Of a stretch of 64,000 nucleotides of DNA, positions 1 to 64,000 are shown piece by piece (the first letter of the stretch is position 1; the number at the start of each line of letters is the position of its first letter). Both the position numbers and the translations under genes were made by a program. The notes below the pieces were generated by a model. The model worked only from the letters and a program-made list of their open reading frames with translations. It made no database searches and had not been told where the DNA came from. The stretch covers positions 62,001-126,000 of the forward strand of contig JAHLKG010000003.1 in NCBI GenBank assembly GCA_025526995.1, written 5' to 3'. This DNA comes from Powellomyces hirtus (taxonomy: Eukaryota; Chytridiomycota; Chytridiomycetes; Spizellomycetales; Powellomycetaceae).

Positions 1-1176
1 GGCCGCAAGGTCTGGTAATAGCGCGTTGATGAAGTAATCCTGAAGGACGTAATCCGGTGTCTTCGGCAGAGAGAATGCCAGCATGTTGAACTGAGTTATG
101 TACTCATCCATGCGGCCTTTGGGACGCAATTCCCGTAATTTCTGCAGCAAATCTCTAGTGTGGTTTCGTGGCGCGAAGCGCGCCAGAAGGGCGGACCTAA
201 GACCGGTGTTGGTTCGTCCTGAATCAACGTCTTCAAAGTCATGCCACGTCGTAATTTCATTCCTTTTACTTGGGGAGAGCGACTGCCACCAAGTGTATGC
301 CCATCCTGTGAGTTTCGTAGCCACAAAATCTACGAGAAACTTGGGCGGAACCATTTTGTACTTCACAACTGTCTCAATCTTTTCGATGAACCTTCGAAGT
401 TTGACCATATTGGCTTCTCCATTCTAAGATCCAATATCTTTCAGCGTTCCATCCACGAAAGCCTTTGCACCTCGACTGTCGACGATTTTGGTCGTCACGC
501 TGTGTATGCTCGATGTCGGTGATGTAGGGCGGCGTTCGATTGGAGAACGTTGGTATTCCTGTTGAGCTCCAATCTCCTGATTGTACTCTGTCCACGGTGC
601 AGCGAACCCGTTGTTGCGAGTGGGTGATGGTGTGCGTACGCGCCGTTGCGCCGTACGCACCTGAGGGTTGACCGGGATGTTCATATCCTGATCCATGCGC
701 CATTTCATTTGGAGCATTTCCGTTGGTTGGGCTAGAGAATTCTCAAGCCGATCTATCCTATCCACGTCCGCCTCACGCGGGCGGACATGCACGGTGTTTG
801 CTAATTCCCCACTTGGGAATGCCGTTGGAGTACTGTAGTTGATCGTTCTGTGATCATCCGTACTGCTTGATAGGGGACGGGTATTGACCTTGCCATCGCA
901 TCGGTCGATGTTTCGGGTACGCCCTTCCAATGCGTCGTCGCCCTCGTTGGCGTCAACACTTAAAGGCGTTGGCTCTGCCAGTGTATCGTTACTGGCAGAG
1001 TTCCCTCCATTGCTTGGTGATGTCCATTCACCAGGCACTCGTGCGCTTTTCTTTGCGGCACGTTCTACGGCTCGTTGTAGCGTATTGGACCCTGGGGTCT
1101 GTCGACCCGTTAGGCGTCTTAACATACTACAAGTGTACCGGGGGCTTGTTTCGTTGCCTACCATTTCAGGGCTCAT
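1..1176 (-). pseudogene. Gag of outer copia-type retrotransposon (5' part, runs off window)
   Basis: The minus strand from 1176 to the window edge reads as one frame of about 390 codons, broken by one TAG (about 421-426). The N-terminal half is low-complexity and polar (Ser/Thr/Pro/Arg, residues 1-220). The C-terminal part resembles the retrotransposon Gag core: a tryptophan-rich stretch (TGWAYTWWQSL), then LLARFAPRNH and MDEYITQFNMLAFSLP, the usual W...RF.P...YI..F pattern. The ATG lies beside the primer-binding site and LTR at 1166-1667, as expected for a 5' gag. The stop could have arisen from CAG by one C-to-T change. Protease, integrase and RT would lie left of the window. Gag assignment is from pattern; copia affiliation rests on the shared LTR and primer site with the copia copies at 10763-20383. 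Confidence 0.7.
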
Positions 1177-1180
1177 AACC
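1166..1180 (-). promoter_or_regulatory. Primer-binding site of outer copia element (initiator Met-tRNA anticodon-arm type)
   Basis: On the minus strand the LTR end ...CCAACA is followed directly by GGTTATGAGCCCTGA. This is the complement of an initiator-Met tRNA anticodon stem-loop (CAGGGCTCATAACC), not of a tRNA 3' end. Priming by a tRNA half is known for Drosophila copia. The same site occurs at 15060. Confidence 0.7.
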
Positions 1181-1667
1181 TGTTGGTCTGAGAGTATCTG
1201 GGTAGATAGTTGAGGAAGCTTTCAGGGTAGTTGACTGAGCAAAACAACGAAGTAACTTCATCCCGCTCTTGTTGGAGAAAAAGAGGAAAGTCCCACCAAT
1301 ATATTAAGTATGTAAGGAAAACTACTTATATCGGAGTTGATCACGTGGGTTCACGTGATCGCGTGATATGCCCTGCGATGGCGCAGTTGTGACTCGATGA
1401 CAGAGTCTGTACGTGCTAACAAGTACTTTATTGGAAATGCAGAGGATTGGACGAATTCGAGGCAGTCTGCTTGTATTGCCTTCGTAGGGGGTTTACAGAG
1501 CTCTTCTGTAATGCAGTTGACTGTGTAGTGTTGTCAGATGCACGGAGATGTAATGCATGTGAATGTATTCTATGTCTTAAGTCTTATGGGTAATGTCTCG
1601 CTTGTTGAGCATTCTAATCTACTTTTTCTCCAATCACGTGATTGCACGTGATCCAATTAAGCTCTTA
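1181..1667 (-). repeat. Outer copia LTR, 3' portion (split by Harbinger insertion)
   Basis: On the minus strand this is the R/U5 side of an LTR whose other end lies 20.7 kb away at 22372-22475; together they give about 588 bp. It matches the inner copia LTRs (10763-11127, 20018-20383) through roughly 250 bp, including the CACGTG pairs, the GAAGAGCTCTGTAAACCCC block and CCAATCCTCTGCA, then diverges into a longer tail with another CACGTG cluster at about 1340-1368. It is a related subfamily, not an identical copy. Confidence 0.75.
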
Positions 1668-1704
1668 GAGCATCTTTAACGGCGGGCATTTAATTGTGGC
1701 ACAG
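1668..1704 (+). repeat. Harbinger left terminal inverted repeat
   Basis: About 37 bp ending in GCATTTAATTGTGGCACAG. The right repeat has AGCAGCAGGC where the left has AACGGCGGGC, and the remainder is nearly identical. Confidence 0.8.
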
Positions 1705-1877
1705 TCAGAATTTGAAGCCCGTGGTTCACAAAGCACTGTTATAGGTGTGGTGTGAGGGTGCTATTTTGTACTAAGCGTCGCTACTTTCGTGCGCCACAGT
1801 TCATATTTGAAACCGGTCAGCTCTCAGCTTTTAAAATGAAGCCTCCCAACAGTCGGCCCCATAAAGTTGCCTTCATT

Positions 1878-3049
1878 ATGGCAGACCCCAATATTATAAC
1901 ACGAATTGCACAGTTGATTGCTCAAAACCCGCATTCTGTTGCTGCGCAAGCTTTGCTAAAACAGAAAGCAGCCTACTTGTCCCGCCTATATATTTCCCTT
2001 TGGCTTTGCCAGCTCCACCACAGGCCACACCGCTAACTCCACGCCAAGCACTTGCACCGCAAGCGCAGGCCACACCTCCTTCAGAATCATCCTTGTGGCG
2101 TGGAGCAAGAGGAAAAGGGTTTTCCCGCACAGAAGACGAGCGCCTATGCGTGGTCTGGATTCAGATATCTGAGGACCCCATCACTGGCAACAAGCAGAAA
2201 GCGGATGCATTTTGGAGTCGGATTCATAAAGTGTTCAACGACAATCCACCAGACAAAGCGCGGACCAGAAGCTCGCTGAAAAACCGCTGGGGGGTTGTGT
2301 CTCGTGCGGTTGCCAAATTTGCAGGACATATATGCTCAGCCACAGTTTCATTGCCCAGTGGCGCCACTAGAGACCAAATCGTGCTTCTAGGAGAAGACTT
2401 CTACTATGGAGCAGAAAAGCAAAAGTTTGTCTTGTTGCACGCGTACAATTTACTGCAGAACTGCCCCAGGTAAGCAATTAATTGCGTGGGACAGTACTGC
2501 GTGGCAACATACTGCGCGATGCATACCTGCGTACTGCGTGGTAACGTTGTGTGTATCTGCGCAATGCGCACTGCGTGGTGAAGAAATGCTTTAACCTCAA
2601 CTCTATTTAGATTTATGGCAGATAGCAAGAAAACGCCACAAAAGGCAGCAGGAGAAGAGGACGAGGTCCGTCCAATTGGTAGCAAACGAGCAAAGCGCCA
2701 ACGAGATGAAGACTTACTGAAGGATGAAAAGTTGGAACTTGTGAAGCAACAGCTGGAAATACAGCAACGTGAGCTACAATTGAAGGAGAACAAGCAGTGT
2801 CTTAGCAGAGTGGAAAGACTGGTACAGCTCTTTGGGCGTGAAAGCCCCATTGCTCAAAAGGCCTTGTTTCACTTGGCCAAAGAGCTGCAAACTGAGGATA
2901 GCTGCTTTGCTTGGGACTTTCAACCATTTCCTCCTCCTCCACTTCCTCCTTGCCCCGTCCCCCCTTGCCCCGTCCCCTCCTCTTTCCCTTCCCTTTCCTC
3001 CAAGCAAAGGCGCGGACCCATTTCTCCGCGTATGCCATCACTTCATTGA
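1878..3049 (+). CDS. Harbinger Myb/SANT-like DNA-binding protein
   Basis: Reading begins at ATG 1878 (MADPNIITRIAQLIAQNP) and needs a one-base frame change near 1965-1985 to enter the long frame 1980-2473. That frame holds a trihelix/Myb-SANT-like domain of the kind that accompanies plant and fungal PIF transposases: GFSRTEDERLCVVWIQISED, then FWSRIHKVFNDNPP and SLKNRWGVVS. An intron (GTAAGC at about 2471 to TTTAG at 2611) joins a second exon with a charged helical region (LLKDEKLELVKQQLEIQQRE), like the NAM-associated C-terminal domain, and a proline-rich tail. In this superfamily the protein works with the transposase in terminal-repeat binding or nuclear import. The frame break may be decay or an unrecognised intron. 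Confidence 0.7.
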
Positions 3050-3360
3050 ACTTGGTCTGAGTTACAGGTTGCCGCAGTTAGTGTAAACAAGGTCAGCAGA
3101 AAATGATATTACACTTACCTTTGCCGAGTCCATATTCCAATTCACCGCGTCAAGGTGCTCCTTCATTGCCTCTTGGTAGAGTCGTGGGTACTGTGCTGCA
3201 GCTGACACAGCTGCACTGCGCGCCTTGCAACCTGATACAAACAAATTAAGTGGTGTGTTATAAGCAGTATAGTAATTTAACAAATTACAAGAGCTGCTGC
3301 CTCCTCTTCAGCTTGACGCTCAGCGTCAGTTTGGACTCTGGGTTTTTTAGGGCGAGGCAT
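2802..3360 (-). CDS. Harbinger third gene: small basic/coiled protein of unknown function
   Basis: Three exons can be followed on the minus strand. Exon 1 starts at ATG 3360 (MPRPKKPRVQTDAERQAEEE). Exon 2 (ARSAAVSAAAQYPRLYQEAM...VNWNMDSAK) ends at a clear GTAAGT near 3120. Exon 3 begins after CAG near 3059 (TKFNEVMAYAEKWVRAFAW) and ends in a long Lys/Arg/Gly then Glu-rich tail. Frames agree across both introns. The gene overlaps the 3' end of the Myb-like gene on the opposite strand and lies downstream of the transposase on the same strand. I recognise no family. PIF elements usually carry two genes, so this could be an accessory factor or a chance frame. Confidence 0.4.
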
Positions 3361-3560
3361 TGTGATGAGAAAACAGCGGGGCATTGCTATCCTAGTATAG
3401 TATAAGTATAAAAATGCTTTGGAGACATATTGACATGTGTCAAAGGAACAGTCAACCATTTCAAGGGATTTATCAAAAGGTTCCAATTTGCGTCGCACGC
3501 TCGCATGCTCTCATTGAGTCGCACTGACATGTTTCAGGGATCGCAAACAATTTATGCAAT

Positions 3561-3776
3561 TTATTGACCACCCTTCCATTCCCATAAGTGTTGTATCAGG
3601 TCTGCGCGCAACTGATGATGAAGCACAGAGTCACGCAATGTTTTTCTCCTTATTTGTTGCGATGTGTCTTTGCGACCGCCCAGGGAGATGTTAATGTCGG
3701 GAAAATCCTCTGCTATATCTTCCATTGCCGCATCTCCTTGATCCTCAATAATCATGTTGTGCAAAATCACACAGGT
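3561..3776 (-). pseudogene. Harbinger transposase, C-terminal fragment (separated by chromovirus)
   Basis: This fragment reads VILHNMIIEDQGDAAMEDIA and on to a C-terminal EWKGGQ stop. VILHNMIIE is the conserved post-catalytic motif of PIF/HARBI1 transposases. It continues directly from ...LGNIMKTC at 21034 once the chromovirus is removed, so the break is purely insertional. Confidence 0.85.
3772..3776. repeat. Target-site duplication CAGGT (left) of chromovirus
   Basis: CAGGT precedes the LTR start TGTAATG and recurs at 21029-21033 right after the 3' LTR end TTACA. Confidence 0.95.
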
Positions 3777-4051
3777 TGTAATGAGGCGTGGCTCACCAGC
3801 CTAAGCCTAGATACGTGTCGGGAAGGGCCCCGCGCGAGATGGATGCTAGCGTCAGCATCCCGAAGGGTACTAGACCTCAGGGATGGCCACGGATGGCCAT
3901 CACGTGACCAGGACTGCCTCGCGGTCCAGAAGAAAAGTAGGAATACTCCGATGAGGGCGTATTCAAGACTTAGAGATCTTACAGTAGAATTAGACATAGG
4001 GAATTCCCAAATAGAAGACTAGACTCTGGCAACGGACCTAGTATTATTACA
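3777..4051 (+). repeat. Chromovirus 5' LTR
   Basis: 275 bp, TGTAATG...ATTATTACA. Contains the palindrome ATCACGTGA at 3899-3907, which is also found (in other contexts) in the copia LTRs of this window. Confidence 0.95.
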
Positions 4052-4069
4052 TGGTAGCACCACCCTGTA
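4052..4069 (+). promoter_or_regulatory. Chromovirus primer-binding site
   Basis: TGGTAGCACCACCCTGTA starts at the base after the LTR and begins TGG, complementary to a tRNA CCA end. I do not identify the tRNA. Confidence 0.7.
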
Positions 4070-4079
4070 GACGACAACA

Positions 4080-5210
4080 ATGGCACGTAGCACCAGGAAC
4101 AGCCCAATGGCAGTAGGAGAACCCGAAGTCAACACACCGACTGACAACCCCGTCGCAATGTTAGCTGCACCATTGGCGGAGACCCAACACCTACTGCAGG
4201 AACAGATCGCAATGGGAGAGGCCCGCTTCGAAGCCCTTCTCTCAAGGATTCCGACTCCAGTCCAACCAGCGGTTGCAACACCGCACGTCGACATCATCCT
4301 GGCGGAAGAAAACCGCGCACGAATGCAAGCTGAGAAGGAACGCCGCGAGAACCTTCGCAAGCAGCTGACACACTTCGACGGAAAAGGGAACAGTGAAGAA
4401 ATGGTGTCGAAGGTCGATGAGTTCCTGAAGGTCCACACGCACTACCTTGAGGCAACCGACTTCAGGACGGACCACCGGGACGTCGACCACATCTCGGGGT
4501 ACCTCAAGGAAACCGCCGACAAATGGTGGCAAATGCTCAGAGATGCCGGCGACCAGCCCACAACATTGGAAGAATTCACGAGGATCCTCCGCATCCACTT
4601 CTACCCCGCCAACTTACAAAACACTGCAGAAGCAAAGATGAAGCGGTTGATTTTCACCAATAGCATATCGGAGTATATCGCCAAGTTCAATACCCTTCGG
4701 GCCCAGATTGCGATGCTCGACAACAAGGAGCGGCTTACCCCAAGGCAAGAACATGACTATTTCTTGACGGGATTCTCAACCAACCATGTCGGCCAGCGCA
4801 TTTGGGACCACTGCTATGCCGCAATCATGAGGAATAATGGTGCCAAGATCCCGATCACCGAGCTACAGAACGAAGCTCTACTATGCTACAGGATTCAAGG
4901 CTATGCGGACGATGTCGCGCAGGTAACCCCTGACAGGAGGAGACGTAGTACGCTGCAGTCCAGCCAGCTCAGGTACATCGAGGGAACTATCAAGCTCGAG
5001 AAAGGGGACGCCACACCCCCTATGGCTCAGGTCGTCCCACACGCGGTATGGACAACTACCAAGGGATTTCACGCCATGAGCGCACCATCTACAACAAACG
5101 CCGTGAGCGCAACGAATCTTTCAACTGCGGGGGCAAGGGGCATTACGCCCGTGGGTGCTCAGCAAGTAAAGGTAAAACCGGTGAGCATAGGATGTTCGCC
5201 GCCCCTGTAG
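4080..5210 (+). pseudogene. Chromovirus Gag (capsid part)
   Basis: The frame starts at ATG 4080, 28 bases after the LTR (MARSTRNSPMAVGEPEVNTP). Residues about 85-240 form a Retrotrans_gag capsid: LTHFDGKGNSEEMVSKVDEF, TADKWWQMLRD, LRIHFYPAN and SISEYIAKFNTLRAQI. After about 5040 the natural protein moves to another frame (5048-5290), so the last 50 codons of this frame are not authentic. Gag coats the element RNA in virus-like particles. Confidence 0.85.
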
Positions 5211-5290
5211 AGATCACCGAAGGGTCCGGAGACGAGGCGGCCAGTGACGGGGGCTCAGTCAACAGCTCGGATTTTTGCCCCGGGTGCTGA
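5048..5290 (+). pseudogene. Chromovirus Gag nucleocapsid (zinc knuckle, frame-shifted)
   Basis: This frame carries an Arg-rich stretch and one CCHC-type knuckle, SFNCGGKGHYARGC. The canonical CX2CX4HX4C pattern expects Cys where Ser stands, so the first zinc ligand is lost (TGT to TCT would suffice). It overlaps the start of the pol frame by 16 bases. Confidence 0.75.
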
Positions 5291-7716
5291 ACGCTTGCAC
5301 CGTCTCAGTACCCCAACCCCGGATGCAAGACAAGATCCCCACGGACAGACTGGGACCCCGCATTCACAGGAAGACATTTGTGGTCCACGGGAAGGTACAA
5401 GGGCACTTTACCCGCATCCTAATCAATACCGGATGTAACACCCTGATCATCAGCGACACTTGGGCTGCCAAACACGGCCTCCGGACCTACACCTCTCCAA
5501 CTCCGCTGGAGGTCTGGTGGGGCGACAGAGCGGAAAACTACGGGGCAACAAAGATGACCTGTGGGGACCTCTCGGTGTTCACCGAGGAGAAGATCATCTA
5601 CCGGGAGGATACTGTACCATTTGTGGTCTCGCCGATCAGGGTCGATGCCATACTGGGCTTGCCATTCATATTGGGGCTGGACGTCCGAGGGCTTTTCGAC
5701 CAAGAGGGCTTTCCAACGATGACGTTCTACCACGACGGCCAGACCCTCAGCCTTCGAGCCAAATTGACCAACCGCCACTGGGAAGCACCGTCCGCGTGCG
5801 CCGCCTGCCTACTCTCCCCACCAGAGGTACGGCCCCGCAGATTCCAGCCAGCGAAGCCAGCACTCAATGCAGAGGGAATCTACATGGCCAAGCAATGGAA
5901 ACGCTTGATGAAGAAGGGCGAGATCACTGGAGTCTTCGAGGTACACATCGTAGATGCGATTCCAGTCGCAGAGGCTCAATTTGTACGGACGGTCGACGCC
6001 AAGAAAAGGGCAATCTTGGAGGAACAACGCCACACCAACACTGAAGCCAAGGCGGCAGATCAAGAAGACCCGCTAGAGGCGCTGGCAGCCGACCATCCAC
6101 TCCGACTGACCCTAGAGAAATACGTCACGACGCTATTCACCGAGCAGTCAGGCATGCCTCCGGACCGAGGCGAGGACAATTTCACCATTCGGCTCAAACC
6201 CGACTCGAAGCCCGTGATGCAGCCACTCCGGCATTTGAGCCCTGACGAACTGGACGAGCTCGGCCAGCACATGCAGCGTTTAATGGACAAGGGTTGGATC
6301 TCACACTCTCGCAGTCCGTGGAGCGCGCCCGTCCTATTTGCCCCAAAGAAGGACAGCGGCCTACGCTGCTGCATTGACTACCGGGCACTGAACAAGATGA
6401 CTCACAAGGATGCCACGCCACTTCCGAACCTCTCGGAGCTGCGCGACAGGCTTGTCAACATGCGGGTATTCACCGCGATCGACATCCGTGACGCGTACCA
6501 CTGCATCATGACCCGACTGGAAGATAGGGAGAAAACAGCGTTCAGAACACGTTTTGGACATTTTGAATACAATGTTCTACCTTTCGGCTTAACTAATGCA
6601 CCTGCTACATTCCAGCGACTAACCAACAAGCTCTTGGGCAACAAGTACAACGCCTACGTGATCTCATACCTCGACGATATTCTCATATTCAGCACCGACA
6701 TGAGTTCGCACATTCAGCACGTCGACGAGGTCCTCAAGACCTTGACGGAACATCGCCTCCACGTCAAACCCAGCAAATGTCAATGGACGGTTGACGAAGT
6801 CGAGTTCTGCGGCCACCGAGTCGGCAAGGATGGCCTGAGTATCGCCCCCTCCAAGGTGACTGCGGTCCGGGAACGACCTCGCCTGACCAACTCCCTGGAG
6901 CTCCTTAGCTTCATGGGCCTTGTCAACTATGTCAAGGAATACATCTCCGAGTATGCATACATTGCCCTACCCCTAACGAATCTGCAATCCGGCAACCGCC
7001 CATGGCAGTGGGGTGACGAGGAAGATCGAGCGTTCAATCGCTTAAAGGAATTATGCTCCTCGGCACCCACCCTAGCGTACTTCGACCCGGCGCTCGACAC
7101 CTACTTGTTCACGGATGCATCGGGCTACGCCTACGGCGGATGGCTGGCGCAGCCGGCCAAAGGGGATTTCCCTTACCCTCACCCACTACCAACCACCAAA
7201 TCAGGCTTAGCCAATCTCCTGCAACTTCGCCCGGTGACATACTACTCCCGCAAGATGCAACCCGCCGAGACTCGATACCCCGTGCATGAACAAGAACTAC
7301 TGGGATTAGTCAAATCCATACGCGCCAACCGCCATTACCTCATCAGCCGCCCATTCCGCGCGTTTGTTGACCACAAATCCCTGATGTACCTCCAGGAACA
7401 ACCCCACCTGTCACGTCGCCAAGCAGGCTGGGTCGAGTTTCTCCAACAGTTCAATTTCTCAGTGGAGTACCTCCCTGGCACATGGAATTCGATCGCCGAC
7501 TTCCTCAGTCGCGACCCGACTTACGCCCCCAAGTGTGCAACCTGCCAGGCCAAGATTGACGTGGTCACCGCCATTGTGCAGATGGAGAAGCCCGTCCCGA
7601 CGCACATGCCGACCGATGCGGACTGGACCCAAGCGCTCGCATCGGATGATTTCGGCCAAAACATCTTACTAACCATCAACAGTCCCCCGGAGAACCTATC
7701 CGGCCATGCACGCTGA
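5275..7716 (+). pseudogene. Chromovirus Pol, first part: protease, reverse transcriptase, RNase H
   Basis: An 813-codon frame entered by frameshift from gag; its first codon is TTG, not ATG. The protease active site should read D-S/T-G but reads ILINTGCNTLII (Asn codon 5425-5427). RT follows with the DIRDAYH region, GLTNAPATFQRL and intact YLDDILIF near 6670. RNase H has FTDASGYAYGGWLAQ and HEQELLGLVKSI. The frame ends at TGA 7714-7716 and the next codons continue Pol in the same frame (7726-9213). A CGA to TGA change explains the stop. Without readthrough no integrase is made. Confidence 0.9.
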
Positions 7717-7725
7717 TTCCGGACA

Positions 7726-9213
7726 GTGGACTCCCCTCTGCACCGATTCTTGATGTACCATGACCGTCGGTACATCCCCGACAGCTTGCGGGGGCCACTC
7801 CTTCAGATTCATCACGACTCCCTCACAAACGGTGGTCACTCCGGTGTCCAACGAACGCTCGCCAAACTTCTGGAGTCGTACTATTGGCCTCACATGGAGC
7901 GTGATGTGTACCAATATGTCCGCACCTGCCCTACCTGCCAACGTCACAAGCGAACTGCGCCGATCGGTTTCCTCCGCAGCTTACCGATCCCCGACGCCCG
8001 TTGGCAACAAATCGGCATGGATATATTCTTCCCCACGTCAGGCTCTAAGGGGGGGGAACCTCGGGTAGAGCCCGACGTGATGAAGAACCCTCCGCACCAC
8101 ACCGGCAAGAGACTGACCAAGACGGCAGACGCCGTACTCCTCATCGTCGACTACCTTTCATGCCGCGTGATACTCCTACCTACTAACACACGCGCTACAG
8201 CTCAGGAGATGGCTCAACTCTTTCTGGAACAGGCATTTCGCCACACGGGGTTACCCCACACCATTGTGAGCGATCGGGACCCCAAGTGGCTATCAGAATT
8301 CTGGCGGTACCTCATGCGGGCACTCGACGTCAAGCAAGAACTCTTGTCGGCACGACACCAACAGACCGACGGCAAGGTGGAGAACGCCATCAAGACAATC
8401 AAGGGAATCATGGGCCCCTTTCTCGACTATGCCGGCTCCAACTGGAAGAGTTTACTCCCCACACTCGAGTACAACTACAACCGAACGCCGCAGACGTTGA
8501 CGGGACTATCCCCTTTCGAGATTGACCTAGGCCGCGTTCCCCGGGTACCGAACCAATGGGTAGCACCTAACCCCGGAGAGATGATAAGGCAATCGGCACG
8601 AACCGCCGTGGAGAGACGGGTTAAGGAATTCGCCGACGTGAGTCGCATCATGCAGCAACGGCTCCGAGATGCACAGGACCAGCAGGCAAAGTACTACGAC
8701 CGCAAGAAGCACACGGAAGCATACCGAGAGGGTGACAAGGTCTTACTCCATTGTGAGGGTATTGCGATTACCAGTGTCACCACAAGGAACAAAAAGCTGG
8801 CTGAGCAATGGATTGGGCCATTCACAGTACGCGGCAAGGGGCCACATCCTGACACCTACGAGCTCGAACTACCCAAGGAGTTCACCGGGTTGCACCCAGT
8901 CTTTCATGTCAGCATTCTGAGACGTTACCATGACCCGGGCGGTACCCCGTACAGACAGGTCACCGCTCCGCCTGAGCCCAAGAAGGACGAAGACGGTCAG
9001 GAAATCTACCAAGTGGACAAGATCCTAAATGCCAGATGGCACAGGAACACCGAGCAGTTCTTAGTCAAGTGGACAGGTTACGACAGCACCCAGAACACGT
9101 GGGAGCCGTATGCACACGTGAAGGGGACAACCGCACTGGAAGACTGCCTCCGGGAGCACCCCGGAGAGGACCGCGGCCAAAGGCTAGCAGCCAGGCAACG
9201 TAAGAGAACCTAG
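7726..9213 (+). pseudogene. Chromovirus Pol, second part: integrase with C-terminal chromodomain
   Basis: The same frame as the RT part, after one stop. The zinc-binding H2C2 domain (HHDSLTNGGHSG ... CPTCQRH) is followed by the integrase core with Asp in GMDIFFP, Asp in VSDRDPKW and Glu in TDGKVENAIKTIKG. The C-terminus (nucleotides 9001-9159) is a chromodomain: IYQVDKILNAR, QFLVKWTGYDSTQNTWEP. All three aromatic cage residues (Tyr, Trp, Tyr) are present. Chromodomains of chromoviruses bind methylated histone H3 Lys9 and steer integration into heterochromatin, which fits the nested setting. Confidence 0.9.
9001..9159 (+). other. Chromodomain of the chromovirus integrase
   Basis: About 50 residues, YQVDKILNAR ... 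FLVKWTGYD ... NTWEP. Aromatic cage Tyr/Trp/Tyr is complete. Confidence 0.85.
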
Positions 9214-9286
9214 ATAGCGAGCTGTACCGTAAATTAACAAGAGAGATGCTACTTGAGGTAGAGGACATTATAGTGCAAGATTCCGG

Positions 9287-10005
9287 CATCGTTGGACAAT
9301 GGCCGAAGGCTGCTGGGCAGCATACCTCACTGGGTGAGATGCCGGGATCGCTGGGCGATGAGCCGACGGCTTGCCGATGCAAGGTGACCGGCACCAGATT
9401 GCATGGCGGCGTACCTCGAGACCCGCGGGGACCATGGCCGTAGTACATACCCACGCGAAGGGGAAGAGAAGGGCTTCCGTCAAGATACCGGCATCGTTTG
9501 ACAATGGGCCGAAGGCCGCTGGGCGGCATACCTCACTGGGTGAGAAGGGTGATGCTGGGCATCGACCGGCTGCCGATGCAAGGTGACCGGCACCAGATTT
9601 GCATGGCAGCGTACCTCGAGACCCGCGGGGACCATGGCCGCAGTACATACCCACGTGAAGGGGAAGAGAAGGGCTTCGGTCAAGATACCGGCATCGTTTG
9701 ACGATGGGCCGAAGGTCGCTGGGTGACATACCTCGCTGGGCGAGATGCCGGGATCGCTGGGCGATGAGCCGAAGACTGCGAGGCAGTAGACCTCACGAGG
9801 TGAGATGCCGGGATGGCTGGGCGATGAGCCGAAGACTGCGAGGCAGTAGACCTCACGAGGTGAGATGCCGGCATCGTTGCACGATGGCCGAAGGCTGCTG
9901 GGCAGCATATCTCGCTGGGCGAGATGCCGGGATCACTGGGCGATGAGCCGAAGACTGCGAGGCAGTAGACCTCACTAGGTGAGATACCGGCATCGTTGGA
10001 CGATG
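9287..10005 (+). repeat. Hairpin array in chromovirus 3' region
   Basis: About 22 short hairpins, mostly a 5-bp stem with a 3-base loop (TGG, GAG or TAG), in a repeating order with a 60-61 base period in the right half: type B (GCTGC-TGG-GCAGC 9309-9321; GCCGC-TGG-GCGGC 9515; GTCGC-TGG-GTGAC 9715; ACTGC-GAG-GCAGT 9775, 9835, 9954; GCTGC again 9894), type C (CTCAC-TGG-GTGAG 9326, 9532; CTCGC-TGG-GCGAG 9732, 9911; CTCAC-GAG-GTGAG 9792, 9852; CTCAC-TAG-GTGAG 9971), type A (ATCGC-TGG-GCGAT 9347, 9753; GATGC-TGG-GCATC 9551; one-mismatch copies 9813, 9932), and a CATCG-5-CGATG type (9692, 9872, 9991; mismatched at 9287, 9492). Stem arms change together. Linkers such as GAGCCGAAG and ATGCCGGG are conserved. 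Two longer spacers (about 9361-9490, 9564-9690) repeat each other. Confidence 0.85.
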
Positions 10006-10400
10006 GCCGGGGAAGTGTGATGCAGGGCATCTACCATGACCACCATAGCCGGGAGGAAGCCAAGTGACATTGGACGCAGCGGATGCATACGAACTGCTAC
10101 AAGGCTCAAGGGAGCACAGCGATGAGAAGGCAAGTACAGCGATGAGATTTGGGTACTGAATTTGATTATACGGCCCAAAGGCTAGGCCCCGAAGGAGCAA
10201 CGGACAACAAGTGAAAGTATGTACAAGAAAAAAGGGGGGGAAGAACTAATCAACCAAGCTTGGTGAAGCAGAATTGGCACCGATTGCCGTGGCACCGGTC
10301 GCCCAACCCGCACCGGAGGGGGGTTAATTTGCCACGTTCATCTCGCTGCGAAGGGAGCTGAGTTAGTCAGGTAAGACAGCAGCAGGCCGAAAAGTACTAC
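10006..10400 (+). other. Chromovirus 3' non-coding region between hairpin array and antisense frame
   Basis: No gene recognised. It is purine-rich with a short poly-A/poly-G stretch at about 10228-10241 and no repeat shared with the rest of the window. Confidence 0.5.
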
Positions 10401-10762
10401 TTACGCACGGACGTGGCCCATGCAGTGGAGGTGGTTGCATGGGAACATGCGGAGGTCCGCTCCGACATGGTTGCAGCCAGCGAACTGGCACCCGGCGGGG
10501 ATGGCCGCAAAGAAGAGGACCCGGTCGCAGTGGGGGGCGCCGCACGTCAACTGGCCCTGAGGGCCGTCGTTCCGGAAAGCAAAGGAACAAAGGAACCACA
10601 CCATTAGGGAGACATCAGGCCGCCTATCAGCAAAGGGGGAACATACTGTGTCGTCGGCCGCCGCCACGATGCAGGGCCGGCACACCAGATGGTGGCATTC
10701 CAACATGAACATCTTGCTCTTGCGGAAACGGCGGCATTTCCAGCAAGATGGCAAGTCGGCCG
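10401..10762 (-). CDS. Antisense Cys/His-rich open frame in chromovirus 3' region
   Basis: The minus-strand frame ADLPSCWKCRRF ... MLECHHLVCRPCIVAA gives CX2C followed by CHX3CX2C, a zinc-finger-like spacing; later TCGAPHC, GCQFAGCNH and FPCNHLHC follow. It ends at a stop overlapping a good donor (GTGC|GTAAGT), so it may be spliced leftward. Its 5' side runs into the copia LTR, and joining 10762 to 20384 keeps the frame open for about 20 more codons. It could be a captured host gene fragment or an antisense gene of the element. I do not recognise a specific family. Confidence 0.35.
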
Positions 10763-11127
10763 TATTGGAGATATTGGCACTTCCAGTACTTTATCGGAAT
10801 TGCAGAGGATTGGCCGAATTCGATGTGGCCTCCAGTATACTTCGTAAAGGGGGTTTACAGAGCTCTTCTGTGATGCAGTTGACAATGTAGCGTTGTCAGA
10901 TGCACGGAGATGTAATGTATGTGAATGTATTTCTTGTCTTAAAGTCTTATCGGTAATGTCTCGCTTCGAGCGTTCTAATCTACTTTTTCTCCAATCACGT
11001 GATCACACGTGATCCAATTCAGCTCTTAGCGTTACCGGTATCGTGGTCACGCGTTCTAGCCGGAGATTCCAAATTAGGATCTAGTGTAAGGACTAACGTT
11101 AAGTACGCAAGGCTCAACATTCCAATA
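10763..11127 (-). repeat. Copia LTR (3' LTR of minus-strand copy)
   Basis: 365 bp, TATTGGA...TCCAATA on the minus strand (7-bp inverted ends). Carries paired CACGTG motifs near 10995-11012. Confidence 0.9.
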
Positions 11128-11166
11128 CACCCCCTGTCCGAGCAATCAATCCGCGATGATGGGATT

Positions 11167-13728
11167 TTACTCATTCGGGAGCTCCGTCATGGACGCTTTC
11201 GTCATTGGCGTGATGGTGTTGACGTGGTGCTTGATGCACATGCTTTCGCGATGGTATTTGAATGCCGGGGCCGGTAAAGGCTTCGTAAGTGAGTCGGCTA
11301 CCATTTCAGCGGTGGGTAAGTACTCCAGGTGAATCTCCTTGTCGATGTGATCACGAATGAAGTGATGTCGAATGTCGATGTGCTTGGTACGGGCGTGATG
11401 CACGGGATTCATTGCCAACGAGATGCATGACTGATTGTCTTCGTAGATCGTTGTAGGTCGAGCATTTTCATCGAGATATTCGGGGATTTGGAGTTCTTGC
11501 AGAAGTGAGCGAAGCCAGATTGTCTCTTGAGTGGCGAAGGAGAGTGCCATGTATTCAGCTTCGGTAGATGAGAGAGCAACGGTGGGTTGGCGCTTCAAAG
11601 CCCAAGTAACGGGGCCCGCATTTTCAATGTAGAAAAGGTAGCCAGTGATTGACCGTCGATCAATGATGTTGTTTCCCCAATCGGCATCGCTGTAGCCGTG
11701 AAGGGTGACGTTATTTCCGCCGATGCAAAGGCTGTAATCTGATGTTCCCCGTAGGTAGCGAAGAACTCGCTTTGCAGCTTGCAGATGTTGAGGCGAAGGG
11801 TTGCTTGCGAAGCGAAAAAGCATACTGACTGCGACAGCGATGTCAGGACGCGTGCATATCATCAGGTACATGAGAGAACCAACGATTTCGCGATATTCTC
11901 CTTCTTGCGGGTTAGGTGAAGTCTTTGTATTTTCGACTTTGTAGGGTTCGAGCTTGGTCTGGTCCATCGGAGTGTTGACGGGCTTGCAATCTTGCATACC
12001 AAAGCGCTCAAGGATGTCATTTACATATGACTCTTGATCGAGGTAGATGACGTGCCTTGAGTAGTCGCGTCGAACTCTCATTCCCAGATAGTGATTGACT
12101 TTGCCTAGGTCTGTCATGTTGAACTCGTTGTGCAGGGATGTCTTAATTGACGAGATTTCCGATTCGGTCTTTGCGAAAATGAGGAGATCGTCAACGTAGA
12201 CGGAGATGTACTGCGATGAGTCACTTTCAGGTAGAGTTCTGATGTAAACGGCATTGTCATTTGCCAGGCGCTTAAATCCCAAGGAGGTCAGTTCCTTGTG
12301 AAGTAGGGAGTACCATTTGCGCGGGGCTTGTTTCAGACCGTAAAGGGCCTTTCGGAGTCGAAGGATGGTCCGTGGCAGAAAGCCAGAGCCTTCAGGGGCA
12401 TAGATTAGGATAGTCTCAGTAACGATCCCATTCAGGAATGCGGTTACGACATCCATTTGATGGCATTTCAAGCCTAGACTGGCGGCGAGAGCGAGGAGGA
12501 CGCGTTGGGTAGCTATCTTGGCAACCGGAGCGTAGGTTTCGTTGTAGTCGATGCCGTAGCATTGTTCGAAGCCTTTCACTACAAGCCGGGCCTTGTATCG
12601 TTGGGGTTGACCATTCAGGTCTTGCTTAATCTTGAATACCCATTTAGTGCAGATGGGCCGTTGATTGTGCGGTAAGGATTTGGGGTTAATGACTTCCCAT
12701 GTTTCATTGGTATGAAGGGACTTCAATTCGGCATTTATGGCCTCGGTCCACTTCGGCGTGTCGTCTGATGAGAGCGCTTGTTTGTAAGTTTGGGGTTCTT
12801 TGGTACTTGCAGCCGAAAGAGCGGTCGCCGTCTTCTCGTTGATGTAGTCAGTGAAGACTGTCAAATGATTGACATTTTCGAGCTGTTCCCATGTATTATC
12901 TTCGTCTTCGAATCCTAGCCATTTGCAGAGGAATTTGGGGCCTTCCGGGCCATCACGTGAGTCGAGAATCTCTTCGACTTCGTAGAGTTCTTTGGGCGGA
13001 ATGTAGTCTTTCGCTAGTTCGAGTGCTGAGGTTTCGTCGAACGTTACATCGCGAGAAATGACTATTTCTTGACGGTTGTCATCCCAACAGCGGTAAGCGC
13101 CGTCAAATTCGTAACCGATGAGTTTGAGACGTGTGGCGCGCGGTGCCAACTTTGAGACTTGTTTTCTCTTGACAAGATGCACGAAGGCATTGGCCCAAAT
13201 CACTCGGAGGTGAGAAAGTGAGGGCTCTTTGCCATTGAGCCGTTCGTACGGCGAAATGTTGTTATTGGACTTGTGGGGTAGGCGATTCCGTAAGTAGACT
13301 GATGTAGCCGCTAACTCTGTCCAGAGTTGTTTTGGGATGCCGTATGACTGTTCCAATGAACGCATGGTGTCGAACAGAGTGAGGTTGAACCTTTCAGCTA
13401 CACTGTTGGACTGTGGGGAATCTGCAGCGGTGAGTTCGTGCAGAATGCCCTTTTTCGAAATGAATTCTTTCAGATCGTGATTGACAAACTCCCCCCCTAG
13501 ATCGGAATGAAGTCTTCTGACCCTTTCGTTGGTCTGTTTTTCGATGAAATTGATGAATTCAATCCATTTTGCAGTAGATTCGCTCTTTGTCTTCAAAAAG
13601 AAGATCCATGTGAAGCGTGAATAGTCATCGATCACAACGAGGGCATATTTCTCATCGCCAACCGCGGGTATGTGCGGACCGTTTAGGTCGAAATGTAGGC
13701 GATCGAGTGGCGTCTTGGACCGTGTCAT
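11167..13728 (-). CDS. Copia Pol (minus copy): integrase core, chromodomain, RT, RNase H
   Basis: An uninterrupted 853-codon frame. Integrase core has the catalytic triad Asp14 (LHFDLNGP), Asp76 (RRLHSDLGGEF) and Glu112 (SNSVAERFNLT). Residues 248-298 form a chromodomain. RT starts near 328 (WTEAINAELKSL) with YVDDLLIFAK; RNase H has YSDADWGNN, ALSSTEAEYMAL and YEDNQSC. The integrase zinc finger lies upstream in a separate frame because of a TAA (13765-13767). The element copies through an RNA intermediate and inserts the cDNA. This copy has all catalytic residues; it cannot be expressed as one polyprotein because of the stops and its missing 5' end. Confidence 0.9.
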   Translation of the reverse strand: MTRSKTPLDRLHFDLNGPHIPAVGDEKYALVVIDDYSRFTWIFFLKTKSESTAKWIEFINFIEKQTNERVRRLHSDLGGEFVNHDLKEFISKKGILHELTAADSPQSNSVAERFNLTLFDTMRSLEQSYGIPKQLWTELAATSVYLRNRLPHKSNNNISPYERLNGKEPSLSHLRVIWANAFVHLVKRKQVSKLAPRATRLKLIGYEFDGAYRCWDDNRQEIVISRDVTFDETSALELAKDYIPPKELYEVEEILDSRDGPEGPKFLCKWLGFEDEDNTWEQLENVNHLTVFTDYINEKTATALSAASTKEPQTYKQALSSDDTPKWTEAINAELKSLHTNETWEVINPKSLPHNQRPICTKWVFKIKQDLNGQPQRYKARLVVKGFEQCYGIDYNETYAPVAKIATQRVLLALAASLGLKCHQMDVVTAFLNGIVTETILIYAPEGSGFLPRTILRLRKALYGLKQAPRKWYSLLHKELTSLGFKRLANDNAVYIRTLPESDSSQYISVYVDDLLIFAKTESEISSIKTSLHNEFNMTDLGKVNHYLGMRVRRDYSRHVIYLDQESYVNDILERFGMQDCKPVNTPMDQTKLEPYKVENTKTSPNPQEGEYREIVGSLMYLMICTRPDIAVAVSMLFRFASNPSPQHLQAAKRVLRYLRGTSDYSLCIGGNNVTLHGYSDADWGNNIIDRRSITGYLFYIENAGPVTWALKRQPTVALSSTEAEYMALSFATQETIWLRSLLQELQIPEYLDENARPTTIYEDNQSCISLAMNPVHHARTKHIDIRHHFIRDHIDKEIHLEYLPTAEMVADSLTKPLPAPAFKYHRESMCIKHHVNTITPMTKASMTELPNE
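12835..12987 (-). other. Chromodomain inside copia Pol (minus copy)
   Basis: Residues 248-298 read LYEVEEILDSRDG ... KFLCKWLGFEDEDNTWEQ, matching the chromodomain pattern YxVExIL...LVKWxGY...NTWEP. The aromatic cage positions are Tyr249, Trp270 and Phe273. It sits between integrase and RT, not at the integrase C-terminus as in gypsy elements. Confidence 0.8.
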
Positions 13729-13764
13729 CGTACCGTTGAATGGTGAGCGCTTGTGCTTACCAAA

Positions 13765-14115
13765 TTAGCAACCTTTGCAGACTTCGTTGGTCATTGGGAG
13801 CTTGAGTTGTTTCATGATGTGAGTGCCAGGATGGCCCAATCGGTGATGCCAGAGGGTTCCTTCGTTGATAGGAGAAGAGGGACCAGAACCAGCCCCAGAA
13901 GAAGCCGCCGAAGCAGCAGCGGAGGCAGTGCTAAAGCTGCCGGCCCCCTCTGCAGGGGTGCGTGCCCCCCCCCCCCTTCCTTTCCGAGAGCACCGAGGGG
14001 GCGGTGCTCTGGGGGGGGGGGCATCCTCAGTAAGGATGGGGCTGACGTTCCCCGACACTGAAATGGTCGGGTTTGGAGTAGAACGCGTGACCGAGATACC
14101 GGTAGCGTCTGTCAA
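13765..14115 (-). pseudogene. Copia integrase zinc-finger segment and Ser/Ala linker (minus copy)
   Basis: The end of this frame is WHHRLGHPGTHIMKQ ... EVCKGC, the HHCC integrase N-domain, followed by TAA and then FGKHKRSPF in the same frame; CAA to TAA explains the stop. Upstream is a low-complexity linker with a 12-base C run and an 11-base G run. The plus copy has 10 in the second run and is shifted out of frame there. Confidence 0.75.
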
Positions 14116-14175
14116 CAGGTTGAGCGCTTGAATCGATGTATTGGACGCGTGTGCCGGTACATTGGACGCGTTTGT

Positions 14176-14967
14176 TCATTTTGTCAATTCGGTAGATGTA
14201 TTTTTTGACGTGTGTGTCGGTACATTGGACGCGTTTGTCCTTGAGCGAGTTTGAGTAGCGAAAGCCATCGGAGTTGGCGAGATGTGATACATTCCTCGAA
14301 CGAGAGGTATGGTGATGTCATTTGTAGTGCCATTGCAGTCTTGAATGACGGCGCTTTCATCTTCAAAGGTGACTCTCTTTCCATCTTTGGCGAGAGCGGA
14401 GACCGAGATGAGAGTTTTGGCGAGTTTTGGAACGTAGAGGACATCAGTGAGAGGTACATCTCCATCTGGAAGCTTCAAGATAGCGTTCCCTTTCGCTTCG
14501 GCATCGAGAAAGGCGTTGTTTCCAAATCTGACGCGCGTTGAGTGCTCTTCGTAGGATTCGAGAATGGAAATGTCATTTGTCATGTGCTGTGAGCAGCCCG
14601 AATCCAGGTAAGCCAATGTAGTGGCGTTATGTGCTTCTGCAATGTTGGCATTAGCAGCGGGTTTTAAGGCTTTGACTGCCTTGGCTTTGAGGGGACAATT
14701 GAATGGGGTATGTTCATTCGAATTGCATAACCAACAGGGGAAGTTCTGTCTCTTCTTCGAGTCTGTGGTCTTCTTTGCGTCGGTCTTCTTGTGACTTGAG
14801 CCGTCTTTCTTTGAAGGTTGGGCTTCGAGCGTGATGTTTTCGCTCTTCTTGGCGAATCAGTTGTTTTGGTTACTCTTGTTACTTCCATTATCCAGACGCT
14901 TGGCAGCTGCCATGAGGCCATGGAGATCCTTGAAACTTTGAGTTCTGATGAGCTCTGCATGATGCAA
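14176..14967 (-). pseudogene. Copia Gag C-terminus and protease (minus copy, 5'-truncated)
   Basis: Protease motif AYLDSGCSQHMTND is intact and the zinc knuckle CWLCNSNEHTPFNC (CX2CX4HX4C) lies upstream. The frame ends with TGA 14176-14178, shared with the plus copy. A frame break near 14850 separates it from the remaining gag codons. The copy ends at 14967, where it joins the LTR fragment of the other copy. Confidence 0.8.
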
Positions 14968-15059
14968 ACCCCCCTTTACGAAGTATACTGGGGGCCACAT
15001 CGAATTCGGCCAATCCTCTGCAATTCCGATAAAGTACTGGAAGTGCCCATATCTCCAAT
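14968..15059 (+). repeat. Truncated 5' LTR of plus-strand copia copy
   Basis: About 92 bp matching the last part of the full LTR, starting AAACCCCCCTTTACGAAG and ending TCTCCAATA, followed by the primer site. The LTR promoter side is missing, so this copy lacks its own 5' promoter. Confidence 0.85.
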
Positions 15060-15075
15060 AGGTTATGAGCCCTGA
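15060..15075 (+). promoter_or_regulatory. Copia primer-binding site (initiator Met-tRNA anticodon-arm type)
   Basis: GGTTATGAGCCCTGAG follows the LTR end directly. It is complementary to the initiator tRNA anticodon stem-loop and does not begin TGG. Confidence 0.7.
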
Positions 15076-15175
15076 GACCGGTCGAATTCGAATCATTCTC
15101 CCTTCATAAAACCTGTAAACTACAAGTCTTCCGTCGAAATTCAAGTGCCAAGAAAGTACCGAGCACACCGTCAAG

Positions 15176-16063
15176 ATGCCAACGGCAAGATCTCCCATTC
15201 AAGGAGTGCAGACCCGCCAACAAGCCCGTCAAGCCACACAAGAAGCCCAACGGGGTCCTGACGCTGAAGAAGACGTTAATATCGATGCCTCGATCTACCA
15301 TGATTCCCACAACGCAGATGCCGATGTGGATGAGATGAATCATGGAGAAATTCATGCAGACTCGGCGATAGTACCGTCCAAAGTACCGACTGACATTGTC
15401 ATGGAAATTCTGCAGAGGTTCAAGATGGAATTCGACAAAAAGCTCAACCATCGGATGGACAGGTTGGAGAGGACTTTATTGGCTAGTTCAAACCCTCTCG
15501 CTACATCAACTTCCCATCAACAACCCGAGAAGTATGAAAAGCCTCATATCGGTGGTCATCCTATGGCCGTTTCACCGATGAGAAGCCCAAAAGCGGGCCT
15601 TGAGTACCCTTTTCTACATCAACACATTACTCACGGCGAAGTTGAAGCCCCAGTTGCCCCTCACTTTCGTCCGTCTTCCCCAACGGAGAGCACAACAACT
15701 ACGAGCAGCAGAAAGAGCAATGATCGAGACGCACAATGTACATCATTTGCATACTTCAAATCTGCGATCGATGCAGTACCTACATTCGACGGGACGGGAA
15801 ATCTCTCAAAACTCGCCGACTTTGTCAATCAACTTACTCTAGTCTTTCGCCTAAAACCTGTATCTGAAGAAGAACAACTCTCATTCATCTTCATGAAGCT
15901 CTCTGGCGAAGCAAAACAATGGTATCGCAATCACCAGAAAGATGCCGAACAAGGGATGGTGGAGCCCATCACGGATTGGGAATCCTTCAAGCCTCCCTTT
16001 CTCTCGCGTTACCAACCAAGCAATCACGGAGAAACTTTGCTCACTCAACTTGAAAGACTCTGA
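15176..16063 (+). pseudogene. Copia Gag N-terminal part (plus copy)
   Basis: Starts at ATG 15176 about 100 bases after the primer site (MPTARSPIQGVQTRQQARQA). A polar N-terminal region is followed by a capsid-like core: VPTFDGTGNLSKLADFVNQL, LSGEAKQWYRNHQ, FLSRYQPSN. It ends with TGA 16061-16063 in ...LERL[stop]QGSHSISQYN; the same frame continues into 16127-16969. CGA to TGA explains the stop. Confidence 0.85.
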
Positions 16064-16969
16064 CAAGGAAGTCATTCCATCTCGCAGTACAATACCTCAT
16101 TCACGAAGATTACAAGTCAAATCCCCTTGAAGGTGCCGTTCGAAATCTACAAGTGGTTTTACCTTCGCGGAATGAATGAACATCATGCAGAGCTCGTCAG
16201 AACTCAAAGTTTCAAGGATCTCCATGGCCTCATGGCAGCTGCCAAGCGTCTGGATAACGGAAGTAACAAGAGTAACCAAAATAACCGATTTGCCAAGAAG
16301 AGCAAAAACATCGCGCTTGAAGCCCAACCTTCAAAGAAAGACGGCTCAGGTCACAAGAAGACCGACGCAAAGAAGACCACAGACTCGAAGAAGAGACAGA
16401 ACTTCCCCTGTTGGTTATGCAATTCGAATGAACATACCCCATTCAATTGTCCCCTCAAAGCCAAGGCAGTCAAAGCCTTAAAACCCGCTGCTAATGCCAA
16501 CATTGCAGAAGCACATAACGCCACTACATTGGCTTACCTGGATTCGGGCTGCTCACAGCACATGACAAATGACATTTCCATTCTCGAATCCTACGAAGAG
16601 CACTCAACGCGCGTCAGATTTGGAAACAACGCCTTTCTCGATGCCGAAGCGAAAGGGAACGCTATCTTGAAGCTTCCAGATGGAGATGTACCTCTCACTG
16701 ATGTCCTCTACGTTCCAAAACTCGCCAAAACTCTCATCTCGGTCTCCGCTCTCGCCAAAGATGGAAAGAGAGTCACCTTTGAAGATGAAAGCGCCGTCAT
16801 TCAAGACTGCAATGGCACTACAAATGACATCACCATACCTCTCGTTCGAGGAATGTATCACATCTCGCCAACTCCGATGGCTTTCGCTACTCAAACTCGC
16901 TCAAGGACAAACGCGTCCAATGTACCGACACACACGTCAAAAAATACATCTACCGAATTGACAAAATGA
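16064..16969 (+). pseudogene. Copia Gag C-terminus, zinc knuckle and protease (plus copy)
   Basis: In frame with 15176-16063. Contains KDLHGLMAAAKRL, a Lys-rich stretch, the knuckle CWLCNSNEHTPFNC and protease AYLDSGCSQHMTND. It ends at TGA 16967-16969, again explained by CGA to TGA, after which the frame continues toward the integrase zinc finger. Tandem copies of a CGCGTCCAATGTACCG word lie around 16905-17005. Confidence 0.85.
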
Positions 16970-17379
16970 ACAAACGCGTCCAATGTACCGGCACACGCGT
17001 CCAATACATCGATTCAAGCGCTCAACCTGTTGACAGACGCTACCGGTATCTCGGTCACGCGTTCTACTCCAAACCCGACCATTTCAGTGTCGGGGAACGT
17101 CAGCCCCATCCTTACTGAGGATGCCCCCCCCCCAGAGCACCGCCCCCTCGGTGCTCTCGGAAAGGAAGGGGGGGGGGGGCACGCACCCCTGCAGAGGGGG
17201 CCGGCAGCTTTAGCACTGCCTCCGCTGCTGCTTCGGCGGCTTCTTCTGGGGCTGGTTCTGGTCCCTCTTCTCCTATCAACGAAGGAACCCTCTGGCATCA
17301 CCGATTGGGCCATCCTGGCACTCACATCATGAAACAACTCAAGCTCCCAATGACCAACGAAGTCTGCAAAGGTTGCTAA
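16970..17379 (+). pseudogene. Copia linker and integrase zinc finger (plus copy, frame-shifted)
   Basis: This is the counterpart of 13765-14115. Its first homopolymer has 10 C where the minus copy has 11, so the frame is lost before WHHRLGHPG. The zinc-finger codons are present in another frame and end with TAA 17377-17379, shared with the minus copy. Confidence 0.75.
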
Positions 17380-17415
17380 TTTGGTAAGCACAAGCGCTCA
17401 CCATTCAACGGTACG

Positions 17416-19977
17416 ATGACACGGTCCAAGACGCCACTCGATCGCCTACATTTCGACCTAAACGGTCCGCACATACCCGCGGTTGGCGATGAGAAATATG
17501 CCCTCGTTGTGATCGATGACTATTCACGCTTCACATGGATCTTCTTTTTGAAGACGAAGAGCGAATCTACTGCAAAATGGATTGAATTCATCAATTTCAT
17601 CGAAAAACAGACCAACGAAAGGGTCAGAAGACTTCATTCCGATCTAGGGGGGGAGTTTGTCAATCACGATCTGAAAGAATTCATTTCGAAAAAGGGCATT
17701 CTGCACGAACTCACCGCTGCAGATTCCCCACAGTCCAACAGTGTAGCTGAAAGGTTCAACCTCACTCTGTTCAACACCATTCGTTCATTGGAACACTCAT
17801 ACGGCATCCCAAAACAACTCTGGACAGAGTTAGCGGCTACATCAGTCTACTTACGGAATCGCCTACCCCACAAGTCCAATAACAACATTTCGCCGTACGA
17901 ACGGCTCAATGGCAAAGAGCCCTCACTTTCTCACCTCCGAGTGATTTGGGCCGATGCCTTCGTGCATCTTGTCAAGAGAAAACAAGTCTCAAAGTTGGCA
18001 CCGCGCGCCACACGTCTCAAACTCATCGGTTACGAATTTGACGGCGCTTACCGCTGTTGGGATGACAACCGTCAAGAAATAGTCATTTCTCGCGATGTAA
18101 CATTCGACGAAACCTCAGCACTCGAACTAGCGAAAGACTACATTCCGCCCGAAGAACTCTACGAAGTCGAAGAGATTCTCGACTCACGTGATGGCCCGGA
18201 AGGCCCCAAATTCCTCTGCAAATGGCTAGGATTCGAAGACGAAGATAATAAATGGGAACAGCTCGAAAATGTCAATCATTTGACAGTCTTCACTGACTAC
18301 ATCAACGAGAAGACGGCGACCGCTCTTTCGGCTGCAAGTACCAAAGAACCCCAAACTTACAAACAAGCGCTCTCATCAGACGACACGCCGAAGTGGACCG
18401 AGGCCATAAATGCCGAATTGAAGTCCCTTCATACCAATGAAACATGGGAAGTCATTAACCCCAAATCCTTACCGCACAATCAACGGCCCATCTGCACTAA
18501 ATGGGTATTCAAGATTAAGCAAGACCTGAATGGTCAACCCCAACGATACAAGGCCCGGCTTGTAGTGAAAGGCTTCGAACAATGCTACGGCATCGACTAC
18601 AACGAAACCTACGCTCCGGTTGCCAAGATAGCTACCCAACGCGTCCTCCTCGCTCTCGCCGCCAGTCTAGGCTTGAAATGCCATCAAATGGATGTCGTAA
18701 CCGCATTCCTGAATGGGATCGTTACTGAGACTATCCTAATCTATGCCCCTGAAGGCTCTGGCTTTCTGCCACGGACCATCCTTCGACTCCGAAAGGCCCT
18801 TTACGGTCTGAAACAAGCCCCGCGCAAATGGTACTCCCTACTTCACAAGGAACTGACCTCCTTGGGATTTAAGCGCCTGGCAAATGACAATGCCGTTTAC
18901 ATCAGAACTCTACCTGAAAGTGACTCATCGCAGTACATCTCCGTCTACGTTGACGATCTCCTCATTTTCGCAAAGACCGAATCAGAAATCTCGTCAATTA
19001 AGACATCCCTGCACAACGAGTTCAACATGACAGACCTAGGCAAAGTCAATCACTATCTGGGAATGAGAGTTCGACGCGACTACTCAAGGCACGTCATCTA
19101 CCTCGATCAAGAGTCATATGTAAATGACATCCTTGAGCGCTTTGGTATGCAAGATTGCAAGCCCGTCAACACTCCGATGGACCAGATCAAGCTTGAACCC
19201 TACGAAGTCGAAAATACAAAGACTTCACCTAACCTGCAAGAAGGAGAATATCGCAAAATCGTTGGTTCTCTCATGTACCTGATGATATGCACGCGTCCTG
19301 ACATCGCTGTCGCAGTCAGTATGCTTTCTCGCTTCGCAAGCAACCCTTTGCCTCAACATCTGCAAGCTGCAAAGCGCGTTCTTCGCTACCTACGGGGAAC
19401 ATCAGATTACAGCCTCTGCATCGGCGGAAATAACGTCACCCTTCACGGCTACAGCAATGCCGATTGGGGAAACAACATCATTGATCGACGGTCAATCACT
19501 GGCTACCTTTTCTACATTGGAAATGCGGGCCCCGTTATTTGGGCTTTGAAGCGCCAACCCACCGTTGCTCTCTCATCTACCGAAGCTGAATACATGGCAC
19601 TTTCCTTCACCACTCAAGAGACAATTTGGCTTTGCTCACTTCTGCAAGAACTCCAAATCCCCGAATATCTTGATGAAAATGCTCGACCTACAACGATCTG
19701 GGAAGACAATCAGTCATGCATCTTGTTGGCAATGAATCCTGTGCATCACGCCCGTACCAAGCACATCGACATTCGACATCACTTCATTCGTGATCACATC
19801 GACAAGGAGATTCATCTCAAGTATTTACCCACCGCTGAAATGGTAGCCGACTCACTTACGAAGCCTTTACCAGCCCCGGCATTCAAATACCATCACGAAA
19901 GCATGTGCATCAAGCACTACGACAACAACATCACACCAATGACGAAAGCGTCCATGACAGAGCTCCCGAATGAGTAA
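17416..19977 (+). CDS. Copia Pol (plus copy): integrase core, chromodomain, RT, mutated RNase H
   Basis: 853 codons, near-identical to 11167-13728. Integrase triad and RT motif YVDDLLIFAK are intact and the chromodomain is at 18157-18309 (NKWEQ where the minus copy has NTWEQ). In RNase H the first catalytic Asp is Asn: YSNADWGNN instead of YSDADWGNN, a G-to-A change within a CpG (gCGAt to gCAAt). Other changes include WEDNQS for YEDNQS. RNase H of this copy is probably inactive. Confidence 0.9.
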   Translation: MTRSKTPLDRLHFDLNGPHIPAVGDEKYALVVIDDYSRFTWIFFLKTKSESTAKWIEFINFIEKQTNERVRRLHSDLGGEFVNHDLKEFISKKGILHELTAADSPQSNSVAERFNLTLFNTIRSLEHSYGIPKQLWTELAATSVYLRNRLPHKSNNNISPYERLNGKEPSLSHLRVIWADAFVHLVKRKQVSKLAPRATRLKLIGYEFDGAYRCWDDNRQEIVISRDVTFDETSALELAKDYIPPEELYEVEEILDSRDGPEGPKFLCKWLGFEDEDNKWEQLENVNHLTVFTDYINEKTATALSAASTKEPQTYKQALSSDDTPKWTEAINAELKSLHTNETWEVINPKSLPHNQRPICTKWVFKIKQDLNGQPQRYKARLVVKGFEQCYGIDYNETYAPVAKIATQRVLLALAASLGLKCHQMDVVTAFLNGIVTETILIYAPEGSGFLPRTILRLRKALYGLKQAPRKWYSLLHKELTSLGFKRLANDNAVYIRTLPESDSSQYISVYVDDLLIFAKTESEISSIKTSLHNEFNMTDLGKVNHYLGMRVRRDYSRHVIYLDQESYVNDILERFGMQDCKPVNTPMDQIKLEPYEVENTKTSPNLQEGEYRKIVGSLMYLMICTRPDIAVAVSMLSRFASNPLPQHLQAAKRVLRYLRGTSDYSLCIGGNNVTLHGYSNADWGNNIIDRRSITGYLFYIGNAGPVIWALKRQPTVALSSTEAEYMALSFTTQETIWLCSLLQELQIPEYLDENARPTTIWEDNQSCILLAMNPVHHARTKHIDIRHHFIRDHIDKEIHLKYLPTAEMVADSLTKPLPAPAFKYHHESMCIKHYDNNITPMTKASMTELPNE
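18157..18309 (+). other. Chromodomain inside copia Pol (plus copy)
   Basis: Same domain as in the minus copy with one Thr to Lys change. Cage residues Tyr/Trp/Phe are retained. Confidence 0.8.
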
Positions 19978-20017
19978 AAATCCCATCATCGCGGATCGAT
20001 TGCTCGGACAGGGGGTG

Positions 20018-20383
20018 TATTGGAATGTTGAGACTTGCGTACTCAACGTTTGGTCCTTACATTAAATCCTTACTTGGATTCTCCGACTAGAACGCGTGAC
20101 CACTATACCGGTAACGCTAAGAGCTGAATTGGATCACGTGTGATCACGTGATTGGAGAAAAAGTAGATTAGAACGCTCGAAGCGAGACATTACCGAGAAG
20201 ACTTTAAGACAAAAATACATTCACATACATTACATCTCCGTGCATCTGACAACGCTACACCGTCATCTGCATCATAGAAGAGCTCTGTAAACCCCCCTTT
20301 ATGAAGTATACTGGGGGCCACCTTGAATTCGGCCAATCCTCTGCAATTCCGATAAAGTACTGGAAGTGCCGATATCTCCAATA
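20018..20383 (+). repeat. Copia LTR (3' LTR of plus-strand copy)
   Basis: 366 bp, TATTGGAATG...TCCAATA, preceded by a purine tract CAGGGGGTG (about 20008-20017). It has tandem CACGTG motifs in GATCACGTGTGATCACGTGA near 20132-20152. Confidence 0.9.
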
Positions 20384-20744
20384 GATTCAACGGGCAGTAC
20401 CTTTTAAAGTCTTGACCTGCTTGGGAACGCTCGGAAATTCAGGTATTAGTGTTTCATCCCCTACGGAGCGCAGCAGATGTTACTTATCAAAATCCGCATG
20501 GAGGAAGCTACTCGTGATTCATCTAGGGCCCCTGCGAAGAGAGAAATAGACTTTCCGACGTTTTTGCGCACTACAAAGGGCGGACACTACCCGTCGGAGA
20601 CTACCGTGACGCGACCCGCGCCAGGGCAGCCTCCCCAGCCTCATCTTCCCACAACCACGTCAGCATCCGTTAATCCGCTGTCGCCCGGCTTAGGCAAGCT
20701 TCGCCTTGCCGAAGAGATTCGAGCCTAAGAGATAGTCGCGAATC
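20384..20744 (+). other. Chromovirus 3' untranslated region right of the copia pair
   Basis: Continues the chromovirus after the copia insertion and ends at the polypurine tract. A plus-strand open frame of 83 codons (20477-20728) has no recognisable domain and is probably not a gene. Confidence 0.6.
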
Positions 20745-20753
20745 TAAGGGGGG
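20745..20753 (+). promoter_or_regulatory. Chromovirus polypurine tract
   Basis: AAGGGGGG lies immediately before the 3' LTR and would prime plus-strand DNA. Confidence 0.75.
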
Positions 20754-21028
20754 TGTAATGAGGCGTGGCTCACCAGCCTAAGCCTAGATACGCGTTGGGA
20801 AGGGCCCCGCGTGAGATGGATGCTAGCGTCAGCATCCCGAAGGGTACTAGACCTCAGGGATGGCCACGGATGGCCATCACGTGACCAGGACTGCCTCGCG
20901 GTCCAGAAGAAAAGTAGGAATACTCCGACGAGGGCGTATTCAAGACTTAGAGATCTTACAGTAGAATTAGACATAGGGAATTCCCAAATAGAAGACTAGA
21001 CTCTGGCAACGGACCTAGTATTATTACA
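20754..21028 (+). repeat. Chromovirus 3' LTR
   Basis: Second copy of the 275-bp LTR with the same termini and the same ATCACGTGA at 20876-20884. A few transitions separate it from the 5' copy. Confidence 0.95.
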
Positions 21029-21033
21029 CAGGT
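21029..21033. repeat. Target-site duplication CAGGT (right) of chromovirus
   Basis: Direct 5-bp repeat of 3772-3776. A perfect duplication shows the chromovirus inserted as one unit and its ends have not been rearranged. Confidence 0.95.
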
Positions 21034-22294
21034 CTTCATGATATTTCCCAGTTGCGTGCGATGCCACCCACAAGCGGGCCGTTGAATAATGTGCCATCGC
21101 GCTTGTAGTGCTCCAAAGGCACGCTCTATGTCTTTGCGCACTGCTTCCTGCGTTTGGGCGAAGAACTTCTTTTTTTCACAGTCAGGCTGTGAGAACGTCT
21201 GCACAAACATTGCCCAAGGAGGGTATATTCCATCCACCAAATAGTATCCTAGTAATGCTCTTCATGAGTATGTGCTATGGAGTATTTTACCACGCAGTGC
21301 GCAGGTATGCACAACGCACCACGCAACGTACCTTGTGTGTATTGATATCCATTAATCTCGTAATCGAGGTTTGGTGCGCGACCAGCCAGTAGGTCATCAA
21401 AGAGAGGGGAGCGGTCCAAAACATTAATGTCATTGTTTTCGCTGGGAACGCCGAAAAAGCAATGCCAAATTTGTAAATCGTAGGTTGCGACCACTTCCAA
21501 AATGATCGTTGGCACCTTCTCCTTGCTCTGAAATTGACCGGCCCACGCTCGAGGACAGTTTTTCCATGCCCAGTGCATGCAGTCCAGAGAACCAAGCAGT
21601 CCAGGAAAACCACGTTGCCTGTTGATTTGCAATATATGATTTAGGTCATCTTGGTTTGGCGGTCTCAGGTAAGTAATGGCATAGATTTGCACAATGGCAT
21701 CACAGAAGCGGTGTAATGCCACTGTGGCAGTAGCTTCGGCGCAGCGAACATACTCGTCCACAGCATCTGCTGCAACACCGTAGGCAAGCATGCGTAGTGC
21801 GGCAGTAAGCTTTTGTTTGGATGAGAGACCAGTAAGGCCTGTACAGTCACGACGCTATTGCAGAGGTTGTGATTAGTACAAACATACTGCGTGGCCACGT
21901 ACTGCGTGGCCAACGGGTACTTAGTAGCGTACTTACTGGTTTAAAGTAACGGTCACTTTTGCACAGATCTGCTTGAATACACAGGAAAAGCTGGCGTGAC
22001 ATTCGGAAGCGGCGCCTGAAATCCTTTTCACTGTAGATGCAATCAGCGCTGAAATATTCTCAAATTAGACGCTCTTGTTCGAGTGCCCTAAGGCGGTCAC
22101 GATTGCGGAGGCGCTTTTTTGCTGTTTTTCTTTCCACATCTTCTTTTTGTTCCAGTCTCCGTTGTAAAATGCGCCTACCCCAGTGCCTTGTATCGTACTT
22201 GGCCCAGAATTTGTCAAGCATTCTTGACCGGTCTATTTGGGCATTACATAAGAAAGTAAAGCAAGAAATAGCGTCAATGTGTGAGGTTGGCAAG
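21029..22294 (-). pseudogene. Harbinger DDE transposase, N-terminal and catalytic part
   Basis: Read from 22294 leftward: an N-terminal exon (MLDKFWAKY... to ...RYFKP) with one in-frame TGA near 22055, an intron (GTAAGT at about 21952 to AG near 21857), the main exon (LTAALRMLAYGVAADAVDEY), a second intron (GTACGT near 21329 to TAG near 21248), then LVDGIYPPWAMFVQTFSQP. The DDE residues are in place: first Asp in LLGSLDCMHW, second in NNDINVLDRS, Glu in DIERAFGALQARWH. The family excises and inserts DNA at TWA trinucleotides. The gene is cut after ...IMKTC by the chromovirus, so it cannot make a full protein. Both introns contain TGCGTGG/CCACGCA words also found in the Myb-gene intron. Confidence 0.85.
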
Positions 22295-22330
22295 TGGGAA
22301 CTTTAAATTTCGGGGTTTCACATGTGACTG

Positions 22331-22371
22331 CTGTGCCACAATTAAATGCCTGCTGCTAAAGATGCTCTAAG
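22331..22371 (-). repeat. Harbinger right terminal inverted repeat
   Basis: Reverse complement of the left terminus (GAGCATCTTTAG...GGCATTTAATTGTGGCACAG), preceded on the minus strand by CTTA and flanked by a TTA that repeats the left-side TTA. Confidence 0.8.
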
Positions 22372-22475
22372 TTAGCGTTACCGGTATGGCGGTCACGCGT
22401 TCTAGTCAGAGAATCCAAGTAAGGATCTAATGTAAGGACTTAAACGTTGAGTACGCAAGTCTCAACATTCCAATA
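22372..22475 (-). repeat. Outer copia LTR, 5' portion
   Basis: The minus strand begins TATTGGAATGTTGAGACTTG at 22475, identical to the start of the inner copia LTR at 20018, and continues to CGGTAACGCTAA, where the LTR is broken. The next LTR bases (GAGCTTAATTGGATCACG) resume at 1664 leftward. Removing 1668-22371 and one TTA restores a continuous LTR, so the whole stretch between is one insertion. Confidence 0.8.
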
Positions 22476-22778
22476 CTGGTGACTAACCTTGATATTGTTC
22501 ACAAAGTTCTCGCTCACGTAAGCTGTGTCGGCGACATTCAACCCTTGTCCACCTCCGCTGTTTTCCCCTACCCCAAGCTCAAACAGGCTTGTCTTTATGG
22601 TATGTGCGAGCGGATCTGGACTGAAAGGCTGGCCAAGCCGGCGCCATATTTGGCACATACAGTACCCTGACAAAGTTCTCGGAATTTACGCGTGAATTCA
22701 TATGCCCGCTGGGCGTGTTTTTTTACAGTACATGAAAACACACTAAACAAACTACTCTGCGCTAATATCAAGTATCAT
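22476..22778. other. Stretch between copia LTR and Tc1/mariner remnant
   Basis: No gene recognised. A plus-strand frame of 63 codons (22479-22670) is unsupported. A possible transposon end (TACAGTACATGAAAACACAC) lies near 22727 beside a T run, but I find no convincing partner on the other side. Confidence 0.4.
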
Positions 22779-23813
22779 TCAGTAGTCAATGGAGCCGCCT
22801 TTTGCACTACTAACCTGCTGCATACGCCGCTGCATGCTGTCAGTAAGTGAAAAAATCATCGCAGGGTCAAAACACGCCCAATTCTCCTTGGCCATCTGTT
22901 CAAGCTCGTCAAGACTGCGCGGGCGCTGTTTTGCAACTCGATTCTTCAGAATAGCCCACAGATTCTCGATAGGATCCAAATCTGGACTGTAAGGAGGCCA
23001 TTCCATGCAGAGAATGAAGTTTTCGTCGAAAAACTGCTTCCGTCTTCCGGCATTATGAACGGGTGAATTATCCTGCTGAAAAATCCAGTTTTCCAGCTCC
23101 GGCTCATCCTCCCTAACCCGCTCGATTCAAGGAAGGAAGTGGGTCGCTAAGATTTGTGTGTAGGCCTCAGCGTTAAGGCGTCCACGGAAGCTGACCAAAG
23201 GGCCGACACGGTCGCCAATGAAACAGCTTCAAAACATGATCGAACGTCCACGTGGAGGGTTTCCCTGAACACAGTCTTTGTGAAAACGCTCCCCAGGGCG
23301 GCGCCAGACGCGAATGCGGCTCTCTCGTCCAAGCTCCCATGATGTTTCGTCCATCCAAACAACCTTTGCCCAATCCATAGGGTGCCAGTCCCTGTGTGCT
23401 CTAGCAAACATGAGCCGATTCTGCATATGACGGGGCAGGAGACAAGGCTTTTTGACTGCAAAAGGCCGCTGAAGGCCTAAGTCGCTTAACCGACGCTGAA
23501 TTGTACGGGTACTGACAGGATTATCACGCCCCGCATTGAACTGCTGAGTGATCTCAGCCAACGGGGTCCGTCGCGCGTCAGCGGTGAGCGTGGTGAGTCA
23601 GCGCAAATAACGAGACTCGTTCTCAGAGATCTTACGGGGGCGTCCGCTGCGTTGTTTGTCAGCTGCAGTGCCTTGGGCGTGAAAACGACGGATAATATCG
23701 GAAACGGTTGAAATTGGGATGCCTTCAGTTGCGGCTATGTCCTTAAGGGGCATGCCAGCTCTTCGGTGGGCCAAAACAGCAAGGCGCTGCGGTTCAGTGG
23801 TGTGCAGACCCAT
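22779..23813 (-). pseudogene. Tc1/mariner-type transposase, decayed
   Basis: Reading from ATG 23813: MGLHTTEPQRLAVLAHRRAG begins the helix-turn-helix DNA-binding part (ISTVSDIIRRFHAQGT, RSGRPRKIS), then the second HTH (NPVSTRTIQRRLSDLGL). The DDE core follows with VVWMDETSW, FQQDNSPVHNA and WPPYSPDLDPIENLW. Three in-frame TGA codons interrupt it (23598-23600, 23229-23231, 23127-23129); two are explained by CGA to TGA and one by TGG to TGA. Length (about 345 codons) is normal for Tc1. It cannot be translated. Confidence 0.85.
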
Positions 23814-23832
23814 GATGGGTGTGCGGAGCTCA

Positions 23833-23855
23833 GGGGGGGGGGGGGGGGGGGGGGG
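23833..23855 (+). repeat. Poly-G tract
   Basis: About 23 consecutive G just upstream of the Tc1 transposase start on its own strand (C run). The length is likely unstable or uncertain. Confidence 0.8.
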
Positions 23856-24244
23856 TTCATCGACTCGACGCGCGTTCCGAAAATTTTTGTCGGGGTACCT
23901 TACCTTGAGCAGATAATCGACCTTCTTGCCAACTCTAGTGTTGCTGTTTCTCAAAAGCTTGTCAGATGTATCAGCGGAGGACGATCCATCCCCACTGATA
24001 ATTGAATTTGATGAGCCGCGGGGAACAACTTAGATGCACAATGAAGAATGACGCTTACTATCGCAACTTTATCCCAGAAGGAAGCTTTGTGAAGTGTAGC
24101 ACCTCGAAAACGTCAACTGTGCGCTCTGTGGAATCCGTAAGAGGCTGACTTGCTTGTTTGTCCACCCTAGGAGCAAACCAATGAATACATGATCCGGAGC
24201 ACGACAGAGTTGAACAACTGTGGCATGTCGCGGCCCGCGCCGCG
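23856..24244. other. No gene recognised
   Basis: Only short frames. Probably flank of the Tc1 remnant and 3' region of the minus-strand hypothetical gene. Confidence 0.4.
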
Positions 24245-25338
24245 TCATATAGGCCCTCGCAGGAAGTACTGCGTTTTTAACAGCCATCCGGGCACGCCGG
24301 CCGTGCCGCTTCGAAAATGCGGCCTCGGGCACTTCCGGTGTGTGCATTGGCGAAATCCAACCTTCATTATCTCAGATATAACGTACCAGAACGAAAGCTT
24401 ACGACAAATGTACCGCACGTGAGGATCCTGCGGGCATATGGCGCGCACTTTCTCCAAAAGCGCCGCCACAACACACTGACGGCCCCTTTCTTCCGCGTCA
24501 TGTGATTCACACTCATTGATTGTGTCGGCTTGGCCGACCGTTCCGGGGTAGGTCTCGGTATTGGTGTCGCTGACGTTGGCGCATTGACCGGGGTGGGTCT
24601 CTAACAGATCCGCCAAACGAGACTCGAGAAGACTGATGACACCTTCGCAGCCCCGCAACTCATTCGTTTCTGCGAGCGTATCCAGATCAAGCGGCAAGCT
24701 GCGCAGCACACAGAGGAATTCAACAACATCTGCGGACAAATTTCCATTTGCTTTGGCAAGAATCGCTTATAGTGGGCCTTCACTTTGCTCAAATTTGGTG
24801 CATCGAGGAGATCTTGGGCGCGATCATTGTCGTTTCGCATAATCCCTGGTCCTCGTGGACGTAAATCCAGCGCGCCCCAAAAAAGAGTCCTGAAGCAGCA
24901 CAAAGAGCGTGTTGAATGGAACAATGGCCGGGAGACAAACGAGTGATCCGCTACTTACATATGATCAGCTTTGTTGGCGCGATGCTTGTTTGTTTGATCT
25001 ATCACAGCACCGAACTCCTGACTGCAAAGTTTGTCGACTTGGCCGACCATTCCGGGGAAGGGGGAGAGAGCAGGGTTTGTCGCCTCGGCGGTGGTGTCGC
25101 TGAGTTCGTCGGCTTGGCCGACCGTTCGGGGGAGGGATGAAGGGGGGTTTTCCTTGCACACAGGCTCGGCTGTTAGCTTTGCAAGCTTTGGTTCGGTGGA
25201 GGTCATTGGCGAGCCAAGCCGTTTCTGGGTCAGCTTTGACAACTGATTGGCACTGGCCTCTACAAGGGTCGGCGTGAGCAAATGGAGGACGCTCGAAAAG
25301 TTTTGCGACGTTTTTATGGTAGGTCCATGCAGACGCAT
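24245..25338 (-). CDS. Hypothetical gene with repeated PGTVGQAD-type motif
   Basis: Two minus-strand frames, 24955-25338 and 24245-about 24770, share a repeated peptide: LPRTVGQADELSD, FPGMVGQVDKLCS and YPGTVGQADTINE. The DNA copies are at 24522, 25033 and 25108 (core GTCGGCTTGGCCGACC). This suggests exons of one gene or one repeat family. The second frame begins LSADVVEFLCVLRSLPLDLD, a helical stretch loosely like a TFIIS N-terminal bundle; I give that little weight. Exon joins are not resolved and the copy may be degenerate. Confidence 0.35.
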
Positions 25339-25654
25339 GGCGTTGCTCAGGATTTTCTCATGTCGGCTTTCCTGGGTTTAGTGGTGAAATTTAGCGAGAC
25401 CAGCCACAAATCTCGAAATCGAAAAGCCTACCTTCGCCGAGTCGAAAGAGCGTTGATTCTTAGATGGAAAGAAGTGACGCAGGAAGAGAGAGCAAGTTAA
25501 TCTGCCTGTAAGGACTACCAATGCACGATAACCACGATGACGATCCGAAAATGCGCCGGCCTCTTTACAGAGGAGATTGGAGGCGAGATGAAACGGCAAT
25601 AGTGCGGTTTACCCCTGCTCACGAGTCACGGCGCAAGAGCTTGAATCGAGTCCG
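25339..25654. other. No convincing gene
   Basis: Short frames on both strands (25282-25500 plus, 25378-25599 minus) without recognisable domains. Confidence 0.4.
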
Positions 25655-26010
25655 TCATCCAACCCATTGCTGAGCGGAGCAGAACCATCGATTGAGCCCT
25701 TTTGCGGTGGACATCTTCCAACCATGGATTTGCCAGTCAACGCCAATAGTAGGGGTCCACTGACAAAGGACGTGTCTAATGCACCTTTTGCAAGAGTGGA
25801 TCATCACGCCAAATGAAGTATCGGTGAACAGTGTCACGGAATCCTCCCACGTGCATACCTTTCCGGCGTTGTTTTCCATGGCTCTTAACTCACTCACCGA
25901 TTTGTTTCTTTTTATCATCAGCATAGCCTCATCTGCGCCTGCAGGCATTATTTTCTCGCACAGCTCAAGGTATTCGACATACTGGGCGACTGGATTCGCG
26001 ACAATACTCG
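25655..26010 (-). CDS. Hypothetical exon
   Basis: An open minus-strand frame of about 118 codons with good protein-like composition (VANPVAQYVEYLELCEKIMP, MLMIKRNKSVSELRAMENN, WEDSVTLFTDTSFGVMIHS). It extends upstream of its first ATG to a stop near 26013, which suggests an upstream exon. No family recognised; it may belong to the same degenerate unit as 24245-25338. Confidence 0.35.
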
Positions 26011-26417
26011 ACTGGATTCATGGTTTGAGACGGAACGGGGAGAGAGCCAGACTTGTCGCCTCTGACTTTAGACACGCGATTGGTGAATGGATCCAAGTGA
26101 TGACTCATTGAGTGACGTGACTGACTGACTGACACGTCCATCGCATCCATCAGACAGCTATCGAGACTCGTTCGCCCTTCCCGTCGCTTTGCCTTCCCTT
26201 CTCCCCTTTTAGTTGTGATTTGTGATTTGTGATTAGCTGTCGTAGATAGAGATATATCGATATATATATATATATGTTGTCTTATTATCAATAGCGTTTC
26301 CTTCGGTCTTGTCTTTACCCGAGTCCTTTGTTTTTGCATACCCCCCCACGCCCATCTCATATATATATATCCCTGTCACTTTACACTTCTCCTCCGTCAA
26401 CTCTCTCCCCTCTTCCT
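26011..26417 (+). promoter_or_regulatory. Transition region and promoter of UIM-like gene
   Basis: Contains GACTGACTGACTGAC (about 26120), an AT microsatellite (about 26250-26275) and a TATA-like TATATATATA at about 26358-26370, some 50 bp before the ATG at 26418, followed by a CT-rich leader. Confidence 0.5.
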
Positions 26418-28127
26418 ATGGCTTCCTTTGATGATTGGGCCGCTTTCGCCCCTGCAATGTCTTCCTCCTCACCTCTGCCGCACCCCCCGCCGCCGCACCC
26501 GCCTCACAGGGAAATTCTTCAGCAGGCCGCCATTCAGATTCTCCACAACAAGGAGCTCCTAGACTCGGAAAGGACTGCCATCCTCAGCGCTCTGATTGCC
26601 GACTCGCAGGATATGGACGTCCATGCCGCATTGGCCAAACATTTTCATTGGAATGGTTGCGTCTTTACCGAGTCCATCTCTCAGGACCAGCTCGCCCAAC
26701 TCATCCAGGTCCTCTGGGACCCAACTCACGGCCAATACGTCGACGCCCTGATGGATTGTCTCCATGATGGGACGGTAAGCGAAAGAGGACCAACAATGGA
26801 TTGGAGCTGTCACCGGAAAAGGGCGAGGAAAGCGCGACGCCTCCTGTTTGCTGTTTGCTGTTTGACGGGTGAAAGAGCCAAGCTGCTAAAACTCTCCTGC
26901 TGTGCTTCCGCATCGCCTTCCCCATCACCTGTCGTAGCCCTTGTGGGTATTATTTGTTCCCGCTGTTAAACCTACTCTTGCTGTGCTTCTCCAGGACCGC
27001 GATGCGGTGCAAATCTTGGACGACTGGAGCGCAGCGGACGAAAATGAAGACTATGATGATGATAGTGACTTGAGGGATATGAACGGATCACCAGGAAGCG
27101 GACACTCACACTCCGCCTGGCATTTCAGCCCAGTGGATCACATGTGGCACCCACCGACACAACTGGGAGAATCCGCGAAATCCGACAGCCCTCCCAACGA
27201 AAGGGAAATCATGGCGGACACAACGGCAGTAAAAGAATATTGTTTTGGGCAGCCAACCACGTCCTCGTCGATCGAGTGCGGTGAATTGGATACCCAGACG
27301 GAGGTAAAGGGTCTGCCTAACTACGCTGATTTTCTTCGGAAAAACAATTATCTTCGGAAGAATAATTATCGTCGAAAACATAAATACATGTAAGTTGCGT
27401 CAGAGTGCCAATATTCTTGACCTCATTGCTCACGGCATCAATCAGCGATGGCTATGTGGATCCAGCAGAATTTGTCAAAAGAACTTTACCCGATGTCGCC
27501 GATCGGGGTGTGGGTGTGCAGACTGCATTCTCACAAAATGCCAACGACTTGGTATACCCGATCCCAACCGCTGCTCAAATCAACGAACGTTTGGAAAACC
27601 GGATGCCAGTAGTGTCTTCCCTCAACGACACTGTACCTGATGACCACCTAGAGCTCCAGAGCGATATCATCGCGAAACCGAAAGATAAAGACCGGATGCC
27701 TTTAGCATCTTCCCTCAGCGACAACATACCTGATCCTGACCTCGCGCTTCAGAGAGATAGCATTGCGACAAAAGAAGAAAGCGTTGAAGACCAGATGGCA
27801 GTATTGTCTTTCTCGAATGACGACCATGCGCATGACGATGACTTGGCGCTCCATATGGCTTTGAAAATGTCACTCGGACCCACTTCCTCGTCATCATCTG
27901 ACAGTAAGCAGGCTCAATGTGATCTGGACTTACAAATTGCGATGCAGTTATTCGAGAGATTGGAAAAACGGCATCCCAAGACCTCATCGACATATCAGGA
28001 GACGAACGTTGACCATGATGCAGACGAATGGGCTACCGGGAGCGAGAATGGCGATTGGGATTTTTGTGACGAAGATTCTGACTCGATCGATTTGACGGTC
28101 TCCGACAGCTCCGAGACGCTCAAGTAG
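26418..28127 (+). CDS. Acidic protein with ubiquitin-interacting-like motif
   Basis: Three exons, 26418-26774, 26995-27389 and 27446-28127, join in frame to 477 residues; donors are GTAAGC and GTAAGT, acceptors CCAG and TCAG. The N-terminal part (residues 1-119) is Pro-rich then helical. The C-terminal half has DDDLALHMALKMSLG near residue 390, a good fit to the ubiquitin-interacting motif (acidic patch, x-x-Ala-x-x-x-Ser). Weaker DLALQ and CDLDLQIAMQLFERL stretches lie before and after it. The end is strongly acidic. It may bind ubiquitinated proteins; this is inference from one motif. No enzyme domain is seen. Confidence 0.65.
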
Positions 28128-28374
28128 ATGCAGCACAAGTCCCAGCGCCCATCGGTGCCTCAGTCCGCACCAGTGGTCAGCGCACAGGTAGTTATCCCAA
28201 GCATCGAGAGAATTATCACTTTAGCATAGCACTTTTGTACATATATTCCTGCGTAAACAGACGCAACATTCTACACGCGGTAATATGACATCAGATTTCT
28301 ATTTGAACTTGAAAAGACTATAATATCTATGGAAGGGTTAATTAACGGGGAGGTGGAGAACGCAGAGACCTTTA
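28128..28374. other. Convergent 3' region
   Basis: Short AT-rich gap between the UIM-like gene (+) and the myosin gene (-). It presumably holds both polyadenylation regions. Confidence 0.5.
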
Positions 28375-31300
28375 TCACCCTCGTGGGGCTACAGTGCCGT
28401 TGGAAGCGGGAGGCACGACGACATTCCAAACGTCCTTGTTTTTCTTGATGTTGAGCTGAGCAGCTTGGTCGGATGGGCTGAACGTCAGCACCGGACTACT
28501 TCCGTCTCGGCAGTTGGCGCTCAATCTGTTGGCACACGAACGGATGATGATGAGCCGAGAATTTCACACATACAGCCCGCGTTGCTTCAAATCAAAAGTT
28601 CTCGTACCTGGCATCCACAACCACTCGGATGACTTTCCCGCCTTCGCCGCAAGCTCTCACCACCCGACTCAAGAACTCGACACCGTATTGATCGCACCGC
28701 AGCAAAACATCACCCTTCTCCGCGCCGGGACAGTGGATGATCATGATTCCATCCACTGCCGTGGATGTCGACACGCCCACGATCTGGCCGACGGCGATAC
28801 GCGCTTTCACGACAAAGGTCTTTGGATCGAGGAGATATATCTGGGCAGGTGTGAGAACCAAAAGACGCGGGACAGACTTTGCCGGATTCCGGCGGTGCAG
28901 TTTGAACCCCGACACGGCCGACAATACCGGTTCTTTGTTTGATATTGTCCACGATGGTAAGCAGAGCGTTACGTTTCGAATCTATAGATGGTTAGGCAAC
29001 TCACCGCTGGAGACACTGGCCCACTTCATCTGCATGACCGGATCGTTCAGCCCTATGTGGTCTGGAGTGAATACAGACGCGAAAGCGGCGGGATACGAGG
29101 CTTTCCGGTGAAAGTTGTCTGACGCTACAGCTTTCCACTCTATGTACGCTTTTCGCGCTGTTGGGAGGGCATCTCGGTACCGTTTTGCCTGCACGTCTCA
29201 TCAATACTGGTAACGCGGGGCAGCGTACTTGGTCAAGTCTCCTTACCATGATTCGATTGTACCACCCAACAACGATTGCTTCCAAATCCCTGCCTCGGCG
29301 ACCAGGCAACGGTGTCGGCCATTTGGCTGTTCTCCACGCCGGGCCCGACGTCCGCGCGGCGGCTCCGACATCTTGCAACCATTTGCGGCCTGCGGTTCTG
29401 CGCCAGGCGCATTGGATCGGAAGGACGGCGTATTTGGGGAGAGTACGGCGCAGAGATTTGTATTGTCGCCGAGCCTAAGATACGAAGGGTCAGCCAGTGA
29501 TCAGTACCAGGTCTACAAGCGCGCGCGCGCTTGGGTCTATCTTTGCATAAATACTACTTACGATCCATCCCCGAACTTGGGTCTGCAGTTTCAAGGTCGC
29601 GGAGCGGGTGTTTTGGAAGTGTCTTACGCCCTGTGTTTCGCATTATTCTTGCGTGAGCTTCTTGCGCGCGCGACAAATGCGTAAATAGCAAATTGTAGAC
29701 TCACCAAGCGCCTTCTAATACAAGCCTGGATTTTGACTATCCCTCTCCTCTTCTCCTCAAAGTCACGTCTCACCCTCTTGCCTCTCCACACAGCTTTAAG
29801 CAGCGTTGCGAGTGCCTCCTTGCACTCGTTTCGCAGCGTTTCAAGTTTGAGGACGGTGTCGGGGTGTCGTATGAACACTTTGGTCTTGCCCAGTCGGAAC
29901 TCGGAGTCGCTGATCCCGGCTTCCTGCAGCACCAGCAATAAGCCATCGCGTGCGTTACCGGATATGTAGTTGGGCCATGTACCGATTGGCGAGGTGGAAC
30001 GGTCGGGGCCCAGCATTTTATAGCGTGCGAGGAACTTTGGGAAGGTTGAGCGGTAGCAGAATCCGGCGCGGCGAACCAGAATATTTTCGCGAAGACTGAC
30101 GCGAGCAATGATATTTGAGTACCGACTAAAGAGGATCCGCGCGCGTCGAGGAAGATATAGCACAGTCAGGCTGTAAACTCACCCAAGATAGCGACACTGG
30201 TGCCCGACAAGGTCCGCATCAAAATGGCCATTCTCTTTGACGCCATTCGGCTTGATACACCGTATGTAGTGCGGCATCTTGGATGTCAGGTTCTGGATCA
30301 GCCCAGCCATGGAGCTCTTGAACTGCGTGGCCAGCGTATCAGGTCGCTTTGCCCTGCCCTCTGCCTCTTCATTCTGGGGATCCAGGAACATGGTTTGCAC
30401 GATGGGTCGCGAACTCTCCGACAGGCAGACCGTAACATCTCGCCACAACGAGTCCACATTTCGGTCAAGGAAGCCATCCGTTTCATACACGACATCACCA
30501 GCGTAGTGCTTCAGCATGAACTCATTGTGGGCCAGCATGCGTCGATTGTTGGCGCCCAGCAGGTTAGTGGAGGACGAGGAGCCGGAGAGGTTGCTCGCGC
30601 TGATGGCGCTGGATTTTTTCAGGTTATCGCCGGAACCGCTACTTGGCAGCAGGTTGGCGTTGCTTTTGCCCTTGGACTGCTTGCTGCGGGATTCGTAATG
30701 AGCGTGCTTGCTGACGTTTTGGTCAAGCTTGGTGAGTAGTGTGGCTGCTGTGGGTGTTCCTGCAAAAGAACTCTCTTCGTCCAGAAGCGCAATAATGCCG
30801 AGAGGTTTCTAGAAAGATGGCACATACTTCCTTTATGAACCCAGTCCGATAGGTACCAAAAGAACGGCAAAATACATACCGCCTCGATCAGTTCACAGAT
30901 TGTTTGATTGTTAAAGTACGTGATTTCAGTCCATTCGATACCCTGGGATGAAATAGACATGAGAGCATGATTAGGTTAGTTTCCAAGATGGAGCAGTGTT
31001 TCGAACAAAAGACAAACCTCTTTCTCATAGTCGTCTTGCTCAGACTTCAATGTCAGTTCAATGAACAGCTGTTGGAGCTTCTCATTACAATAGTTGATCA
31101 GGAATTGGTCGAATCCATTATGCTGCATCCGCGGAAATTAGCTTGGGAACTGCTACTATGCGGCAGGTGCGAGCCTGAGCAGCACGTACATACCTCCATC
31201 ACTTCGAATCCGTAAATATCCAATACACCAATGACGTTGAACCCATCTCCGTTGGAGTCGGCGTTGATGCATTTATTCAGAGTTTCAACCACTTTGGTGA

Positions 31301-32879
31301 ACAGTCGACCGTATAGGGTTTTGGCTAATGCGTCCCGTGTTTTCGCCGCCTGTACCACACACAAAGAGTGGGTTCAGTTTGATGCTTCTCTCCACAACTT
31401 GCATTTCCAACCTGCTGTGCGCAGGCGTTACCTGGGCGGGCTGCAACGGAACAGTGATCTTCTCTTTCTTTGCCGGATCATACACCGACCGCCTCACCAA
31501 GACATTCTTCAGATTCTCTGTTGTGACACCCAAAAGTCGCGCAACGACATCCACGCTTTCCCCATCTACCACCACCGCACTTTCCTTGCCTCCCGCGCCT
31601 TCTCCTACCTCTTCTCCCTCCTTCAACACGATCTGTTCAAACTGGATGTTCCCCAGATGCAACACCGCCGCCACAATCCCCACCCAATCTGTGATCACGG
31701 TATCGTCCACGCCTACATGTCTCAATGCGGTCATGACGTTACTGTACTCGATCGCATTGTCGCGAGGACTGTCACTGTCGTCGTCGCCTCGCAAATAGGC
31801 ATAGGCTTCGGGGTCGCGGGTCAGGGAAAGCGAGGTGAGGAGGGTGTCGTCGCCCCCGGCTAGCAGCTGGTAGAAGATGTGGAAAGAGCGTTCGTTGGCA
31901 GAGTGGTTCACAACTCGTGACTTTTCTAGCAAGTCTGCAAGGGAGCACGTAAAATCGATTAGCTATTGAAAACCATCATCGTTCTCTAGCGTCCGCGCAT
32001 ATGTTTGATTCCGCGTACATGTTGTGATCTTGCCGCCGACAGGCGTCCCTCGGAAGTCGAATTCCAAATCCATGTACTTGCCCTACAAGAGCGAGACCAA
32101 CTAACGATAAGCATCTGCACCGACGGGACCACCCTTCTTTTGTACTCGAACGTCACTTACAAAGCGCGATGAATTGTCATTCTTGGCAGTTTTAGCATTG
32201 CCAAAAGCTAGGGTCGAGAGGAACCGTCAGTAAAACAGATGTTTCAATTTCGCACGTCAAAGCATATGAAGTTGACGCTCAGTCTCACCTTCCAAACACG
32301 GGCTCGCTCCAACCAGACGTTCACGCACGACAGCGCCCTGACCAAACCCCGCAACATACCCCAAGAAGATCTTGCTGGCTTCTGTCTTGCCAGCCCCACT
32401 TTCCCCCGTGATCAGAACGCACTGGTCCCGCGCGTGGGCCAGTAGGTTGCGGTGCGCGGTCTCTGCAATGGAGTAACTTCGGAACCAAATGGTGTTATTA
32501 TACAAAATGCCAGCGTTGGCGGAAAGTTCCCTACTTCCCGCACAAGGCGGCGGCGATGCTGCTTACATGTGAGGGGGATGTTCGTAGATATTGCTCCCTC
32601 GGTATCGCGCTACCCATTCGGGTGTATATATTGGTAGTTGCTTGTATGGATTCAGCGCGACGACCACGGTGCCAATAAAAGTCTACCCAAAGTACACCAT
32701 CCGCGTCGTGAGCAATGATGATCTCACAGCCGGCCAAGAACCAAGACTACAATCAACCGCGCGCAACTCACATAGACCACATCCTTCTCAAACCGCACAC
32801 GCAGGTTCTCAACAATAGATTCGTCGGATATATCCGAAAGCAGCACAAAATCGGACACCCCCGGCTGGTCTCCGTCCAT
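28375..32879 (-). CDS. Class I myosin heavy chain, many exons
   Basis: Start ATG 32879 ([19 protein letters not shown]). Exon 1 is 32772-32879, exon 2 is 32567-32682 ([20 protein letters not shown]). The ATPase P-loop [14 protein letters not shown] follows, then switch I region [14 protein letters not shown], the relay region [15 protein letters not shown] and the actin-binding stretch [10 protein letters not shown] neck with one to two IQ motifs ([10 protein letters not shown]) leads to a TH1 membrane-binding domain ([19 protein letters not shown]). The last exon ends ...NGTVAPRG with TGA at 28375-28377. No SH3 domain follows, so this is a short-tailed form unlike the SH3-bearing class I myosins of yeasts and moulds. 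It moves along actin at membranes. About 15 introns, mostly 50-90 bp. Confidence 0.85.
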
Positions 32880-33664
32880 AACTCGGGTATTCGTAAGAGC
32901 TAATGTGTGTTTATAAGTGATATCGCGCAGTCTTTGTCACTGCGAAAGTAGGAAAAGCAGAAAAGAGACTGGTAATGTCCGGCAGCGATTAAGGTCAAGT
33001 TCTTGTTTTCTTGGTGCTGCCGTCGAGTCAAAATTCCACGCGTGACGCCCCACATTGTTGTCAGATCTGGGTAGGCGAGTAACTAAAAATAACCAAGCAA
33101 AGAGTGTTCCGCTTACGTTGGCCTTATCGACCGAAGCAGACGGGACTTGAAGAAGAAGAACATTCGTTTCGTTTCAAGATTCTGTATTCTTGGTCTTTAC
33201 AGAAGGAAAGATGAAGAGCATTTTGGACCTTGCCACGTATGCAATAAACCGCCCGAAATGGCTGTCGTATAGTCAACAAGTGCGGATTTCATAACAAACT
33301 CCGTCGCTGCCAAAGGCAACAATGACATTTGGTGAAATTGATTGAGTCTCCTTTTCTTCTAAAGTGTCAGCGACTACCGGTATCAGCATAGAGGCATGTG
33401 AACAAATGAAACTCCGCCGACGAAATCATATGAGTGAACGCGTTCCATCGCAAGCCACTCAGCTTGCGCCACCCACGCTTTGAACAGGTTACCGCGCTGA
33501 AGGCTCGCCTTTGAAAGGAAACGTACTCTGTTGTCAGTCTTGAGGGGTAAGTCAACGACAGTCGGGCTTCACAGCACGGCAATTTTAAATCATTTTTAAA
33601 TCAATTCGGTTCTGAACATATAGATAAGGGTAAGAAGACAAGGGTGGTCTAGTCAATGGTTCCA
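32880..33664. other. Intergenic, promoter side of myosin gene
   Basis: No gene recognised. A 71-codon minus frame at 33367-33582 lacks support. Confidence 0.5.
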
Positions 33665-36600
33665 TTAGAACAGAGAGTAGCTCTCTGGTCTTCGAGCAAG
33701 CCTCCACTCCCTCTCTACGTCTATCCAAAGATCCCATTTCATCTCATTCATTGCTGCTCTACGTTCTCTCTCGACAGCAGGAACATGATAGCGACGTTGC
33801 TGCTCGGTCAATTTCTGTTGTTGTTCAGCTAACCATTTGTGAGTGACTTTGACCACCTCGCCCTGCAACCCGAGGGATCGCATGTAGCGACTCCATGGGA
33901 CCAAGTACGATGGGTTGTTTGTTGCAGGGTCTGGAAGGTATGTCGCAAGGGCCTTCAATGTTGGCAGAAGCTTTTCGGGTGGTTCATCGGAGCGACCCGC
34001 AGCAAACAGGAGCCATGAGTAAGCCAAAATGGTGGCCTGTTTCTGAGTGTCCATTTCTTGTGACAATTTCGACCGGGCGGTTTTATCAGCTTCTTCGAAT
34101 GTCGGAAGGGATTTAGAGGATTGTTGTTCTCCACCAAGATACTTCCTCAACTTATCCTCATCGACTAGCGACAGAATCTTCTTTGCCACAACGTCGATTT
34201 CTGCAAGAATGGAACGGTCCATTTGTGGGCGCCCCATTTCTTCATGCCTTTGTAACATCTCGGTCAAAAAGGGCAACTCCAGCGATTCGGCTTTCTCGCC
34301 AAGCTGTTCCAAACGAGCGATCCAGAATGGCAGCCATTCGGGCCATTCAGTTTCTAAACGCTGTACAAGCGCTGTACGCGCCTTTTCATCCTTTGATTTG
34401 CGGATCCAGGAAATTTCGACATCCCGAAGAGCTTCCTTGATCAGCTGTGCTTCCGGGGTTTCCGCGGCGTCGTCTTTTTTGCCTCCGTCTGCCGCCGAAC
34501 CTTTGGGCTTCTCAGGCGCGACTATCATTGCAAAGGCATACAGCCCATCGGAACCATCCAGTTTGAGTCCTCCACCGATAATCTGCAGTTGACCCATGAG
34601 CAGATCTCCTTGTTTCGCGTCCTTCGGAGTGGTTACATTGTCGAGGGGAATCCAGGCTGTCGCGCGGCTTCCTCGCTGGAGGATCTTCTTCGTGAATGTT
34701 TCGCTCTTATCCTCCGTCGTGGCTGCCGTAAGTGTTTTGTATGCGGTCGTTGCTATAGGTTTTGGTAGGTCCTGATCAAGAACGAGAGCGGTGGCCACTA
34801 ATTTGTCCAGCTGATCTACTGACGAGGAGACCACCTGCGTGCGCACGGTATATGTTCCATCCGTAACTTTGACAGCTTTGGGATAAATGTCTTGGTAGGA
34901 TAGCTCCTTTTTATCACTGTCGTAAACTGTAAAGAATGAGACCCAATAGCAGCACGCTGAGATGACTGCAGTTCCCTTCACCTTACCAATGACAGCGAAT
35001 CCTTCGAACCAAGCATCATATAGTATCGCATTCATCTTTGGAAATCGCGGAATGATATTGACGCCGGATCCGGCTTCCGATACTGTGATGGTATAAGTCA
35101 GGACCAGCTGATGCAGTTGCTTCGTATTTGGCAAGATGTCCCGTGACTTTAGAGCCGAGATCACATAGTTGGTAGGGCGGATATAGCGTCGCAAGCTCCC
35201 CAGTGATAGCCCAGCTTTCACCTCCTCCCTCCGCACTCCAGCGAAGAAGTCCAGTCTGGCGAATCCACCAGCGGCACTGACGCATGCCAGATCGCCTCCT
35301 GAACCGCTTGTGACGCTCAGACCTGCCTGATGTCCGCCGCTTACCGCACAAAAGATGCCGTGGAATGTAATCTCCACGTCCACCTCAGAGGGCTCCAGTG
35401 ATGACCAGAATTGAGCTAAGCAAATCTCTAGCGTGACGGAGGGAAGCACAGCGAACACTTTCTTATACACGGATGGATCATCAACAGCAATTGAGCCATT
35501 TCGGGCAAGCGAGAAACCGTACGAATGTTCAAAACGTTCCCGCCGGGTTTGCTGTAGTGACGATCAATACGATTCTCCCTTTTGTTCATCACTATAGATA
35601 GAAATTCCATACCTGATGCAACTGCAGCATATGCACAATAAATCTGGCGGGAGTGTCTCTGTTGGTGCTTCGAACGGTCAATTCTGGAACGAAGTGTACG
35701 TTTAGTGCATAAGAATACTTTTACTACGGGTGATCATTGACACACCAGCAAAGTTTGCGCCACTTGGCACTGCAACAAATCGCCGCTGAATTTCCCCAGG
35801 TGAAAACTTCAATTTCCGCCAAGAGAAGTGCTGTGCGTTTTCGGGTGACGTATCACGCGCCCCGGTTTCTGGCTTGCAAACGGCGACAGGCACTGCGAAA
35901 AGGGGACCAGCTGCAAGGTTGCTGGTATCATAACCAAGCACTTGACCGAAATGATAGCCAGATTGGAGTCTAGTTGGATCGACTTTGACACCAAAAGTAC
36001 GTCCTGAATATTGCAGTGCGCTCTTTAGCCATTTGAATTCGGGATTTCCTGAATCTGAGCGACTGTGCCAGCATACCGGTACTACTCATCAGCACATGTT
36101 CAGGGGCCGTTATCCAATTGGTTGTTGCAACTAGTGCAATGCGGAGTTCCAGCTTGACACGCTGTTCATTGACGTGGTCAGCGTATTCGTTGAAAAACCG
36201 CGGCTTGACTTCAATCTGGATTGATTGGGGTTGAGATGTATCATCGAGCTCGCGCAAATAGACCCCTCTGCCTTCGGTTCCGCTGACTTTGATCTGTCCA
36301 ATGTGCAAAATAATCAATCCAACGTTCACCAGTTAAGCAGAGTTTCTTTAGGGTCAGTGGGCTACCTCGTACTGGACATCGAAGGGAAGAGCTTGTGATG
36401 CTGTCTGGGTCAAATGGGTCCAGGCATTCTGTACTTGGATGAACTTCACATCAGACGGATCAGAGACGTTCGAACCCGTGTTGCGTATGGCACTTTTGAT
36501 GCGGTAAGGGGTGTACGAAATGTTTTGAGCCTTGAGACCACTCAGAAGCTGCAATCGGAGACAGACAAATGAGTTACATCTTTTCGAATCACGATCGAAG

Positions 36601-38512
36601 GGAGGAGCTAAACGCAACTGATCCCAATACTTACAAGTGCCAAGCATCCACAGCAGTTAGGGCTTGCCATAGACGTCCCGTTCATTTGCTGCGATCTCTG
36701 CATCGTAAATTGCGGTACACACGTCACTGCTGCTCCTGGAGCATAGATATCCCAGCCCACGGCACCGTCCGATGTCGGGCCTCTTGATGTCCACGTGAAG
36801 CTCCCCTCATCCACCGTATCAAGCATCGCATATTCCGCTTTCATCATGTCCCGCGTTACATAGGCACCTACGCCAATGATGGAATTGCAAGTGCCACCTG
36901 GTGTGCCAGCTGTTGACAGAGCAGGTCCCGCGTTTCCAGCAGCAGAGACCACGATTGTCCCGGTTTTATTGATCACTTCCTCGTTCATGAGCTCAATAAA
37001 GCGTCCTGTATTTGGTATGGACGAGGCTTCACCGTAAGAAATGTTTGCAAGATCGACTTTGAGACGACACAGCTCCACGGCGGCTCTAACAATGCCCTGT
37101 GCGGTTTCCATTGAGCCTAGCCTTCCATTTCCAATTCTCAACGAGATGATCTGCGCTCCAGGAGCAACCTAAAGCGATTCGTCAAAAATGAAAAAAGCGT
37201 CAAGGTAATGACCTGGCATGGCACAACTTTGCAATTGTAATCTGCATACCCCATTGAGCTCTGGATTATCTGGGTAGTTGGCTGCGGTGATGCCCGACAC
37301 GTGAGTTCCATGCGATCCCGCAGGGGTCACGATACTAAGCGTTTCACCCTCATCATAGATATTGACTGAGTAGTTGAGCATGGATTCGTCGCTCCAACGG
37401 TGGTACTGCAGCTCATCATGGTAATTGGCGAGCAAAGGAGCCTCACTCAGATCTCCCGAACCAGTCGTGTCGATCACCGCTCTCCATTTCTTCCCATCGT
37501 GGAAGACAACACAATCCACGGTAAACCCTGGATCGTCGTACGCCTTGTACATATCTCGTAATACTTCCAACCGCGTCTTTAAATCTGCTTTAGTCAACTC
37601 TTTCTTGTCCTTGCTCAATGTTGAGGACTCGACGGCTTCCAGCTCGCGTTGCACCTCGGTAATTATAAGATGGTGCTCAACTTCGAATTTCTTTTTCTTT
37701 TCCTTTTGAAGGCGGGAGTGCAGGCCTTGATTGAATAGATCACGAGTCCTTTTAAGACCCATCCGGAACTTTCCCGTCGGGTTTTCCCATTCCCCAACTG
37801 TAAGTGTCCGACCAGAGAGACCAGTCAGAGTGCGAACGGTCTTGCCATCCACTGTGGATACAGTAGCTTCGATGATCTTTGAGCAGGACACGTCGCCGGC
37901 CCCAGTGCAGTCCACGATGTTAATAATCTTGGGACGACCGTCGGAAGTGATCTGCTCTCAATACGACAATGAGTTATAACGTTTACAATCAATAGCCATC
38001 ATTTTTGCGCATTGCTACCTGCATTCCCGGAGCTCCTGGGTCAAGTCCATCATCAAGAATGGCAATTACGGTTCCTCGACCGTCATACTCGGGGTTGTTC
38101 CGAATGAACTGAGCAGCTTGCGTTTCCTGAGGTAGGAGAGAGTGCAAAAGGTTATGAGTAGGGAAGTTTGGATGGCCCGCTGGAAGGGCACGCTGCGCAC
38201 CTCTTTCGGTAGAAGTCCTCGGACAGGGAACTCGCGAAGCCCATGAATGCCCATGTCGCTGACTGTGATTTCTGCTCCGAAAGTGTCGAGCGCAGTGAAA
38301 GCCGATGAGTCGTGACGGTGACGCGTCCCTTCCACGGACGCGGACGAATGGCGCAGCGTGTGAGAGTGGGAGAGGGATGCCAAGGAAGGAACGAGCGATC
38401 GAAAGTAGCATCGTGGAGGGGAAGGTATTATGGTTGGCGGTGGTGGGAGTGTGGGATGAGATCGAGAGAAGAAAATGGAGGCATACGCTAGGGCTCTGCG
38501 GCGTCCCGACAT
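33665..38512 (-). CDS. TPP2: Tripeptidyl-peptidase II (subtilisin family)
   Basis: Exons in order: 38201-38512, 38019-38126, 37250-37951, 36635-37168, 36366-36548, then from 36293 with further short exons to stop at 33665; phases agree for the first six. The subtilisin triad is visible: Asp in [17 protein letters not shown], His in [10 protein letters not shown], Ser in NGTSMASPN, with the oxyanion Asn in SAAGNAGP. The first Asp box reads DDG where most subtilisins have DTG or DSG. The C-terminal part (33665-35470, 601 codons) is the long helical/beta region typical of TPP II. The enzyme removes tripeptides downstream of the proteasome in giant cytosolic complexes. The first ATG (38512) adds about 90 residues before [13 protein letters not shown], beginning [15 protein letters not shown], like an organelle targeting sequence. 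Confidence 0.9.
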
Positions 38513-38908
38513 GCCACTTTTCTGTCGTCGTTCCAACTACCCAACGTTTGCAGCCAAATTGATTATTGAAGCTGGACGGCTATTGGCGAAAACAATACGG
38601 TGAATTGAAGAAATCTGAGCGAGGTGTTGGCTAATAACTGTCTAAATGTAGGTGCAACCGGTGCAGGCAGACCACGCAATCACCACCACCCGTACACACA
38701 CTGTCGGCGATATAGGAGAAAAAAATCAACACAAAAGGAAACATTACGATCAGGATAGAGAGCAAAGCAAATGAAATTATGTATAGAAATTGAGAAACAA
38801 AAGTGTAGCGTGAAGAAAAGGAAGCTTACAAAAGGGCTGGATGAATATGAGCAAAGAGCAAACGAAGCTTGAAAAAAAAAAGGAGGAAGAAGGTCGTCCG
38901 GAGCTATA
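38513..38908. other. Gap between ATPase 3' end and TPP II 5' end
   Basis: TPP II promoter and ATPase 3' region. No other feature seen apart from an A-rich run (about 38871-38881). Confidence 0.5.
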
Positions 38909-41900
38909 CTACTTGTCCAGTGGGGACAGCATCGTCATCTCGCTGTGATTTCGGCCGTCCTCTACATCGCCCGCATGTTCCGCCATGCGACCCAATTGCC
39001 GAGCGATGTATCGTCGTTTGCAGGCCTTGTAGATTTCAGAGGAAGCAATGAAGATGACAACGGCTGCCGCGACGATGCCCCATTCCCAAGTGAAGGACTC
39101 CTGAGAGAAAATGGTAGTGTTGACACCAGGGATGACGACTGTGAGAAGCGTAATGAAGAAGCCGCCGACGATGGCACCGAAGAGAGGCCAGTTGTTCTTT
39201 GGATGCAATTCCTTCGAAAGGAAACAGCTCTCCAGCTCAAATCGACAGTTCCATCCATGCACGAGGAGAATGGTGTTGAGGACGACGAATGCGACACCCC
39301 GAGCTTCGTAAATTTGCATGCACTCGTCCGGGTTGTAGCTGGCGTGAGAACTGCAGTCACTCGCGTCGTATCCGTCAATGCCGCGAGGGGTCACAGCCAT
39401 GGTCAGCACAAATGACATGAGCGAGAGCGTGCCTGCGACGATTCCATAGAAGAACACGTCAGCAAGGAACCGTGGGGAGAACATGGATGAAGTGGTCGCC
39501 TCAGCGCGAGGTCGTCGCCGCTTCTTGCCATCATTGTCGGTGTATTCTTCCATGCTATCGTCCGCTCTCGGTGTCTGTCCACGAGGAGGCTTCATCATGA
39601 CGTCGCGGGATGCCTTTTCCCGAACCAAGCAGATGGCGATGGGAGACGAGGTGACCATGTTGAGCCAAAGGACTTGGATGGCCGACATTGGGAAGTATGG
39701 AATCTTGTCGGATCCTTGCACTGCCAGGCCAACAATCATAGCAATGACTTCAGCAACGTTTCCGGAGAGGAAGTTCACGGAAAATTTGGTGATGTTTGCA
39801 AAGATCCGGCGGCCTTCCTTGACAGCCACGACAATGGTTGCAAAGTTATCATCCGTAAGAACAATCTCGGACGCTTCCTTGGCGACGTCTGAGCCGGTGA
39901 GACCCATGGCAATACCGACATCGGCAGCTTTGAGTGCAGGAGCATCGTTCGTGCCATCACCGGTCATTGCGACGAACTTTCCTCGGCGGTGTAGGGCGGC
40001 AACAAGTTTTACTTTGTTCTGCGGGGAGCAGCGAGAAATGACGATGGGGAGGCGGGGCAAGGCGTCGATCTCGTCGTTTGAAAGTTTGTCGAAGGCACTG
40101 GCAGTCCAGACGCCTTCCTCCTCTTCGCCTGGGCGGAGGATCCCAATTTCTTTTGCGATGGCAGTGGCGGTTCTGGCGTGGTCACCAGTGGCCATGTGGA
40201 CATTGATACCGGCCTGATAGCAGGTCTGAATGGCTCCCGCAGACGACTCACGAGGAGGATCCAAGATGCCAACAAGTCCAATAAAGGTAAAGTCTTGCTC
40301 GACGATGTCGCGGTCAGCGACCTCATAGACTGGGATCTCTGCTTTCTCGGGCATCAAATCTTCGCGGTGAGCAATTGCCAGTACACGGAATCCTTTGTCA
40401 GCCAGTCTCTCCATTTCAGCAACCGCCCGGTCTTCACATTTCTGGTCTTTGGGTAAACGGTTTCCATCTCCGTCGTAGTAGTGGGTGCTACGTTCGAGGA
40501 CGCGTTCCAGCGCGCCTTTCATGTGGAAACGAAGACGGCGTTGACCACTGGTGGATGGCTGGACGTAAAGGGTGGTCATGCGCTTCAGAGTCGGATCAAA
40601 TGCCATTTCAGAGACGAAGGTAAGGTTCTCCCTCTTGATGAACTCGGGGCGAGGCATCTGCACTCGGTGCGCAAGGACCTGAAGGGCTACTTCGGTTGGA
40701 TCACCAACCGCGTTCCATGTCTGTTTCGAGGCATCCGAGCTGTTGAGATCTTCAGGTGGGTCGAGGGTCGCTTGGTTGCATAGGGAGGCGCATGAGAAGA
40801 ATTCATCAAGAATTGGGTTGGCTTGGACGAATTCTGCTGTGAGCTCGTCGCTCTGGTTGTCAACGTGAGAAACTCCGCCGTTTGTTGGATCGATCGCGGT
40901 GCCTTGCACAATGTAGTGGCTTCCAGCAATCCAGCATTCCTTCACGGTCATTTTTCCTTCGGTAAGGGTTCCAGTCTTGTCAGAGCAGATGTTGGACACC
41001 ATACCGATGGCTTCGAGGGACGCGAGCTTTCGAACGACAGCCTTTTGCATGGCCATGGTCCTCACGCCAACGGCCATAGTGACTGTCACGACTGCAGGAA
41101 GACCTTCTGGAATAATGGCGACACCGACGGCGACGGCGTACAAGGCGACTCCGTTCGACCATTGGAAGCCAGTCGACCAGAAAACGAAGACGGCTAGGAG
41201 CAGGCAGGCCGGAACGAGGGAGAACATCATTCTGTCGAGACTCTTTTGAAGAGGAGTCTTCTTGTTGGCGCTTTTCACGCCTGGGATACGGCGTAGGAAC
41301 CTTTGGAAACCGGAGAGCGAGGCTTCGTCCACTTCGTCGTCACTGCTGTTGGAGTTGGCAAGCATGTTGGCAATCTTGCCCACTTCTGTCTTCAGGCCCG
41401 TGGTGGTAACGATACCCCGTCCGCGACCTCTTGTAATGGTTGTACTGTTAAAGGCCAAGTTGACTCGGTCGCCCAGACTGATATCTCCGCCGTCGGGAGA
41501 GTTTGCTTTGATTGCGTCGGGAGATTTGCGGACAGGCATCGATTCGCCGGTCAGGAGCATTTCGTCGATCTCGAGATTCACAGCTTCGAAGATGCGCATG
41601 TCGGCAGGGATTTGGTCTCCCTCTTCCACCAGCACAATGTCTCCAGGCACTACAAGGCGGCTGGAGACGGTTTCGAGTTTTCCACCATTGCGGAGAACTT
41701 TGGCGGTGGGAGATGACATTTGCTTCAGAGCAGCCATCGTGTTTTCGGATTTATATTCTTGCAGGAATCCGATTGTTGTGTTGATCACGATGACCAGTGC
41801 GAGGACGCCGACTTGAATCCAGTCAGCTACGATGCAAGAGAGGCCAAGGGCAAGAAGCAACACAAAGTTCATCGGGTTGATGAGGTTGCCAAGTAACACG

Positions 41901-42160
41901 TGGAGCATCGATGGAGCGTTATCGGTGCCCAGGCTATTTTCGCCGTACTCGGCAAGGCGTGCATCCACGACTTCTTGGGTTAGACCCTTTTTGATGTCTG
42001 CAACAGGGAAGCCAGATGTTAGTCGATGTATGCAGCATTCCAATGGGTCGCAAGTGCGCAACATACCAGTTTGAAATTGTTCAGCGACCGCCTCGATGGA
42101 GATCAAGAACGGAGCAGGACCTGCGTCCGCGGGAACGTTGTTTTGGCTGCTGTTGCGCAT
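38909..42160 (-). CDS. P-type ATPase, ENA-like (type IID) cation exporter
   Basis: CDS 42067-42160 joined to 38909-41997 gives 1060 residues; the intron (41998-42066, GTATGT...TTGCAG) is 69 bp without a stop, so an unspliced reading looks open. Visible parts: cation ATPase N-domain (LTQEVVDARLAEYGENSLG), actuator TGES (LLTGESMPVRK), M4 IIPEGLPAVVTVTMAVG, phosphorylation site CSDKTGTLTEGKMT, nucleotide domain (FHMKGALERV), hinge MTGDGTNDAPALK and C-terminal membrane helices. Overall match (SSTTITRGRG-like region, QAGINVHMATGDHARTA, VISRCSPQNKVKLV) is to fungal ENA Na+/K+ pumps, but M4 has PEGLP as in Ca2+ pumps. It probably exports Na+ or K+ at the plasma membrane; Ca2+ is not excluded. Confidence 0.85.
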   Translation of the reverse strand: MRNSSQNNVPADAGPAPFLISIEAVAEQFQTGMLRTCDPLECCIHRLTSGFPVADIKKGLTQEVVDARLAEYGENSLGTDNAPSMLHVLLGNLINPMNFVLLLALGLSCIVADWIQVGVLALVIVINTTIGFLQEYKSENTMAALKQMSSPTAKVLRNGGKLETVSSRLVVPGDIVLVEEGDQIPADMRIFEAVNLEIDEMLLTGESMPVRKSPDAIKANSPDGGDISLGDRVNLAFNSTTITRGRGRGIVTTTGLKTEVGKIANMLANSNSSDDEVDEASLSGFQRFLRRIPGVKSANKKTPLQKSLDRMMFSLVPACLLLAVFVFWSTGFQWSNGVALYAVAVGVAIIPEGLPAVVTVTMAVGVRTMAMQKAVVRKLASLEAIGMVSNICSDKTGTLTEGKMTVKECWIAGSHYIVQGTAIDPTNGGVSHVDNQSDELTAEFVQANPILDEFFSCASLCNQATLDPPEDLNSSDASKQTWNAVGDPTEVALQVLAHRVQMPRPEFIKRENLTFVSEMAFDPTLKRMTTLYVQPSTSGQRRLRFHMKGALERVLERSTHYYDGDGNRLPKDQKCEDRAVAEMERLADKGFRVLAIAHREDLMPEKAEIPVYEVADRDIVEQDFTFIGLVGILDPPRESSAGAIQTCYQAGINVHMATGDHARTATAIAKEIGILRPGEEEEGVWTASAFDKLSNDEIDALPRLPIVISRCSPQNKVKLVAALHRRGKFVAMTGDGTNDAPALKAADVGIAMGLTGSDVAKEASEIVLTDDNFATIVVAVKEGRRIFANITKFSVNFLSGNVAEVIAMIVGLAVQGSDKIPYFPMSAIQVLWLNMVTSSPIAICLVREKASRDVMMKPPRGQTPRADDSMEEYTDNDGKKRRRPRAEATTSSMFSPRFLADVFFYGIVAGTLSLMSFVLTMAVTPRGIDGYDASDCSSHASYNPDECMQIYEARGVAFVVLNTILLVHGWNCRFELESCFLSKELHPKNNWPLFGAIVGGFFITLLTVVIPGVNTTIFSQESFTWEWGIVAAAVVIFIASSEIYKACKRRYIARQLGRMAEHAGDVEDGRNHSEMTMLSPLDK
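41998..42066 (-). other. In-frame 69-bp intron of the ATPase gene
   Basis: GTATGT donor and TTGCAG acceptor. Removing it gives the normal join EQFQTDIKKGLTQEV; retention would add 23 residues with two Cys. Confidence 0.8.
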
Positions 42161-43825
42161 GGTGGTCGAATGTGGAAAGGAGCGTCTCGGTACTGGTGAA
42201 TGTAATGAGGATGGATATAAATGCGAAACCGAGCTGGCATGCAGGTGAGAGTGAGAATTGTACTGATCAAGCTAGCAAAGGGCAGCAGTCGTCGGGTTAA
42301 CAGCTGCTCGGTGTTTGGGAGTTATCAAAGTTGTGGTGGGTGGTCCAGTTCAGGTGTGAAGTCTGTCTGGTTTGATAGAGATACGAAGGGGAGGGATATT
42401 TGCCCTCCTCTTTTTATAGGCGTACCCGCCAGGAGGCCAGCAGAGCGCGTCATTATCTCGGTCGAAGGTTCGGGACAACATCGATCTGGTTCACACACTG
42501 GAGAAAGATCGACGCGCCCCAAATACGCGAAATAAGGTTTTAGAGTTCTGAAACTAGTTGGCGCCACAAACGGCATTTGCGTCATAGTTGCACATTTGCA
42601 TGTGCGCACAGTAGCTTCTCCACAAAGTCCGCGGTGCCTTGTGCGTTCAGGTGACCAGTCAGCTGACAGTCACTGACTATCACTGATGCCTATCAAGGTC
42701 CCATGACCAGCACTTGCTGACAAAAGCAAACCTAAAGTCGGTATTTGTATGACATCAAAGGGTTTCACATTGTTCCGGTCAATAACTTTGAAACCTTAAT
42801 GATATCAGCACTACAACTTCCGAGGGCGATAGGTTGTTAAATAGATTGTCACGGAAGCTCACAGAAGAACTCTATATGCTACGCCCGCTGTGCATTCACC
42901 TGCTCGCAGGGCAAGGCGCAGGAGCCGATCGAAAGTTGGCTTTGTGCAATACTCATGAGATATTGCGAAATGCCTGTGCGCACATCAGATGCACTCATTG
43001 CGATGCAGGATGATGTACGCGCGATAAGCCCGCGCGCGTGACGATGGTCTGCTGACGCGTCGAGTTAATGTGCTTATCAAGTGATTTTTGTCGGGGCAAC
43101 ATGGAACCCCAGTTGGCTAAGTTTAGTCTATCAACCATCTGGTTATTCGGGGAAAGATGCACCACGCAATAAAATATAGGTCCTCAATGCGTGGTACGCT
43201 TGACCAACTTTTAGTTCAACAAGCGACACCTGCAGAGCGCGCATTGATAGCCGGTTGATCCGGAAAATGTGCACGGATCAACTATCAACCCTTTCATGGC
43301 TTCCTCTCGTCCGGGCGAAAGGGAGTCCGGGATAAAATTTGTGGACAAATTCGTCCCAAATTCACAGAGCGTTCACAAGTAATGCGGCATCTATGTAATG
43401 CTGTTATTTTTGCCAGTGCTTTTCCTTGACCTCACGGTGCGGCTTTGGTGGTCATGATTTGGAAGGAGTTTTTACAATCCCCAGATAGCTAGTCAAAATA
43501 TGCCAGAGATGTACCAAGTTCCCCATCAGCAGCGTTTGCCACGAAATGTACCCCCTTGGGATACTGATCCAGTCTGGCAAGTATAGCTTCTCACTGTCCT
43601 GGATGCTACTTTCGATTTCGCACAACAATATTCGTCAGATTTCATCAGAGCGAAGGAAATTTTCGGTCTGAATGACAAGCCACACCAACCTCGCTGCGCC
43701 ACTCGGTCGCGCCCGCATCCGAACCTTTCGACAGCATTGCTCTTCTGCTCTCTTCAGTGCAACAACAATCTAACAGACCGCAACCGGGATTTCCAAACCA
43801 CGCCGTTACATTGCACAATTTTACC
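42161..43825. other. Divergent intergenic region (ATPase and Pol beta-like gene)
   Basis: 1.67 kb with no gene recognised on either strand; frames are short. A minus-strand TATAAAAA at about 42411-42418 lies 250 bp upstream of the ATPase ATG and may be its TATA box. Confidence 0.5.
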
Positions 43826-46502
43826 ATGCTCTCTCGTCATTCCATTCTTGTTCTTCGAAGCTTTGGTCGGAACTTGCCTCCTCACACTATGCACGGACGT
43901 CTGACAGCGCGTCGAGCTTTGGTCTCGAACCTTACCGATCATCTGGTTTCTACGCCCAGTCCTGCAAGCACAAACGGGACGACGGTCTTCGCAAAGTCCG
44001 TTGGCACCATTGCTGAGTCACAGGACACAAGGACCACTACGGGACCAGGTACTGGTTAGGTCTGAGTTGCAACTGTCGAATAGTTCATACACTTATGCAA
44101 GCGCTTTAATGGAATTGCGGCCGGATTCAAACCTTTCAGAAGCATCCTCCACTTTGGAGGCTTTGGGACCTTCCTCTGCGCAAGCTGGTCGCATGCCCGA
44201 GGACGATCATATCGAAGCGACGGGAAAGAACGCAGACATGAACACTAGCAAGACTCTAGACTGCGATGAAACAAGTGTCGACTTGCATCCCGGGAAAGAG
44301 GACATGCACAAGGAGCAGACCCCGAAAGAAAGGGAGACAATGAAGGAAGACGTGTTGGAAGCCCAGATTGGGGACCATGAACGCAAAGCTCTGGCAGACA
44401 CATACAATGATACCAGCATGAACCTCGAGCGCGATCTTGATACCAATGCTACAATGTTGTCCAACGTTGACGCCAGGAACAAGGACGACAACAAAAACAA
44501 TCAGCAAACTCTAGACTCAACGAATTCGAGCGCCCAAGGCGGTGCTTCTGAAACAGCTGAAAAGGCCGAAGAAGTTGCTTTCGAGACAGCTGGAAAGGCT
44601 GAAGGCGGCAGGAAAGATGACCGTGCCGATGTGTCTGCCATGTTAGCTTCAATGCTTCGCAGTGAGCAGGAACACGCGATGAAGGAAACTGACCCGACGT
44701 TGACGACCACCCGGGCGGAAGCTGCGCACGTTGAAGAGGGGACCATGGAGCAGACGAACATCAGTGAGTTTGCAACAAGAACCACCAAGACAGAGAAGGT
44801 GGATTGTCCAGGTAGGAAGCTGTGATGGACGCAGCGGCTACTGATCTATTCTGGTCTGAAAATGTCCCTTTCAGCGGCCACACCCGAGCAGCCAGAATTG
44901 AAATCAAAAGGGCCTAAAGAACGTGAGTCATGACCTTATGACGCAGGGTATTCCCTTTGGGCGATGTGATTAATCGTGCTTGGACAGCGAACAATGTGGA
45001 ATCAAAGAATGAACATCCTTTCGGGAAAGCAACGGAGACCGAGCTGATCCAGCTTGACAAACAAATCACAGAGAGAAGGCCGGTCGACCCGAAGCAGAAC
45101 GCTCCGGTGCTTGTACTAGCTACGAACGTCAATGAGGTTATCGCACAAGCACTGCATTGTAAGAGACCGCGGCTCATGGCAGCAATCTTTCTATTACTGA
45201 CCCACTTTCATTTCTCGTGACGCAGTCGCTGCCAAGCACACAAAAGATGCAGACAAGACGCGGAACCTTACTCGAGCTGCTCAAGACGTTGCCAAACATC
45301 AGGACCGAATTGTCTCTGGCCTGAGTGCCGCATTGGCTATCAGCAGCATTCAAAAGCCATGTGCGGAGATCATTGATGAGTTCCTTGGATTGGTTAGTAT
45401 TTCCCTGACATGCGCGAGTGTTCAAAATTGACAATAACCGCGTTTGTAGGACAAGATGATTGCCAAATCCGAACGTAAGGGCAAGACAGCCAAGACCAAG
45501 AAAACTGCGAAAACGGACAAAGCTGTCCAAAAATCACTTCAGGTGATTGCTGGGCTTGGGTATGGCTGATTATCGATGGACATCCTTCAGCAGAATGCTG
45601 ACAAACATCTTTATGTTAGACCGATCGGAGCCCGCAGCCTTATGGAGGCTTATCCGATACGCACCCTAGCTGATATCTACAAGAACGTTCCCTCAAAAGT
45701 GCTATCACCCATGCAGTTTGCTGGCTTGAAGCATTTGGATGACTTTCGGAAGCAGATTCCTCGCGAAGAAATGACAACCTGGGAGGTATGAAACAAGAAC
45801 ATTCCGGAGAATATGACGCAAATCTCTATCTCATGAACTACTTACTCTCCAGACCCTACTTAAAGAGACCGCTCAATCGGTTGTTCCAGGCATGCAGGTT
45901 GAATTGGGCGGGATCTATCGCCGTTCTTGCCTCTTCAGCCAGAAGATCACAGTTCATATGACACATGAATCGTGGGAGTCATCAGGCTCTAGCTGGGACA
46001 ACGGACGCGCGGGTAGTCTTATGCTTCAGCAACTTCATGACAAGCTGATTAGGAAGGGTGTGCTGGTAGATGACATCAAGTACAGCAAGAGATTGGTCGA
46101 GCACTCGGTATGAGGTGCCGCCGCTCTCATGGCGTTCAGTATTTTAACTTGTTTCTCTGATCGACAGGGAGTGTACCGTCTTCCCGACGGAGTCTGCCGC
46201 CGCTTGGAAATCCAGATCAGTCCCTACGATAGGCATTGGTATGCTCTGTTTCTCAGTACGAGGAGTAACAAGCTGATCACGAGGTTGCGAACGAAAGCGA
46301 CATCGATGGGGTATCAATTGGAGCGCGGGTACATTCTAGATTCTCAAGGTACGATGCGTGGTTCCGAGTCGCCAGCAATGCAACTTTGACTTAGCATGAT
46401 CGCTCTGCTGCTACCGTCATAGGAGTTGCGTTGAAGGGATTGCAGAGCGAGGAGGATCTTTTTGCCAAGCTTGATGAAGTCTACGAACCACCGAGCAATT
46501 GA
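43826..46502 (+). CDS. DNA polymerase beta (family X)-like protein lacking catalytic residues
   Basis: Ten exons: 43826-44048, 44140-44811, 44875-44922, 44988-45158, 45226-45392, 45450-45542, 45591-45785, 45853-46107, 46168-46348, 46423-46502. They join in frame to 694 residues. The N-terminus (MLSRHSILVLRSFGRNLPPH, then HGRLTARRALVSN) is Arg-rich with no acidic residue, a mitochondrial-type presequence. Residues about 75-370 are acidic, low complexity. Residues 372-427 resemble the 8-kDa lyase domain (AKHQDRIVSG...CAEIIDEFL), 459-523 the HhH and thumb (PIGARSLMEAYPIRTLADIY, GLKHLDDFRKQIPREEM), 524-694 the palm and fingers (GGIYRR, RRLEIQISP, GLQSEEDLFAKLDEVYEPP). The palm aspartates read Lys554, Thr556 and Glu622, and the lyase lysine reads Ile420. 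Probably not an active polymerase; a DNA-binding or structural role is possible. Confidence 0.8.
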
Positions 46503-47302
46503 TAAGAACTGAAAGGATGTTGCAGGGAGATTGAATAGCTGGAAACGTGTAGTAAATAGTAGTAAAGTAGAGTAGATGTGTTTAGTATGAGATAGTGATG
46601 CCCAGATGCTCAAGTTTAAGACATCCAAAATGATCGACACAGATGTCGCCAACTCATCATCGTCGGAGTCGAGAGTCATATTGATTACGGTATGCTGACG
46701 AAGCGTGGCTTTCCTGTCCGATTGCAAGCATGTCTCCCGGTTCCCTGGCGACAGAACTGTCTTTTGCAATCTACGGGCGGCTCGGTCCTTTTTTTTTTTT
46801 TTGTGTGTCCTTCTTTGTGCTTCCATCATGTCTCCCATCTCCCCCCAAACGCGTACACCATCGTCCTACATCTAGGCAGTCAAGTGCTCTCGCGCGTCCC
46901 TTTCAAATTCACCTCGTATAGTATAAATCTTGTCGTTGGTGGGGAAGAGAGAGAGAAAGCGAAATAGGTATTTAGCAAGGCTGATAGAACAAAAGAGAGA
47001 GGAACAAGAGACAGGCGCACGGTGAAAAGCGAGCTGTAGTGTATATGCTTGTTGTCTTGGATTGTAAGTATATTCGGGTGTGGACTGCAGGCATTCCATT
47101 GCGGAGATGGCGCCCAGGGTCTGCGACGAGCTACAGAAGGGAAAATGGAACGGCTGGGCATTCCTTCAACTCAACTCAACAACGTCCCCGTTCTCGATCG
47201 TTTGTCATGTATGCAGGTCGTTCTTCTTGATTTTGCGCCCTCACGCGCCATTACCTGTTGTACCATTCATTCGCTGTCGGAAACGCACCCTCGATCCACG
47301 GC
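46503..47302. other. Intergenic region before HMT1-type gene
   Basis: No gene recognised. Contains a T run (about 46789-46801) and a short GAGA-rich stretch (about 46948-46961). Confidence 0.5.
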
Positions 47303-50300
47303 ATGAGTCTTCCACCACTCCCGCAAGTTCCTGGCGAAACTCTGTTCTGCCCCGGACCCTACCTCATCGGCTGGGCGGTCACGCCCTGTTTGCTGGACAC
47401 CCTCGTGGCCGCCGGCCTCCTCGCATTCATCGTCACTGCTGGCTTTGTTTGGTGTTTCCGAATCGTGAAGGATTCGAGATCACACCAACCAGAGGAGTCT
47501 GAGCCTGACCAACATGTTCCAAACTCACGAACCCCGCTGCTTCCTCAAACCCGCTCCTCGTCGCAATCTCGGCAACACCATTCGGCGAGGCCTCTCGTCT
47601 CTATTTTGGGTCGATTATTCACTCCAATAATACTCGGCACATTCCTCGTAGACCTCGCGCTGAACTTCTATCAAGCGACGCATCCGGATCTTTTGAGCAA
47701 TGTCACGCGGGATTTGGCTGCGAGTACTCTCGCAAACACCGGACAGTCGTTCGCTTGGTTAGTCGCGAGCACCATCGTGTTGTTTGCCGACACTCTCGAC
47801 CGGCATGAATGGAGAGGAGGACCCAACGACAGATTGCCTGGTTGCGTGAAGATGTTCTGGGCAATTGCGTATGTCACTGAATCTCTCAAACTTGCCATGT
47901 GGGGAGGTGAGTATCCCAGTGTCACGGGGCGCGACTCCTCGGACTCACTTGCTCACGTTTTCTTTCTCAATGTAGCAACCATGATGGACACTCGGATCGA
48001 TCGAATCTATCTGGCAATATTTCTCATACGCTATACGCTCACCTTGGCACTGATCGTCGCTCTGGTCATCTCCCGTATGTCGCACGCTGACTCTGATGAC
48101 ACGGACGACATTGAATCTCAGTCGGCCACCGCATCGGCCAGCACTCCTACTGCAGCGAATACACCGGGTTGGCGTGACACATGGCGGAAGGTTGGGAAGC
48201 TCGCTCCTTTCCTATGGCCAAAGCCCTTCCGCCTCAAGCTCCTCGTAGTTCTGTGCTTCGTGTGTCTTGCGCTCGGACGCCTTGTCAATGTTTTGGTCCC
48301 TTTGCAATACAAACGGGTGGTAGATGCGCTGACGCCTAACCCTGAAGGAACACGTCCGTATTTCGCCTGGGGTGCAATTCTGCTTTACACGGCCTTCCGA
48401 TTCCTTCAGGGTGGTGTTGGTTTACTATCGTCTCTCCAGTATTGGCTTTACATTCCCGTTGGCCAATACACCACGAGGGAAGTTTCTGTGAGAATGCTGG
48501 AACATCTTCATTCGCTATCCCTTCAGTTTCACATCAACAGAAAGGTGAGTCAAGTGGGGCTATGCACCACGGAGCGTCCATTTGTCGTGTTCAAGGGTAT
48601 CTAGGTGTACTCATGTTCTTTCAATTTCTCAAGACCGGCGAAGTTTTGCGTGTTATGGACCGCGGTACATCCTCGATTGGATCTCTGCTCTCATACCTCG
48701 CCTTCAACATCCTGCCAGTATTTGTGGATATCTTCCTTGCTTGCGTCGTGTTTCTGGTGACCTTCGATTGGTCCATCGCACTCGTGGTTTTTGTTACGAT
48801 GGTGCTGTACATTTTTGTCACAATCTGGATCACCGAATGGAGGACCAAGTTCCGACGTGAAATGAACGAACTGGACGCAGCGACTCGTCAGAAAGCCATG
48901 GATGGATTGTTGAACTTTGAAACGGTAAAATTGTACGGCAACGAGCGACTGGAGGTCAACGGCTATGAAGAAGCTATCATGCGATACCAGGCGGCCGACT
49001 TCAAAAGCAGCGCCAGTTTGAACGTGCTGAACACGGCGCAAAATGCCGTAATAACTTTTGGACTGTTGACGGGGTTGCTGATGTGCGCCAAGCGAGTTAG
49101 CGATGGTGTGCTGACTGTCGGTGATTTTGTGGCCTTTTTGACTTATCTGTTGCAGTTGTATCAGCCATTAAACTGGTAAGTGGCTTTGGACAGCAACATG
49201 TTTTTTTTCTTCCCCAGGGTCTGTCTGACTCCTGCGTTTGTTCATGCACGCAGGTTCGGAACGTATTACCGAGTTATCCAACAGAACTTTATTGACATGG
49301 AGAAGATGCTTGATTTGTTTGAGGAAGGAGATGCCGTGAAAGACGCGCCAAATGCAGGGCATCTACAGATACGGCAAGGGGGAAAGATTGTCTTTGATAA
49401 CGTTTCGTTCTCGTACGATCCAAGACAGCCTGCCGTCAACGGTCTGTCATTCGAGATTCCTGCCGGGAAGACGGTGGCGCTGGTTGGTCCTTCAGGGGGT
49501 GGCAAGAGCACGGTCTTTAGGGTGAGTGCTGATGTCCCTTGAATCCTTTGGTGACCGTTTCTAAGTATACGCTTCCTGGCAGCTTTTGTTCCGATTCTAT
49601 GACGTCCAGTCGGGTAGCGTCAAGATTGACGGGCAAGATATTCGCTCCGTGCTGCAATCTTCGCTGCGATCACACATTGGCGTTGTTCCGCAAGACACGG
49701 TCCTTTTCAACGACACCATTCGGTACAACATCCGATATGGGAATGTATCGGCTACGGACGAGGAGGTCGTAGCAGCCGCCAAGGCTGCTCAAATTCACGA
49801 AAGGATCTTGACCTTCCCCGACGGATATGACACACGAGTTGGAGAACGTGGTTTACGCTTGAGCGGCGGGGAAAAACAGCGCATTGCAATTGCTCGAACG
49901 ATACTCAAGAACCCCAGCATCATTCTGCTCGATGAAGCCACCAGGTGGGAGTTTGCCACTTGTTCAACAGAAAAGAACCCTCGATGCCTTTGCACTCACA
50001 CTATCTTTTTAACTTTAGCGCGCTCGACAACACCACCGAACGTCTCGTTCAAGAAAAACTCACAGCATTGGGCAAGGGCAGGACATGCGTCGTAATAGCT
50101 CATCGATTGACCACCGTCGTGGACGCCGACCTCATTTTCCTGGTCAAGGATGGCGCCGTTGTCGAACGAGGGACGCATGAGGAACTGATGGACCTACATG
50201 GCGCGTATTACGGCCTGTGGATGAGGCAATTGGGAGAGCAGAAGGAGGAAGAGATGCAGGTGCAGGAGGAAGCAGAGGGGCAAGGAGGACAGGTCCAGCC

Positions 50301-50319
50301 TGGCTATCATCACCATTGA
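47303..50319 (+). CDS. ABC half-transporter, HMT1/ABCB6 type
   Basis: Exons 47303-47906, 47976-48544, 48634-49175, 49254-49521, 49583-49944 and 50019-50319 join to 881 residues. The first intron (47907-47975) is 69 bp and open in frame. An N-terminal extra membrane domain (about residues 10-280, five hydrophobic segments) precedes the six-helix ABC membrane domain ([20 protein letters not shown]), the arrangement of HMT1 and ABCB6. The nucleotide-binding domain has Walker [11 protein letters not shown]-loop [11 protein letters not shown], signature LSGGEKQR, Walker [13 protein letters not shown] and H-loop AHRLTTV. It ends in a His tail. HMT1 proteins move phytochelatin or glutathione-metal conjugates into vacuoles; ABCB6 proteins transport porphyrins. 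ATG 47303 is chosen over an upstream in-frame ATG at 47258 without strong evidence. Confidence 0.9.
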
Positions 50320-50787
50320 TTGATTGACCATCCCATGTTGATTAAACCACACTAATAGCAGTTTCTTGCGAATTTTGATTTTTTTTTCGTTTTTGGAATA
50401 ACTCGCTTGTATGACTGTAACAAACGGATCTGGTCCTCATAAATGCCATGCCATCAACTGTTAGAACAGAATTGAATTACTGGCCAAGTCTAAAGTTAGC
50501 ATTTGTGTTTAACGTAGCTGGGTAGGATAAAGTAAGCCGATTGTTTTGTGGCGCTCCGATGACAAAGACACAGACGCGTCGCGGCTGCCAAATCCGTGAG
50601 TGGCTCCCCGGAGTCACCTCAACATTGCTCCAAAAAGAACAATTGAAAACGCAGTCCCGCGCTCTATTTCCCCGCTCACAACATCCCTCGAGTATAAAAA
50701 GCAACTGCGGCCCGTTAGCCACCTGCTTTTGGCCAAACGATCTATCTAGTCTTCCCAACCTGGGCCAAAGCTTGTTCCCCCGCGCAA
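50320..50787 (+). promoter_or_regulatory. Intergenic region with TATA box of YeeE/YedE gene
   Basis: TATAAAAA at 50693-50700 lies about 90 bp before ATG 50788. Otherwise nothing seen. Confidence 0.55.
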
Positions 50788-52107
50788 ATGGCCAAAGCGA
50801 GCTCGCTTCTCGTTGGAGCGGCGTTTGGGTTTGTGCTGGAAAAGACCAAAGTCTACGTGCCGAGCGTGATTGTTGACCAGATGCTGTTCGAGCGGTTTAC
50901 GATGTTGAAGATGTTTGTGACGGCGGCTGCGGGTGGGATGTATGTATAGAAAAAATAAAAACAGCCCCGAAAAGTGTCGGCGTGGGAACACATGGGAACC
51001 CCCGACCGAAAATCTTGCCAGACTAAACCATGTTTTTCTTTTGTTTGTTTTTGTTTTTTTCTTTTCTCCAGGGTCGTCATGTCAGTATTGGAATCATTCG
51101 GATTGTTCCGGCGAGCGCCCAAGTCACCCGTGTATCTGGGATTGGGTTTATTGGGCGGGTTTGGTGGGAACCTTGTGGGGGGTGTGCTTCTGGGCACGGG
51201 AATGTCGTTGAGCGGTTCTTGTCCGGGAACCGTGTTGGTTCAACTGGGTGCCGGTGTGCGTTCGGCTTGGACCGTTATGGCTGGGGCATTGGCCATGTCG
51301 TTGTCATATGGATACCTGCTGAGGTATGGTGCCGAGATGTGGAGGAGTGTTTGACTGGAATAGGGTGGTTATTGAAGTGATGGTTTTCGTTTTTTTGTCA
51401 GTTACGTGACGGCTGTGATTCCGACATTTGGCAAGAAAGGCGAACCGTTGGCTACCGTGGACCAACGATACCGCACCGGCTATGTCCCCGTGGCGCTGTC
51501 TGTGGCACTTGTGTGTGGAGTCGGGATCAGCATTCTCAACACCACGCACCCGTGGCAAAGTGAGCTTCCGGACATGTACAAGAACGCCACACTGACTCGG
51601 CTGGGCACAGGTTACTACGCTGCTCTCGCCGATCCGCGGTCCGTCGCGTGGAGCCCCGTTGTTGGCGGATTGATCTTGGCGGCGGTGCAGGGCGTGTCGA
51701 TTCTGAGTACTGGATGCACGATTGGGGCATCGAGCGCGTTTGTCGAATTGGCAGCCAAGGCGGTCACTGCGCTGGATAAAAACTGGCGCAGCCATGCGCC
51801 GTATTACGCGGCGTTTCGTGGATCCAACTCGATTTTCTTGGCAGTGGGGGTTGTGGCTGGCGCGGCGACATCGGCGTGGCTTTCGGGAGCGGCGTCGTAT
51901 GCGGCTGCCATGCCGGCGGCGACACCGGTCGGCGGGTTGGGGCGGGATTTTGTTGGAGGTGCGCTGCTGTTGTTGGGAGCCCGGATTGCGGGCGGGTGTA
52001 CCTCTGGCCATGGGATTAGTGGGATTGCCCAGTTGGGGATCCCGTCGCTTATTACGGTGGCGGCGATGTTTGGCGGCGGTATGCTGGCGGCGCAGCTCTT
52101 ATACTAG
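50788..52107 (+). CDS. YeeE/YedE-family sulfur transporter
   Basis: Exons 50788-50939, 51072-51323 and 51402-52107 join to 369 residues. The protein is highly hydrophobic (about 9-10 membrane segments) with an internal duplication. Conserved Cys motifs of the family are present: LSGSCPGTVLVQLGAG, ILSTGCTIGASSAF and IAGGCTSGHGISGIAQLG. Bacterial members such as TsuA take up thiosulfate through a path lined by these cysteines, and fungal members carry the same sulf_transp domain. It is expected to import an inorganic sulfur compound. The T-rich acceptor region at 51050-51071 is typical of introns here. Confidence 0.88.
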
Positions 52108-53045
52108 TAACTTTTTAGAATATGATAGCGGTGGTAGAATAGCATATCGGTGGGGATTTTCCCATAACCCTTCCGTAGCACGCGGCATCCTTTTTTTTGT
52201 TTTTTTTTTCTATAACAGATGCCTTCCCCGTTAGATTTCTTTTTCTTCTTTCATATTATGGACTAGGCATTGGGAGAGATGTCAAGGTCGCTGGCAACCT
52301 CGCAAACAGCACGGGCAAATGACAAAAACTGGCCCCCGTCCCAACATTTGGACAAACTGGACTCGGTGAGAGTGATCGTTTCGAGACTGTTTCGTTTTTT
52401 TTTTTTTATTCCTTTTTGACGATGAGCTGATCGATATCGATCACAACGCAATTTCCCCACCAGCGGACAGCCCTCTATGTGAAATTGGAAAATGTTGATT
52501 ACATTGGGGGGGATTTGATTAACGAGACAACGCCTGGCCAACGCAAAATGCTGAAGGATGAAATGAGAAATAATTTCAGTCTCTACTCGTCGCCACCCCA
52601 CAACGTTCGCCCCAAGGAAATACAAAAGACGATCATCACACTTTCGCAGGCAATTGCTTATTATTCATTCACGCGAATCATGGCCAATCCCACATGTAGT
52701 ATGGCATACGTAGCTCTATCTGTCTATTTCTAGGCCACGGTAGCACGTGATACGCGGCCAACACGGGGCTTGTGCTGTGGATCTTGAAACACGTCATAGA
52801 GATGTAAGTCGCACAAAGAGACACAGAGTCCATTAATGAGTGACTGAGTTGTAGGGGAAATGTGCACACACCTGGAATGCGGTAATCGTTCAGCTTAACC
52901 TTCAGCTTTAACCTCTCCGACCGAACAAAGCAACCCCTTATATATATTGTGCCAATTCCTACCCCCGCCATCCACACCCCACGCAACTTACAGAAAAACG
53001 TGGGCTACTTGCTAGTTCCACCCCCCCCGCGAGTCCGCATCCACC
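52108..53045 (+). promoter_or_regulatory. Intergenic region and promoter of DUF1206 gene
   Basis: No convincing gene. Two T runs (about 52191-52210, 52396-52408) and a TATA-like TATATATAT at about 52939-52948, roughly 100 bp before ATG 53046. Confidence 0.5.
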
Positions 53046-54158
53046 ATGCAACTTCCGTTTGGAAAGAAAACCAAGAAGCCGTCGACCACCCATCCCGAAT
53101 TCGATCACCACCAAGTGCATGGCCACCACCACGCGGTCGCAACCGCGCACCACCAAGTCGCCGACGAGACGGGCTGCTTCTACTGCCTGCACCGCCTCAA
53201 GAACCCGCACGGCGTCAGCCCGCGATGGAAGCGCGTGCAGCGGATCGTCGGCCGCATTGGCTTTGGTGCAAAGGGCGTCGTCTATGGAATGATTGGCGGA
53301 ATGACCTGTGCATCCGCGAGCAAACTCCGTGGAAACTTTGGAAACAGCCCGCAAGGCGCGTTTGTCATGATTGGAAATGCGCCCTCGGGAACAGGAGCGC
53401 TTTTTGTCATGCTTCTAGGTAAAGAACTTTGCTTGTCTTGCTTCATGTCCCGCTCTTGTTACGCCCGCAATTCTAACATGGCACTTATGCTCTCCCGTTC
53501 TCCTCCACCAGCTCTATGGTGCTATGCGATCTGGCGGTTCTGGGAATTCCTCACCTACCAAGGACGAGACGCCACGTTTGGCGCCGCCAAAAACTTTTTC
53601 CGGTTCCGGCTCTCCCCACTCGTCAGTGGCTGCGTCTACATGACCTACTCGTACTACATCATCCAGATGTTGCTCGACCAATACCGGGACCGCGAACCAA
53701 GCTGTTACCCCAACTGCTGGCGAGAATCGACGGTTGGCAAAGTGGCGCTGATCCTCATGGGTGTTGCGTTTGTCATTGCGTGCATCACCCAGCTGCAGAA
53801 CGCGCTGACCAAGAAATGGCACTCGGAAATCAAATGGCAATCGTGCAAAACGGCCGTGGAAAAATGGGCCCTGCTGGTTCTCGGCCATCTCGGATTCCTC
53901 GGCCGCGCCGGCATCTTCCTCTTTGTCGGCGTGCTCATGTTCAAGGCCCTTAAACGACCCGTCAAGCAATCCGGCGATGCCCTCTCCGACGGCCTGGCCC
54001 AGCTGCTGGACGGCTCGACTGCCGGCTTGATCACAATGTGGATCACTGGCATCTTGACCGTCATGTACGGCGTCTTTTGCCTCCTGTGCACCCGGTACCG
54101 CCAATTCCCAACACCACCACCAAGCGGGCAACCGTACATCTCGAACCGATCAAAGTAG
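53046..54158 (+). CDS. DUF1206-type integral membrane protein
   Basis: Exons 53046-53418 and 53512-54158 give 339 residues. The 93-bp intron is in frame and open, so an unspliced reading would be 370 residues. ATG is in a good context (CACCATGC). A His-rich N-terminus (FDHHQVHGHHH) precedes three membrane repeats: GRIGFGAKGVVYGMIGG with ALWCYAIWRFWEFLTYQGRD; PLVSGCVYMTYSYYIIQMLL; FLGRAGIFLFVGVLMFKALK with DGLAQLLDGSTAGLITMWIT. The G.R.G..ARGVVY...G and Y..WR signatures are those of the bacterial DUF1206 family. Function unknown. Confidence 0.75.
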   Translation: MQLPFGKKTKKPSTTHPEFDHHQVHGHHHAVATAHHQVADETGCFYCLHRLKNPHGVSPRWKRVQRIVGRIGFGAKGVVYGMIGGMTCASASKLRGNFGNSPQGAFVMIGNAPSGTGALFVMLLGKELCLSCFMSRSCYARNSNMALMLSRSPPPALWCYAIWRFWEFLTYQGRDATFGAAKNFFRFRLSPLVSGCVYMTYSYYIIQMLLDQYRDREPSCYPNCWRESTVGKVALILMGVAFVIACITQLQNALTKKWHSEIKWQSCKTAVEKWALLVLGHLGFLGRAGIFLFVGVLMFKALKRPVKQSGDALSDGLAQLLDGSTAGLITMWITGILTVMYGVFCLLCTRYRQFPTPPPSGQPYISNRSK

Positions 54159-54612
54159 ATGCCTCCCCGCCCCCCCCCCCCCCCCCCGACCCCCCGCGCC
54201 CCGCACATGACTTAATCTTGTTTTGGATGTACATACCATGTCGTATAATTACAATGTTCATTTTATTTTTTCAGTAGTTTGAATTGACATTGTCCAAAAT
54301 CATATCCGATTTTCACAGGTCTGCCATTGTTTGATTGACCGGGTGATGCTACGATTCATCACGCAAACGATAGAATGTCGACATCGACATGCGCACATTC
54401 CCACGATAGTTGTGTTCAACCCTCGCGGGAACAACATGCCGTTTGCGGAAACGGCTCTTTGTCAAAGGGACCAGACAGCACAAGCTATGCCCACCGCACA
54501 CAGGGACGCAGGGGGGTGCGAGAGCCGCCATCAGTACGCCGCTATAGACTCCCCACCAAACCGCCCCAAAGTCCATCCATCGGACCTCATCTCCCATCCC
54601 CTCTGTCCTCAT
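54159..54612. other. Convergent 3' region with poly-C tract
   Basis: Poly-C run at about 54172-54187 just after the DUF1206 stop, then AT-rich 3' sequence. A plus-strand frame of 202 codons (54331-54939) is antisense to urease and rejected. Confidence 0.5.
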
Positions 54613-57600
54613 TTAAAACAACGCATACCGGGCCGCCAAGGGCACACGCGCGACGGGGCCGACTCTGACCTCCTCGCCGTCGACCGTGACGGTATACGTT
54701 TCCGGGTCGACGTGTACGTCCGGACACGCGGCATTGAGTTTCATGTCTTTTTTGCCAATCGTGCGGCAGTGGGTGACGGGCGCGATGCGTTTCGTGAGAC
54801 TGTAAGTCGCGGTGACGTGGTCGAGGGAGGCGGCCGAGACAAAGGCGAACGAGGAGTGCGATGCGGCGGCGAATTGGCGGCGGGAGGTGAAGGGTTCGGG
54901 GGTTGGGATGCTGGGTGGGAATGCAAAAGGGGGGAATGAGCATGATTGGGGAAAAACAAGGGTTGGGTGAGACGCCGAGCTTACGAGGCGTTGGCATCTC
55001 CCATCATGCTCCAGGCAATGAATCCGCCCTTGATGACGCGTTCGGGCTTGATGCCAAAGAACTGGGGCTTGTACTGGACCAGATCAGCCACTTTGCCGAC
55101 TTGGATAGATCCGACAAGGTGGGAGATCCCATGGGCGATCGCCCTGTGGTACAACAACCAGTAAAGAGTGCATGAGAGAGCGAGAGAGAGGAAACGCGTG
55201 AGCCGGGTGGTTTGTTTTGAAGAATCCACCTCCCACGTCGACTTTTCACAACAGCGCTTACGGATTGATGGTATATTTCGCCACATATCTCCGGATCCGC
55301 TCATTATCACTGGCGGCTCCATTCATCCCCCTCACATCCTTCATCTTGGCGGCCGTCTGCCACGTGCGGCAGACCACTTCGCCCACGCGGCCCATTGCCT
55401 GCGAGTCGGACGAAATGATGCTGATGGCGCCAACATCATGCAGGTAGTCTTCCGCACCAATGGTTTCGCCGCGGATGCGGGATTCCGCAAACGAGATGTC
55501 TTCGGGAATCGCGGGGGAGAGGTGGTGGCACACCATGAGCATGTCGAGGTGCTCGTCGAGCGTGTTGGTGGTGTAGGGGCGGGTCGGGTTGGTGCTGCTG
55601 GGGATGACGTTGGGGTGGCTGACGACGCGGATGATGTCGGGGGCTGGAGAGAGAGAGCGGGGAAAGGATGGTGAGGACTTCCAAAGGGGTGCAGGGTGGG
55701 CACGCGTTATTTATTTGGGTGAGCGATGCTTACCGTGACCACCTCCAGCACCTTCGGTGTGATAAGCGTGGATGGTTCGGCCTTTGAAAGCCGCCAGAGT
55801 GTTCTCCACAAAGCCAGACTCGTTGAGCGTGTCGGTATGGATCGTGGTCTTTCGCAACACAAGTAAGTACAAAAGTTTTTTTTTCCTTAGTATATCCATC
55901 TCACGCGCAGACATGTCTATGGCTCACCTGCACATCGTACTTGTCGCACATCTCCAAACAAGTGTCGATCGCCGCGGGTGTCGTTCCCCAATCCTCATGG
56001 AGCTGCCAAGCGACCCAAAGCGTTTAGTGCTCCCTTTCTCCATGACTCCTAACACCGATCTCTGGCTTTACCTTCAACCCAACAGCGCCTGCTAGAATTT
56101 GCTCCTCCAACCCCACAGGACTGCTGGAATTTCCTTTCCCGGTAAAGCCCATATTGATGGGCATTTTATCGGTGGCTTGCAGCATCATCCGAATGTGGGC
56201 AGAGCCTGAAGTACAGGTGGTGGCGTTGGTGCCCGTGTTTGGCCCAGTTCCTTTTGGTTGGGCATTCAGAGTAAGTCAACATGGCACAACATGTCGATGC
56301 GGGCGGGAACCGGTATGCTTGTCATACCTCCTCCAATGAGAGTTGTAGTGCCGCTTGCCAGAGCCTTCCGAAAAAAAGTTAGAATGCCGCACAAATGAAA
56401 AAGAGGGATACACATGCGTCATCCAGGACCCCACCTCTATGCACAGTTGCGGACAAATGAAATGCACATGGGTATCCACCGCCCCCGCCGTGAACACGGA
56501 CCCCTCGCCAGCCAAGACTTCCGTGGTTACGCCAATGACCATGCCTGGAGTAACACCATCCATGATGTGCGGGTTTCCAGCTTTCCCAATCCCAGCAATG
56601 AGCCCAGCCTTGATTCCTATATCTGCCTGATCACCACGCGGCCGTTTCAGTAACTTTACACCGGGCCAACATGGAGTGTCGCGGACAAGCTACCTTGTAG
56701 ATACCACTCCAATCGATGATCACTGCATTGGTAATAACCAAGTCCAGCGCGTCTTGATCAGAAACACCGGTAGCCTGGCCCATTCCTTCCCGGATGACTT
56801 TTCCGCCTCCAAACACGCATTCATCTCCATACACTGTGCGGTCATCATCAATGGTGATGAAGAGGTTCATGTCGCCGAGGCGGATCTGATCGCCGGTGGT
56901 GGGACCGTAGGCGTCAGCGTAACGTTTTCGATCCATTTGAAAAGGAGCTGGTGCAGCAAGGATGGATTGCTGTGCACGATGGGAAAACCCCCTACTGATC
57001 AGTGACTCTAGGATGGCGGGCAAGCGGGATGCGTCTACGGTGCCGGAGGCGACATTGTTGCCGCCAGTGATGACTTTGGACCCGCCAATGTCAACAATAG
57101 AGACAGTCTTGGTTTCACCTATCCAGATTCCACGTTAGGCTCAACCGTGTTGTTAATTTGCGTTGCAGTACTTTTTACCTGGTTCGAATCGAATGGCCGT
57201 GCCGGCCGGGATGTTCAATCGTCTTCCATACGCGATGGAGCGATCGAAAAGGAGCTGCGGGTTGCATTCAATGAGATGGTAGTGCGATCCAACCTACGGA
57301 ATATAGCACGCGCTGTCAAGACGACATTACACTGGGCTGCGCTTCAACAAGCATGGTTGCGAGGGTCATTACCTGCACGGGGCGATCGCCATTGTTGGTG
57401 ACTGACAGCGCATGGCGAGTCCGTCCCGCATTGATAGCGATGGTCCCAGATTTCACCACGTACGCGCCTTAATAAAGATGTGTGTCAGTGTCGCGCATCC
57501 TACATGTACAATGAATGGAGAAACCATCTCGTGCTAACCTGGCGGTAGCAGTTCGGGGTGGTCAGCTGGCACGTGCTCAGTGTCCGCATGCGGGCTGTGG

Positions 57601-58016
57601 GCAATCTCCTCAAACTTTCTCTTTCTCCGAGAGTCCATCTCATTGAACATGTCGGAATGTGGCACGGGCAGGAACGACCCATGCAGGGCCAGAGTCAGGT
57701 CCCCATCCTCGGCCACGATAGGGTCATGAATTGTCACGAGCTTTGTTCCGTCGGGAAATGTGCCTTCGACCATGACTTCATGGATCATCTCTGGAACCCC
57801 GGCCATGACCTGGCGCGTTCCCAGCATCTTGCGGCCCAGGTGCATGAGCTGAGCGACCGAGTGGGTCCCGTCGCGGATGCATTCGAGGATTTGCGAGGCG
57901 ATGAGGGCGGTTGCTTCGGGGTGGTTGAGACGGAGGCCACGGGCCAGACGCTTTTGGGCGAGGAAGCCGGCTTGATGGAGGACGAGCTTGTCGGTTTCCC
58001 GTGGGAGGAGCCGCAT
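54613..58016 (-). CDS. URE1: Urease, single-chain (gamma-beta-alpha fusion)
   Basis: Start ATG 58016 ([20 protein letters not shown]), stop 54613-54615 (...AARYALF). The gamma-like part is 57534-58016, the beta-like part carries [17 protein letters not shown], and the alpha part begins [20 protein letters not shown]. Nickel-site features: His-x-His in [10 protein letters not shown], the carbamylated Lys in AGAVGLKLHEDWG, His in [12 protein letters not shown] and [11 protein letters not shown], catalytic flap His in MVCHHLSP, and Asp in [11 protein letters not shown]. About eight introns separate these blocks. Urease splits urea to ammonia and carbamate in the cytosol and needs UreD/F/G-type accessory proteins, which are not in this window. 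Confidence 0.93.
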
Positions 58017-58566
58017 GAGTGTAGGGGCGAGGTCGAGCGATATGTTTTAGAACGAGGAGGGGAAGCGATAAGGGGAGCGCAGGGATGATGGGGGGCGCAG
58101 CAGGTGGGAGGCACGTAAGCGTGGCTTATGGAACTATATCCAGTATGCCGTTTGAGAGAGAGAGACGACCTAGAAGTGGGATGGGGATGGATGTGGGATG
58201 GGCGCCTGTGATTCTTTCTCAACTGAATCACAGAAGACGCTTTGGACGTCGTCGTGGCAGACGGGGCGGTTAGTAGGAGGGAGAGAGAAGGAGAGCAGTT
58301 GGTGATTCATTCTCTCTTTCTCTCCCCATTTGCCCCTCCCGTCTGTCTGCCCAGATGTGGGATGGCCAGATGTGGGATGCATAGATATGGCATGCCGCAC
58401 CGCACACTAGGAATAGCCATGCGTCATAGATCCAGGGTGCGTCATAGATCCAGGGTGCGCGCCTGCTGTCAAACTTCCATAAGCCAGCCCTCACCTCAAC
58501 AACCCCACTCCCTCCCTCCTCCCCCTCCTCCCTCCTCCTCGCTCATCCCCCACACCCTCACAAACA
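58017..58566. promoter_or_regulatory. Divergent promoter region of urease and S1P lyase, with direct repeats
   Basis: 550 bp between the two start codons. Contains a tandem CGTCATAGATCCAGGGTG (about 58423-58458), two copies of CAGATGTGGGATG (about 58352-58379) and a related GATGTGGGATGGG (about 58190). These may be shared upstream elements. Confidence 0.5.
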
Positions 58567-60637
58567 ATGTCACCCGCCCCCGCCGCCACCGCCGTGCAAA
58601 AAGTAAACATGGCTCTCGCCAGAGTCAACTCGCAGCCTCTCGTCTCGCTCCTCAAGAACGCAATCGTCCTCCTGGTCCTCTATCGCTATCTCTCCCGCGC
58701 GGCTATGCAGGCCGCCATCAAGGGGCCCGTCCAGGCCGCTCGCGAGTTCTACAAAAGGTCCTTGCAGGTATGGAGACATGTCCATACACGGCACACTCTT
58801 GGTTATTTGCAGTCGCTTCCCTGTCTGTGACGCCCACTCACTTCTGTCATGGTGGCTGTACAGCGCATCATTGTCCTGACGCGCAAGACCGTGCCGGCCG
58901 CCAATACTCTCGTCCAGAAGCAAATCGCAAAGCAGATCAAAGGCATCGAGAAACAAATGGTCAAGCTGGCCCCCGGGGAAAAAGTTTACCGCGCCCTCCC
59001 CCCAAACGGAATGACCGACCCCGAAGTCCGCAAGGAGCTAGAACGGTACCAGGCCATGGGCGACGTCGACTGGAAAGAGGGCAAAATCTCCGGAGCCATC
59101 TACCACGGTGGAGAGGCCGTCAACTCGCTCATCACGGATGCATTCTCGCGTTTCACCATCACCAACGTGAGTATCTCACCATTGCTACTCTCCAAATTGT
59201 CATACAGTTGTCGATGGGATCTAAAAAAAAAAAATCATTTCTTGTGGTTCTCGTTCAGCCGCTCCACCCGGAGATTTTCCCCGGCATTCGCAAAATGGAG
59301 GCCGAAGTCGTTTCCATGGTTTTGCGAATGTACAATGCCCCCGATACCGGCTGTGGCAGCGTAACCTCGGGCGGAACCGAAAGTCTCCTGATGGCCGTGA
59401 AAGCATACCGCGACATGGCCCGTGAAAAGCGTGGCGTAACGGAACCGGAAATGTAAGATCCATTCAGCACAACATGAAAGGGTTTGATGGGTGGTTGTTT
59501 TGTCCCTTCAAACTGACGATGCGCTTTTTTTCCGTCGATCAGGGTCATCCCGGTGACTATCCATGCCGCGTTTGACAAAGCCGAGAGCTACTTTGGAGTC
59601 AAGATTGTCCACATCCCTGTCAATGCCACCACTGGCAAAGTCGACATGGTCAAGGTTGCCCGCGCCATCAACCGCAACACCATCATGGTAAGGATACTAC
59701 ACTAGTGAGATGTCTTCCACGGATTCTTGTGCGCTCATGGTGTGTCTTGCCCTCCCCAGCTCGCCGGGTCCGCTCCCAACTTCCCCCACGGCATCGTCGA
59801 CGACATCCCCGCCCTCGCCGCCCTGGCCAAAAAGCACAAGATTGGCATGCACGTCGACTGCTGCCTCGGCGGCTTCATTGTCCCCTTTCTGGAAAAGGCC
59901 GGCTTCCCGCTCGAACACCCTGTCGATTTCCGCGTTGACGGCGTCACGTCCATCTCGGTCGACACCCACAAGTACGGATTCGCACCCAAGGGTTCGTCCG
60001 TCATCATGTACCGCGCGAAAGAGTACCGCGACTACCAGTACTTTGTCACCACTGAGTGGCCGGGAGGCATCTATGCTTCCCCATCGATTGCTGGATCGCG
60101 CCCCGGGGCCCTCATTGCGGGGTGCTGGGCAGCGCTGATCCACTTTGGAGAAGCGGGCTACGTCAAGAGCACAAAGGAAATCATGACTGCGGCCATGAAG
60201 ATTAAAGCTGGGTGCGTTTTCCTTTGAACTCTTTTCCTTGTGTCTCTGCGGGTCTCGCGTACTGACCCACAAATTCCAGCGTCAAAACCATTGACGGCCT
60301 CAAGCTCATTGGCGACCCACTCATCACCGTCGTCGCCTTCAGCGGGGTCGGCGCAGTCAACACCTACGCGGTCGCGGACCTCCTCTCGCGCAAACACTGG
60401 CACCTCAACGTGCTGCAAAACCCGCCCGCGATCCACATTGCCTGCACCATGCTCACCGTCAAGGCCGCCGACCAGCTCCTCGTCGACCTCCAGGACGCGG
60501 TCACGGACATCAAAAACAACCCAGAGGCCGGCAAGGGCGCTGTCGCCGCCATCTATGGAACAGCCGCGAGTGTCCCCGATCGCACCATCATTGCGGACGT
60601 GACGAGGGGGTTTTTGGATGCGTTGACCAAGATTTGA
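58567..60637 (+). CDS. DPL1: Sphingosine-1-phosphate lyase
   Basis: Exons 58567-58767, 58864-59166, 59259-59452, 59543-59687, 59760-60211 and 60280-60637 join to 550 residues. One N-terminal membrane segment ([15 protein letters not shown], residues 29-43) anchors it in the ER. The PLP-dependent group II decarboxylase fold follows: [42 protein letters not shown] and the Schiff-base Lys in [14 protein letters not shown]. It splits sphingosine-1-phosphate to phosphoethanolamine and hexadecenal, the exit step of sphingolipid breakdown. The length is usual for the family. Confidence 0.95.
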
Positions 60638-61194
60638 AGAAGGGCGGCCCACCCAGCAGATGCAGTCCCGATCTGCGATGTGTCGTCCCTCTGCGTCTTT
60701 TGGAACACCCTTGTTTTTTTGTTTTTTTTTTTTCTTTTTTTGATGTCCATCCCTCTTATCGTCACCCTCATCCCGGCTTTTGGCACACCACACTCTTTTT
60801 GTTGCTTTCCTTTCTGTGCTAGTTTTTCTCGTCCTAGTTTCGCCCGCCTCTTCCGATACCATGTCATGTTCTCCCCCCCTCTGTCTCACGTATAGTCCCG
60901 CTCTGCATCTCATTTCGGTAGCTTTCTCATAGACACTTGTAACACTAGTTGGCTCTGCTGTTGCTTGCTCCTTGCGTGATTTCATTCCTGTCACATCAGG
61001 TACGACGCCCTTGCTACGCGCGCGCGCGCGCTCTCTCTTTCCATGCTTAGTTCGAGTTCAAGAACGGTGCATCAACATCGTACTATTATTACAAAACACA
61101 CGACAAGAAAAAAAAGGGAAAAGCCTCCGTCTACAAATCCAAGGGGAGCTACATGCAACAAAGCAAAACATCCTTACGTGCCCGCGCAACCCGC
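60638..61194. other. Convergent 3' region
   Basis: 3' ends of the lyase (+) and the carrier (-). Contains T runs near 60714-60740 and a (GC)n run at about 61018-61031. No gene seen. Confidence 0.5.
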
Positions 61195-62712
61195 CTACTG
61201 GGCGGCCGCGGACGGGGCCGTGACGCCCTTGGCTCGGAGTTTGAGCAGCACCAACAACCAAGTGGCCGAGGAGAAGAACTGTTCCTTGAACGCAAACGTG
61301 AATGCCGAGGCGAGCACGCTCTGCACCAGTTTGGCTTCGATGCCCTTGTACAGCCCCTTGACGCCCTCATTGTGGACAATTTTTTGCAGACCGTCCAGGA
61401 CCGACTTGTAGCGCGCCGATTCGTCGCCCGTTTGCTTGAGCTGCATGCGGGACTTGACGACACTGTTGTTTGGAGTCAGAGGGGCGAAATAACAAAATCA
61501 GTCAGATGAGCGCGCGGTGGGGACACGGGACGGAACACTGGGAAAAAAAAAAGTGTGGTGTTGCCCTGTCGCTGTCACACACTGCTAGGCACATCAATCG
61601 GGAACGTACATGTAAGGGTAGGTGATGGAAGTGGCAGCAAGCTTGCTGATCGCGCCGAGAATAAAAAAGTCCAGGCCGCCCAGAGCAGTGCCTCTACGGT
61701 TCTGCAACCAGTTCTTCAAGCGCTCAAAGACAGTGAACTGGATCACGGGGTTGATGACCAGAATCAAGGCGGGGAGAATGCCCTGCCAGAAGCTACGAAA
61801 GACGGAGAAGGAGTGAATCAGCACGACGGGGACCTCCACCCAGCATCACGCGTTTCGATTCAACATTGTCACAACCATACCCTTTCGGACCCTCCTCCCT
61901 CAAAATCTTCAACGCCGTCTCAATCGTTCCCTGTTTCTTCACGATCGGCTTTGCATTATCATCCGCCGCATCCGTCTTCTTGACAACCTGGCGAGTATTG
62001 ACGACCCAGATCGGGTTGGTGATCGTGGCGGTCGCGGCACCGGCAACAGCACCCGTGAGCATGTTCTCGGCAATGGTAAGGACACGGTCGGCGCCCGCCG
62101 CCTTTTCGAGCGCAGCCTTGACCAGCTCGTACCAGTAGTAGTACACATACTGAGTAACGGCAATACCAAACATGGCAGAATTGATGCCGCTGATGATTGC
62201 AATCAAGAAGCTCTTTTTAACACGGGGTGTCTCCTTATCGCAGCAGCATGTCACAAACGTACGAGTAGAATCCCTTGGGTCCTTCTTCCCGCATAATCTT
62301 CTTGAAGGCCTCAACCTGGCTGATCCGGCCCCCCGTCTTGCTGACTTGGGAGCGGGTGGACAGGGTTGTCAGGGGGTAGGTCAGCGCCATGCTATGTTAC
62401 CAGAAACATTCCATTCCGCGTCGTTAGTGGATGCTGGGTAAACGTCATTCTTCGCGGGGGCGCCTGTGCATACCTGACCATGCCTCCTCCAGCACCTGTA
62501 AGACGCAAAGGAAGACAAAGTGTGAGTGAGGGCGTGATGGGAGGGCGGGACAGCATGAGGTGGACAGCCTCTTTCTCTTTCTCTCTCTCTCTCTCTTTTT
62601 TTCTCGTTGAGAGACTTGCGCGGCTGTGGTCCGCAAAGGGAAGATGATCTCCCAACCCCGTCTTAAATTGCTTCCACTTACCAGCCAATGCGTGCGCAAC
62701 GTTGTCAGACAT
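61195..62712 (-). CDS. Peroxisomal membrane carrier, PMP47/ANT1/SLC25A17 type
   Basis: Exon 1 is 62682-62712 (MSDNVAHALAG), then a short exon (AGGGMV) and further exons to a stop at 61195-61197. Three mitochondrial-carrier repeats show: ALTYPLTTLSTRSQVSKTGG (first repeat), ATITNPIWVVNTRQVV with GTIETALKILREEG (second), and SITYPYMYV ... VVKSRMQLKQTG (third). The TNPIWVVNTRQ stretch and the odd first repeat are typical of the peroxisomal adenine-nucleotide/CoA carriers. It would import ATP or cofactors needed for fatty-acid activation inside peroxisomes. A CT microsatellite (about 62577-62596) lies in the first long intron. Confidence 0.85.
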
Positions 62713-63149
62713 AATATGAAGATGGTATGGGTCGCGGGTCGGGTCTCACAAGGTAGGAACGGCGGGGATGCTTTGAACGCAAAGGACGAGATGGGCGGGG
62801 GAGAAGGGGGGAAAGATAGATATGTACAGTAGATAAGCTTGGGGGACGGGCTACTGCGATGCCCCCGAGAGGGTGACACGGGCGCTGACCTCGTGGCTTT
62901 GCGCAAAACCCGCGTCTCTCCGACCGACTGAGAGATGGAAAAATCTTTTGACCTGTAGAACTCCATGACCTCATTTACTATGACTGGTCGTTTGAATAAA
63001 TTGTCGCTCGCAGACCCCTGAAGCCCTGCTCCGGCTAGATTAGCTGGATGAGAACAGATCTATCACAGGAACATCATCTTTATCATGTACAAAGGGGATA
63101 GATAGGACAAGCGTTCCTTCTATAAATCTGGGTATACAAGACTTCCGTA
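62713..63149. other. Intergenic region upstream of carrier gene
   Basis: No gene recognised. Confidence 0.5.
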
Positions 63150-64000
63150 TCACGTCTCCGCCCACTCTTTCCAGCTGCCTCGCGCCCACATGACTCCATT
63201 TCCCCGGCCGGTACTAAACAAGCCATACCGCCCCAGATCCTTCAATCCCATGAGCGCGGTACCCAAGAACAACGCAGCGGCCGCAAAACCAAACGCCGTG
63301 CACATGTTCCAGGGCAAGCAGGAGATGGCGTCCGGGGCGGTGGAGAAGGTCAGCCGCGGGCACCTGCCGTACCAGACCAGGAGGGAAGGGGCAGCGAGCC
63401 AGCATCCGAGGTAGACCAGATCCACCACGACTTCAACGCGGGAGAAGCGCGGGTGGCGATGGGGGGCGACACCCACAAATGCCGGAAAGCAGTAGACGAG
63501 GATGCATCCAAACGAAACAAAGAGGGAGGAGATGGAGGTGAAGGTCATAAAGTTGATGCCCGACACGGCGAGGACAGCAGAAGTGTAGTTGACGTTGAAT
63601 GAGGCGGTGGCCAGGGAGGCAAACGCAGCGCCTGCCATAAAGATCTGCGTCATCCGCATCAGGAAGCGGTACTCGGTGATGGTTTCGAAGCGTTTGGGGA
63701 GGGGGACGGCGCGGGTGTAGAGGAGAAGGTGGGTGGCACTTTTGCGAGGTAGTCGGCTACCGCCAGAGAGAACAGAGGTGCGACGTGTGGAATGGGCAGG
63801 ACGGGATAATGCCACGGCCTCTTCCTCCATCCTTGTAGTTTCTTCCTGAGCGAGGTTGGTGTCGTGGCTGCTGTTGTGGTTCATGTTGCTGTCGTTGTGG
63901 TGAACGGAGCGACGCTTGGCATTCTGCTCGGGCATTGGCTCTGCGTCATGGTGGTGGTTGGGCTCGAGGGGAGTCAATTGTTGTGACGAATCCCAAGGTG
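63150..64000 (-). CDS. Four-helix membrane protein, MARVEL-like (5' end uncertain)
   Basis: The minus-strand frame is open from the window edge to the stop at 63150-63152. The first ATG in frame is 63935 (MPEQNAKRRSVHHNDSNMNH), but the frame stays open upstream, so an earlier exon or start may lie outside. A polar His/Asn-rich N-terminus (about 80 residues) is followed by four hydrophobic segments: IFMAGAAFASLATASF, FTSISSLFVSFGCILVYCF, VVDLVYLGCWLAAPSLLVW and AFGFAAAALFLGTALMGL, with the order and an EYRFLMRM lead-in resembling fungal MARVEL-domain proteins. Such proteins act in membrane microdomains. Family call is tentative. Confidence 0.55.
   Translation of the reverse strand, partial: PWDSSQQLTPLEPNHHHDAEPMPEQNAKRRSVHHNDSNMNHNSSHDTNLAQEETTRMEEEAVALSRPAHSTRRTSVLSGGSRLPRKSATHLLLYTRAVPLPKRFETITEYRFLMRMTQIFMAGAAFASLATASFNVNYTSAVLAVSGINFMTFTSISSLFVSFGCILVYCFPAFVGVAPHRHPRFSRVEVVVDLVYLGCWLAAPSLLVWYGRCPRLTFSTAPDAISCLPWNMCTAFGFAAAALFLGTALMGLKDLGRYGLFSTGRGNGVMWARGSWKEWAET

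Follow-up and report, generated by a model that had tools for sequence, protein, structure and literature searches.

A gene of the chytrid Powellomyces hirtus (order Spizellomycetales) encodes a protein that, by sequence homology over its PolX core, is a member of family X, and in which the catalytic residues of the polymerase and lyase active sites of Pol beta have been replaced. In our overall reading, to which we give an even chance, this Pol beta-type pseudo-polymerase would be kept for a role without catalysis, as a scaffold or duplex-binding subunit. Orthology to Pol beta is favoured, not proven, by the comparisons reported below. The gene lies in a 64,000-nucleotide stretch, here called the window, which corresponds to bases 62001-126000 of contig C3 in a genome of 29.3 Mb and 60 contigs.

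Results

A ten-exon gene with a partial annotation

Splice modelling joined ten exons in frame at 43826-46502 (+), giving 690 residues without a stop (Table 1). The nine introns are all GT-AG and 57-91 bases long. The coordinates, strand, exon count and joining given in an earlier note on this DNA were thereby recovered, while its length of 694 residues became 690 with the present junctions. Intron 1 has two in-phase donors, at 44049 and 44055, and the choice between them could explain two of the four residues that separate the models. The NCBI model for P. hirtus, DFJ77DRAFT_216467 (P0001), has 219 aa and agrees with ours from 45642 to the stop. It begins within exon 7 and covers exons 8-10 with part of exon 7; the first 471 of the 690 residues are absent from it, so the lyase-type region is hidden from annotation. 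A codon-usage model was built from 49 long ORFs, taken from twenty pieces of the genome of 10 kb each; in it the proposed frame scores best in nine of the ten exons, the exception being exon 1. The acidic linker of exon 2 is probably disordered, judging from its composition.

Table 1. Exons of the pseudo-Pol beta gene and codons aligned with catalytic residues of Pol beta, as positions in the window
Feature	Position	Strand	Content
Exon 1	43826..44048	+	Arg-rich, acid-free N-terminus, residues 1-74; weakest exon
Exon 2	44140..44811	+	Acidic linker rich in E, T, A, D, K; codon score 0.298 in frame
Exon 3	44875..44922	+	Linker
Exon 4	44988..45158	+	Linker, then beginning of 8-kDa-like region
Exon 5	45226..45392	+	8-kDa (lyase-type) region with AEIIDEFL
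Exon 6	45450..45559	+	Lys-rich stretch, then first half of second helix-hairpin-helix (IAGLG)
Exon 7	45620..45785	+	Remainder of second hairpin (PIGAR), IPREEM; P0001 start at 45642
Exon 8	45853..46107	+	Palm; GGIYRR at 45907-45924
Exon 9	46168..46348	+	Palm strand RRLEIQISP, thumb start, dNTP-site region LSTRSNKLITRLR
Exon 10	46423..46502	+	Thumb end EEDLFAKLDEVYEPPSN, stop codon
Ile420 codon ATC	45369..45371	+	Aligned with Pol beta Schiff-base Lys72
Lys550-Ile-Thr552 codons AAG ATC ACA	45943..45951	+	Aligned with Pol beta Asp190-x-Asp192
Glu618 codon GAA	46207..46209	+	Aligned with Pol beta Asp256

Elsewhere in the window, two 853-aa ORFs at 11167-13728 (-) and 17416-19977 (+), in opposite orientation and about 3.7 kb apart, look by eye like near-identical copia-type retrotransposon pol genes, and consecutive ORFs at 4080-9213 (+) look gag-like and pol-like, as in a gypsy-type element. 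Downstream of the gene lie a Sulf_transp (PF04143) protein at 51406-52107 (+) and a DUF1206 (PF06724) protein at 53046-54158 (+), two families that we take to be mainly bacterial. Repeats around the gene itself are short and in two copies only, and an Rfam scan of the 64-kb window gave no match.

Sequence homology to Pol beta over nearly the whole domain

Family tests used residues 352-690, a domain of 339 residues. In a phmmer search of the PDB the best match was Pol beta (74.3 bits, E 8.2e-20, query 3-337 of 339), with Pol lambda reaching up to 52 bits. Against a panel of six PolX sequences the domain scored 72 bits with rat beta, to which it is 29% identical, 46 with human lambda, 35 with P. 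hirtus lambda, 32 with human mu and 13 with P. hirtus mu; the sixth sequence, Thermus PolX, was not matched. None of 200 shuffled versions of the domain matched any panel member. In Pfam the palm scored 44.6 bits, above its cut-off of 25, and the fingers (25.4, cut-off 29.8) and thumb (18.0, cut-off 25) both fell under theirs. The Pfam scan of the protein returned no lyase-domain (HHH_8), BRCT or PHP match, and the lyase region gave a single chance-level match to a talin family (E 0.33). At the level of sequence, the homology to Pol beta proposed in the earlier note is borne out over nearly the whole length of the domain. Structure prediction for the domain was of low confidence, with a mean pLDDT of 57.9 when four bacterial PolX rows were supplied and 49.4 from the single sequence. 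All 50 Foldseek matches listed for the latter, poor model were PolX chains, at query TM-scores of 0.36-0.40.

Catalytic residues of both active sites are replaced

The palm aspartates and the Schiff-base lysine, which the earlier note had described as lost, are indeed gone. In the numbering of the 690-residue model the changes are D190 to K550, D192 to T552 and D256 to E618, so that none of the three aspartates is kept and two of the replacements are non-acidic, and K72 to I420 in the lyase. We also considered whether junction choice or alternative splicing could bring back the aspartates or the lysine; this was ruled out, since every motif lies inside a single exon and other junctions would not restore the missing residues.

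The roles given here to Pol beta site positions follow general knowledge of the enzyme and, for some of them, PMC9226535. Sixteen of the positions belong to the dNTP site or primer terminus, and six of these are kept (G179, R183, S188, R254, T273, R283). Replacements in the dNTP site include Y271 to L, F272 to S, G274 to R and N279 to I, whereby the steric gate and the glycine of the GS motif are lost. The lyase/5'-phosphate pocket retains three of eight positions (K35, E71, K84), with H34, Y39, K60, K68 and K72 replaced. The lysines aligned with K35 and K84 are Lys382 and Lys442, although a ten-residue insertion makes the alignment near K84 uncertain. The first hairpin has other residues in place of its two glycines, and the second retains both. 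On the template side, K230 is the one position kept among the four listed. Active-looking panel rows vary too at several positions that are replaced here (H34, K60, R149, R258, F272, D276, K280).

We then contrasted conservation over the 72 columns in which rat beta, human lambda and P. hirtus lambda have the same residue, comprising 12 catalytic/dNTP columns and 60 others. The pseudo-Pol beta retains 5 of the 12 against 40 of the 60, a difference that is not significant (Fisher p 0.117). The control rows human mu, P. hirtus mu and Thermus PolX keep 9, 9 and 10 of the catalytic columns, and 36, 38 and 25 of the others, respectively. From these residues, the protein is almost certainly dead as a polymerase and very probably dead as a Pol beta-type dRP lyase.

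Other PolX genes, relatives and partners

The palm family occurs at three places in the P. hirtus genome, namely the C5 gene, the C4 gene and the pseudo-Pol beta gene; the thumb family was found in the C4 gene only, and the lyase-domain family in the C5 and C4 genes only. The C5 gene is lambda-like, scoring 276 bits with Pol lambda and no more than 159 with beta. The C4 gene resembles mu in its core, which scores 168 bits with Pol mu and is preceded by a stretch that appears BRCT-like by eye. Searched against its own genome, the pseudo-Pol beta domain returned six pieces of its own gene and a weak match to the C5 gene (E 0.35). The C5 and C4 genes both keep all three catalytic aspartates, and the pseudo-Pol beta is therefore not necessarily required for gap filling. 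The lyase lysine is replaced by Ile in the C5 gene (exon junction 2918/2999, L012) and by Met in the C4 gene (near 2380, L013), and the dRP-lyase lysine is absent from all three PolX genes found in the genome.

Protein searches for orthologs returned nothing among 5863 candidates and, in a set of 3005, the gene's own 219-aa record as sole match. A search of the best 8000 candidates by shared words gave that record and four bacterial PolX, with no eukaryotic Pol beta. Rat Pol beta was part of the profile and still no eukaryotic Pol beta was returned, so these protein searches cannot show that orthologs are absent. In viral contigs, a beta/lambda profile built without the P. hirtus pseudo-polymerase gave 249 pattern matches, none of them confirmed, and the P0001 query gave no match. 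A search for an XRCC1 partner with XRCC1_N found no match, and its control was likewise silent. Matches to zf-PARP are present in the genome.

Selection on the reading frame

With 0.02 substitutions per site, 48.7% of 1000 simulated runs of neutral drift left the domain free of stops; the share fell to 20% at 0.05, 5% at 0.1, 0.1% at 0.2 and zero at 0.3. The 14 replaced site codons, which were chosen because they had changed, carry at least 24 nucleotide changes over 42 positions, and three of the four catalytic codons show multi-hit changes. Assuming free drift at the dead sites from their loss onwards, the frame has been protected over the same time, an argument that is drawn from one sequence. 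The 690 stop-free codons, the coding-like codon usage of nine exons and the retention of 40 of 60 non-catalytic columns, a contrast short of significance, point the same way. On this indirect, single-sequence reasoning, the gene is probably maintained by selection.

Alternative origins and fates

The gene could also be a fast-evolving lambda-like or mu-like duplicate that has lost its extra domain, its loops and its active site, and would then not be a Pol beta ortholog; we consider this unlikely. In a tree of nine sequences the protein grouped with rat beta at a support of just 73/83, and AU tests leave a placement with either lambda or mu unrejected (p 0.20-0.26). Lambda-like and mu-like are moreover the fungal PolX groups that the available text of two publications names (PMC12362244; PMC12828229). 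The panel scores speak against such a duplicate, since rat beta exceeds both human lambda and the genome's own lambda, as do the short loop blocks and the lack of a BRCT match in Pfam. The Loop1 block has 16 residues (beta 14, lambda 19-22, mu 31-37) and the Loop3 block 21 (beta 25, lambda 31, mu 21), the latter being short as in beta and also as in mu. Lost catalysis is likewise open to another reading, in which some activity persists through substitute residues, for example a lyase that uses Lys382 or Lys442. Lysines do stand at the aligned K35 and K84 positions, with the caveat on K84 given above, but the first-hairpin glycines and most pocket residues are gone, and no acid lies between Glu536 and Glu558 that could bind metal in place of Lys550 and Thr552, which makes residual catalysis very improbable. 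A decaying pseudogene, in which selection ended with catalysis and the frame is open by luck or youth, is more credible than that and still improbable. It would fit the empty ortholog searches (which also missed ordinary Pol beta), the very long branch in the tree (2.63 changes per column against a median of 0.68), the annotation of just 219 of 690 residues at NCBI, and fingers and thumb under the Pfam cut-offs. It fits poorly with 690 stop-free codons, nine GT-AG introns and in-frame codon bias in nine of ten exons, on which grounds the claim that the open ten-exon frame argues against simple decay stands; the multi-hit changes at three of four catalytic codons further suggest that the loss is old.

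Where the protein acts is a closer question. The earlier note had read a mitochondrial N-terminus from the Arg-rich, acid-free start, and such a start does exist provided that exon 1 is real, with six Arg and no Asp or Glu in the first 37 residues, before D38. The case for import is weak because it rests on exon 1, whose coding signal is poor: its codon score is -0.009 in the proposed frame against -0.103 and 0.011 in the others. Of 439 short ORFs, most of them spurious, 29 likewise have an acid-free start with at least six K/R in the first 37 residues, as does 1 of 37 long ones. Further, an in-frame ATG at 44109 offers an alternative start without exon 1, and animal Pol beta, lambda and mu are chiefly nuclear repair enzymes. 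That the dead protein acts in the nucleus or cytosol, either by translation from ATG 44109 or with an exon-1 peptide that is no presequence, has a little less than an even chance. Against this, the splice sites of intron 1 score 5.18 (donor) and 3.08 (acceptor), in the range of the remaining introns of the gene, in a model of 21 introns from this gene and two paralogs with intron 1 scored leave-one-out; across 30 kb of the window, donors scoring this high make up 7% of GT sites, and acceptors scoring this high 19% of AG sites. ATG 43826 directly follows ACC, a good start context, and the amphipathic moment of the first 35 residues is reached by only 7% of the 439 short and 5% of the 37 long ORF starts. 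The stretch 44049-44139 is not coding-like in the exon-2 frame (-0.065). Weighing both sides, a mitochondrial location is possible but doubtful.

Discussion

We propose that selection retains the folded body of a once-active enzyme, with the second helix-hairpin-helix glycines and the palm/thumb frame. This body would serve, without catalysis, as a scaffold or duplex-binding subunit, holding active repair proteins in position or regulating them, with the acidic linker of exon 2 as a tether. In Pol beta, the second helix-hairpin-helix makes the primer-side duplex contact, and the 8-kDa/first-hairpin part holds the downstream end. A scaffold or DNA-binding role is plausible, if just short of even, with DNA binding suggested by the one retained hairpin; the replacement of K234, E295 and Y296, three of the four listed template-side positions, counts against it. 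The gap-binding function that the earlier note had offered is disfavoured, at least through the 8-kDa domain, by the replacement of five of eight 5'-phosphate/lyase pocket positions and of both first-hairpin glycines. In its boldest form, which we think unlikely, the proposal would have a conserved chytrid lineage keep a mitochondrially imported, polymerase- and lyase-dead Pol beta as a duplex-binding factor of mtDNA maintenance or an organiser of repair enzymes, a nuclease-free eukaryotic pseudo-PolX that would place Pol beta in early fungi beside lambda and mu.

DNA-repair pseudo-enzymes reveal polymerase functions that are separable from chemistry. A chytrid gene of Pol beta type would in addition bear on the time of Pol beta origin, because the fungal PolX groups named in those parts of the literature (PMC12362244; PMC12828229) are lambda-like and mu-like.

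Compared with animal Pol beta, the P. hirtus protein shares the alignment of the 8-kDa, fingers, palm and thumb regions, the short Loop1 and Loop3 and the lack of a detected BRCT. It differs in an N-terminal extension of about 350 residues. It also carries other residues in place of the triad, the Schiff-base lysine and the first-hairpin glycines, and over much of the dNTP site and most of the 5'-phosphate pocket. The mitochondrial Pol beta proteins of trypanosomatids are likewise Pol beta-type, but are described as working repair and replication enzymes (PMC8375306), and the P. hirtus protein is only possibly mitochondrial. As a model of how such a protein might work, ImuB, an inactive Y-family polymerase, organises a complex that is itself active; it belongs to another family, and clamp binding and an active partner have been described for it (PMC9226535).

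Close parallels are the noncanonical prokaryotic PolX of Prostova et al. 2022, and the claim of a new type of pseudo-polymerase is not supported, since catalytically dead PolX have already been described in prokaryotes (PMC9226535). According to that paper, dead PolX make up 27.5% of a prokaryotic PolX set, show replacements in the triad, Lys and Thr among them, have a hydrophobic residue for N279 and generally keep the PHP exonuclease; two Deinococcus noncanonical PolX were shown to lack polymerase activity. The P. hirtus protein has in common with them the altered triad, the hydrophobic N279 position and the lost steric gate and GS motif, and they too can coexist with a canonical PolX in one genome (PMC9226535). 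They generally keep PHP and show no specific change in the lyase-type domain, whereas the P. hirtus protein has no PHP match, ends after the thumb, has an altered 8-kDa region and is eukaryotic. The dead PolX of bacteria and archaea have a job through their nuclease domain (PMC9226535), whereas the P. hirtus gene would be a nuclease-free eukaryotic variant of dead PolX, one that would need a structural role.
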